DNA of 39,999 nt, from NCBI GenBank assembly GCA_945831585.1, contig CAMACY010000010.1:1-39999 (forward strand), given 5' to 3'. Source of the DNA: an uncultured bacterium. GTDB taxonomy: Bacteria; Verrucomicrobiota; Verrucomicrobiia; Verrucomicrobiales; Akkermansiaceae. The position numbers and the translations under genes are program-made. A model generated the notes under the pieces. The model was not told the origin of the DNA, did no database searches, and saw only the letters and a program-made list of their open reading frames with translations. Shown here in pieces: positions 1 to 39,999 of the stretch. Each line of letters opens with the position of its first letter. The stretch's first letter is position 1.

Positions 1-988
1 CGCTGTAGGTGGTGCCCAGCAGCAGGCCGCGTGCGCTTTCGTAGGTATGCGTTTTTACGTTGCCGCGAGCATCGGTCTCGGTGGCGAGGCGGTTGAAGGC
101 ATCATATGTTTTCACTACCGAAGTATGATCGGCATAGGTCTTGCTAAGCTCCAATCCGGTGGCGGCGTCGAATACCCAGGTCGTCACATCGCCGTCTGTG
201 CGTTCGCTCGGGTCGCTGCTGATGGTTTCGCTGCCCGCGCGGAAGGTGGTGAGTGAGGTCATGTTGTCCGCGTCATCATAGCCGAAGCAAGCGGGTTGAA
301 TTCCTATTCCCCATTCTGCGACTTTGCGTCCGCGCGCATCGTAGCGGTAGCAGCTGGTGTTGCCCTGAGCATCCGTAATGAGAGCCGGCAAATCGTGCGC
401 GGCATCGTAGGCGGTGGTGGTCACGTTGCCTGCGGCGTCGGTCACGCTCGTGGTGCGCCCCGCGATATCCGTCACCGTGGTCGTGGTGTTGCCGCGCCCG
501 TCGGTCTGCGTGAGCACCATGCCGCTTGCCGTGTAGGCACGCGTGGCGGTGGTCGTGATGCCCGCCGTGTCCTTTTGCGAGCGCACAAAGCCATCGATCA
601 CCACGCTTTCTGCCGTGATGGCGGATGTGGGGATGATGCTCTTGCGGACGCGCATGCTGCCGGTGCCGTATTCGGTCAGGCTGGTGGTGCTGTTGCCGCG
701 CTCGTCGATGCTGATGCGTTTGCTTTCCAGCTCGGTGGAATCCGAGAGCAGTGTTTGTTCACTGCGGCTCAGGGTATTGCCCGCTGCGGTGCTGCGGCTT
801 TCGGTGCTCACCTGGTAAATCATGCCGTCGGCTTCCTCGACAGCGGCAATGCTGTGCGTGATGATGCGGTTCTTGCTTGCATCATCCGGCGCATCGGCAT
901 CCAAAAGGAGCGTCTGGCGGCATACATGACCCATGCTATCGTCAGCATACACGGTGGGTGCCATGCCGTCAATGCCTTGTTGGGTGAG
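1..988 (-). pseudogene. RHS/YD-repeat protein, continuation downstream of an in-frame TAG (partial at window edge)
   Basis: The reading frame of the neighbouring RHS gene continues without another stop from the codon after TAG (989-991) to the first base of the window, about 329 codons. Its translation is plainly RHS-like, with repeated YD-type motifs such as YRYDARGRK, YDDADNMTSL, YDAFNRLATETDARGN and THTYESARG. Codon usage and repeat spacing match the part before the stop, so this is the same protein, not a new gene. The C-terminal RHS core and any toxin tip lie outside the window. Either a nonsense mutation has split the gene, or the TAG is read through, or it is an assembly error. The frame was traced line by line on the reverse complement. 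Confidence 0.8.
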
Positions 989-3907
989 CTAACCGCGCGC
1001 ATTGTAGCTGCTGCGGGTGCAGATAGAGGTGTTGCTCAGCGTGGTGGGGGCGATTTCCGCCACGATTTGCCCGAAGCCGTCGCTGAGGCGTTGGCTGAGC
1101 AGGGTGGTGCCATCCCAGATGCTCTCGCTCAGGCAGCCTTCCTGCATCCCGTAGACGTAGCGCTGCTCGCGTTGCGCGCTGCCGTGGCGTCGCGCGAGGC
1201 TGCCGTCGGCGTGCTGCTCGGTGATGAGGGTCGCGCCGGCGGGGGTGGTGACGCAGGTGGTGAGGCCATCGGCGCTGTAGGTGGTCGTGGTGGTTCGCCC
1301 GAGTTCGTCTGTGTGGGCGATGGGGCGCCCGAGCAGGTCGTATTGTGTGGTGCGGATGCTGCTCAGGGGGCCGATGTCACGCCGCTCGCTCAGGATGCGC
1401 CCGGCGGCATCGTGGGTGTAGCTGGTGATGGTTTCGGGGGTGATGCAGCGCTCGCCTTCGTAGACGGCGGCTCGGGTGCTTTCGATGAGTTGCCGCGCGC
1501 TGTCGTAGCTGTAGGTGGTGGTGATGCCGTTTTCATCGGTTTCGCGCAGCGGGGCGCCGGTGCAGTTCAGGGTGCGGCTGCTGTTGCGCCCGTTGTCGCG
1601 CTGCGTGCCGATACGGCGGTTTTGGGTGTCGTAGCTGTGGGTGGCGCCGGAAAGCAGCGCCCAGGTTGCGCCATCGCTCAGCAAGAGGTATTCTTCTTCG
1701 CGCAGGGTGTTGCCCGCCGCGCCGATGTATGCTACCCGGCGGCGGCTTTGCCCCGGCACAGCGGCTCCCGCTACCTGCGTTTCGCGAATCAGGCTGTAGA
1801 GCGCACCGTGCTGCGCGGTGGCGGCATAGCTGTAGTGCGTTTGCACGCCATCCTCGCCTTGCGTGAGGCGCAGCCGCCCGCGCGCTAAGGGGTTTTCGGC
1901 GCTCTCGCTCCAGCGCTCGGTGATGCTCAGGCGTTCCTGCGCGGCTCCCGTGGCGCTGCGGCGGATCTCCTCGCGCCGCACGCCGTCTTGCTCGCTGCGC
2001 AGGTAGCGCTCGCGACGAAGGAGCTGCATGAGCTCTCCGCCTGACGGGCTCAACCACACCGCCTGCGCGGAGGGCGTGTCGCGGTAGGAACTGCCCTCGC
2101 CTTCGCTGTAGTAGAAGTAGGTGATGAGGGTGCCTGCGTCCCCGTGCCAGGGCTCGCTTTGGCGCGTCAACCGCCCTGTGCTGTCGTAGGCATACTCGGT
2201 GCGGTGCCCGCCGGGTGCGACCTGCGCGGTGCAGTTGCCCACGGCATCGTATTCAAACTGTGTGGTGCGGGCGGCATCCGAGCCGTAGCCCTCCACCCGC
2301 GTCAGCACCAGAGGTCCCATGGGCGATTCCTGAAACAGCTCACAGACGCAGGATGCTACCGCGCTGCCGCGGCGCTGTGTGGTGATACGCTGCCGCACGG
2401 CATAAGCGCCTGTGTCGGCGCTCTCCGGCGTGCTCAGGCTGCGTTCTGTCACGACGGCCTCTTCCCCCGTGCCTTCGCTCATGCACCAGGCGCCACCGTC
2501 CCCTTGCGACCAGGCGCAGCGGTATTCGGGGTGCTCGGGGCTCTGTTCGCTGATGCTCAGCTCGCCTGCCGCGTAGCGCACCACAAAGCTCTTGTAGGCG
2601 CTGCCGGGCTCGGGGATGGCGTAGCCATCGGCATCGTGTCCCGTGATGCGGGCGGGCGTGTAGAGGCTGATGGTGTAGCCCTCGCTCGTGATGTTGCCGA
2701 TGTCAGCCAGCCCATCCCAGGGGCTTTCGATTTGGCGGATGTAGCGCCCATCGGCGCTGCGACGCACGCTCAGCAGCTCGGGAATGGGCGAGAGGCACAC
2801 CCCGTTGGGTGCGGTGTAGGCCTGCAGCTCCCCGGTGGCGGCATCGAACTGCCACTGCGCCTCGCTGCCGTCCTGCCAGCGCAGCGCCACAACGCGTTCA
2901 TCCTCATCGCGCAGGAGCGTGGCCACGCCCCCGCCGGCGGAGTCGACCCCGATGGGAGCCAAGACTCCGTCGCTGTAGTAGCGCAGGGCGATGACGCGCT
3001 GCCCGAATTGCAGCTCGAGCCGGGCGCCCGGCACGATACCGCCGGCCGGGAGCCTCAGCTGCGCGGCCAGCGGGTGCTCGAATGCCAAGGCTGCCGGCGA
3101 GGCCAGCTCCGCGCCGGCCGTGGCGGCGCGAAGCTGCAGGTGCCCGGTGAGCAGGGCGCCCAAGCCGCGCAGGGTGCCCATGTTGCAGCTCCAATACGCG
3201 TAATCATCGCCCAGCCCGCGCTGCACGGAGCTGCCCGCCGATGAGCTGTCGCTCAGCACGCTGCCGGACGGCGAGTTGTTGCCCTCCTCCTCTCCGTCGC
3301 CCTCGGCCTGAGCTGCCGCAGCGGGGAAACCGCCCTCCAGGCTGCAAGTATCGCCCGCACAATCGCACCTCTCGGGCATGGGCACACCGCCGGGTTCCAG
3401 CGCCACCACGCGGTAGTCGTACTCAAAAATGATTTGGTTGTTGTTGGGGTTATCCATGGCGATGTTGGTATAGCGGAAGAGCAGCGTGTGCGCCCCGGAA
3501 CTGAGCAGGCAGTTCACCCGGCGCGTCCACACGCTGTGCCCGCCATGCGAACCGGTCGGTTTCTCGGCCATGGGGGTCATGTCGATGATACGTTTTCCAT
3601 CGAGCAAGACCTCGCCCCAATCTTCCACGCGGTAGCGCAGCTCCAGCTTGGCGAGCAGCTCTTTGAGCTCGCCCGCCTCATCCGTTGTCCACGGCACCGA
3701 GAAGCTGCGCTCCACCTCCCACGACGTTCCCTGGGTGGGGGGCGCTTGGTTGCGGTTTTCATGACCATCGGCTAGAACATCGCCCGGGGCAATGGGGGTG
3801 GCGCTTGTTGCGGTGCGGGCGGCGACAGGGGTGGGTGTGTACCACTTGCTGTAGGGGGGAATTGGGGGTGTTGCTTGCATCACCTGCAAGCCTACAACAA
3901 CCCCCAC
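989..3907 (-). CDS. RHS/YD-repeat protein, N-terminal portion ending at an in-frame TAG
   Basis: Large repeat protein of the RHS family, whose YD repeats form a shell around a C-terminal effector; members act in contact-dependent competition or as cell-surface proteins. The first roughly 180 residues are a non-repeat domain, followed by a Cys cluster (ERCDCAGDTC) and an acidic/serine linker. From about residue 300 come degenerate YD repeats (YDAVGNCTAQVAPGG, YDSTGRLTRQSEP, YDLLGRPIAHTDELG). No signal peptide is visible. The start is a GTG with GAGG five bases upstream; an ATG ten codons in (3880) is the alternative. The product stops at TAG 989-991, but the frame continues beyond it, so this is probably the 5' part of a longer gene. 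It is divergent from the fur-suf operon. Confidence 0.8.
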   Translation of the reverse strand: MGVVVGLQVMQATPPIPPYSKWYTPTPVAARTATSATPIAPGDVLADGHENRNQAPPTQGTSWEVERSFSVPWTTDEAGELKELLAKLELRYRVEDWGEVLLDGKRIIDMTPMAEKPTGSHGGHSVWTRRVNCLLSSGAHTLLFRYTNIAMDNPNNNQIIFEYDYRVVALEPGGVPMPERCDCAGDTCSLEGGFPAAAAQAEGDGEEEGNNSPSGSVLSDSSSAGSSVQRGLGDDYAYWSCNMGTLRGLGALLTGHLQLRAATAGAELASPAALAFEHPLAAQLRLPAGGIVPGARLELQFGQRVIALRYYSDGVLAPIGVDSAGGGVATLLRDEDERVVALRWQDGSEAQWQFDAATGELQAYTAPNGVCLSPIPELLSVRRSADGRYIRQIESPWDGLADIGNITSEGYTISLYTPARITGHDADGYAIPEPGSAYKSFVVRYAAGELSISEQSPEHPEYRCAWSQGDGGAWCMSEGTGEEAVVTERSLSTPESADTGAYAVRQRITTQRRGSAVASCVCELFQESPMGPLVLTRVEGYGSDAARTTQFEYDAVGNCTAQVAPGGHRTEYAYDSTGRLTRQSEPWHGDAGTLITYFYYSEGEGSSYRDTPSAQAVWLSPSGGELMQLLRRERYLRSEQDGVRREEIRRSATGAAQERLSITERWSESAENPLARGRLRLTQGEDGVQTHYSYAATAQHGALYSLIRETQVAGAAVPGQSRRRVAYIGAAGNTLREEEYLLLSDGATWALLSGATHSYDTQNRRIGTQRDNGRNSSRTLNCTGAPLRETDENGITTTYSYDSARQLIESTRAAVYEGERCITPETITSYTHDAAGRILSERRDIGPLSSIRTTQYDLLGRPIAHTDELGRTTTTTYSADGLTTCVTTPAGATLITEQHADGSLARRHGSAQREQRYVYGMQEGCLSESIWDGTTLLSQRLSDGFGQIVAEIAPTTLSNTSICTRSSYNARG

Positions 3908-3940
3908 GCTCGCCTCAAGCCCACGCTTGCGCCCCCAGCT

Positions 3941-3962
3941 TCCTGCCCGCGGGCGGGCAGGA
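3941..3962. repeat. 22-bp perfect palindrome in the RHS/fur divergent intergenic region
   Basis: Ten-base arms TCCTGCCCGC and GCGGGCAGGA flank a GG centre. It lies 34 bases upstream of the RHS start and about 245 bases before fur. It has no T-tract, so it is not a classical terminator. It could be an operator or a leader hairpin. Confidence 0.6.
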
Positions 3963-4024
3963 GGAGCGCGCGCACGTTCGGGGTATCATGGTAGCCGACC
4001 GAGGGTGCGATGATTCGCAGCTCT

Positions 4025-4098
4025 GCCGATACAAGCCTATTCTTGAGCCAAAGGGGAGCTTCGAAGAGCCCCCATCGACAATGCCTGTGTTTATCGGC
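4025..4098 (+). other. potentially structured leader upstream of the fur-suf operon
   Basis: GCCGATA (4025-4031) can pair with TATCGGC (4092-4098). The enclosed sequence holds a second hairpin in which GGGG (4053-4056) pairs with CCCC (4069-4072) around CTTCGAAG. I do not recognise a riboswitch class. Whether it is transcribed depends on an unmapped promoter. Confidence 0.3.
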
Positions 4099-4158
4099 CC
4101 TCCCGGTTCTTAGAAAAATCTTTGCGGCACGTGTGCATTCGATTGCGCATGACCTCTT

Positions 4159-4172
4159 TTAGGCTTGCCTAA
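4159..4172. promoter_or_regulatory. 14-bp palindromic candidate operator before fur-suf
   Basis: TTAGGCTTGCCTAA is a perfect inverted repeat (TTAGGC/GCCTAA, 2-bp centre) 34 bases upstream of the chosen fur ATG. The TTAGG...CCTAA arms resemble metal-regulator boxes of the DtxR/MntR type more than a classic Fur box. A weak promoter (TTGCGC at 4143 with TGCCTA at 4166) would place it over the -10 region. The role is inferred from symmetry and position only. Confidence 0.45.
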
Positions 4173-4206
4173 TACGTGCAAAAAATCCATACTCCTGCAA
4201 GAGGGT

Positions 4207-4659
4207 ATGAGCGAAGAGCAGGCATCAGCGACTCAAAACACGGCGTCCCGCATGGTGCGCTGCGCGGGGGTGCGCATGACTCGCCAGCGACGCGCTGTTC
4301 TGGAGGCGATTCTCGAATCCGATGACCACCCCACGGCCGCGCAGATTTTTGAGCGTGCTTCCGCGCGAATCAGCGGGCTCTCGCTCGCCACGGTCTACAA
4401 CTGCTTGGAAACCATGAGCGCTGCGGGCATCATCAACAAGCTGCATCTCCACAACGGCACCTCGCGCTACTGCCCGAACCTCTTTCCCCATGCCCATTTT
4501 ACGGATGTCAACAGCAACTGCATCTACGACATCCACCTCAAACCCGGGCGGAGCCTACAGGATGTTTTTGAGTTGCCCGAGGGGGCGACCATCACGGGAA
4601 TGACCATCTGTCTGCGCGGCAGTTTCCCGACCACGAGTCACGAAACGGAAAAGCAATGA
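4207..4659 (+). CDS. Fur-family transcriptional regulator heading the suf operon
   Basis: Ferric-uptake-regulator family protein of 150 residues: an N-terminal winged helix with [12 protein letters not shown] and [12 protein letters not shown], then a C-terminal dimerisation/metal domain with GTSRYCPN and PHAHF. The PHAHF stretch matches the HHHxH-type metal ligands of Fur/PerR/Zur. The CxxC zinc pairs of many Fur proteins are absent; only NSNC carries a Cys there, so the structural zinc site is probably missing. The ATG at 4207 has AGAGGG just before it at tight spacing; an in-frame TTG at 4165 inside the palindrome is less likely. The stop overlaps the sufC ATG (ATGA), so the regulator is translationally coupled to Fe-S assembly genes. 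Which metal or cluster it senses is unknown. Confidence 0.85.
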
Positions 4660-5408
4660 GCCTGATTATCCGAGATTTACACGCCCGCGTCCGAGACGGC
4701 GCGACCATTCTCAACGGTATCAATTTGGAAATCCCCAAGGGGGAGGTGCACGCCGTCATGGGTCCCAACGGCTCGGGCAAATCCACCCTCTCCAAAGTGC
4801 TCTGTGGTCACCCCGACTACGAGGTGACCGGCGGCAGTGCCGAGCTGGACGGACAGGATCTCTTCTCGCTCAGCGTCGATGAGCGCAGCCGCGCGGGGCT
4901 TTTTCTGGCCTTCCAGTACCCCGTAGAAGTGCCGGGGGTGAGCAACGCCAATTTCATGCGGGCGGCTTTGCAGGCGCGCCTGCCCAAGGGCGAGGAGCTC
5001 GACACCGTCTCTTTCTACAAGCAACTGCGCGGCAACATGAAAAAACTGGGCATGGATCCCAAGTTCACCGCCCGAGCCGTCAACGAAGGCTTCTCCGGCG
5101 GCGAGAAGAAGCGCAACGACATCCTGCAAATGATGATGCTGCAACCCTCTTACGCCATCTTGGATGAAACGGACAGCGGGCTGGATGTCGATGCCCTGCG
5201 CATTGTCTCCGACGGCGTGAACGCCATGCGCGCGCCTTTCCGCAGCTTCCTCGTCATCACGCACTACAAGCGGCTGCTGGACTATATCCGCCCCGATGTG
5301 GTGCACGTTCTCTACCAAGGGCGCATCGTCCGCAGCGCCGGGGCAGAGCTGGTCGACTACATCGAGGAGCACGGCTTCGACTTTGTCAAGAACGGGGAGG
5401 AGGATTGA
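4656..5408 (+). CDS. sufC: Fe-S cluster assembly ATPase SufC
   Basis: Cytoplasmic ABC-type ATPase of the SufBCD scaffold, which drives conformational change during Fe-S cluster assembly. The 250-residue length is typical. Walker A is GPNGSGKST (36-44), the signature FSGGEKKRN (146-154) has the E-K-K-R form usual for SufC, and Walker B is YAILDE (166-171) followed by [10 protein letters not shown]. Its ATG overlaps the fur stop codon, and its own stop lies six bases before the sufB ATG. Confidence 0.97.
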
Positions 5409-5413
5409 ATACG

Positions 5414-6814
5414 ATGGACGAGACCCCGTTCCGCATGGACACCCGCGGTGCCTTTGCCATGCCCGAGCAGCACCGCTACGACGCGGGCTACGGGCTGACG
5501 GAGGCGACCATCGACTACATCTGCGATGCCAAGGGCGAGCCCGACTGGCTGCGGCAATTCCGCAAAGATGCCCTGCGCCGTTTCCGCGAGATGCCCATGC
5601 CCACCCACTGGGCACCCGAGGGCATCCGTGGAGTCGATTTCGAGAAAATCCGCTACTACCTGGCGCACGGCACCGCGCCGCGCAAGAGCTGGGACGAAGT
5701 GCCCGAGGATGTCAAGCGCACCTTCGAGCGTTTGGGCGTTCCGGAGCAAGAGCGAGCCTTCTTGGCCGGGGTGGATGCCCAATACGACTCCGAGACCGCC
5801 TACAACAACATGCGCAGCGAGCTCTCCAAGCAGGGCGTCATCTTCGTGAACTCCACCGAAGGGCTGCGCGACCACGAGGCCATCTTCCGCCCCTGGTTCG
5901 GCAAGGTCATCCCCGTGGGCGACAACAAATTCTCCGCACTCAACCACGCGGCCTTTTCCGGCGGCTCCTTCATCTATGTACCCAAGGGCGTCAAGCTGCG
6001 CCAGCCGCTGCAAGCCTACTTCCGCATCAACTCCGAGGCCATGGGGCAGTTCGAGCGCACCCTCATCATCGCCGACGAGGGCGCAGAACTCATGTACATG
6101 GAGGGCTGCACCGCCCCGAAGTACGACAGCGCCACCCTGCACAGCGGTGTTGTAGAGCTCGTGGCTCTCAAAGGCGCCAAAATCCAATATGTCACCGTGC
6201 AGAACTGGGCAACCAATGTCTACAACCTCGTCATTCAGCGCGGTCTGGCGATGGAGGATGCTGAAATCCGCTGGATTGACTGCAATCTGGGCTCCGCCCT
6301 CACCATGAAATACCCGGCCGTCGTGCTGCAAGGGCGCCGCGCTCGCGGCGAGGTGGTCAGCATCTCGCTGGCGCACGACGGGCAGGACCAGGACACCGGC
6401 GCGCGCATGATCCACGCCGCACCCGACACCACGAGCAACATCGTGGCCAAGTCCATCTCCATCGGACAGGGGCGCGCGAGCTACCGGGGCGAAGTGAGCG
6501 TCCTCAAGGGCATGCAGGGCTGCAAGAACAACACCGAATGCGACGCTCTGCTCATCAACGCCGCCAGCCGCACCGATACCTACCCCGCCATCACCGTCAA
6601 CGGCAAGGCCTCTGCCGTGCAGCACGAAGCCTCTGTCTCGCAGGTCGATGAGGAGATGCTCTTCTACATGCAGCAACGCGGGCTGACCCGTGCGCAGGCC
6701 ATGAGCCTGGCCGTCAACGGCTTCATCAACGACCTGGTCAACGAGTTCCCCATGGAATACTCCGTGGAGCTGCGCCGCCTCATCGACCTGGAAATGGAAG
6801 ATTCCATCGGCTAA
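5414..6814 (+). CDS. sufB: Fe-S cluster assembly scaffold protein SufB
   Basis: Core scaffold of the SufBCD complex, on which nascent Fe-S clusters are built from sulfide delivered by a SufS-type desulfurase. The 466-residue beta-helix protein has the family signatures [31 protein letters not shown] and the Cys-bearing [13 protein letters not shown]; the last Cys matches the conserved SufB cysteine. A strong GGAGGAGGA (5396-5404) nine bases upstream favours the ATG at 5414 over an in-frame TTG at 5405. This is one of the few clear Shine-Dalgarno sites in the window. Confidence 0.97.
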
Positions 6815-6830
6815 TTTCCCCTGCACGATT

Positions 6831-7925
6831 ATGGATTTCCCCGACGAGCATCATCTCCGCCTCGCCCTCGAAACCGCCGAGGCACGCGCCCGACTTGCGG
6901 CCGCCGCCCTGCCCGACCGGCGCTGCGAGGACTGGCGCTTCGGCAAACCCCATCGCTACGCCGCCGAGCTGGCCGCGTTGCTGGAGGGCGCGTCCCAAAG
7001 CGGCGACATCCGCCTGCAAGCCCCGCGCGACTGTGCCGCGAACCTGAGTCCCGAAGAAGCCGACAGCGAGCTGCTGATGCGCAGCATCGGCAGCGACTAC
7101 CTGCTGGCGCGGCACCACGCGCACTTCGGGCAGGGTGTTTCCCTGCTGCTGGACGGTTGCTACGATGAGCCCATCGTCATCACCTACGAAACCGAGGGTC
7201 TGTTCCTGCCGAGCACCCTCATCATGGCCGCTCCCGGCACCAAGGCTCACCTGATCGAGCGCCACATCACCCGCGGCAGCGGCTGCACCTTCTGCGCGCG
7301 CTGCATCCACGCCTGCGAGGGAGCCGAGCTCTCCGTCGAGCTGCGGGAAGAGGGCAGCGGCAGCTCACGCACCCTGAACATCACCAACATCACGGCCATC
7401 AACGCACGCGTGCGCCATCTCAGCACCCACAGCGGGCACCGCTGGGCGCGCGAAGAGACCCTGGCCGAGCTGCTCAGTGCCCCGTCGGGGAGCCCGTCCG
7501 ATGTAGGGCTTTACTCCGCCAACCGCCTGAGCGGCGAGCAGGTGCTCGACCAGCACACGCGCCAAATCCACACCAACGGCGGCGCCGCCAGTGACTTACT
7601 CTACAAAAACGTCATCGACGACAAAGCGACCGCCGTCTTTGCCGGCAACATCTACGTGGCTCCCGGGGCGCACGCCACCGATGCCTACCAAGCCAACCGC
7701 AACATGCTGCTCAGCGAGCGCGCCACCGTACATTCGCTGCCGGGGCTGGAAATTCTGGCCGACCGTGTGCGCTGCTCGCACGGCAGCGCCAGCGCCCCCA
7801 TGGACAGCGAGCAGCTCCACTACCTGCTCTCGCGCGGCATCCCCCAACACGAAGCGCAAATGCTCGTGGCCGAGGGCTTTTTAGCGGATGTTCTCACCCG
7901 CTTCCGCAGTGCCGAGCAAGCATGA
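6831..7925 (+). CDS. sufD: Fe-S cluster assembly protein SufD
   Basis: Partner of SufB in the SufBCD scaffold; the SufB-SufD interface is where the cluster forms. At 364 residues it is shorter than the E. coli protein (about 420), mainly in the N-terminal part. The C-terminal beta-helix keeps LSGEQVLDQHTRQIHTNGGA and the conserved VRCSHG, whose His corresponds to the functional SufD histidine. The stop overlaps the next ATG (ATGA). No sufS, sufE or sufU follows, so the desulfurase must be encoded elsewhere. Confidence 0.95.
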   Translation: MDFPDEHHLRLALETAEARARLAAAALPDRRCEDWRFGKPHRYAAELAALLEGASQSGDIRLQAPRDCAANLSPEEADSELLMRSIGSDYLLARHHAHFGQGVSLLLDGCYDEPIVITYETEGLFLPSTLIMAAPGTKAHLIERHITRGSGCTFCARCIHACEGAELSVELREEGSGSSRTLNITNITAINARVRHLSTHSGHRWAREETLAELLSAPSGSPSDVGLYSANRLSGEQVLDQHTRQIHTNGGAASDLLYKNVIDDKATAVFAGNIYVAPGAHATDAYQANRNMLLSERATVHSLPGLEILADRVRCSHGSASAPMDSEQLHYLLSRGIPQHEAQMLVAEGFLADVLTRFRSAEQA

Positions 7926-8359
7926 ACCATCGCCGCACCGTCCTCCTGCTCGGCTGCCTGCTACTCGCGGGTGCCGCCGCCTTTCTCCTGCCGCGCTGGC
8001 TGCGCGACCCCAAAAAACTGGTGCTGGGCGAGTGGCGCGACAGCGAGCGGGTGTTACTTGTCACCATCGCTGAAGAGGAAGCCCGCTGGCAGGGCAAACA
8101 CCGGGGCAAGCTGCGCTACCGCTGGCTGCAGGCTGAGCACAGCCCCTACGAGGTCGAGCTGCTCTACCGCCGCGAACGCATCACAGCCGAACTGCAATTT
8201 GAGGATGACGATGTTTTTCTGCTCGCACCCCGCATCATGGACAGATTACCGGAATCGGCGCGCGAGCTTCTGCGCTCCAAGAACCGTGCCAAGGGGCGCC
8301 CGGAGGATGAGTTCATCATCCGTTTTCGCCGCGAGGCCACGCCACAAAAGCAAAAATAA
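7922..8359 (+). CDS. small membrane-anchored protein, last gene of the suf operon
   Basis: A 145-residue protein of unknown function. It has one N-terminal hydrophobic segment (about residues 6-25, TVLLLGCLLLAGAAAFLL) after an Arg-Arg start, so it is a signal anchor; LLLGC could be read as a lipobox but the h-region before it is very short. The remaining ~120 residues are highly charged and soluble, with GEWRDSERVLL and YEVELLYRRE. The ATG overlaps the sufD stop, so it is translationally coupled to sufD and may be functionally linked to Fe-S biogenesis, perhaps at the membrane. I recognise no domain. No clear terminator follows. Confidence 0.75.
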   Translation: MNHRRTVLLLGCLLLAGAAAFLLPRWLRDPKKLVLGEWRDSERVLLVTIAEEEARWQGKHRGKLRYRWLQAEHSPYEVELLYRRERITAELQFEDDDVFLLAPRIMDRLPESARELLRSKNRAKGRPEDEFIIRFRREATPQKQK

Positions 8360-8380
8360 CGCCACTGTGCGCCTTTTTTC

Positions 8381-8409
8381 TTGATAACAACAAAGGTTTG
8401 CGTTAGAAA
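8381..8409 (+). promoter_or_regulatory. promoter of the nanA operon
   Basis: TTGATA (8381-8386), 17-base spacer, TAGAAA (8404-8409). It lies 51 bases before the nanA ATG and 22 bases after the previous gene, and is the only good sigma-70-like match in this gap. Confidence 0.55.
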
Positions 8410-8460
8410 GAGACTCGGACAAAAGTCGACCACATTGTTCACCCTTTACTGTCTCATCCC

Positions 8461-9384
8461 ATGCAAACGACTCTCAAACTCCACGGATTAGTCGCCGCCA
8501 CGCACACCCCCATGAATGCCGACGGCAGCTGCAACCCCAACGCTGTTGAGGCTCAAGCGGCGTTCTTGGCCTCCCAGGGCATCAGCAAGGTGTTCATCAC
8601 CGGCTCCACGGGTGAATCGGCGCACATGCAGCTCACCGAGCGCAAGGAAAACATGGCTGCCTGGGGCGAAGCCGCCCGCAAGCACGGCATCGAATTCGTG
8701 GTGCACACCGGCGGCAACAGCGTGTACGACGGTCGTGAGCTCGCGGCTTACGCCGCGCAGTGCGGCGCTGCCGGCACCGCCAGCAACAGCCCCTGCTACT
8801 TCAAACCCGGCAGCGTGGAAGCCCTGGCCGACTGTGCCGCGTTCGAAGCCTCCGGCGCCCCGGAGCTTCCCTACTATTTCTACGACATTCCCGTGCTGAC
8901 GCATGTGGCGTTCAACCCCTGCAAAATCATTGACGCCATGGCCGCCCGCATCCCCAACTTCTGCGGCATCAAGTTCACCAACCCCGACCTCGCGCTCTAC
9001 ATGGACGCCCTCACCAAGGACGACGGCAAGTGGGACATTCCCTGGGGGGTGGATGAGTGGTTCCTCGGGGCACTGGCCACGGGAGCCAAAGGCGGCGTGG
9101 GCTCCTCGTTCAACTACGCCCCCAAGCTCTACCAAGACCTCATTGCCGCGTTCAACGCCGGAGACATCGCCACGGCGCGCCACCTGCAAAAACTCTCGGT
9201 GAGCATGATCAACATCATCGCCTCGCACGGCTACATGGGCTGCTGCAAGCAAATCATGGGCTGGTGGGGCGTCGACCTCGGTCCCGCGCGCCTCCCCATG
9301 GGCACCCCCGATGCCGCCACCGTCAAGCAGCTGCGCGATGAGCTGAGCGCCATCGGCTTCTTCGACTGGGCCATCAACAAATAA
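8461..9384 (+). CDS. nanA: N-acetylneuraminate lyase
   Basis: Cleaves N-acetylneuraminate to N-acetylmannosamine and pyruvate in the cytoplasm, the first step of sialic-acid use. It is a 307-residue TIM barrel of the DapA/NanA family with GSTGE (48-52), the catalytic Tyr of YYFYDIP (Tyr141) and the Schiff-base Lys of GIKFTN (Lys171). GVDEWFLGA after the Lys is typical of sialate lyases rather than dihydrodipicolinate synthases. There is no Shine-Dalgarno sequence. It is first in a five-gene run with the epimerase 14 bases downstream, which supports the sialate assignment. Confidence 0.95.
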   Translation: MQTTLKLHGLVAATHTPMNADGSCNPNAVEAQAAFLASQGISKVFITGSTGESAHMQLTERKENMAAWGEAARKHGIEFVVHTGGNSVYDGRELAAYAAQCGAAGTASNSPCYFKPGSVEALADCAAFEASGAPELPYYFYDIPVLTHVAFNPCKIIDAMAARIPNFCGIKFTNPDLALYMDALTKDDGKWDIPWGVDEWFLGALATGAKGGVGSSFNYAPKLYQDLIAAFNAGDIATARHLQKLSVSMINIIASHGYMGCCKQIMGWWGVDLGPARLPMGTPDAATVKQLRDELSAIGFFDWAINK

Positions 9385-9398
9385 TCCCCCGCTGCACC

Positions 9399-10595
9399 AT
9401 GGACACCCAAGCACTGGGGCAATTCTACAAAGAGCAGTTGCTCAACGATGTAGAGCCCTTTTGGTTCCCGCGCGCCATCGACCGCGAACACGGTGGTTTC
9501 TACCACTGCTTCGATGCCGACGGCACGCTGGTGGACAGCGACAAGAACGTCTGGGCTCAGGGGCGCATGGCGTGGATGCTGCTCACCTGCTACAACAGCA
9601 TCGAGCAGCGCCCCTACTGGAAAGAAGCCGCCGAAAGCGCCCTCAAATTCCTGGAGGAAAAATGCGTTGACCCGAGCGACGGCCGCATGTACTTCCACGT
9701 CACGGCCGACGGCACCCCCATCCGCAAGCGCCGCTACGCCTACAGCGAATGCTTTGCCGCCATCGCCTGGGCTGCCCACTACGGCGCCACCGGCGACCCG
9801 CACAGCGCCGAGCGCGCGCGCCACTGGCTCGATGTCTACACCGACATCTTCTTCACCCCCGGCAAGATGCAGCCCAAGACCACGGGCAAGCGCCCGAGCG
9901 AAAACCTCGGCTGCCGCATGATCATGATTGTCACCTGCCAAGAGATTCGCCGCTATTTGGGCGACCCCGACGGCAGCCTGACCGCGTGGATCGACCGCTG
10001 CATCCGCGATCTGCAAACCCTCTTCATCCACGACGAACTGCGCGCCGTGGCCGAGAATGTCGCCCCGGACGGCAGCATCATCGACCACTTCGACGAACGC
10101 ACACAGAATCCCGGACACGCCATCGAGGGGGCTTGGTTCATCCTGGCCGAGGCACGCGAGCGAGGCGGCGACCAGAGCGAGCTCATCGCCACCGCCCGCA
10201 AGATGATCGACTGGTCGCTCGAACGCGGCTGGGACAAGCAGTACGGCGGTCTGCTCTACTACACCGACATTTACGGCAAGCCCGTGCAGGAATACTGGCA
10301 CAACATGAAGTTCTGGTGGCCGCACGACGAAGCCCTCATCGGCACCTGCCTCGCCTACGTCATGACGGGGGATGAGCACTACGCCGAGTGGCACGAGCGC
10401 ATCCGCGACTGGTCTTTCACCCACTTCCACGACAAGGAGCACGGGGACTGGTACGGCTATCTGGAGCGCGACGGAAGCCCCGCCAACGGGCTGAAAGGCA
10501 CCATGTGGAAATCCTTCTTCCACCACCCCCGCGCCCTCTGGTTCTGCGCCCACTTCCTCGGCGCCATTCCCGCCCCCCAAACGCAACATTCCTGA
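9399..10595 (+). CDS. N-acylglucosamine 2-epimerase (GlcNAc/ManNAc interconversion)
   Basis: AGE/RnBP-family (alpha/alpha)6-barrel enzyme of 398 residues that interconverts N-acetylmannosamine and N-acetylglucosamine. Visible family features are the His of NPGHAIEGAW (His240), the His of WWPHDEA (His309) and the pair in KSFFHHPRAL (His375/376), which match the conserved His residues of the porcine and cyanobacterial enzymes. Directly behind nanA it gives the Bacteroides-style route sialate to ManNAc to GlcNAc, without the ManNAc kinase/NanE route of E. coli. Related cellobiose epimerases share the fold, but context favours AGE. Confidence 0.92.
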   Translation: MDTQALGQFYKEQLLNDVEPFWFPRAIDREHGGFYHCFDADGTLVDSDKNVWAQGRMAWMLLTCYNSIEQRPYWKEAAESALKFLEEKCVDPSDGRMYFHVTADGTPIRKRRYAYSECFAAIAWAAHYGATGDPHSAERARHWLDVYTDIFFTPGKMQPKTTGKRPSENLGCRMIMIVTCQEIRRYLGDPDGSLTAWIDRCIRDLQTLFIHDELRAVAENVAPDGSIIDHFDERTQNPGHAIEGAWFILAEARERGGDQSELIATARKMIDWSLERGWDKQYGGLLYYTDIYGKPVQEYWHNMKFWWPHDEALIGTCLAYVMTGDEHYAEWHERIRDWSFTHFHDKEHGDWYGYLERDGSPANGLKGTMWKSFFHHPRALWFCAHFLGAIPAPQTQHS

Positions 10596-10619
10596 TTTTC
10601 ACCTAACCACTCCGAATCC

Positions 10620-11798
10620 ATGATTATCGGCATTCTCAACTCCGGCGGCGACTGCCCGGGCATCAACGCAGTCATCGAAGGCTACGTCTCCGCCGCCTAC
10701 CGCCGCGGCTGGCGCGTTATCGGCTTCCACGACGGCTTTGAAGGGCTGCTGCCCGTCGCCGGCGGGCGGCGCTACGAAACGCTCACGCCCGACAAGACGC
10801 ACCAAATCCGCTCCTTCGGCGGCACCATCCTCGGCACCACCAGCACGGGCAACTTCAAAATCCACATCAACAAGCTCGGGCGCGCGTCCATCGACACGGA
10901 CATGCTGGCCAAGGCCAAGAAAACCATCACGGCTCTGGGGCTGGAAGCCCTCGCCGTAGTGGGTGGTTCCGGCTCCGCGCGGACAGCCAGCCTGCTGGCT
11001 GATGAGGGCTTGCCCGTCATCTCCATCCCCAAGACCATCAACAACGACCTCTGCGAAGCCTCCGACTACACCTTCGGTTTCCAGAGCGCCGTCACCACCG
11101 TCACGGAATCCATCGACCGCATCCGCACCACGGCCAACTCCCACCAGCGCATGATGGTGGTCGAGGTCATGGGTGACCAGTCCGGCTGGATTGCCCTGCA
11201 CAGCGGCATCTCCACCGCAGCGGATGTCGTGCTCATCCCCGAAATCCCCTTCGACCTGCAAAACGTCGTCGAGTGCATCAAAGCTCGCAAGGCCACGGGG
11301 CAGCGCGAAATCATCGTCGTGGTCTGCGAAGGCGCTCGGCTCAATGGCGAACTCATCACCATCCGCAACAAAGACAAGGGCGAGGAGCGCCTCGGCGGCA
11401 TCGGCAATCGGCTCTCGCGCATGCTGCAAGAGCTCACCGGTATCGAAACGCGCTACTGCGTGCTGGGGCACACCCAGCGCGGCGGCTCCCCCTGCGCCTT
11501 CGACCGCATCACTGCCCTGCGCTTCGGGGTGGAGGCCGTTAAGCTCATCGAACGCCGCGAATACGGCAAGACCCTCGTCCTCAACGGACCGAATGTCAAC
11601 ACCGTCTCCATCGAAGAAGCCGTGCGCTCGCTGCGCCTCGTCCACCCCGACAGCCAACTCGTGCGCACGGCGCGCGACCTCGGCATCATCTTCGGCGATC
11701 GCAGCCCCGACCGACTCATGAGCGAGCGCGCGATGGACACCGCCGCCAAAGCCACCAAGAAGTGCCGCAAAAAGGCCTGTAAAACCGAGAGCGCATGA
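10620..11798 (+). CDS. phosphofructokinase-family paralog with altered catalytic residues
   Basis: A 392-residue PfkA-family protein, clearly homologous to the intact PFK two genes downstream. The GGD loop (NSGGDCPG), the sugar-phosphate residues in CVLGHTQRGGSP and the acidic VVVCEGA are kept. Residues for phosphoryl transfer are changed: GGDGS is GGSGS (Ser117), PKTIDND is PKTINND (Asn141 where PFKs have the catalytic-base Asp) and MGR is MGD (residues 184-186). In known PFKs these Asp residues bind Mg and activate the fructose-6-phosphate hydroxyl, so weak or no kinase activity is expected. It may be a regulatory subunit or bind sugar phosphates. A Lys/Ala-rich tail (KKCRKKACKTE) is added. 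The stop overlaps the next ATG. Confidence 0.85.
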   Translation: MIIGILNSGGDCPGINAVIEGYVSAAYRRGWRVIGFHDGFEGLLPVAGGRRYETLTPDKTHQIRSFGGTILGTTSTGNFKIHINKLGRASIDTDMLAKAKKTITALGLEALAVVGGSGSARTASLLADEGLPVISIPKTINNDLCEASDYTFGFQSAVTTVTESIDRIRTTANSHQRMMVVEVMGDQSGWIALHSGISTAADVVLIPEIPFDLQNVVECIKARKATGQREIIVVVCEGARLNGELITIRNKDKGEERLGGIGNRLSRMLQELTGIETRYCVLGHTQRGGSPCAFDRITALRFGVEAVKLIERREYGKTLVLNGPNVNTVSIEEAVRSLRLVHPDSQLVRTARDLGIIFGDRSPDRLMSERAMDTAAKATKKCRKKACKTESA

Positions 11799-12760
11799 AG
11801 TCCCCCCTGACCATCTTCGGTGCCTGCATCGGGCTGATGGCTGCCCTGCTCGGCAGCTCCTGCTCCTCGACGGAGGGTGTTCTCCCCGAGGAGACAACGC
11901 CGAGCTATGTCTGCGTGGAAACCAACAGCGGGCGCATTCTCTACGCGCAGAACGCAACGGAAAAGCGCCCCATCGGCATGTTAACCAATCTCGCGACCGC
12001 CTGCGTCGCCATGGATTGGATCAAGTCCGCCGGGGTGGAGCTGGATCGGCAGATTCCCGTGCCGGCGGCGGCGATACAGTGGCCTAAGACCAACCTGCTC
12101 AAGCTGCGTCCGGGGGATACCATGACCATTCGTGATGCGCTGTACTCTACCCTCATGTGGGACGACAGCGCCAGCGCCATGACCCTCGCCTATGCCTGCG
12201 GCGCCTACCTGAATCCCCATGATCCGGCGGCGGCCTTTGTCAACCAGATGAACCGCCTTGCGGCGCGTCTGCTGATGAGCTCCACCTACTTCAAGGGGAC
12301 CAGTGGTGCCGTGGTTTCGCAATCCACGGCGCGCGATCTCGCCCTGCTCGGCATGTATGCCATCGGCAACGCCGACCTGTTGGCCATCACCAACCAACCG
12401 GGAACCACGGTCACCATCAACAGCGCCACCGGGAGCCGCACACAGCTTGTGCGCAACAACAACCGCCTGCTCGCCCTCTCGGAAACGGTCGACGGGCTCA
12501 AGGCGGGGCAGTCACGCAGCGCCGGGGCCTGCCTCATGGCCACGGCACGCCGTGTCTCCGTCAAGCGCATCAACCCCGCAACCGGCAAGCAAGCCACCTA
12601 TGGTCAGCGCCTGCTCGTGGTCATGCTCGGTATGCCCAGCTCCAAAACACGCTACACCACCGCCGCCCACTTCCTGCGCGACGGCTGGGATGTTTGGGAA
12701 CAATGGCTGCCCACCAACGACTACCAAGACAAAACCAAATTCATCATTCTTCCTAACTAA
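11795..12760 (+). CDS. D-Ala-D-Ala carboxypeptidase-fold lipoprotein lacking the catalytic motifs
   Basis: A 321-residue peptidase S11 (penicillin-binding DacA-type) fold with an N-terminal lipoprotein-like signal, LLGSSC with Cys23 as likely lipidation site. It aligns well with DacA proteins, but all three active-site motifs are lost. SxxK in the RPIASLTK context reads RPIGMLTN (Met62 and Asn65 replace Ser and Lys), SGN reads WDD (122-124) and KTG reads KAG (236-238). It should be unable to form an acyl-enzyme and is probably an envelope binding or scaffold protein. The ATG overlaps the stop of the altered PFK paralog, and the intact PFK begins 14 bases after its stop. Pairing with glycolytic genes is unexpected. 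Confidence 0.85.
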   Translation: MKSPLTIFGACIGLMAALLGSSCSSTEGVLPEETTPSYVCVETNSGRILYAQNATEKRPIGMLTNLATACVAMDWIKSAGVELDRQIPVPAAAIQWPKTNLLKLRPGDTMTIRDALYSTLMWDDSASAMTLAYACGAYLNPHDPAAAFVNQMNRLAARLLMSSTYFKGTSGAVVSQSTARDLALLGMYAIGNADLLAITNQPGTTVTINSATGSRTQLVRNNNRLLALSETVDGLKAGQSRSAGACLMATARRVSVKRINPATGKQATYGQRLLVVMLGMPSSKTRYTTAAHFLRDGWDVWEQWLPTNDYQDKTKFIILPN

Positions 12761-12774
12761 CAACTCTTCCTCCC

Positions 12775-13863
12775 ATGAACATCGGTATTTTGAACGCCGG
12801 CGGCGATTGTCCCGGATTGAATGCGGTGATTGAAGGCGCCGTCTGCGCCGCCTCTGCCCGCGGCTGGATTGTCTACGGCTTTTACGATGGCTTCGAGGGG
12901 CTGCTCTCGACTCCCGAAAACGAGCGCTGGCGCATCCTCACCCCCGAGAACTGCCACAACATCCGCTCCGAGGGCGGCACCATTCTCGGCACGGTCAACA
13001 AGGGCAATTTCACCGTCAAGAGCGGCGTCGGCGGTCGCATGCAGATCGCGCAAGAGGTGCTCGATCGCAGCAAGGCCACCGTCGAACGCCTGCAACTCGA
13101 AGCGCTCATCGTCGTGGGCGGCGACGGCTCGCAAACCATCGGGCTCGAACTGCGCCAAATCGGCCTGCCCATCGTGGGCGTGCCCAAGACCATCGACAAT
13201 GACTTGGGCGCCACCGACTACACCTTCGGTTTCTGGACCGCCGTGTCCATCGTCTCCCAGAACCTCGACCGGCTGCGCACCACGGCCTACTCGCACCAGC
13301 GCATGATGGTGGTGGAGGTCATGGGGCGCCACGCGGGCTGGATTGCCCTCTACGGCGGCATGGCCGGCGGCGCGGATGTCATTCTGCTGCCGGAAATCGA
13401 GTTCACCCTCGAAGATGTGGTGCGCAAGGTCGAGCTGCTCAAGGCGCTCGGTCAGCGCGAAATCCTCGTTGTCGTCAGCGAGGGCGCCAAGATTTCCGGC
13501 AAACTGCTCACGCTGGATGAGGAAACTAAGGGCGAGGTACGCCTCGGCGGCATTGCCAACTTCCTCTCCACCAAGCTGGAGACCATCACCGGCATCGAAA
13601 CGCGTTACTGCGTGCTGGGGCACACCCAGCGCGGCGGTGCCCCCATCCCCTTCGACCGTGTCCTCGGTGTGCGCTGCGGCGCCAAGGCCATCGACCTCAT
13701 CGAGGAGGGCAAATTCGGCGAAACCGTGGCTCTGAGCGGTATCGACATGGTATCCATGCCCATCGAAGAAGCCGTGCGCACTCTGCATTTGGTGGACAGC
13801 AAGAGCCAAATCGTCGAATCGGCCAAGGAAATCGGCATCTCCTTCGGCGACTCCGAGAGCTAA
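12775..13863 (+). CDS. 6-phosphofructokinase (catalytically intact copy)
   Basis: A 362-residue cytoplasmic enzyme that phosphorylates fructose-6-phosphate to fructose-1,6-bisphosphate. It has NAGGDCPG, VVGGDGS (113-119, Asp117), PKTIDND (137-143, Asp141), EVMGR, VVVSEGA and CVLGHTQRGGAP. In this family Gly after GGD favours ATP as donor while Asp there marks pyrophosphate enzymes; here it is GGDGS, so ATP is likelier, although the Lys of PKTIDND is shared with PPi-type enzymes. It closely resembles the altered copy upstream with the same motif spacing, so the two arose by duplication. It ends the nan operon before a strong terminator. Confidence 0.92.
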   Translation: MNIGILNAGGDCPGLNAVIEGAVCAASARGWIVYGFYDGFEGLLSTPENERWRILTPENCHNIRSEGGTILGTVNKGNFTVKSGVGGRMQIAQEVLDRSKATVERLQLEALIVVGGDGSQTIGLELRQIGLPIVGVPKTIDNDLGATDYTFGFWTAVSIVSQNLDRLRTTAYSHQRMMVVEVMGRHAGWIALYGGMAGGADVILLPEIEFTLEDVVRKVELLKALGQREILVVVSEGAKISGKLLTLDEETKGEVRLGGIANFLSTKLETITGIETRYCVLGHTQRGGAPIPFDRVLGVRCGAKAIDLIEEGKFGETVALSGIDMVSMPIEEAVRTLHLVDSKSQIVESAKEIGISFGDSES

Positions 13864-13887
13864 GCTCGCTCTCTGTTTCCTTCCCCG

Positions 13888-13918
13888 CCCCCATGCGCGC
13901 CGTGCGCATGGGGGTTTT
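13888..13918 (+). terminator. Rho-independent terminator of the nanA-pfk operon
   Basis: Perfect 11-bp stem CCCCCATGCGC (13888-13898) with GCGCATGGGGG (13904-13914), 5-base loop, then TTTT. It begins 24 bases after the PFK stop. Confidence 0.9.
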
Positions 13919-13965
13919 GTCTACCGTCGCCAGCCATGCGGCGCGCGGTCTTGCAACACCGGGGC

Positions 13966-13999
13966 AAAAAAAACCCGCCGTCCGAAACCGGGCGGCGGG
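13966..13999 (-). terminator. Rho-independent terminator of the autotransporter gene
   Basis: On the minus strand an 11-bp stem with one G-T pair (13989-13999 with 13974-13984, 4-base loop) is followed by eight T (13966-13973). It lies 30 bases beyond the autotransporter stop and is convergent with the PFK terminator. Confidence 0.9.
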
Positions 14000-14029
14000 A
14001 GTGGGCAGTTGAGCCGAGGACTCGGCGGA

Positions 14030-17000
14030 TCAGAACTCGTAGTGCAGACCGACGTTACCGGTGACACTGCCGCGCTTGGCACCGACGCGACCATAGCCAC
14101 CCGCCACGAGGTCCAGCTGCTCGGAGAGGGGGATGGTGGCATTCAGCCCGAACTGACCGTAGAAGCAGTCACGCTTCGAGGATTCGACGCTGAACGGCAG
14201 CCCCTCGGCACCCACAAAGCAGTTGCGCGCATCGGGGCTGCGGTCGCTGAGCTCGAACACCGCCGAGGCCGAGGCCGTCAGCGTGCCGCGCTCACGCTGC
14301 GGCAGGGCGCGGAACTGCATGGTGTAGCGCGCACCGAGCCCGAGCTGTACGAGATTGAGGTTGTCGTACTGCGTGTTGAGGCTTGCCTCGCCCGCACCGT
14401 GCTCGCGCAGGTTGTTGATGTCGATGTAGGCGTAGTTGACATCGAAGAAGGGCGTGGCAACGGCGTTCTGGGATTCCAACACGAAATCCCGGCTCAGCTC
14501 GTAGCCCACATTGATGGAATGCGCCGTCATGCTACCCTGCGCTGTCGCGGCAAAATCGTGCCCCGGAGCGCTGACCGTGATTCCGCGCCGTGTGTCGAAA
14601 TCGAAGATACCGACACCGACCGACAGCTTGTGGTCATACGAGCCCGTACGCACGGCGCTGTAGAGGTCGATGAAGTAGGTATCCGTATCGAACTTCGTTT
14701 CCGAAGTGCGGGCGATGCCGTTCTCATAGCCGAAGGCCAGCCCGAGGGTCGCGTGGCAGCAGAGCTGGCGATCCATCCCCAGCAACAAGCCATTCCAGGT
14801 GCGGGAGTACTTGCCCATGGCAGCCTGGCTGCTGATGCTGTCGTAACCTCCCGTGTAGACCATCCACACATCGTTGCGGCGCGCGGGCATCTCCCAACCG
14901 CCCTTGCCCATCGTGCAGGGTGTGGGGGCGGTGATGCGCGAACGCAGGGTATCCAGATGGTGGCTGGTCGCATCGAGCACGGCATGCTGGGCAATGGTGT
15001 TGCTCACGCCCGACGCACTCTGCAAACCGGCGACGGCGGCGCCGCTGCTGCGGGTGTAGTCAAAGGCATCCAACAGGCGATCCAGCTGATTGTCCGAAGC
15101 CGCCAGCGTCCCCTCCGTGTGGCTCACCTCGCCCGCCAGAGATTGCAGCACCGACGCCACCGCACGCTGGTTCGGCGTCTGCCCCGCGATGCGGTAGTTA
15201 TCGCTGAACACGAGCGAGGCTCCCTGCCCCGGCACCGTGGCCACATACACGTTGTGATTGGTGAGCAAGCGCTGGTAGGTACCATTCTCCACCTCGGCCA
15301 CATCGTACAGGGCATCGGGGTTGAATCCGCTCAGCACCGTTCCGTTGACAATCGGCGTGGTCGTGCCGTCAAGCAACAGCGACTCGTTTTGCAGAGCATC
15401 CGCTGCACGCTGCGCGACATCGGGGTTGAAGGTCACAAACACGCGAGCGCCGGCGGCATCGAGCGTGCCCGAGAGATGGAGCACATCCGCCGTCACACTG
15501 CCATCGGCACCGATGGCCACATCCTCCCACAGCAGCGTGTGCGGCGAGAGCGCCAGACTGTTGCCCTGCGTCACCGTCCCGGCCACCGCGTGGTCAAAGC
15601 TCAGGATGCTGCCGATGTTGCGGTAGCCCGTGCGCGTATTGTCATCGTATGTATAGGAACCGTTCACCAAGAATCGGTTGAGCACAGCGTTCGCCGCGCG
15701 CTCGCCCTCATCCTCGGTGGTATCAATCGAGCCGATTTGCACGGGACCGGCGGCGTAGGAAGCCGCCGTGGTGCTAAAGTTCGAGTCCTTGAGCACCGTC
15801 ACGGCATTCGCGTGCAGCCCCGTACCGTTGAGCTGCACCTCGGCTCCGGCGTCATCCATGGCCACAATCGTGCCCTGATAGCCGGTGGCATCCGCGCTCA
15901 AGCTCAGCATGCTGCCCGAGAGCACGTTGATGACGCTCTGCGTGTCCTGCGAAGCGATGGGCGCGTTCAGCACCCCACCCGCATACAAATCCAACTCGCT
16001 GTCCGTGTCGAACATAATGACCGGCTGCGTGCCACCGGGAGCTGCCACGGTGCTCAGCACGGCGTTGGTCAGCTTCACCTCATGCTGCAGCACGATGTCC
16101 CCGCCCGTAGCCTGGATATCCGTAGCTCCCGTCAGATTCTCCACCTGCACATTGTCCAGCACCATGCCGGCCGCCACCGTCGCGCCCGAGCCCAGCACCA
16201 CATCGCTCGTACCGTTCGAGGTGACAGTCGAATCACCGGTGACGGTAGCCAGCTTGCCGGTCAACCCCGCAATCGTCACCGATTGATCCGAATGCACCGT
16301 ACTGTTGCTAATAAGGGTGTAGGCTCCGGGGTCAAGGCTGTTGTCCGTACTCAGGACAAGGGACTCCTGTGCTTGCAGCGTGGCGCCGATGAGGATGTTG
16401 CTCCCGCTCAGCGTCAAGGCACCCTGCTCGGCAACCACGGCGGCGGAAATCGTGTTCACACCCGAGAGTTCCAGATTGCCCTGGGTCGCCACCAGCTTGC
16501 CCGTCACGCTGTTCGTGCCGCTGATGCTCGTCGACTGCGCGGCGAAGCTCGTCTCGGTATCGGCCTCGAAGGAATTGTCACCGCTGATGCGGATGTCCCC
16601 CTGGGCAGCGCTCAGCGAAACATCCCCAAAGCTATTGTCCGCACCAAGACCGGAGGAGCTGATGCGGATATCGCCCTGGGCAGCCGTCAGTGTCGCGCCG
16701 TTATCCATCGTATTGTCGCCGGTCAGCACCAAATCACCGGTGGTCGCAGTCAGAGCCGAGGCGGCGCCATCCACGGTCGTGGCATTACCGTTGTTGGCAA
16801 AGCTCGTGGTCGTGACCGTACCGTTGATGGTCACGGCGGCCGCATCAAGCGTCACAGCACCGCCCGCCAGCGAGCTGCCGGCTCCCACGGAAAGTCCCAG
16901 CGTGCCGCTGCTCAACGCGCTCGTTTCCGAGCCGTCCGCGTCCACCGTCACGCTCGTGCCCGTGCCGCTGATGCTCAGCGTGCCGCCGTCAAGTTGAATC

Positions 17001-17500
17001 TGCCCGTCAACGGTCAGCTCGGCAGCCGCCTCGACCGTCATGGTGGCAGCGCCCGTCCCGGCCGCGCCCAGGTTCCCCGTCACCAGGAAGGTGCCGGCAT
17101 GGGTCACCAGGATGGTACCCCCCGCATTCGTCAGCACGTTGCCATGGTAGCTTTGTTCGGCAGGGGTCGCCCCGCTCACATCGCCCAGCGTCACGCTCTG
17201 CAGAGCCGTAACCGAGCCGTCGATGGTGTCGGAGCCCGTGGTCACCGTGCCCGTGGCAGTGAGCGAGGTGCCCGCCGCTCCGGTACCGGTCAGCGAACCG
17301 AGCAATTCGGCAGGTGTCGCCGTCACACCGCTTAGGGTGGCGGTCTCTACCCCGGTGTAACTATTGGCATCGGTGGTATTGGTGACAGTCACCGTTGCCT
17401 GCTCCACGGGAACGGCAAAGGCGGTATAGGCCGAAGCAGCGACGGTCACAACAGCAGCCAGCAGCGCGCGGCGCAGCGGCATGGGTAAATGTGGTCTCAT
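14030..17500 (-). CDS. autotransporter with C-terminal outer-membrane beta-barrel
   Basis: A 1156-residue type V secreted protein. The N-terminus carries a signal peptide (RRALLAAVVTVAASAYTAFA). The passenger is Thr/Gly/Ser/Asp-rich with short repeats typical of a beta-helix (AAQGDIRIS, ATQGNLELSG, AEQGALTLSG). A linker leads to a beta-barrel of about 280 residues starting near WMVYTGGYDS, with the conserved barrel pattern (GLLLGMDRQ, YFIDLYSAVRTG) and the terminal aromatic residue of outer-membrane proteins (GLHYEF). The substrate or adhesion partner cannot be read from the sequence. The start chosen is the first ATG; there is no Shine-Dalgarno sequence and no convincing promoter was found. 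Confidence 0.9.
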   Translation of the reverse strand: MRPHLPMPLRRALLAAVVTVAASAYTAFAVPVEQATVTVTNTTDANSYTGVETATLSGVTATPAELLGSLTGTGAAGTSLTATGTVTTGSDTIDGSVTALQSVTLGDVSGATPAEQSYHGNVLTNAGGTILVTHAGTFLVTGNLGAAGTGAATMTVEAAAELTVDGQIQLDGGTLSISGTGTSVTVDADGSETSALSSGTLGLSVGAGSSLAGGAVTLDAAAVTINGTVTTTSFANNGNATTVDGAASALTATTGDLVLTGDNTMDNGATLTAAQGDIRISSSGLGADNSFGDVSLSAAQGDIRISGDNSFEADTETSFAAQSTSISGTNSVTGKLVATQGNLELSGVNTISAAVVAEQGALTLSGSNILIGATLQAQESLVLSTDNSLDPGAYTLISNSTVHSDQSVTIAGLTGKLATVTGDSTVTSNGTSDVVLGSGATVAAGMVLDNVQVENLTGATDIQATGGDIVLQHEVKLTNAVLSTVAAPGGTQPVIMFDTDSELDLYAGGVLNAPIASQDTQSVINVLSGSMLSLSADATGYQGTIVAMDDAGAEVQLNGTGLHANAVTVLKDSNFSTTAASYAAGPVQIGSIDTTEDEGERAANAVLNRFLVNGSYTYDDNTRTGYRNIGSILSFDHAVAGTVTQGNSLALSPHTLLWEDVAIGADGSVTADVLHLSGTLDAAGARVFVTFNPDVAQRAADALQNESLLLDGTTTPIVNGTVLSGFNPDALYDVAEVENGTYQRLLTNHNVYVATVPGQGASLVFSDNYRIAGQTPNQRAVASVLQSLAGEVSHTEGTLAASDNQLDRLLDAFDYTRSSGAAVAGLQSASGVSNTIAQHAVLDATSHHLDTLRSRITAPTPCTMGKGGWEMPARRNDVWMVYTGGYDSISSQAAMGKYSRTWNGLLLGMDRQLCCHATLGLAFGYENGIARTSETKFDTDTYFIDLYSAVRTGSYDHKLSVGVGIFDFDTRRGITVSAPGHDFAATAQGSMTAHSINVGYELSRDFVLESQNAVATPFFDVNYAYIDINNLREHGAGEASLNTQYDNLNLVQLGLGARYTMQFRALPQRERGTLTASASAVFELSDRSPDARNCFVGAEGLPFSVESSKRDCFYGQFGLNATIPLSEQLDLVAGGYGRVGAKRGSVTGNVGLHYEF

Positions 17501-17532
17501 GATGATGATAGTTGGGTAATTAGGCAGACCGT

Positions 17533-17550
17533 CGGGGCGGGATTGCCCCG
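17533..17550. repeat. short inverted repeat in the autotransporter leader
   Basis: CGGGGC (17533-17538) and GCCCCG (17545-17550) form a 6-bp stem with a 6-base loop, 33 bases upstream of the autotransporter ATG. It could be a leader hairpin. Confidence 0.4.
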
Positions 17551-17580
17551 CTCGGTCATGCAGGCATCATAGCGGCCTGT

Positions 17581-17623
17581 TCGGGGGCTGTCCATGGATA
17601 TTAGAAGCGAGTACAGCCCCCGA
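17581..17623. repeat. 11-bp perfect inverted repeat between divergent genes
   Basis: TCGGGGGCTGT (17581-17591) and ACAGCCCCCGA (17613-17623) are separated by 21 bases. The repeat lies midway between the autotransporter and the PP2C phosphatase and has no T-tract, so it is a candidate shared operator or leader hairpin. Confidence 0.6.
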
Positions 17624-17679
17624 CGGCAAACAGTTTTTCCCTCCGACAGAAAAAAGACCGGAGCCTCCCCTGTTTTTGC

Positions 17680-17707
17680 TTGAAAGAGCTCGAAAAAAGT
17701 GTAGAAA
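17680..17707 (+). promoter_or_regulatory. possible promoter of the PAS-PP2C phosphatase gene
   Basis: TTGAAA (17680-17685), 16-base spacer, TAGAAA (17702-17707). The start point would fall near 17714, overlapping the AGGAG Shine-Dalgarno (17709-17713), so this promoter and that ribosome-binding site cannot both be used fully. Confidence 0.35.
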
Positions 17708-17716
17708 TAGGAGCCG

Positions 17717-19351
17717 ATGGACGAAGCGCCCGCTCCCTTCTCGCACCAGTGCCGCGTGCCCGCCGTTTTCCAATGGGAAATGGTGCGCAAGGCGCTGCGC
17801 GCCGCGGAGGAGGGCGTCTACTGCTGGGACATCGACAGCGGCGAAATCTTCTACACCGAGCAATGCATGCGCACCATGGGGCTCCCCATCACCGAGTGGG
17901 CTCCCAACATCTTCACCGAGCCCGAGCGCTGCATCCACCCCGAGGATTTGCACTTCTTCGTCACCACGGTGCAGCATTACTTGGAGCGCCCGCGCAGCAG
18001 CCCGCTGCGCGTGGAGGTACGCCTGCTCAAGCTGCGCTCGCGCGGGTGGAAGTGGACGCGCATCAACGGTCTGGTCGAGCGCGATGCCGAGCAAAAGCCC
18101 AAGCGGCTCGTGGGCATGTGGGTCGACATCACCCGCCGCAAAATGGCTGACCTGCACGCCATGGAAGACCGCGACCTCTTCCGCACCCTCATCAACTGCC
18201 TGCCCGACAACATCTACTACAAGAACCGCGAATCGCGCTTCGTCATCGCCAACGAGGCTACCACGCGCAAAATGCGCGTCCCCACCCCCTCCGACCTCAT
18301 CGGCCGCGGTGACGACGACTTCTTCTCCCCCGAGATGTGCGCCGTCTCACGCCACGAGGAGCAGGAAATCATGCGCAGCGGGCAGCCCGTCACCAACCGC
18401 ATCCACCACGAGACCTGGAAGGGCGGGCGCGACACTTGGTCGCGCGTCTCCAAGTTCCCCTGGTACGCCGCCGACGGCAGCGTCAAGGGTATTGTCGGCA
18501 TCTCCTCCGATGTCACCGAGCTGGTGGAGGCGCGCGCGCGCTACCAGCGCATCGCCGCCCAGCTCGATGAGCGCAACCGCGCGCTGGAAAAGGAAATCAG
18601 TCTCGCGCGCGAGATTCAGCAGGCGCTGCAACCCCTCAGCATTCCCGACCGCGAGTGGCACCACAGCGACGGCAGCACGCGCTGCGCCCACTTCCACCAT
18701 GTCTACCTCCCCTCCACCGGCGTGGCGGGTGACTGCTTCGAGGTCTTCCCCATCGGCGCTGCGGGGCTGGGCATGATTATCTGCGACGTCATGGGACACG
18801 GCGTGCGCGCCGCCCTCATTGCCTCCATGCTGCGCGGGCTCATGGAGCAGGTGTCCAACCTGGCAGACACCCCCGCCCTGCTGCTCTCCTCGCTCAATCG
18901 GCAGCTCTTCCGCATCTTCAGCCAAGCCAACATCACCATGTTTGCCTCGGCCTGCTACGTCTACCTCGACCTCGACAAGCGCCGCCTGACGCTCTCCGGC
19001 GCGGGGCACCCCGCCCCCATCGTGCTGACAGCGGAGGGACGCCCCCTGATACCGGCCATCCCGCGCTCGCCCGCCCTCGGTCTGCTGGAGGGAGCCATGT
19101 TCCGCGAGAGTGAGCTGAAGCTGGAACCGGGCATGAAGCTCATGCTCTATACCGACGGGCTCACCGAAGCGCGCAACGCACAGCACGATGAATTGGGTAC
19201 TGCGCGCATCATGCAGTTCCTGCACGAACGCAGCCCCCGCAACATCCGCGAAATGCTCGACATCTCGCTCGCCTGCATGCACAACTTCACGGGCACCACG
19301 CGCCAGGATGACGATATTTGCCTGCTGGGGGTGGAATACAGCGAGGAGTAA
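17717..19351 (+). CDS. PAS-PAS-PP2C (SpoIIE/RsbU-type) serine phosphatase
   Basis: Cytoplasmic signalling phosphatase of 544 residues. Two PAS domains (about 22-143 and 150-272; VDITRRKMADL and SSDVTELVEAR close them) sense a signal. A short coiled coil (about 275-305) links to a SpoIIE-type PP2C domain (about 320-541). The metal-binding Asp residues are present: GDCFEV (Asp339), ICDVMGHGV (Asp357), YTDGLTEA (Asp480) and DDDICLL (Asp531-533). Such enzymes usually dephosphorylate anti-sigma-factor antagonists, but no STAS protein or anti-sigma kinase is in the window. AGGAG sits three bases before the ATG. It is divergent from the autotransporter, which it might help control. Confidence 0.92.
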   Translation: MDEAPAPFSHQCRVPAVFQWEMVRKALRAAEEGVYCWDIDSGEIFYTEQCMRTMGLPITEWAPNIFTEPERCIHPEDLHFFVTTVQHYLERPRSSPLRVEVRLLKLRSRGWKWTRINGLVERDAEQKPKRLVGMWVDITRRKMADLHAMEDRDLFRTLINCLPDNIYYKNRESRFVIANEATTRKMRVPTPSDLIGRGDDDFFSPEMCAVSRHEEQEIMRSGQPVTNRIHHETWKGGRDTWSRVSKFPWYAADGSVKGIVGISSDVTELVEARARYQRIAAQLDERNRALEKEISLAREIQQALQPLSIPDREWHHSDGSTRCAHFHHVYLPSTGVAGDCFEVFPIGAAGLGMIICDVMGHGVRAALIASMLRGLMEQVSNLADTPALLLSSLNRQLFRIFSQANITMFASACYVYLDLDKRRLTLSGAGHPAPIVLTAEGRPLIPAIPRSPALGLLEGAMFRESELKLEPGMKLMLYTDGLTEARNAQHDELGTARIMQFLHERSPRNIREMLDISLACMHNFTGTTRQDDDICLLGVEYSEE

Positions 19352-19429
19352 GAGCAAACAGCTCTCCCACGGCCTCCGCGCGGGGGCGTTAAAAATGCCC
19401 CGGATTGGCCATCGGAACGCAAAAGAAGC

Positions 19430-19458
19430 TTGCCATGACGCTGTTTTCGGGGTATTCT
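19430..19458 (+). promoter_or_regulatory. promoter of the conserved hypothetical/def gene pair
   Basis: TTGCCA (19430-19435), 17-base spacer, TATTCT (19453-19458). The expected start near 19465 excludes upstream in-frame starts (TTG 19405, ATG 19435) and supports ATG 19486. Confidence 0.55.
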
Positions 19459-19485
19459 GCTCCCGGTTATCACGCTGCAAGACCT

Positions 19486-21141
19486 ATGAAGGATGATGCT
19501 TCCCCTCTCAACCTTTCTGAGTTGACTGATTTTCAATTCGGACCCTCGTGGGCGCGCCCCGGCTCCGCCCCTGCGGTCGACTACACTCGCCTGCCCCGCG
19601 AAACGCGCGAGCGGCGCGGCAGCGAACGCGGAGAGCACCGTCCCCGCCGTCAGGAAGGCGAGCAGCGCGGCAGCGAACGCGGAGAGCGCCGTCCCCGCCG
19701 TCAGGAAGGCGAGCAGCGCGGCGACCGCAGGCACGCCCCGCGCAACCGCCGCAACGAAGCACTCGAGAGCCGTCCGCAACGCGCGCTTCCCGAGCCCGCC
19801 GCGGGCTACCGGGTCGAGCTGCGCCCCGCCAATGTCATTCTCGAAGTTTTTGCCGCCGAAATCCAAAAGCAGAAGCGCACGCTGCCGCTCATCGAGCTCG
19901 CCCGTGTCGTCATGGCTGCCAAAAATCGCTACGATTTGGTGTTCATGAAGATGGAGGAGGGCGCGCCCCTGATTCACTCCCGCAAGGGCGACGGCGCCTG
20001 CTGGCTCACGCGCGAGGAAGCACTGGGCTACCTGCCCAAGGCACCGTGGTTGGCCGAGCTCTACAGCACCGAGGAAGTGGAAACCGAAGCCCCCAAGGGG
20101 CAGTTCACGGCAGTAGCCGTTTGCTCGCTGGGCGGAGAGCTCATCGGACCCGTCAACTGGCACGGCTATCAGGCCGCGCTCATGAACCTCTACCGCAGCA
20201 AGTACAGCCGCATGCCGCTGGATGCGTTCAAGAACAGCGTGCATCTCAACAAGGACGAAGAGACCGTGGCGGCATGGCTGAAGAGCGTCTCGCACAAAAC
20301 CGTGTGGAAACCCACCCGCGAGGGAGCCGCCGAGCTCGTGCTGAACGACTGGCGCGCCGTAGAGGCCGATTTCGCCGCCGCGCACTTCGATGACATCTAC
20401 GAGACAACAGACAAGGTGTTCATCAACGGAGCGACCGAGCGCGCCCGCCTGAGCCCCGGCTTGGCGGCACACCTCGCCATCCTCTCCGACCGCACGCGCA
20501 AGTTCCCGCAGATGCTCATCCCCAACCTCTGCCACGGTATGGCGCGCTTCCACCTGCCCATCTTCAAGTGGCACGGTAAGCACTACACAGGGCCGAGCCG
20601 CGTACGCGCCATCCCCGAGGGCACGGTGCTGGCCGACCGCATGATGTCCATCATCAACTGGAGCCGCGAGAACAGCGGCAAGACCTGCGACCTGATGTTC
20701 GCCGCCCTCTCGGGCGTGCCCGCCGGCACAGACGAGGCCGGCAAAGCCGCCGCCGCCGAGGCCTATGCCCCCTACGTGGCCGACATGATTTGGCTGCTGG
20801 AGCAGGGCTACATCGTCGTCACCGGCGACAACGCCGTCTGGTTCCCCAAGGGCGAGAGCGCCCCGCCATCCGCCCCGCAGAGCAAGGATAAAAAAGCTCC
20901 TGCCAAGAAGAAGAAGGGCGGCAAAGGCTCCGCCGTGAAGCAAGCTCCCACAGCGACTCCCGCCGAGGAAACACCTGCTGCGACTCCCGCAGCGGAGGCT
21001 CCCGCCGAGGAAGCACCTGCTGCGACTCCCGCAGCGGAGGCTCCCACCGAGGAAGCACCTGCTGAGGCTCCCGCGGCGGAGGCTCCCGCCGAGGAAAATC
21101 TGCCGGCGACTCCCGAAGTAAGCACCGAAGCCTCTGTCTAA
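19486..21141 (+). CDS. conserved hypothetical protein with Arg-rich and Ala/Pro/Glu-rich tails
   Basis: A 551-residue protein without a signal peptide. A short N-terminal motif (DFQFGPSWARP) is followed by a basic, Arg-rich low-complexity stretch with two 17-residue tandem repeats (RGSERGE...RQEGEQ). The roughly 350-residue central region (VELRPANVILEVFAAE to VWFPKG) resembles a family I recall only as hypothetical proteins in Verrucomicrobia and Planctomycetes. The tail is Lys-rich and then built of 14-residue Ala-Pro-Glu repeats. The basic and disordered arms suggest nucleic-acid or ribosome binding, which is inference. Peptide deformylase starts 10 bases after its stop, so the two are probably co-transcribed. 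Confidence 0.75.
   Translation: MKDDASPLNLSELTDFQFGPSWARPGSAPAVDYTRLPRETRERRGSERGEHRPRRQEGEQRGSERGERRPRRQEGEQRGDRRHAPRNRRNEALESRPQRALPEPAAGYRVELRPANVILEVFAAEIQKQKRTLPLIELARVVMAAKNRYDLVFMKMEEGAPLIHSRKGDGACWLTREEALGYLPKAPWLAELYSTEEVETEAPKGQFTAVAVCSLGGELIGPVNWHGYQAALMNLYRSKYSRMPLDAFKNSVHLNKDEETVAAWLKSVSHKTVWKPTREGAAELVLNDWRAVEADFAAAHFDDIYETTDKVFINGATERARLSPGLAAHLAILSDRTRKFPQMLIPNLCHGMARFHLPIFKWHGKHYTGPSRVRAIPEGTVLADRMMSIINWSRENSGKTCDLMFAALSGVPAGTDEAGKAAAAEAYAPYVADMIWLLEQGYIVVTGDNAVWFPKGESAPPSAPQSKDKKAPAKKKKGGKGSAVKQAPTATPAEETPAATPAAEAPAEEAPAATPAAEAPTEEAPAEAPAAEAPAEENLPATPEVSTEASV
19615..19716 (+). repeat. two tandem 51-bp repeats coding for Arg-rich units
   Basis: Copies 19615-19665 and 19666-19716 differ by a single codon (cac/cgc) and encode RGSERGEHRPRRQEGEQ and RGSERGERRPRRQEGEQ. 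The near identity points to recent expansion, and the copy number could vary between strains. Confidence 0.85.
20956..21123 (+). repeat. four imperfect 42-bp repeats coding for Ala-Pro-Glu units
   Basis: The four 14-residue units read TPAEETPAATPAAE, APAEEAPAATPAAE, APTEEAPAEAPAAE and a diverged APAEENLPATPEVS. They form an acidic, proline-rich, probably disordered C-terminal tail. Confidence 0.8.
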
Positions 21142-21151
21142 TTCCCTGCCC

Positions 21152-21718
21152 ATGCTTCTCCCCATCAACCAATACGGCGACCGAGTCCTGCGCGAGGTTT
21201 GCGCCCCTGTGACGGATACGACGGGGCTGGAGACGCTGGCGCAAGACATGCTCGAGACCATGTACGCGGCGCACGGCATCGGCCTGGCGGCGCCGCAAAT
21301 CGGGCGCAGCATCCGCATGGTGGTCATCAACGTCTGTCCTCCCGATGACGAGGACGCCGCCGAGGACGGCGAGGAGCTCTGCACCGTCAACGGCGAGGAG
21401 CGCCCCGTGCGCAGCATCATGCCGCTCATCTTCATCAACCCCGAGATAGAGCCCTACGGCAAAAACGAGCTCTTCACCGAGGGCTGCCTGAGCGTGCACA
21501 ACGTGCGCGCCAACGTCATCCGCCCCGATCGCGTGCGCGCCAAGCTGCCGCAGCTCGACGGCAGCGTGCTGGAGCTCGACTGCGGCGGGCTGCTGGCGCG
21601 CTGCCTGCAACACGAGTGCGACCACCTCGACGGGCATCTCTTCGTCGACCGCGTTTCCAGCGCGGCGCGCATCACCCTCAAAAAGAAGCTGCAGCGCCTC
21701 TGCGACCGCCGCCGCTGA
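21152..21718 (+). CDS. def: peptide deformylase
   Basis: Metalloenzyme that removes the N-formyl group from nascent proteins at the ribosome. The 188-residue sequence has all three motifs: GIGLAAPQIG (42-51), EGCLS (110-114, metal ligand Cys112) and HECDH (154-158, two His ligands and catalytic Glu). An acidic insertion (PPDDEDAAEDGEE, 63-75) lies between motifs 1 and 2. It sits 10 bases after the upstream gene and is followed by a terminator. Confidence 0.96.
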   Translation: MLLPINQYGDRVLREVCAPVTDTTGLETLAQDMLETMYAAHGIGLAAPQIGRSIRMVVINVCPPDDEDAAEDGEELCTVNGEERPVRSIMPLIFINPEIEPYGKNELFTEGCLSVHNVRANVIRPDRVRAKLPQLDGSVLELDCGGLLARCLQHECDHLDGHLFVDRVSSAARITLKKKLQRLCDRRR

Positions 21719-21740
21719 GCGCCGCAAACACTTTTTTTCT

Positions 21741-21751
21741 CCCCCCCCCCC
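21741..21751. repeat. homopolymeric C11 tract
   Basis: Eleven consecutive C lie between the def stop and its terminator hairpin. The tract is non-coding. Such tracts are prone to slippage and to sequencing error. Confidence 0.7.
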
Positions 21752-21754
21752 TGG

Positions 21755-21788
21755 GCCTGCGTTTCTCCCGGCGAACGCAGGCTTTTTT
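21755..21788 (+). terminator. Rho-independent terminator after def
   Basis: Stem GCCTGCGTT (21755-21763) with AACGCAGGC (21774-21782), then TTTTTT. On the minus strand there is no T-tract, so it serves def only. Confidence 0.92.
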
Positions 21789-21792
21789 CTGC

Positions 21793-22674
21793 TCACAGCG
21801 AGCGCCAAGCCGCCGCAAGCATCGCCGCATACACCGCGCGGCGCGGCAGTTTCACCCGCTCCGTGCCCCGGCGTGCGCGCAGCAGGCGCAGCGTGCCCAG
21901 CCCCAAGAGCGCGGGCAGCAGCGTGGCAAAGCGCAGGCGGAACGCGCGCAGGCGGCGCGCATAATCCACCCCATCGCGCAGGTAGCGCTCCGCGCGCGAG
22001 CACCAGCGCTCCCGCTCCGCAGCGGCGAAGTAGCGGCGCCCGCGCGCGGCATCCTCCTCCTCATCGCGCAAAATATTCACCAACTGCAAGCCGCGCCCGT
22101 AGCGCCGCCCTGCCTCGGCCATCAGCGCGCGCTGCTCAGGGGGTGCAAAGCCCCCGCCCAGAGCCGCAAAGCCCAGCTCCGTCCAAAAGACGCCCACGCA
22201 ACCCGCCACCCCATCGCAGTAGCGCAGGGTCTGTTCCTCCGTGCTCAAATCCACCGCAGGCTCCAAATCCTCCAGCTGCGCGCCGATAATCGTGACCAAC
22301 ACGCGGCGCACGAGCGTCCCCTGCTCCGGCGGCAGCTGCTCCAGACGCCACAGCCAATCGCCATAGAGGCGCAGCAGTACCTGCTCCGAGGGCGAGCCCG
22401 CCAAGGCGGGCGCTTGCAAGCGCATGAACAGCTCCTCCAGGTCCGCAGCATCCGCCTGCCCCGACAAAACTGCCCGCATGAGCCGCAGCACAGCACGGCG
22501 CGGCTCCGGGGGCGCGCTGCTCACATCCGCCACGTTGTCACTGACCCGCGCCAGCAGATACGCCACCGAAATCGCCGGACGCATCGCCGCCGGCAGGTAG
22601 CGCATCGTCAGGTAAAAGCTGCGCGACACCGAGCGCAGCAAGTCCTCAAACTCCCGTTCCCCCATCATCGGCAT
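21793..22674 (-). CDS. squalene/phytoene synthase family protein
   Basis: Head-to-head isoprenyl diphosphate synthase of 293 residues that condenses two C15 or C20 prenyl diphosphates. SRSFYLTMRYLP (18-29) is followed by the first Asp motif DNVAD (46-50), where DTxxD is usual so the second position is Asn, then YCDGVAGCVG (152-161) and the second Asp motif DEEED (204-208) within NILRDEEEDAARGR. This set resembles squalene or hydroxysqualene synthases more than phytoene synthases, but the product cannot be fixed from sequence, and no cyclase or hpn partner is nearby. It begins 10 bases after ruvA and probably shares its promoter. Confidence 0.85.
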   Translation of the reverse strand: MPMMGEREFEDLLRSVSRSFYLTMRYLPAAMRPAISVAYLLARVSDNVADVSSAPPEPRRAVLRLMRAVLSGQADAADLEELFMRLQAPALAGSPSEQVLLRLYGDWLWRLEQLPPEQGTLVRRVLVTIIGAQLEDLEPAVDLSTEEQTLRYCDGVAGCVGVFWTELGFAALGGGFAPPEQRALMAEAGRRYGRGLQLVNILRDEEEDAARGRRYFAAAERERWCSRAERYLRDGVDYARRLRAFRLRFATLLPALLGLGTLRLLRARRGTERVKLPRRAVYAAMLAAAWRSL

Positions 22675-22684
22675 CTCCCCCTGC

Positions 22685-23278
22685 TCAGCCCATGCGGCGC
22701 AGCGCCCCGCGAATCAGCTCGTCCGTCGTTGCCGCCGGATTCTCGCGCACCAGCGCGACAATCGCCTTCTTCGCCTCCGCCTGCTTAAAGCCCAGCGCCA
22801 CCAGCGCCAGCTCCGCATCCCCCGCCGCCTCGCTCGTCGTCCCCGCCTGCTGCGCCTCCCAGGTCGAGGCCACGCCGATTTTGTCCTTCAGCTCCAAGAT
22901 AATGCGCTCGGCCGTGCGCTTGCCCACCCCCTTGGCGCGTGCCACCGCCTGCACATCGCCGCTCACCACGGCAGACTTGAAGGCATGCACCTGCAGACTG
23001 CTCAGGATGGCGACCGCCGTCGCCGGGCCGATACCCGACACGCGCTCAATGAGCAAACGGAAAATATCGCGCTCGGCATCCGTGGCAAAACCGTAAAGCG
23101 TCTGCCCATTCTCGCGCACATGCACATGCGTTTTGAGCGTCAGGGTCTGCCCGAGATGCGGGTTGAGCGCATCGAAGGTCGACAGCGGCACCTGCACCTC
23201 ATAGCCCACGCCATTCACATCCAACACGAGACACTGCGGCAAAGCCTCCGCCACCACGCCGCGCAGAAAAGCAATCAT
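22685..23278 (-). CDS. ruvA: Holliday junction branch migration protein RuvA
   Basis: DNA-binding subunit of RuvAB, which binds four-way junctions during recombinational repair. The 197-residue length is normal. Visible are the N-terminal OB fold (MIAFLRGVVAEA, DVNGVGYEVQVP), the helix-hairpin-helix motifs (LIERVSGIGPATAVAILS and ARAKGVGKRTAERIILELKD) and the C-terminal domain ending in ELIRGALRRMG-like sequence that contacts RuvB. ruvB and ruvC are not adjacent. The ATG lies six bases after a -10 element, so the message is probably leaderless. Confidence 0.95.
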   Translation of the reverse strand: MIAFLRGVVAEALPQCLVLDVNGVGYEVQVPLSTFDALNPHLGQTLTLKTHVHVRENGQTLYGFATDAERDIFRLLIERVSGIGPATAVAILSSLQVHAFKSAVVSGDVQAVARAKGVGKRTAERIILELKDKIGVASTWEAQQAGTTSEAAGDAELALVALGFKQAEAKKAIVALVRENPAATTDELIRGALRRMG

Positions 23279-23284
23279 AGCGCC

Positions 23285-23313
23285 ATGCTACCAAACGCCC
23301 CCCCGCAAGTCAA
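23285..23313 (-). promoter_or_regulatory. promoter of ruvA, predicted leaderless
   Basis: TTGACT (23308-23313), 17-base spacer, TAGCAT (23285-23290) on the minus strand. The predicted start coincides with the ruvA ATG at 23278. Confidence 0.6.
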
Positions 23314-23365
23314 GACCGACCGCGCTCGATGTGTATCGCCGCCACCGCCGTCAACCCCGGTGGTG

Positions 23366-23405
23366 TCACCCCGAAGGGGTTCGGTCGGTAGGCCTCCGGC
23401 AGGCC
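23366..23405. repeat. two adjacent short hairpins in the ruvA/ABC intergenic region
   Basis: ACCCC-GAA-GGGGT (23368-23380) and GGCCT-CCGGC-AGGCC (23391-23405) are both perfect inverted repeats. They lie in GC-rich sequence unlike the AT-richer IS remnant beside it and may belong to a dispersed intergenic repeat. Confidence 0.4.
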
Positions 23406-23483
23406 GCGGGCACTCTCCGGATGCAACTCGGGAGGGTAGTGACTCGGCAAGCCATGCAGGCATAACCAGTGGAACGCCGTCCA

Positions 23484-23640
23484 TCCGTCATGAGATGTTT
23501 CATCCACCTTCATTTGGGCAAGAGACAGACCGGAGCTGCCAGCAAAGGCACTGAACATGTGGATAAAAGAGTGGACCCAGGGCGTATTACTCCCACGAAG
23601 GCTCTTCCTATCAAGAGCGATAACATCGGGAGGCACAGGC
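23484..23640 (-). pseudogene. remnant of an ISAs1-family transposase
   Basis: On the minus strand an open frame reads DVIALDRKSLRGS, then IHMFSAFAGSSG, then LSLAQMKVDETSHDG. This matches the ISAs1-family DDE transposase core, which typically has IAIDGKTLRGS, HxVSAFA and GLVLGQVKxDEKSNE in this order; the first catalytic Asp is kept. Homology fades on both sides: the conserved E-K-S-N-E-I-T continuation is replaced and no terminal inverted repeats are seen. It is therefore a short decayed fragment in the gap between ruvA and an ABC ATPase gene. The stretch is visibly less GC-rich than its neighbours. Confidence 0.65.
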
Positions 23641-23652
23641 TGTTTTTGCCGC

Positions 23653-23681
23653 TTGTCAGCGCGCGGGGTGCGTGATAGAAT
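23653..23681 (+). promoter_or_regulatory. promoter of the oligopeptide ABC ATPase gene
   Basis: TTGTCA (23653-23658), 17-base spacer, TAGAAT (23676-23681). Each hexamer matches the sigma-70 consensus at 5 of 6 positions. The leader to ATG 23703 would be about 15 bases with no Shine-Dalgarno. Confidence 0.7.
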
Positions 23682-23702
23682 AGCGAGCGTTCTCCCCCAC
23701 CC

Positions 23703-24728
23703 ATGTGCGCCGCCTCCCCCAGTATTCTCGATGTGAACCGCCTGCGGATGCACTTCCCCGTGCAGCGACGTGCTGCGGGCGGACAACGCGGCATTCTCAA
23801 GGCGGTGGATGATGTCTCCTTCTCCATCGCCCCGGGCGAGACGCTGGGGCTGGTGGGCGAGAGCGGCTGCGGCAAGAGCACCATCGGGCGCTGCATTGTG
23901 CGCCTGCTCAACCCCACGGACGGCTGCATCCGCTTCATGGGGCAGGACATCACCCACCGCTCGCAGTGGGGGCTGCGCAAGCTGCGCCGCCGTGTGCAGA
24001 TGGTATTCCAAGACCCGGCCGAATCGCTCAACCCGCGCATGGATGTGCGCCACCTGATTGCGGAACCTCTGGAAATTCACGGGCTCGGCACGCGCGTCTC
24101 GCGCCGCAAGCGGGTGGAGCTGCTACTCGATCTCGTGGGGCTGCCCGCCTCGGCCGCCGACAAGTTTCCGCACGAATTTTCGGGCGGGCAGCGCCAGCGC
24201 ATCGGCATCGCCCGCGCGATCGCGCTGGGTCCCAAGCTGCTGGTGCTCGATGAACCCGTCAGTGCACTGGATGTCTCTGTGCAGTCGCAGGTGCTCAACC
24301 TGCTGCTCGACCTGCAGCGCGAGCTGAAAATGGCCTACCTCTTCATCTCGCACGATCTTTCCGTCGTGCGCCACATTTCCGACCGCGTGGCCGTCATGTA
24401 CCTCGGCAAAATTGTCGAGATGGCGTCGGCCAAGGATCTCTACCACCGCCCGCGCCATGCCTACACCAAGGCGCTGCTCTCCGCCATCCCCGTCCCTGAC
24501 CCGACACAGCGGCGCCACATCCCCATCCTGCCGGGTGATGTGCCCTCCCCCATTGACCCGCCGCCGGGCAGCGCGTTCGGGCGGCGCATCAACCACCCTT
24601 ACCTCGAGGTCACCTATGGCATGGATCTGACCCCGCAGGAAATCGAGCCCGGTCACTGGGTCGCGCCCGACCCCTGCTCCCTCTCGCTGAGCGATTTGGC
24701 CAAGCTCGGCATCGACCTCTACAACTGA
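23703..24728 (+). CDS. oligopeptide/dipeptide ABC transporter ATP-binding protein (OppF/DppF type)
   Basis: A 341-residue cytoplasmic ATPase of a peptide or nickel importer. Walker A is GESGCGKST (52-60), the Q-loop VFQDPAESLNPRM carries the OppF-type signature, the ABC signature is FSGGQRQR (159-166) and Walker B is LLVLDEP. The C-terminal extension has HPRHAYTKALLSAIPVPDP. The usual Cys-containing CRFHPRCP segment of the oligo_HPY domain is replaced by GSAFGRRINHP, with no Cys there. No permease, binding protein or partner OppD gene is adjacent, so it is an orphan ATPase whose substrate cannot be assigned. Confidence 0.9.
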   Translation: MCAASPSILDVNRLRMHFPVQRRAAGGQRGILKAVDDVSFSIAPGETLGLVGESGCGKSTIGRCIVRLLNPTDGCIRFMGQDITHRSQWGLRKLRRRVQMVFQDPAESLNPRMDVRHLIAEPLEIHGLGTRVSRRKRVELLLDLVGLPASAADKFPHEFSGGQRQRIGIARAIALGPKLLVLDEPVSALDVSVQSQVLNLLLDLQRELKMAYLFISHDLSVVRHISDRVAVMYLGKIVEMASAKDLYHRPRHAYTKALLSAIPVPDPTQRRHIPILPGDVPSPIDPPPGSAFGRRINHPYLEVTYGMDLTPQEIEPGHWVAPDPCSLSLSDLAKLGIDLYN

Positions 24729-24750
24729 GGCGCAGCACCGGGAACGCAAG

Positions 24751-24760
24751 CCCCCCCCCC
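24751..24760. repeat. homopolymeric C10 tract
   Basis: Ten consecutive C lie 22 bases after the ABC ATPase stop, in the short gap before the convergent pilT gene. It is the second poly-C run of at least ten in a 3' intergenic region of this window. Confidence 0.7.
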
Positions 24761-24830
24761 AAAAGCAGAAGCGCGCCCCCCAACACACGGAGAACGCGCT
24801 CGCTCAGCAGCCACGGATAGGGCAACGGTT

Positions 24831-25925
24831 TTATGCGCCGCCGGCGTTGGCCAAGGCCGCGCTCTCGGGCGGCAGGAAATTCTGGAAGCGTTTCTTGTCG
24901 ATGGCTTTCATGTAGGCCTCTTCGGGCGAAACTTGCCCGGCGAGCAGTTTTTCCCAGATGGCATCGTCCATGAACTGCATGCCCAGCTGCTTGCCGCCCA
25001 CGATGACATCCGCCAGCTTCTGCGTTGCGCCCTCGCGGATGATGGCCGACACGGCGGGCGTGGCGAAGAGGATTTCGTTGACAGCCACGCGCCCCGGCTT
25101 GTCGCAGCGCTTCATGAGCAACTGCGCCACCACGCCGCGCAGCGAGCCCGCCAGCATGGTGCGCGCCTGCGCCTGCTGCTCGGCGGGGAACACGTCGATG
25201 ATACGATCCACCGTCTTGCGTGCGTTGTTCGTGTGCAGGGTGCCGAACACGAGCAAGCCCGTCTCCGCCGCCGTCAGCGCCAGCGAAATGGTCTCCAGAT
25301 CGCGCATTTCGCCCACCAGCACGATGTCCGTGTCCTCGCGCAGCGAGGCGCGCAGACCGTCCGCGAAGGTCGGGCAGTTGTTGGGCACCTCGCGCTGGGT
25401 GATGATGCTCTTCTTGCTGGGGTGCACGAACTCAATGGGCTCCTCCACCGTGATGATGTGGCGCGAGTAGTTCGTGTTGATGTAATCGATGATGGCGGCC
25501 AGCGTGGTGGACTTGCCCGAGCCTGTCGGGCCCGTCACCAGCACGAGGCCGGACTTCATCTCGCCGAATTTCTTGATCTGCTCGGGCACATTGAGCTGCT
25601 CCAGCGTCAGAATCTTGGTCGGGATGAGACGGAACACGCAGCAGTAGCCGCGCTGCTGCTTCATGTAGTTGCAACGGAAGCGCGAGGTTTCATCCATCTC
25701 ATAGGCAAAGTCGGCATCGCCGCCCTCGGTGTACTGCGCCCAGAGTTTGGGCGGGCAAATGGGCTGCATCAGCTCCACCATCTGCTCATGGGTCAGCACG
25801 CTGTCCTCCACGGGAACAATGGAGCCGTGGACGCGGATTTTGGCGGGCTGTCCCTCCGACAGGTGCAGGTCAGAACCGCCCTGCTCCACCAAGATGCGGA
25901 AATAGTGGTCAATTTTGTTGCTCAT
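24831..25925 (-). CDS. pilT: type IV pilus retraction ATPase PilT
   Basis: Hexameric cytoplasmic ATPase that depolymerises type IV pili for twitching motility or DNA uptake. The 364-residue sequence has the PAS-like N-terminal domain (SDLHLSEGQPAKIRVHG, 18-34), Walker A GPTGSGKST (132-140), the Asp box (ITVEEPIEF), Walker B with catalytic Glu (LVGEMRDLETIS), the His box (GTLHTNNA) and SAIIREG, corresponding to the PilT AIREG motif. A second PilT-like gene ends 17 bases upstream, so the two form an operon. Confidence 0.93.
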   Translation of the reverse strand: MSNKIDHYFRILVEQGGSDLHLSEGQPAKIRVHGSIVPVEDSVLTHEQMVELMQPICPPKLWAQYTEGGDADFAYEMDETSRFRCNYMKQQRGYCCVFRLIPTKILTLEQLNVPEQIKKFGEMKSGLVLVTGPTGSGKSTTLAAIIDYINTNYSRHIITVEEPIEFVHPSKKSIITQREVPNNCPTFADGLRASLREDTDIVLVGEMRDLETISLALTAAETGLLVFGTLHTNNARKTVDRIIDVFPAEQQAQARTMLAGSLRGVVAQLLMKRCDKPGRVAVNEILFATPAVSAIIREGATQKLADVIVGGKQLGMQFMDDAIWEKLLAGQVSPEEAYMKAIDKKRFQNFLPPESAALANAGGA

Positions 25926-25942
25926 CGTCGTTCGGAAAGGGT

Positions 25943-27337
25943 TCAGTGTTCGGGGTTAGCGGCAAGGAACTTGGACATGGTGGCCGAGTCGGTGGCGCGC
26001 ATGCGGCACTCCAGCGCCGAAATCAGACCTTGCTTGTAGAGCTCTTGCAGCGAATCATCCATCAGGCGCATGCCCTGCGACTTGCCCGTCTGAATCAGCC
26101 CGGGAATCATGAAGGTCTTGCCCTCGCGGATGCAGTTGGCAATAGCCGCCGTGTTCACCAGCAGCTCCAGCGCCATCACGCGCCCGCTGCCGTCTTTCTT
26201 GGGCACCAGCTGCTGCGAGAACACGCCGCGCAGCGACTCCGACACCATCACGCGGATGTGGTCGCGCTCCTCCACGGGGAAGGCATCCAAAATACGGTCG
26301 ATGGTGCGCGCCGCCGAGCCCGTATGCAGGGTGCCCAGCACCAGGTGACCCGTCTCTGCGGCCGAGAGCGCCAGCGAAATGGTCTCCAGGTTGCGCATCT
26401 CGCCCACCATGATGACATCCGGATCCTCGCGCAGGGCAGCGCGCAGGGCACGGCCGAAGGATTCCGTGTGCTTGTGCACCTCGCGCTGGTTGACCTGGCA
26501 CTCGCGGCAGGGGAACACCGTCTCGATGGGGTCCTCCAGCGTGATGATGTGGTCCTTGCGGTCGCCATTGATGAAGTCGATGATGGAGGCCAGCGTGGTC
26601 GACTTACCCGAGCCCACGGCACCCGTCACCAGAATGAGCCCGTTGGTGAAGCGCGTCAGCGGCACTACATACTCTTTGGGCAGGTTGATGTCCTCCATCG
26701 TCAGAATCTTGCTGTTGATGATGCGGTAGCAGATGTCGTAGCCCAGGCGCTGCGACACCACCGAGGCGCGGTAGCGACCGTGCTCGTTCTGGTAGGCAAA
26801 GTCCACATCGCCCACCTCGCGCAGGCGAGCCCACTCCTTCGCACCAAGGAAACTGTTGACGAGGCACTCGGCATCCTCGCGCGTCAGGGTGGGAGCCCCC
26901 TCCCACATGGGCTGCAGCAGGCCGTGGCGGCGCCACGAGGGCGCGCAGGCTGAGGGCAGGTGAATGTCCGAGCACTTACAGTCCAGCCCCTGTTGCAGGT
27001 AGCTGTCCACATGCAGGCTCAGCGTCACCAGCAGATAGCCCTCTTCCTGTGCGTAGAGGTAGAGGTGGTACTTGCCCACGGAGGGGCTGTCGGCAATGAA
27101 GTCGAGGGCTCCCTGTTCGTCCAATGTCGCGCGCTGCTCGGGGGTGGTCACGCTCTCCACCAGTCGCTGCATGTCCTCCTGGCTCAGGGCGGCAGCCTCC
27201 TCGTCCACGGGGACGTAGGTTGCCTCGCGCATCCAGTAGGGCTGCAAGCCGGCGCCCAAATACATCGTCGGGCTCAGCACCGTCTGCCCCAGCTTCAGGT
27301 ACTCCTCCAGATTGTCGTAAATGTAAGATTCGCTCAT
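25943..27337 (-). CDS. PilT/PilU-like ATPase with duplicated N-terminal domain
   Basis: Second retraction-type ATPase, 464 residues from the chosen start, about 100 longer than PilT. The C-terminal part is canonical: Walker A GAVGSGKST, Walker B MVGEMRNLETIS, His box GTLHTGSA and NCIREGK. A complete PilT-like N-terminal domain (CKCSDIHLPSACAPSWRRHG onward) is preceded by a diverged second copy of about 110 residues (LSPTMYLGAGLQPYW to GYLLVTLSLHV), giving a two-unit N-terminus. ATG 27337 is preferred because a promoter (TACAAT at 27353-27358) lies between it and the upstream ATG at 27373. Pairing with pilT resembles pilT-pilU. The role of the extra domain is unknown. Confidence 0.88.
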   Translation of the reverse strand: MSESYIYDNLEEYLKLGQTVLSPTMYLGAGLQPYWMREATYVPVDEEAAALSQEDMQRLVESVTTPEQRATLDEQGALDFIADSPSVGKYHLYLYAQEEGYLLVTLSLHVDSYLQQGLDCKCSDIHLPSACAPSWRRHGLLQPMWEGAPTLTREDAECLVNSFLGAKEWARLREVGDVDFAYQNEHGRYRASVVSQRLGYDICYRIINSKILTMEDINLPKEYVVPLTRFTNGLILVTGAVGSGKSTTLASIIDFINGDRKDHIITLEDPIETVFPCRECQVNQREVHKHTESFGRALRAALREDPDVIMVGEMRNLETISLALSAAETGHLVLGTLHTGSAARTIDRILDAFPVEERDHIRVMVSESLRGVFSQQLVPKKDGSGRVMALELLVNTAAIANCIREGKTFMIPGLIQTGKSQGMRLMDDSLQELYKQGLISALECRMRATDSATMSKFLAANPEH

Positions 27338-27352
27338 GTCGGATTGGCGTCC

Positions 27353-27381
27353 ATTGTAACAGCTTTGCGCCATGCTGGCGA
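27353..27381 (-). promoter_or_regulatory. promoter of the pilU-like/pilT operon
   Basis: TCGCCA (27376-27381), 17-base spacer, TACAAT (27353-27358) on the minus strand. The start would fall about 8 bases before ATG 27337. Confidence 0.5.
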
Positions 27382-27422
27382 GTAAAAAGCTTCTCTTTTC
27401 CGCTGAAAAACGTCCTTTCCGA

Positions 27423-27452
27423 TTGACAGGAGGGCGCGCCGCAGCGTAGCAT
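27423..27452 (+). promoter_or_regulatory. promoter of the ZIP transporter gene, predicted leaderless
   Basis: Consensus TTGACA (27423-27428), 18-base spacer, TAGCAT (27447-27452). Only seven bases separate the -10 from ATG 27460, so transcription should begin at or next to the start codon. Confidence 0.6.
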
Positions 27453-27459
27453 ATCCCCC

Positions 27460-28263
27460 ATGGATGCTCACCTGTGGCAACAACTGCTGTTCGGCGGCGC
27501 GCTCTCCCTGCTGGCCGGGCTCAGCACCGGCATCGGCGCGGCGGTCGCGCTCTTCATCCGCAAGCCCGATACGCGGCTGCTCACGCTGGCGCTGGGTGCC
27601 AGCGCCGGGGTCATGGTCTACATCTCCTTCATGGAGCTCATGCCCACGGCGGCGGGGATGCTCGACAGCCCGCGGCACTGGCTACCCACCCTGCTCTTCT
27701 TCGGCGGCATGGGCTTGGCGGCGCTCATCGACTTCCTCATCCCCGAAGATGAAAACCCCCACGAACTCCCTGCCAAGGGAGAGCTTGAGCAGGCGCACGG
27801 CACGGGTCAGTTTACCCCGCTGGTCGGGGTGCGGCGCTCGGCTATCCTCTTCTGCCTAGCCATCGGCATCCACAACTTTCCCGAGGGCATCGCCACCATG
27901 GCCTCTGCCTTTGAGAGCACGGGTATTGCGACATCGGTAGCGCTGGCCGTGGCCATCCACAATGTGCCGGAGGGCATCGCCGTGGCAGTCCCCCTGCTCT
28001 ACGGCACGGGCGAGCGCCGCAAGGCCTTTCTCTGGGCGACGGCCAGCGGCTTGGCCGAGCCTGTGGGGGCGCTCATCGGCATGGCTATTCTACTGCCCTT
28101 CCTCTCGCCGGCTCTCCTCTCGGCGCTCTTCGGGCTTGTGTCGGGCATCATGGTCTACATTGCTTTCGACGAGCTGTTGCCCATGGCCGAGCGCTGGGGA
28201 CAGCACCACTTCGCCATCAGCGGCGTGATTCTCGGCATGGCCATCATGGCGCTGGTGCTGTGA
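27460..28263 (+). CDS. ZIP-family metal transporter (ZupT type)
   Basis: Inner-membrane importer of zinc and other divalent metals, 267 residues with about eight hydrophobic segments. The metal-site signatures of transmembrane helices 4 and 5 are present as HNFPEG (138-143) and HNVPEG (167-172). A charged, His-containing cytoplasmic loop (PEDENPHELPAKGELEQAHG, about 95-114) sits between helices 3 and 4 as usual. The length equals that of ZupT proteins. It is divergent from the pilT operon, with rnpB 50 bases downstream. Confidence 0.93.
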   Translation: MDAHLWQQLLFGGALSLLAGLSTGIGAAVALFIRKPDTRLLTLALGASAGVMVYISFMELMPTAAGMLDSPRHWLPTLLFFGGMGLAALIDFLIPEDENPHELPAKGELEQAHGTGQFTPLVGVRRSAILFCLAIGIHNFPEGIATMASAFESTGIATSVALAVAIHNVPEGIAVAVPLLYGTGERRKAFLWATASGLAEPVGALIGMAILLPFLSPALLSALFGLVSGIMVYIAFDELLPMAERWGQHHFAISGVILGMAIMALVL

Positions 28264-28277
28264 CAGCTGATTTTCGC

Positions 28278-28306
28278 TTTACTTTCGCGGCAGAAGGATG
28301 TATGCT
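28278..28306 (+). promoter_or_regulatory. promoter of rnpB
   Basis: TTTACT (28278-28283), 17-base spacer, TATGCT (28301-28306). The predicted start (about 28313) coincides with the first base of the P1 helix. Confidence 0.6.
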
Positions 28307-28312
28307 CAGCGC

Positions 28313-28687
28313 GCCGTTCGGGTTCGGGCGGTCGCTGCGGGGGGAACCCCGTAGAGGAAAGTCCGGACATCACAAGGCAGCGCGCCCTCTGAAAGGGGGG
28401 GCTCCCCGCTCTCAAAGGCGGGGGGACGGCCAGTGCCACAGAAAACAAACCGCCCGCAAGGGTAAGGGTGAAAAGGTGGGGTAAGAGCCCACCGCTCCTG
28501 CGGCAACAAGGGAGGCAGGGTAAACCCCGCGCGATGCAAGACAAACAGGGGAAGGGTCGCCTGCCCGCTATTCCCCGGGTATTAGTTGCACCCCGCCGTC
28601 ACAGGCGGGGCACGGCTCCGGCCGCGAGAAAAATGACCGCACAGCCCGCCAGGGCGGACAGAATCCGGCTTACAGAGCCCGAACGGC
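28313..28687 (+). ncRNA. rnpB: RNase P RNA (bacterial class A)
   Basis: Catalytic RNA that removes the 5' leader of pre-tRNAs. Universal segments are present in order: GAGGAAAGTCCGGAC (28357 region), CCAGTGCCACAGAAAACAAA, GGTAAGGGTGAAAAGGTGGG, GAGGCAGGGTAAACCCC and ACAGAATCCGGCTTA near the 3' end. The ends are set by the P1 helix, GCCGTTCGGG (28313-28322) pairing with CCCGAACGGC (28678-28687). Its own promoter lies just upstream and a hairpin follows. Confidence 0.97.
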
Positions 28688-28695
28688 TCCCTGCT

Positions 28696-28735
28696 CTCCC
28701 CGCCGCCGACGCGCTCGGCAGCGGGGAGCGGCGTT
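28696..28735 (+). terminator. terminator-like hairpin after rnpB
   Basis: CTCCCCGC (28696-28703) pairs with GCGGGGAG (28721-28728), with an inner CCGA/TCGG pairing, followed by CGGCGTTT. The T-run is short. The hairpin lies directly before the convergent C-S lyase stop. Confidence 0.6.
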
Positions 28736-29911
28736 TCAATGCCGGGCAGTCTGCTCGCGGACAAAGCGGCGGAAGCGCTCCAAGCCCTCGAGCAGGCGAC
28801 TGCGCGGACAGGCGAAGTTCCAGCGCATGTAGCCCTCGCCCTCCGGTCCGTAGATGCTGCCGGGGCTGAGCCGCAGCGCCACCCGCGCGCGGAGAGCCTT
28901 GTCGAGCTCCCCGGAGCTCAGCCCGAGGGCGCGGCAGTCCATCCATGCCAGGTAGGTGCACTCGATGCGGCTGAGGGGGAACTCCGGCAAATGCTCGCGG
29001 CAGTAGGCGCAGAGGGTGTCGCGGTTGCCCGCCAGATAGTCCAGCAGGCGGTCGAGCCACTCGCCGCTCTCGTTGTAAGCGGCGATGGTGGCGCAGACGC
29101 CGAAGGGGTTGACATCGCACACCTCGTTGATGTTGAGGGCGCGGTCGATGCGGCGGCGCATCGCGGCGTCCTCTGCGATGATGTTGGCGATCTGCAAGCC
29201 CGCGATGTTAAAGGCTTTGCTCGCGGAGACGCAGCTGATACTGCGCTGCCGGATATCCGCGCCGAGGGAGCCGAGGGGGGTGTAGCGATGCGGTGCGTAG
29301 ACCAGTTCTCCGTGGATTTCATCGGAGATGATGGTGAGCCCGTAGCGCTGCGCGAGCTCGGCCAGCGCCGCGAGCTCCTCCCGCGTCCACACGCGACCGA
29401 CGGGGTTGTGCGGGTTGCAGAGCAGCAGCAGGCGCACATGCGGGGCGGCGGCCTTGCGCTCCAAATCCCCCCAATCAATCTGCCACGCGCCCTGCTCGAG
29501 CCGCAGGGGGTTGCTGACGACCTCGCAGCCGTTGTTGCGGATAGAGGAGAAGAAGCAGTTGTAGACGGGCGTCTGCACGATCACGCCGTCGCCGGGCTTG
29601 GTCAGCGCCTTGATGACGGCCGAGAGGGCGGGTACCACCCCCGAGGTGTACAGCACGGACTCGCGCGCGATCTCCCAGCCGTGGCGACGGCGGAACCACT
29701 GCATCACGGCGTCGTAGTAGGCCTCGGGCACGCGGGTGTAGCCGAACACGCCGTGCTCGACCCGTCGGCGCAGCGCCTCGAGAATGGCGGGAGCCGTGCG
29801 GAAGTCCATGTCGGCCACCCACAGGGGCAGCATGTTGTCATCGGCGTCGCTGTCCCACTTATAGGAGGCGCTGCCGCGACGTATCGGGGTGTCGTCAAAG
29901 AGCGTATTCAT
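28736..29911 (-). CDS. MalY/PatB-family PLP-dependent C-S lyase (aminotransferase fold)
   Basis: Fold-type I PLP enzyme of 391 residues. MalY/PatB members cleave cystathionine or cysteine conjugates. The sequence shows LPLWVADMDF near the start (typical of this group), NPHNPVGRVW, SDEIHGELVY (Asp-containing PLP site) and the Schiff-base Lys in SASKAFNIAG (Lys232), with the substrate Arg in the C-terminal RWNFACPRS. Its ATG overlaps the stop of the DUF3737 gene (ATGA at 29908-29911), so the two are translationally coupled. The exact substrate is not determinable; cystathionine beta-lyase is the best guess. Confidence 0.9.
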   Translation of the reverse strand: MNTLFDDTPIRRGSASYKWDSDADDNMLPLWVADMDFRTAPAILEALRRRVEHGVFGYTRVPEAYYDAVMQWFRRRHGWEIARESVLYTSGVVPALSAVIKALTKPGDGVIVQTPVYNCFFSSIRNNGCEVVSNPLRLEQGAWQIDWGDLERKAAAPHVRLLLLCNPHNPVGRVWTREELAALAELAQRYGLTIISDEIHGELVYAPHRYTPLGSLGADIRQRSISCVSASKAFNIAGLQIANIIAEDAAMRRRIDRALNINEVCDVNPFGVCATIAAYNESGEWLDRLLDYLAGNRDTLCAYCREHLPEFPLSRIECTYLAWMDCRALGLSSGELDKALRARVALRLSPGSIYGPEGEGYMRWNFACPRSRLLEGLERFRRFVREQTARH

Positions 29912-30756
29912 GAGGAGCGGAGGCTGATGCGGCAGTTGCCGGGTGCGCGGAGGTGCTCATCGAGGGTGACGGAGCCGATGGCATCGGCAATAATCTGCCC
30001 CGAGAGCGGATTCTTGATGTTGGTGATGCTGCCGCAGATGTCGGCCTGCACGCTGCTGTATTCAAAGGCGCGGTCGCAGTCGGCGCCGAAGCGGCAGTTC
30101 TCCAGCACGAGATTTTGCGCATAGCAGAGCGGCTGTTCGCCCGTGATGAGGCAGTTGACGAGCCGCAGATTCCGCGAATGCCAGCCGAGGTATTCGCCGT
30201 TGAGCTCGGAGTCGTAGATGGTGACATCCTCCGCCTCCCACAGGGCGTCCTTGGTGGTGATGCGGGCGTGCCGGATTTCGGCGTTTCGGACGTACTGAAA
30301 GACATATTTGCTGTCGGTTTCGAGCCCGTCGACCACGATGTCTCGGCTGAACATGAAGGGGTAGGTGCCGCCGTGCAGGCGGACATGGCGCAGGCGCAGG
30401 TGTTCGCAGCGCCAGAACACCTCGTCGGCATCGCGCATCTCCACATCTTCCAGCTCCAGGTGATGCATCTCGCGGAACATCTTGGGCGCGTCGATGCGGG
30501 TGCGGCGCATCTGCAAGTGGTCGGAGTACCACAGAGCTGAGCGTCCGCCGACATCGAAATAGCAGTCCTCGATGACGAAGCCATGCACATGCCACAGGGG
30601 GTAGTTGCCCTCGAAGCGGCAGTTCGTGGCGCGGATGTTGCGGCATTCCTTGAGTGCCGACTCACCCGCGCGAATCACCACATGGTCGAGCTGCAGGTTC
30701 TGCGCGCCGAAGAGGGGGCGCTCCCCGCCGAATTCTGTGTTTGCGATTGTTTCCAT
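29908..30756 (-). CDS. DUF3737 family protein
   Basis: A 282-residue predicted right-handed beta-helix protein. Short repeated units alternate the form RNIRATNCRFEGNYPLWH, LVLENCRFGADCDRAF and similar, with many Asn, Cys and aromatic residues in ladder positions. It has no signal peptide, so it is cytoplasmic. I recognise the family as DUF3737, which to my knowledge has no assigned function. The ATG at 30756 is the first in the homologous region; the longer open frame upstream runs through the promoter and the neighbouring gene and is not coding. It overlaps malY by four bases and lies behind a SoxR/MerR-like promoter. Confidence 0.85.
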   Translation of the reverse strand: METIANTEFGGERPLFGAQNLQLDHVVIRAGESALKECRNIRATNCRFEGNYPLWHVHGFVIEDCYFDVGGRSALWYSDHLQMRRTRIDAPKMFREMHHLELEDVEMRDADEVFWRCEHLRLRHVRLHGGTYPFMFSRDIVVDGLETDSKYVFQYVRNAEIRHARITTKDALWEAEDVTIYDSELNGEYLGWHSRNLRLVNCLITGEQPLCYAQNLVLENCRFGADCDRAFEYSSVQADICGSITNIKNPLSGQIIADAIGSVTLDEHLRAPGNCRISLRSS

Positions 30757-30768
30757 CCTGTTTCCCCC

Positions 30769-30798
30769 GGTATAAAGCCTCAAGTGACTTGAGGGCAA
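30769..30798 (-). promoter_or_regulatory. SoxR/MerR-like operator-promoter of the DUF3737-C-S lyase operon
   Basis: On the minus strand TTGCCC (30793-30798), an 18-base spacer and TATACC (30769-30774). The spacer region is filled by a 17-bp palindrome (30778-30794), on the plus strand CCTCAAGTGACTTGAGG. The E. coli soxS promoter has CCTCAAGTTAACTTGAGG in the same place, with its first bases overlapping the -35. Long spacers holding a dyad are the mark of MerR-family activation. The start would lie about 6 bases before the ATG. Confidence 0.6.
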
Positions 30799-30839
30799 GA
30801 TTTTTCTGTGCCTGTCCGTCGGGCAGCGTGAGGAAGGGC

Positions 30840-31349
30840 TCAACGAGCGGCGTATTCGCGAGCCAACGCGGCATAATCGCGCGCGTGGACGCGCTGCTGC
30901 TGCTCGATGTCCGGCTCCAAGCAGCGCACGACCTTGGCGGGCGAGCCGAGTACGAGGCTGTGCGGCGGGATGCAGCTGTTCTTCGTCACGAGGGCGTTGG
31001 CACCCACGATGCTGCCCCGACCGATGACGGCTCCGTCCAGCACCGTAGCGCCCATGCCGATGAGTGCGGCATCCTCCACCGTGCAGGCGTGCAGGGTGAC
31101 GCTGTGGCCGATGGTGACGTCTTCGCCCACGATGCAGGGCTGCCCCGCCTCCACATGAATGCAGCTGTTGTCCTGCACATTGCTGCCGCGCCCAATGACG
31201 ATGGGCGCCAAATCCGCCCGCAGGGTGGCGTGGTGCCACACCGAGCTCCCCTCCTCCAGCCGCACCGCGCCAATCAGGTCGGCGCTGTCGGCGACGAACG
31301 CAGGGCGGCGGAGCTCAGGGCTCTGACCGCGAAATGACTCCGTGCTCAT
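30840..31349 (-). CDS. gamma-carbonic-anhydrase-like hexapeptide-repeat protein
   Basis: A 169-residue left-handed beta-helix trimer-forming protein of the YrdA/PaaY/gamma-CA-like group. The conserved run RADLAPIVIGRGSNVQD, then CIHVE, then GEDVTIGHSVTLHAC contains the three zinc His residues (His in CIHVE, IGHS and TLHAC). C-terminal hexapeptides GSPAKVVR end the domain. Activity in this subfamily ranges from carbonic anhydrase to thioesterase or unknown. ATG 31349 was chosen over a TTG 14 codons earlier because homology starts there and the length is normal. There is no Shine-Dalgarno sequence. Confidence 0.9.
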   Translation of the reverse strand: MSTESFRGQSPELRRPAFVADSADLIGAVRLEEGSSVWHHATLRADLAPIVIGRGSNVQDNSCIHVEAGQPCIVGEDVTIGHSVTLHACTVEDAALIGMGATVLDGAVIGRGSIVGANALVTKNSCIPPHSLVLGSPAKVVRCLEPDIEQQQRVHARDYAALAREYAAR

Positions 31350-31433
31350 GCGAACAGGATACCGCCCCGCCCCCTCGGCTGCAAGCCCCAAACGGGGCAG
31401 CAGCGCAAAAAGAGGATGAGCCGGTGCTTCCCG

Positions 31434-34400
31434 TCAGATATCCCACACATCCAGCCACTTGAAGGAAACGACCTGGAAGCGGCGACCCAGCACGCGGTTC
31501 AGCTTGGTGAGACCCTTGCCCTTGGTGCCGTCGGGATTGTATTCCGCATCGGCGGGGTCGTTCGTCGGATCCACGTAGTTCATCGTGCGCTGCACCACGG
31601 CCTCGCACCAGGCCTGCGCCAAGATGGCGTTGGATGCGCTCTTGACGCAGCCGTAGGCACGCACGGTGAAGGTGTCGTCGCGCACGGTCAGGATGTTGCC
31701 CAGCGACATGAGCACATCGCTCTGAATCAGGTAGCCCGGCGCCGCCGTGTACATGGAGCCCTTCTCCGCATCGGGGTTGGCGTACAAGTCTCCGTTGTTG
31801 CGCGGCTGCACGATGACATCCTGGAAATCGCGGTTGATGTCCGTGGCATCGATGGCGGCCTGCAGCGCCCCCTTGAGCCCCGTCTCGCCCTGCGTCAGAC
31901 GGCGATTGACGAAGTCGGACATGGAGAGGAAGGGGCCGCGCTTGCGCACCTGTTTCACCATCTCTTCGGCCAGGCGGCGGATGGATTCCGGCTCGAGCAT
32001 GCGCACCTCACCCCAGGCGTTGAGCATGCCGCTATTGCGGAAGCGGCTGGAGCCCTGCATCATGCTGTAGCCGCCGAGGGAGTCCACGCTCTTGTCGGTC
32101 GTAGAGTACATGAAGCGCGAGAAGAGCACCTGTTGTTCGCTCTTGTTCTCCTCCACCAGCGAGAGGCGGCTGCCATCGCCCGTGACAAGCTTGCGGCGAG
32201 CCAAGCCCTGCAAAACCGCTGTCCATGCCTCCACCGAGGTAGAGTTCACGTTGAAGCCGCCGTCAATCATGAGGTACTGCGCAATGTACTTCCAGCCGTC
32301 GCCCGACATCAGACGATTGATGACCTGCTCATCGTTGTAGGGTGTGGCGCATTTCTTGTAGCGCGCCACGGGCAGCGCCTCCTTGCCGCTGAGGAAGTCG
32401 CTGAGCACCTCTTGTGCCTTGCGGATATTGTCCCCCGTCGGCATGTCGGAAACCGAGGACATGAACCAGCGATCCCACATCGCATCGTTAATCAGCAGCC
32501 CGTGGTCAAAGTAATCGCCGTAGATCTGCTTGTTGGACGGCACCGAGGCACCCCCGCTAATATCGTTAAGCCCCTGCGAGGTCTGCGTGCGATGGAAGGC
32601 ATACACCCCATCCGCAGGGATGGTCGGATCCGCAAAGGCGTTGCCGATACCCACGCCCGGCACACCGCCGATGTAGGCCGAGCGTCGAATCGCCCCGACA
32701 ACCGAGGAACCGATATCTCCGTTCCAGGAGGCAGCATACCAACCGGGCGTCAGGCGCATGCCGGCCAGACCCGCCAGCGAGAAGGGGGGATGCACCGGCA
32801 GCTCGGAAACCGAGGCAAAGGAGACCTGCTCGCCATCGCTCGTGATGCCGAGGTAGCCGTTGTTGCCGATGTTGTCCATCGGGGCCGTGGCCAAGCCGCC
32901 GCTGATTTTGAGCGTCGCCAACTGGTAGGGGTGATACTGCCGCTCCTGATCCGTCGGTGCCAGCAGAGCACCGCCCCAGGTGGCCGGGGTGGCATGCTGC
33001 CACAGCTTGCCGCGGTAATCGCTGTCTCCGTAGAGATATTCCTCCACCTGGGTGTTGGCGCTCTTGGCCACGACACCCACGGCGCACACGAAATAGGGCT
33101 GGTCATCCTCGGCCATGCTCGTATCCCAGGTGGAATCGTTCAGCTGCCGGGAGCACACCATGCGCTGCTCCGGGGAGAGTTCTCCGGGAGCGAACCAGTT
33201 GAGAATATGGCGCTGGGGTGACTGAATGGCAAAGAATTTCGATTGGTCAACCCAGTTGTTGTCGGACTCGGGGTTGTCGCGTCGACCGCCGAAACCATGC
33301 TGAATGGTGATGCACTCCGCATGACCTCGCGAGAAGTAATACCCGTCGGTAATGTATTCATCGGCACCCAGATTGACGTCGAAATAGCCTTCGTTGGTCA
33401 ACTGCTCGTTGCAGTTTGAATACATGCGAGCCTTGTAGGAGCTAACGACATCCGGCCAGAATTGCAGCACCAGCGGTGTTCTCCACGCCTCGCTCGACCC
33501 CTTCCCCGAAGCCAGTGAGAAGAAGAGCACCTCACCGGGGCGGAACACAATGTCCGAATTGTCGTTCAACGAGTTCTGCAGGCATTGCCCGTAGTCAGCA
33601 TAGAGCTTATCCCTCGTGTAGCTGCCGACATTCTTGCGCGCCGGATTACCCGTTTTCCATCCGTTGGACAGCCAGTTGCTGCGACCATCCTTCGGCACAA
33701 GGTTGTTAAACTCCAGATTCAGCAGCTTGTAAGGTGTCGTCTTGGTCCACAGGCGACGCGACTTGACCCGCATCGGCACATTGTAGGGGTTCCAGTACAG
33801 GAACATGGGCGCAAAGGTGAAATTGAGCGAATAGGTGGGAATCTCATTGCCCTGATCATCCGTTTTCTGGTCACCCTTTTCGACATCCAAGCCCAGATTG
33901 CACATGTAGGCCAGCATGATGGGGGTGCGGGCATAGCCGGCACTCTTGCTGCCGCTGTCCATCATGGATCGGGCATCAAACACGCTGTTGGGCACATCCG
34001 ACACCGCCTCATTCGCCTCTCGGAAATAGCCCAAACCGTTCTGCGTGTAGGCCGCTCCGCTCATGCGGGTGTAGGGATCTTTCAGACTGCCCGGCAGGCG
34101 CGCCGTAAAGTCCTCCGCACCGGCCTCGCCGTTCGGCCAGCAGTTGTAGTAAGCGTAGAGTGTCTGCCACGAACCGATGGGCATGTTGGACTCCGTGCCG
34201 ACGGGCACATCATTGCCCTGCACGAGCGGGCAGTCCTGATCGGCGCGCGCGGCGAACTCCGTCCCCTTGAGCGTCTCTTTGTTGAGCAGCAGGCACAGAT
34301 CCTGCTTCAACCCGCCCATGCTCACATTGATGGGCAAGCTGTAAGACGAGGTCGTCACATCGAAGAAATAGGGCGTTCCCGCCGGCTGGGACGAGCTGTC

Positions 34401-35213
34401 GAGCAGCGGCAGGCTGTTGAGCGTGGTCAGCTTGGCCGCGTTCTCCACGTGCGCGGGCACAAAGTCTAGGTCGCGGTTGTCCACCACCATCGGCGCCGGG
34501 GTGTTCCAGGTTCGGTGCAACACCTCGATGGGATCCTTGCTCTCCTCGGGATCCTCCACCGAGAGCTTGGCCTTCTGGTTCTCCCCGCCGACCCACCAGG
34601 CGAAGCAGGCCTGATTCTTACCCGTGGAGGGCATGCTCAGCAAATCGGCATACACCCAGTGCGTGTTGTCGAGTGCGCGCCCGAGCGTCCCGGCTCCCAC
34701 CATGCAGATGCGCTGTCCAGGGCGGCGGGAGCACAGGCTCTTGGCCGCCTTAAAATCGCGGGTTTCGCGGTCGTTGCGGCTGGAAATGAGCCACTTGCGG
34801 AATTGAGAGGCGCGCCCCTGCGTGTAGGTGTCCTGAATCTTGCTTTTGGACTTGCTCGTGCGCCCGGAGCCGTAGATGGGTCCATCCCAGCTATCCCAGA
34901 CACCCAGCAGATGCTGTGGCGTGCCGCTTTCGTTCTCGGAGCATACACCGCTGCAAGCCGACACACGCTGATCGGCCCCCAGCTGCGCCTGCAACTCACC
35001 GATGGCGGCATCCAGCCCGATGAGCGCCTGCTGGCGCGCCTCGGCCTGCAGCACGGTCTGCATGGCGATGCGGTTCTGTGAGGCGGCGGTTGCCATCAGC
35101 GCAGTGGCAATCATGGCAAGCAGCATCATGAGCGTCAGCGTGGCGATGAGCGCAAAACCACGGCGACGGGCGAAACGCGCCCCGGGGAGGCAAAGATGTT
35201 GTTGAATCTTCAT
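31434..35213 (-). CDS. giant prepilin-like protein (Verru_Chthon cassette protein A type)
   Basis: A 1259-residue protein with an N-terminal prepilin-like segment: positive residues, then RRRGFALIATLTLMMLLAMI (about 16-35), then a polar helix (SQNRIAMQTVLQAEARQQAL). Gly-Phe would be the prepilin peptidase site, but Glu at mature position 5 is missing, as in PilX/GspK-like minor pilins. The rest is a large soluble domain that I liken to the 'Verru_Chthon cassette protein A' family, which in Verrucomicrobia accompanies smaller pseudopilins B-D; none is in this window. The protein is probably exported through a type IV pilus or type II-like system. The start follows a good promoter; there is no Shine-Dalgarno sequence. 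Confidence 0.75.
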   Translation of the reverse strand: MKIQQHLCLPGARFARRRGFALIATLTLMMLLAMIATALMATAASQNRIAMQTVLQAEARQQALIGLDAAIGELQAQLGADQRVSACSGVCSENESGTPQHLLGVWDSWDGPIYGSGRTSKSKSKIQDTYTQGRASQFRKWLISSRNDRETRDFKAAKSLCSRRPGQRICMVGAGTLGRALDNTHWVYADLLSMPSTGKNQACFAWWVGGENQKAKLSVEDPEESKDPIEVLHRTWNTPAPMVVDNRDLDFVPAHVENAAKLTTLNSLPLLDSSSQPAGTPYFFDVTTSSYSLPINVSMGGLKQDLCLLLNKETLKGTEFAARADQDCPLVQGNDVPVGTESNMPIGSWQTLYAYYNCWPNGEAGAEDFTARLPGSLKDPYTRMSGAAYTQNGLGYFREANEAVSDVPNSVFDARSMMDSGSKSAGYARTPIMLAYMCNLGLDVEKGDQKTDDQGNEIPTYSLNFTFAPMFLYWNPYNVPMRVKSRRLWTKTTPYKLLNLEFNNLVPKDGRSNWLSNGWKTGNPARKNVGSYTRDKLYADYGQCLQNSLNDNSDIVFRPGEVLFFSLASGKGSSEAWRTPLVLQFWPDVVSSYKARMYSNCNEQLTNEGYFDVNLGADEYITDGYYFSRGHAECITIQHGFGGRRDNPESDNNWVDQSKFFAIQSPQRHILNWFAPGELSPEQRMVCSRQLNDSTWDTSMAEDDQPYFVCAVGVVAKSANTQVEEYLYGDSDYRGKLWQHATPATWGGALLAPTDQERQYHPYQLATLKISGGLATAPMDNIGNNGYLGITSDGEQVSFASVSELPVHPPFSLAGLAGMRLTPGWYAASWNGDIGSSVVGAIRRSAYIGGVPGVGIGNAFADPTIPADGVYAFHRTQTSQGLNDISGGASVPSNKQIYGDYFDHGLLINDAMWDRWFMSSVSDMPTGDNIRKAQEVLSDFLSGKEALPVARYKKCATPYNDEQVINRLMSGDGWKYIAQYLMIDGGFNVNSTSVEAWTAVLQGLARRKLVTGDGSRLSLVEENKSEQQVLFSRFMYSTTDKSVDSLGGYSMMQGSSRFRNSGMLNAWGEVRMLEPESIRRLAEEMVKQVRKRGPFLSMSDFVNRRLTQGETGLKGALQAAIDATDINRDFQDVIVQPRNNGDLYANPDAEKGSMYTAAPGYLIQSDVLMSLGNILTVRDDTFTVRAYGCVKSASNAILAQAWCEAVVQRTMNYVDPTNDPADAEYNPDGTKGKGLTKLNRVLGRRFQVVSFKWLDVWDI

Positions 35214-35270
35214 GCGAATCAGGAAAAAAGGACAAGCGGACAGCCGACGCTGCGACCATCCTATTGGGTC

Positions 35271-35300
35271 TATTTAGCAAAAAAATTCGGCGGATGTCAA
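35271..35300 (-). promoter_or_regulatory. promoter of the prepilin-like gene
   Basis: Consensus TTGACA (35295-35300), 18-base spacer containing an A/T tract, TAAATA (35271-35276) on the minus strand. The leader is about 50 bases. Confidence 0.7.
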
Positions 35301-35352
35301 CTGAAAACAGCGCTGCCCTGCTCGGCAAGGCAGAAATTCGAAACAAGACGCC

Positions 35353-36324
35353 TCAACGTCCCGACTTTTGAGCGCAGGAGCGCGCATCCAGGCGGTTGAA
35401 GAGCCCCGCCAGCAGGGTGCCCGTGATGCTGTGCCAGGCGCAGCAAATGGCGGCCGCCACCGCTGCTTCGGGCAACGCGGCGAAATGCCGCCCGGCCAGC
35501 ACGGTGGCCATGCCCGCGTTCTGCATGCCCACCTCGATGGCCAGCGTGCGGCGCTTGGGGCGGCTCATGCGAGCCGCGCAGGCGATGGCGAAGCCCAGCG
35601 CATAGCCCAGCCCGTTGTGCAGAAAGATGACGAGGAAGATGAGCGCCCCGCTCGTGAAGAAACAGCCGCCTTTGGCCGCCACCACGCCGCCGACGATACA
35701 GGCCAGCCCCAGCACGGAGAGCCCCGGCATCACGCGGCAGAGCTCGGCGTAGGCGCGGCGCTGCCCCCAGATTACATTGCAGAGTGTCCCCGTGGTCACG
35801 GGCAGTAGCGTCACCAGCAGGATGCTGCGGAACATGCCCCACGCATCCGTCTCGATGCCCGCGCCGGACAGCCACAGCACCAGTAGCGGCGTCACCATCG
35901 GCGCCAGAAGGGTGGACACCGTGGTCATGCCCACGGAGTAGGCCACATCGCCCTTGCAGAGGAAGCTCATGATGTTGCTGGAGACGCCCCCGGGGCAGCA
36001 GCCCACGAGGATGAGCCCCGCCGCGATGCCGGGCGGCAGCTCGAAAAGCGCTGTGAGCCCCCAAGCCAGCAGGGGCATGACGCTGTACTGCGCCACCGCC
36101 CCGATGAGGATGTCGAACGGGCGCGCCGCCAAGAGGCGGAAGTCGTCTGCGCGGAGGGTCATCCCCATGGTCAGCATGATGAAGCCGAGGATGAGGCTCT
36201 GCGTGTCGCCCCGAACCCAGAGGAAGGCATCGCGCTCAAAGAAGGCCAGCACCGCCACGGCGATGACCAAGGCCGAGGTGTGGCGCGACAAGAGGATGCT
36301 TAGGCGTTGCAGGGCGGTGAGCAT
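35353..36324 (-). CDS. bile acid:sodium symporter (BASS) family transporter
   Basis: Integral membrane protein of 323 residues with about nine or ten hydrophobic segments. It has the BASS fold features GCCPGGVSSNIMSFLCKGDVA (first crossover region, here cited only in part) and EVGMQNAGMA (second). Bacterial members carry organic anions such as bile acids, 2-keto acids or pantothenate with sodium, so the substrate is uncertain. Its ATG follows the symporter gene stop by three bases, so the two transporters are co-translated. Confidence 0.9.
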   Translation of the reverse strand: MLTALQRLSILLSRHTSALVIAVAVLAFFERDAFLWVRGDTQSLILGFIMLTMGMTLRADDFRLLAARPFDILIGAVAQYSVMPLLAWGLTALFELPPGIAAGLILVGCCPGGVSSNIMSFLCKGDVAYSVGMTTVSTLLAPMVTPLLVLWLSGAGIETDAWGMFRSILLVTLLPVTTGTLCNVIWGQRRAYAELCRVMPGLSVLGLACIVGGVVAAKGGCFFTSGALIFLVIFLHNGLGYALGFAIACAARMSRPKRRTLAIEVGMQNAGMATVLAGRHFAALPEAAVAAAICCAWHSITGTLLAGLFNRLDARSCAQKSGR

Positions 36325-36327
36325 GGT

Positions 36328-37911
36328 TCAGGAGCGTTGAGGTGTGGGGAAACAGGCGGCTACCGCCAGCGTGACCAGCGTGCCGATGGTCACGCGCCAC
36401 GGGAAGGCGATGGCGGGGATGAGCTCGCGGCGCCCGAGCAGCTCCAGCGAGATGACGGCGGCAAAGCCCGCCAGCATGCCCAGCACGTTGCCGGCATCGC
36501 AGCCGCGGCGCTTGGTGAGCATGCCGAGCAGGAAAATCCCCAGCAGCGAGCCGTAGGTGTAGCCGAAAATGCCCAGCGCAATGGGCAGAATACGCACGCT
36601 CGGATCCATGACGACATACCAAGCCGTCACCGCGCCCACGAGGATGAGCAGCGCCGCGAAGAGCACCGTCAGCACGCGCACGGCGCGCAGCATCTGCCGC
36701 TCGCTCGCGGCGGGACGGAACACATCGCGGTACCAGTCGCGCGTGGCCGTGGTGGCCAGCGCGTTGAGCGCGGTGGAGAGCGAGCCCATGGCCGTGGCCA
36801 GCAGCGCCGCCACCAGCAGCCCGCGCACCCCCACGGGCAGGCAGTGGATGATGAACCAAGGGAAAATCTCGATTTGTTTCTCGGGTGGGGTGATGCCGTT
36901 GCGCGCAAAGTAGACGAAGAGCAGCATCCCGCAGGAGAGGAAGATGAACACGATGGGCATGTCCATCAGCCCCGAGATGATGACGGCGCGGGTGCCGGTC
37001 TTGCTGTCCTTGGCGGCCAGCATGCGCTGCACCATGTCCTGGTCGGTGCCGTGCGTCGCCATCGTGATGAAGGTGGAGCCCAACACGGCGCTCCACAGCG
37101 TGTACTCATTGCCCAGGATATGGCGGACATCGGCCCAGAGCCCCTGCCCCGTCAGCCCCGTGTCCGCGAAGGCCCAGGGTTTCAGGTTGCGAATGCCGCA
37201 GGGATTGTAGTCGGTGTTGCTCAAGGTGCTGCAGATGCTCTGCCAGGCCTGCGCAAGTGTCCCCTCGCCCATGATGTTACAGAAGAGCACCCCGATGGTG
37301 GTGATGACGGAGACGGCGAGGATGGAGGCCTGCAGCACATCCGTCCACACCACGGCTTTCAGCCCGCCGAGGGTGGTATACACGGCTGTGGCGATGGTGA
37401 TGAGCGTGAGCGCCGCGATATAAATCACCACGGTTTCGAGCTTGCCGGCGCTCTCCTGCCCCGTGACGAACAGGTAGGCAATCACCAGCAAAATGCCCGC
37501 GAAGAACAGGCGGGTGCCGCTGGCCAGCACGCGGCTGATGAGGAAGGTGATGCTGGCGCAGCGCCGCGTGGTCACCCCGAAGCGTTTTTCCAGATATTCG
37601 TAGATGGACACGACGCGGTAGTCGTAGTAGGGCTTGAGGAAGAGCCTGCCCACGATGATGCGCCCGAGAATGGTGCCGATGGCGAGCTGCATGTAGGTGT
37701 AGTTACGCAGCGCAAAGCCTTCTCCGGGGGCGCCGAGGAAGGTGGCGGCGCTGATTTCCGCCGCGATGATGGAGGCGAGGATGGCCCACCAGGGCAGGCT
37801 GCGGTTGCCGAGGGCGTAACCCTCCAGGCTGTCCTGGCGGCGGCTGACGCAGAGCCCGATGCCGAAGATGGCGCAAAAATAGGCCAGAATGACGAAGCAA
37901 TCGAAGAACAT
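36328..37911 (-). CDS. sodium:solute symporter (SSS family)
   Basis: Inner-membrane secondary transporter of 527 residues with about 13 hydrophobic segments. Early helices show SLEGYALGNRSLPWWAI and ISAATFLGAPGEGF, typical of SSS proteins, followed by the sodium-binding region TTLGGLKAVVWTDVLQ and the helix-8 motif GSLSTALNALATTATRD. Family substrates range from sugars and sialic acid to amino acids; with a sialate operon in the window, sialic acid is possible but unsupported. The ATG at 37911 directly precedes the first helix and is only five bases after the T-tract of the pyrG terminator. Confidence 0.9.
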   Translation of the reverse strand: MFFDCFVILAYFCAIFGIGLCVSRRQDSLEGYALGNRSLPWWAILASIIAAEISAATFLGAPGEGFALRNYTYMQLAIGTILGRIIVGRLFLKPYYDYRVVSIYEYLEKRFGVTTRRCASITFLISRVLASGTRLFFAGILLVIAYLFVTGQESAGKLETVVIYIAALTLITIATAVYTTLGGLKAVVWTDVLQASILAVSVITTIGVLFCNIMGEGTLAQAWQSICSTLSNTDYNPCGIRNLKPWAFADTGLTGQGLWADVRHILGNEYTLWSAVLGSTFITMATHGTDQDMVQRMLAAKDSKTGTRAVIISGLMDMPIVFIFLSCGMLLFVYFARNGITPPEKQIEIFPWFIIHCLPVGVRGLLVAALLATAMGSLSTALNALATTATRDWYRDVFRPAASERQMLRAVRVLTVLFAALLILVGAVTAWYVVMDPSVRILPIALGIFGYTYGSLLGIFLLGMLTKRRGCDAGNVLGMLAGFAAVISLELLGRRELIPAIAFPWRVTIGTLVTLAVAACFPTPQRS

Positions 37912-37915
37912 GGCG

Positions 37916-37947
37916 AAAAAAGGGGGCGCGGTGGGGGAACCGCGCCC
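37916..37947 (-). terminator. Rho-independent terminator of pyrG, abutting the symporter start
   Basis: On the minus strand a perfect 9-bp stem (37939-37947 with 37924-37932, 6-base loop) is followed by CC and six T (37916-37921). It lies between the pyrG stop and the symporter ATG at 37911. Confidence 0.9.
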
Positions 37948-37969
37948 GGAAAACAGGGGAAAAGCTGTC

Positions 37970-39586
37970 TCAGTCCTCCTTCTTGTGCCTGAGGGCGGCG
38001 GCCACCAAGCCCGAGAAGAGCGGGTGCGGGTGGGTCGGACGGCTCTGGAACTCGGGGTGGTACTGGCAGGCGATGTAGAAGGGATGCCCGGGAAGCTCCA
38101 CCACTTCCACCAGCCCGTGCTCATCGTTCACGGCGGAGATGACGAGCCCGGCCGCCTCTACCGCCTCGCGGTAATCGGCGTTGAACTCGTAGCGGTGGCG
38201 GTGGCGCTCGGAAATGGTCTCTTCCCCGCCGTAGAGGCTGCTGCACAGGGTGCCGGGCTTAATGTGCGCCGGATAGGCACCCAGACGCATGGTGGCGCCC
38301 ATGGTCTCGATGTGCTTCTGCTCCTCCTGCAGGCAGATGATGGGGTGCGGCGTGTGCTTGTCGAACTCGGTGGAGTTGGCATCCGCCAAGCCGAGCACGT
38401 TGCGGGCAAACTCGATGCAGGCAATCTGCATGCCGAGGCAGATGCCGAAGTAGGGGATGCCCTTCTCGCGGGCGTAGCGCGCGGCGGCAATCTTGCCCTC
38501 GATGCCGCGGTCGCCGAAACCGCCGGGCACCAAGATGCCGTCCACATCGCCGATGATTTCCTCGGGATTGCCCTGCTCCAGCGCCTCGGCATCCACGCGC
38601 ACGACCTCCACGCGGCAGTCGTTGGCAGCTCCGGCGTGCGTAAAGCTCTCGTAGATGGACTTGTAGGCATCCTGCAGCGAGATGTACTTGCCCACCACGG
38701 CGATGCGCACGCTGTGGTTCGGGTGGATGACGCGACCGACAAACTGCTGCCAGTCCGCCATCTTGGGGTGCGGCACGGTGATACCCAGCACCTCGGTGAC
38801 GATGCGGTCGATGCGGTCGCGCCCCAGGTCAATCGGGCATTCGTAGATGCTGTGCTTCACATCGCAGAACGCCACCACGTTGCGCGGCGGCACGTTGCAG
38901 AACATGCCGATCTTCTTCTTCTCGCCGTCCGTCAGGTTGTCCATCTCCGTGCGGCAGACGATGATGTCGGGCTGGATGCCGATTTCGCGCAGCTTGGCCA
39001 CGCTCTGCTGCGTGGGTTTGGTCTTGGTCTCGCCCGCCGCCTTAATGTAGGGCAGCAGGGTCACGTGGATGAAGCAACAGTTGGAGCGCCCCACCTCCAG
39101 AGCAAACTGGCGCAGTGCTTCGAGGAAGAGGTAGCCCTCGATATCGCCCACGGTGCCGCCGATTTCGGTGATGATGACATCGCAGTCCTTGTTCTGCTCG
39201 GTCACATCGTAGAGGCGCTGCTTGATTTCATCCGTCACATGGGGGATGTATTGCACCGTCTTGCCGAGGTAGTCGCCGCGGCGCTCTTTCTCCAGCACAT
39301 GCTCAAACACCTTGCCGGAGGTCAGGTTGTTCAGGCGCGTCAGGCGGCAATGCACAAAACGCTCGTAGTGCCCCAGATCCAAATCCGTCTCCGCACCGTC
39401 GTCGAGCACATAGACCTCGCCGTGCTGGTAGGGGCTCATGGTGCCGGGGTCAATGTTGAGGTAGGGGTCGAACTTCTGCATGGTCACTTCCAAACCGCAG
39501 TGCTCGAGCAGGGTGCCGATCGAGGCAGCCGCCAGTCCCTTACCCAACGAGGAAACCACGCCGCCGGTCACAAAGATATATTTCAT
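37970..39586 (-). CDS. pyrG: CTP synthase
   Basis: Makes CTP from UTP using ATP and glutamine, the last step of pyrimidine nucleotide synthesis. The 538-residue protein has the synthetase domain ([17 protein letters not shown], then [19 protein letters not shown]-type sequence and [10 protein letters not shown]) and a C-terminal class I glutamine amidotransferase domain with the nucleophile in GICLGMQ and the catalytic His-x-Glu in QYHPEFQS. The start is the ATG of the universal [10 protein letters not shown]-terminus, not the in-frame codon at 39625. It has its own promoter and terminator. Confidence 0.98.
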
Positions 39587-39615
39587 GGTGAGAGGAGAGG
39601 ATTGCGTTCGGCGAG

Positions 39616-39645
39616 AGTTTAGCACAGGTCGCCCCGCTCTGTCCA
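39616..39645 (-). promoter_or_regulatory. promoter of pyrG
   Basis: TGGACA (39640-39645), 18-base spacer, TAAACT (39616-39621) on the minus strand. The leader is about 22 bases, pyrimidine-rich, with no Shine-Dalgarno. Confidence 0.6.
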
Positions 39646-39680
39646 GCCCAAACCGCCGAGCGCCCGGGGCAAACGCGCAT

Positions 39681-39717
39681 AAAAAAAGCTCCGCCTCCCC
39701 TTGCCGGGGAAACGGAG
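39681..39717 (-). terminator. Rho-independent terminator of the TIGR04073-like gene
   Basis: On the minus strand a 12-bp stem with two G-T pairs (39706-39717 with 39689-39700, 5-base loop) is followed by seven T (39681-39687). Confidence 0.88.
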
Positions 39718-39741
39718 ACCTTGAAAAACGGTAGCGAGGCT

Positions 39742-39999
39742 TCAGTCCTCGGAGATGCGGCTGTAGTTGTACTTGCTCTCAAAGCCCAGCTCCTCGGGGA
39801 ACTCAGAGAAGCCGCCCCACACATTGTACTCCTTGAGGCCGCTGCGACCGCAGCTGCCCTGGTAGGGAGGACGATAGGTGCACTTGTAGGTGGGTGCCCA
39901 GAAAGTCACCAGTTCGTAGAAACCGTAGCCAATGCGTGTGGCGGTGCGGGTGGTACCCTCGACAATGCCTGCGGAGAAGCCGGCGGTAGTACCCTCGGT
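39742..39999 (-). CDS. TIGR04073-like small protein (C-terminal 85 residues; runs off the window)
   Basis: A partial frame ends in TGA at 39742-39744. The visible part has [21 protein letters not shown]-type Gly-rich sequence (cited in part) followed by [10 protein letters not shown], then a Cys/Pro/Tyr-rich tail. The pattern 'G..G...[15 protein letters not shown]' resembles the TIGR04073 family, small secreted proteins that I associate with exosortase-containing and verrucomicrobial genomes. Two Cys in the tail could form a disulfide. The N-terminus, where a signal peptide would be, is outside the window. Confidence 0.6.

Follow-up and report, generated by a model that had tools for sequence, protein, structure and literature searches.

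A phosphofructokinase paralog without catalytic residues, conserved in a sialic-acid gene cluster of Akkermansia, as a candidate regulatory subunit of the adjacent enzyme

Background

The catalytic Asp127 and the F6P site are highly conserved through the whole PFK-A family of phosphofructokinases, whether ATP-, ADP- or PPi-dependent (PMC11609450). A mechanism based on D127, which is essential, is common to the enzymes of all three donor types, and the donors themselves are associated with distinct signatures, GGDGSxxG for ATP, GGDGSxxI for ADP and GG(D/E)D for PPi (PMC11609450). Some members of this family have turned from catalysis to regulation. The plant PFP is composed of catalytic beta and regulatory alpha subunits (PMC6920184), and the C-terminal half of the animal and fungal PFKs has lost its ATP pocket, its F6P pocket having become the effector site for fructose 2,6-bisphosphate (PMC12203962). 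A similar principle is known in trypanosomes for AdoMetDC and deoxyhypusine synthase, where a dead paralog, or prozyme, regulates or activates its active sister by hetero-oligomerisation (PMC5201418). Among the papers found, regulation of a PFK by a dead paralog is described in eukaryotes only (plants, fungi and animals), and the open-licence literature searched yielded no dead bacterial PFK and no PFK paralog of Akkermansia.

The locus and its gene cluster

The window, i.e. the whole stretch of 39,999 nucleotides that was analysed, belongs to the genome of an Akkermansia species (1.92 Mb, 97% complete). It harbors two PFK-A genes that share 56% identity (Table 1), the first of which, hereafter pseudo-PFK, had been singled out in the original prediction for three motif changes relative to the intact copy, GGSGS for GGDGS, PKTINND for PKTIDND and MGD for MGR (EVMGD/EVMGR in full). 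All three are confirmed by the alignment. A third PFK of the same genome is encoded elsewhere and is of the PPi type (GGNDS), with TIDND and MGR intact. Other open reading frames of the window include a putative autotransporter-like protein of 1156 aa with a repetitive passenger region close to the PFK cluster (14030-17500, minus strand), a 972-aa frame with putative RHS/YD-repeat-like sequence (989-3907, minus strand), and three frames that by eye look like SufC, SufB and SufD of Fe-S cluster assembly, with a putative Fur-like regulator ahead of them at 4165-4659 (4165-7925 in all).

Table 1. Coordinates in the window of the pseudo-PFK gene, its altered and retained sites and the neighbouring genes
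Feature	Coordinates	Strand	Description	Evidence
nanA	8461..9384	+	N-acetylneuraminate lyase family protein; opens the conserved cluster	
nanE	9399..10595	+	N-acylglucosamine 2-epimerase (nanE-II/RnBP type); ends 24 bases before pseudo-PFK; position constant in all pseudo-PFK loci	
pseudo-PFK	10620..11798	+	PFK-A paralog without catalytic residues, 392 aa, ATG start	ORF, alignment, PF00365 match, orthologs, AlphaFold model
T76 codon	10845..10847	+	E. coli position 73; donor-side Lys of active relatives replaced by Thr in 56/56 orthologs	ortholog alignment
S117 codon	10968..10970	+	D103 equivalent in GGDGS; N/S/G/D in orthologs	alignment
N141 codon	11040..11042	+	Position of the catalytic base (D127); all 56 orthologs have Asn	alignment
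C145 codon	11052..11054	+	Insertion of one residue past the catalytic loop; fixed in all 56 orthologs, absent from the 80 active relatives	
H175-Q176-R177	11142..11150	+	Contains the R162 equivalent; H and R retained in 56/56	alignment
D186 codon	11175..11177	+	R171 equivalent in MGR; Asp 53, Asn 3	alignment
C-terminal tail	11700..11795	+	Final 32 residues, mostly basic; intact PFK without tail	alignment, model
S11 lipoprotein	11795..12760	+	D,D-peptidase-like, between both PFK genes; 4-base overlap with the pseudo-PFK gene; own catalytic motifs lost	
Intact PFK	12775..13863	+	PFK-A, 362 aa; GGDGSQTI, PKTIDND, EVMGR; presumed catalytic partner	

The gene order nanA-nanE-pseudoPFK-S11-PFK, on one strand, is found at every pseudo-PFK locus with enough flanking sequence, with median gaps over 56 loci of 21 nt between nanE and pseudo-PFK, -4 nt (an overlap) between pseudo-PFK and S11, and 12 nt between S11 and PFK. 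This spacing suggests that the cluster is co-transcribed. The intact PFK lies beside the pseudo-PFK in all carrier genomes except G088, where the match is at a contig edge. In A. glycaniphila and L093 the cluster reads nanA-nanE-S11-PFK, with no paralog, nanE-S11-PFK is seen in L104, and A. muciniphila retains S11-PFK, an old pair in the order, with nanA and nanE not adjoining. The pseudo-PFK is therefore located exactly between nanE and S11 of a cluster that exists without it. NanA and NanE-II serve the degradation of sialic acid, an established pathway that passes via GlcNAc and glucosamine phosphates and delivers F6P, the substrate of PFK. Two types of sialic-acid breakdown pathway are described (PMC5583593).

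The lipoprotein encoded between the two PFK genes is D,D-carboxypeptidase-like, and its three catalytic motifs SxxK, SxN and KTG are all lost in those pseudo-PFK-bearing species that were checked. The A. muciniphila group retains the Ser and has Gln in place of the Lys, and several other Verrucomicrobiota possess all three motifs. Across the order, this peptidase-like gene, dead in the pseudo-PFK clade, is linked to PFK.

Loss of catalytic residues and retention of the sugar-phosphate pocket

The comparison comprised 56 distinct paralogs and 80 active relatives, namely 54 intact partners, 10 PFKs from the A. muciniphila/glycaniphila group, where the gene is single-copy, and 16 from other Verrucomicrobiota as the outgroup, taken from the Akkermansia loci and from 20 fetched regions, with E. 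coli PFK-1 as the numbering ruler. In all 56 paralogs an Asn replaces the catalytic base D127, which is conserved in 80/80 active relatives. At position 171, where the active relatives have Arg (80/80), 53 paralogs carry Asp and three carry Asn, and position 73 is Thr in 56/56 against Lys in 76/80. Position 103 is more variable in the paralogs (Asn in 31, Ser in 16, Gly in 4 and Asp in 5), while all 80 active relatives have Asp. The proposal of three active-site substitutions thus holds across orthologs for D127 and R171, the GGDGS change being variable with D kept in five, and has to be extended by the loss of K73. Because these five D103-retaining paralogs already carry D127N, K73T and R171D/N, the loss of D103 is probably a later step. 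Further new residues fixed near the site, besides K73T and the inserted C145, are an Ala at position 106 and a Ser at position 173.

The sugar-phosphate side presents the opposite picture. T125, D129, M169, G170, E222, H249 and R252 are unchanged in 56/56 paralogs, as are H160, R162 and R243, which belong to the neighbour-subunit side; the roles of all these residues are those established for E. coli PFK-1, in which R162 reaches the F6P site of the neighbouring subunit. Among 123 columns invariant in the 80 active relatives, the paralog retains 100, and the 23 that are altered include three of the three catalytic columns (chance of 3/3, 0.006) and none of the ten sugar columns (catalytic versus sugar, Fisher p 0.0035). 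Judged by the residues that mark an active PFK-A, the pseudo-PFKs lack Asp127 and Arg171 throughout (Asn in 56/56; Asp or Asn in 56/56), whereas the F6P-site residues checked are all present, on the own and on the neighbour side (10/10 in 56/56). The selective pattern that had been proposed, with the transfer residues lost and the sugar-phosphate pocket kept, is consequently seen in all 56 orthologs, and the ortholog check suggested at the time finds the catalytic base intact in none of them. Moreover, no pseudo-PFK displays a donor signature, the corresponding stretch reading GGNGSART, GGSGSART, GGDGSAKT, GGGGSAKT or GGDGSAVT. Given the known roles of D127 and R171, we infer that catalytic activity has been lost. 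For 58 of the 76 Akkermansia species, it is therefore probably a mistake to annotate the pseudo-PFK as 6-phosphofructokinase and to build metabolic models on that annotation.

The intact PFK contains GGDGSQTIG (13117-13143), and GGDGSQTI is present in 54/54 species of the clade; the motif reads GGDGSQST in the A. muciniphila group and GGDG[ST]LTT in the outgroup. Since GGDGSxxI is the ADP-PFK-A signature (PMC11609450), the phosphoryl donor of the active subunit may be ADP, a lead only, as the scores against PRK14071, which models the cyanobacterial family, fall under its cut-off.

Family, fold and selection

The pseudo-PFK matches PF00365 over its full length (E 2.2e-93, profile positions 2-277 of 277), and this is its sole domain match. 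The AlphaFold model has a mean pLDDT of 86.5 and a pTM of 0.83, with only the tail (382-392) below 50, and its best PDB matches are the bacterial PFKs 3pfk (TM 0.94) and 1pfk_A (TM 0.93, both by target length). Over the 330 species pairs in which dS is unsaturated, the pseudo-PFK has a median dN/dS of 0.15 and the intact PFK one of 0.10, the amino-acid-changing sites of the former evolving about 1.5 times faster. Purifying selection and the match of the model together indicate a maintained protein that should fold as a PFK, and the fixed catalytic loss, combined with purifying selection elsewhere, is as expected of a prozyme-like regulatory pseudoenzyme. The 56 distinct orthologs exclude a sequencing or assembly artefact. 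The C-terminal tail, absent from the intact PFKs, ranges from 9 to 38 residues, is mostly lysine-rich in the orthologs and is modelled with low confidence.

The best NCBIfam matches of both PFK genes are TIGR02483 and NF002872, but neither protein reaches the cut-off of TIGR02483 or that of PRK14071. Profile scores rule out membership of the PPi-PFK families; for TIGR02477, the PFP family, the pseudo-PFK reaches 78.9 bits against a cut-off of 588. The resemblance to plant PFP-alpha put forward in the original prediction therefore survives as a good analogy and not as family membership.

Distribution and age of the duplication

The pattern PKT[IV]NND occurs exactly once per genome in 58 of 76 Akkermansia genomes. 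At the DNA level, a search of 388 genomes drawn from the phylum for P-x-T-[IV]-N-N-D, a pattern blind to other D127 substitutions, gave matches in Akkermansia only, apart from a single PDTINND that is taken as chance. The 18 Akkermansia genomes without the pattern consist of 17 of A. muciniphila/glycaniphila type and G034 (76% complete). All 17 harbor an E. coli-type PfkA of 320 residues (71-100% identity; e.g. L119:1770-2732 in the A. muciniphila group), which was found in 0/58 pseudo-PFK genomes, and neither gene was seen in G034. The 17 species with a PFK at the locus and no pseudo-PFK are exactly the PfkA carriers. However, both states track one deep split in the genus, so that this mutual exclusion counts as about one event and not 75, and may be a coincidence. 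The genomes of the pseudo-PFK clade are small (about 1.7-2.8 Mb).

In the tree, the paralogs branch outside a group formed by the intact and the A. muciniphila-group PFKs (support 96/90), a placement in which long branches meet, and the AU test fails to reject the topology with a later duplication (p 0.116). Three fixed columns favour an older duplication and none a younger one.

Possible functions

In bacterial PFK tetramers, the F6P site is assembled from two subunits. The retention of both the pseudo-PFK's own and its lent F6P residues, with the transfer machinery lost, suggests a regulatory subunit, and we consider it moderately probable that the pseudo-PFK is a non-catalytic, F6P-binding component of mixed tetramers in which the active PFK encoded next to it also takes part. 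In such a tetramer, H160, R162 and R243 of the pseudo-PFK would complete the F6P site of the active subunit, and the pseudo-PFK's own site, completed in turn by the active subunit, would act as a non-turnover sensor of F6P, FBP or a related sugar phosphate through which the active PFK would be regulated. Hetero-oligomerisation, F6P binding and regulation are all predictions at this stage. The mixed tetramer already envisaged in the original prediction gains indirect support from the tight spacing and constant order of the genes, from the presence of both genes wherever no contig edge interrupts the locus, and from the neighbour-subunit residues, although these alone are no proof of mixing, as they are equally expected in an F6P-binding homotetramer. 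Moreover, bacterial paralogs of homomers often remain separate homomers (PMC7480870).

The same residues are what a free sugar-phosphate sensor would need, a homotetramer that would bind F6P or FBP without turnover and whose target, in place of PFK, would be a regulator, the nan genes or the S11 lipoprotein: all F6P-pocket residues checked are retained on both sides of the interface, the protein ends in its own, mostly basic tail, and the gene sits in a sialic-acid cluster that feeds F6P. We regard this as less likely, since PF00365 is accompanied by no DNA-binding or signalling domain, the active PFK is always present alongside, and the tail varies in length and is almost missing in some orthologs. 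Purifying selection and the residues newly fixed near the site (K73T, Ala 106, C145, Ser 173) would also be expected if the PFK activity had been exchanged for another sugar-phosphate reaction in the same pocket. The drift of position 103 among N, S, G and D looks instead like relaxed constraint on the donor side, and PFK-A enzymes of all three donor types use the D127 mechanism (PMC11609450), which makes a changed enzyme somewhat less likely still.

There is little to recommend a residual PFK that phosphorylates F6P slowly or from another donor, with Asn replacing the catalytic Asp. GGN occurs in PPi-type PFKs, including the third PFK of this genome, and the D103 change alone may be tolerable; on the other hand, this third PFK retains TIDND and MGR, none of the 80 active relatives has Asn 127 or a non-Arg 171, and D127 is essential and conserved in the family (PMC11609450). 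Finally, despite the faster evolution of its amino-acid-changing sites, a decaying duplicate without function is hardly credible, pseudogene decay being excluded by the dN/dS of about 0.15 and by conservation (frame open in 56/56 orthologs, 100/123 family-invariant positions retained, gene kept by 58 species despite their small genomes).

If the regulatory-subunit reading is extended, it is possible, although we advance this tentatively, that glycolysis in a large clade of gut Akkermansia depends on a two-gene PFK encoded in the sialic-acid cluster, with a catalytic, possibly ADP-dependent subunit and a dead F6P-sensing regulatory one. This PFK would replace the PfkA of other Akkermansia, and its dead subunit would correspond, in bacteria and as an unfused protein, to the half of eukaryotic PFK that is regulatory. 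With a group lacking the duplicate, and orthologs with and without the D103 loss, the intermediates are visible and would offer a test of how a homotetramer becomes a catalytic/regulatory pair.

Comparison with known systems

Both Akkermansia genes are of the general type of the short, 40-kDa PFK-A of group III / ADP-PFK-A (Synechocystis Sll1196, Sll0745), from which the pseudo-PFK differs by the absence of the catalytic Asp and of a donor signature. The alpha/beta heterotetramer of plant PFP is of the long, 60-kDa type, whereas the pseudo-PFK belongs to the short PFK-A proteins and has a partner of the GGDG type. With the C-terminal half of animal and fungal PFK it has in common a lost donor pocket and a retained sugar-phosphate pocket, and the C-terminal half of rabbit muscle PFK reads TVSNN and ETMGG in the alignment at the two catalytic motifs altered in the pseudo-PFK. 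However, the regulatory half of the animal and fungal enzymes is fused in a chain of about 780 residues, while the pseudo-PFK is a separate gene adjoining the catalytic one. The trypanosome prozymes are unrelated enzymes with unrelated folds, from eukaryotic parasites. The pseudo-PFK, seen here in Akkermansia only, would thus work like PFP-alpha or the C-terminal half of animal PFK and is a member of neither lineage; the principle of a regulatory dead paralog is known, and what is new is its bacterial lineage, its separate gene and its conservation across a whole clade.
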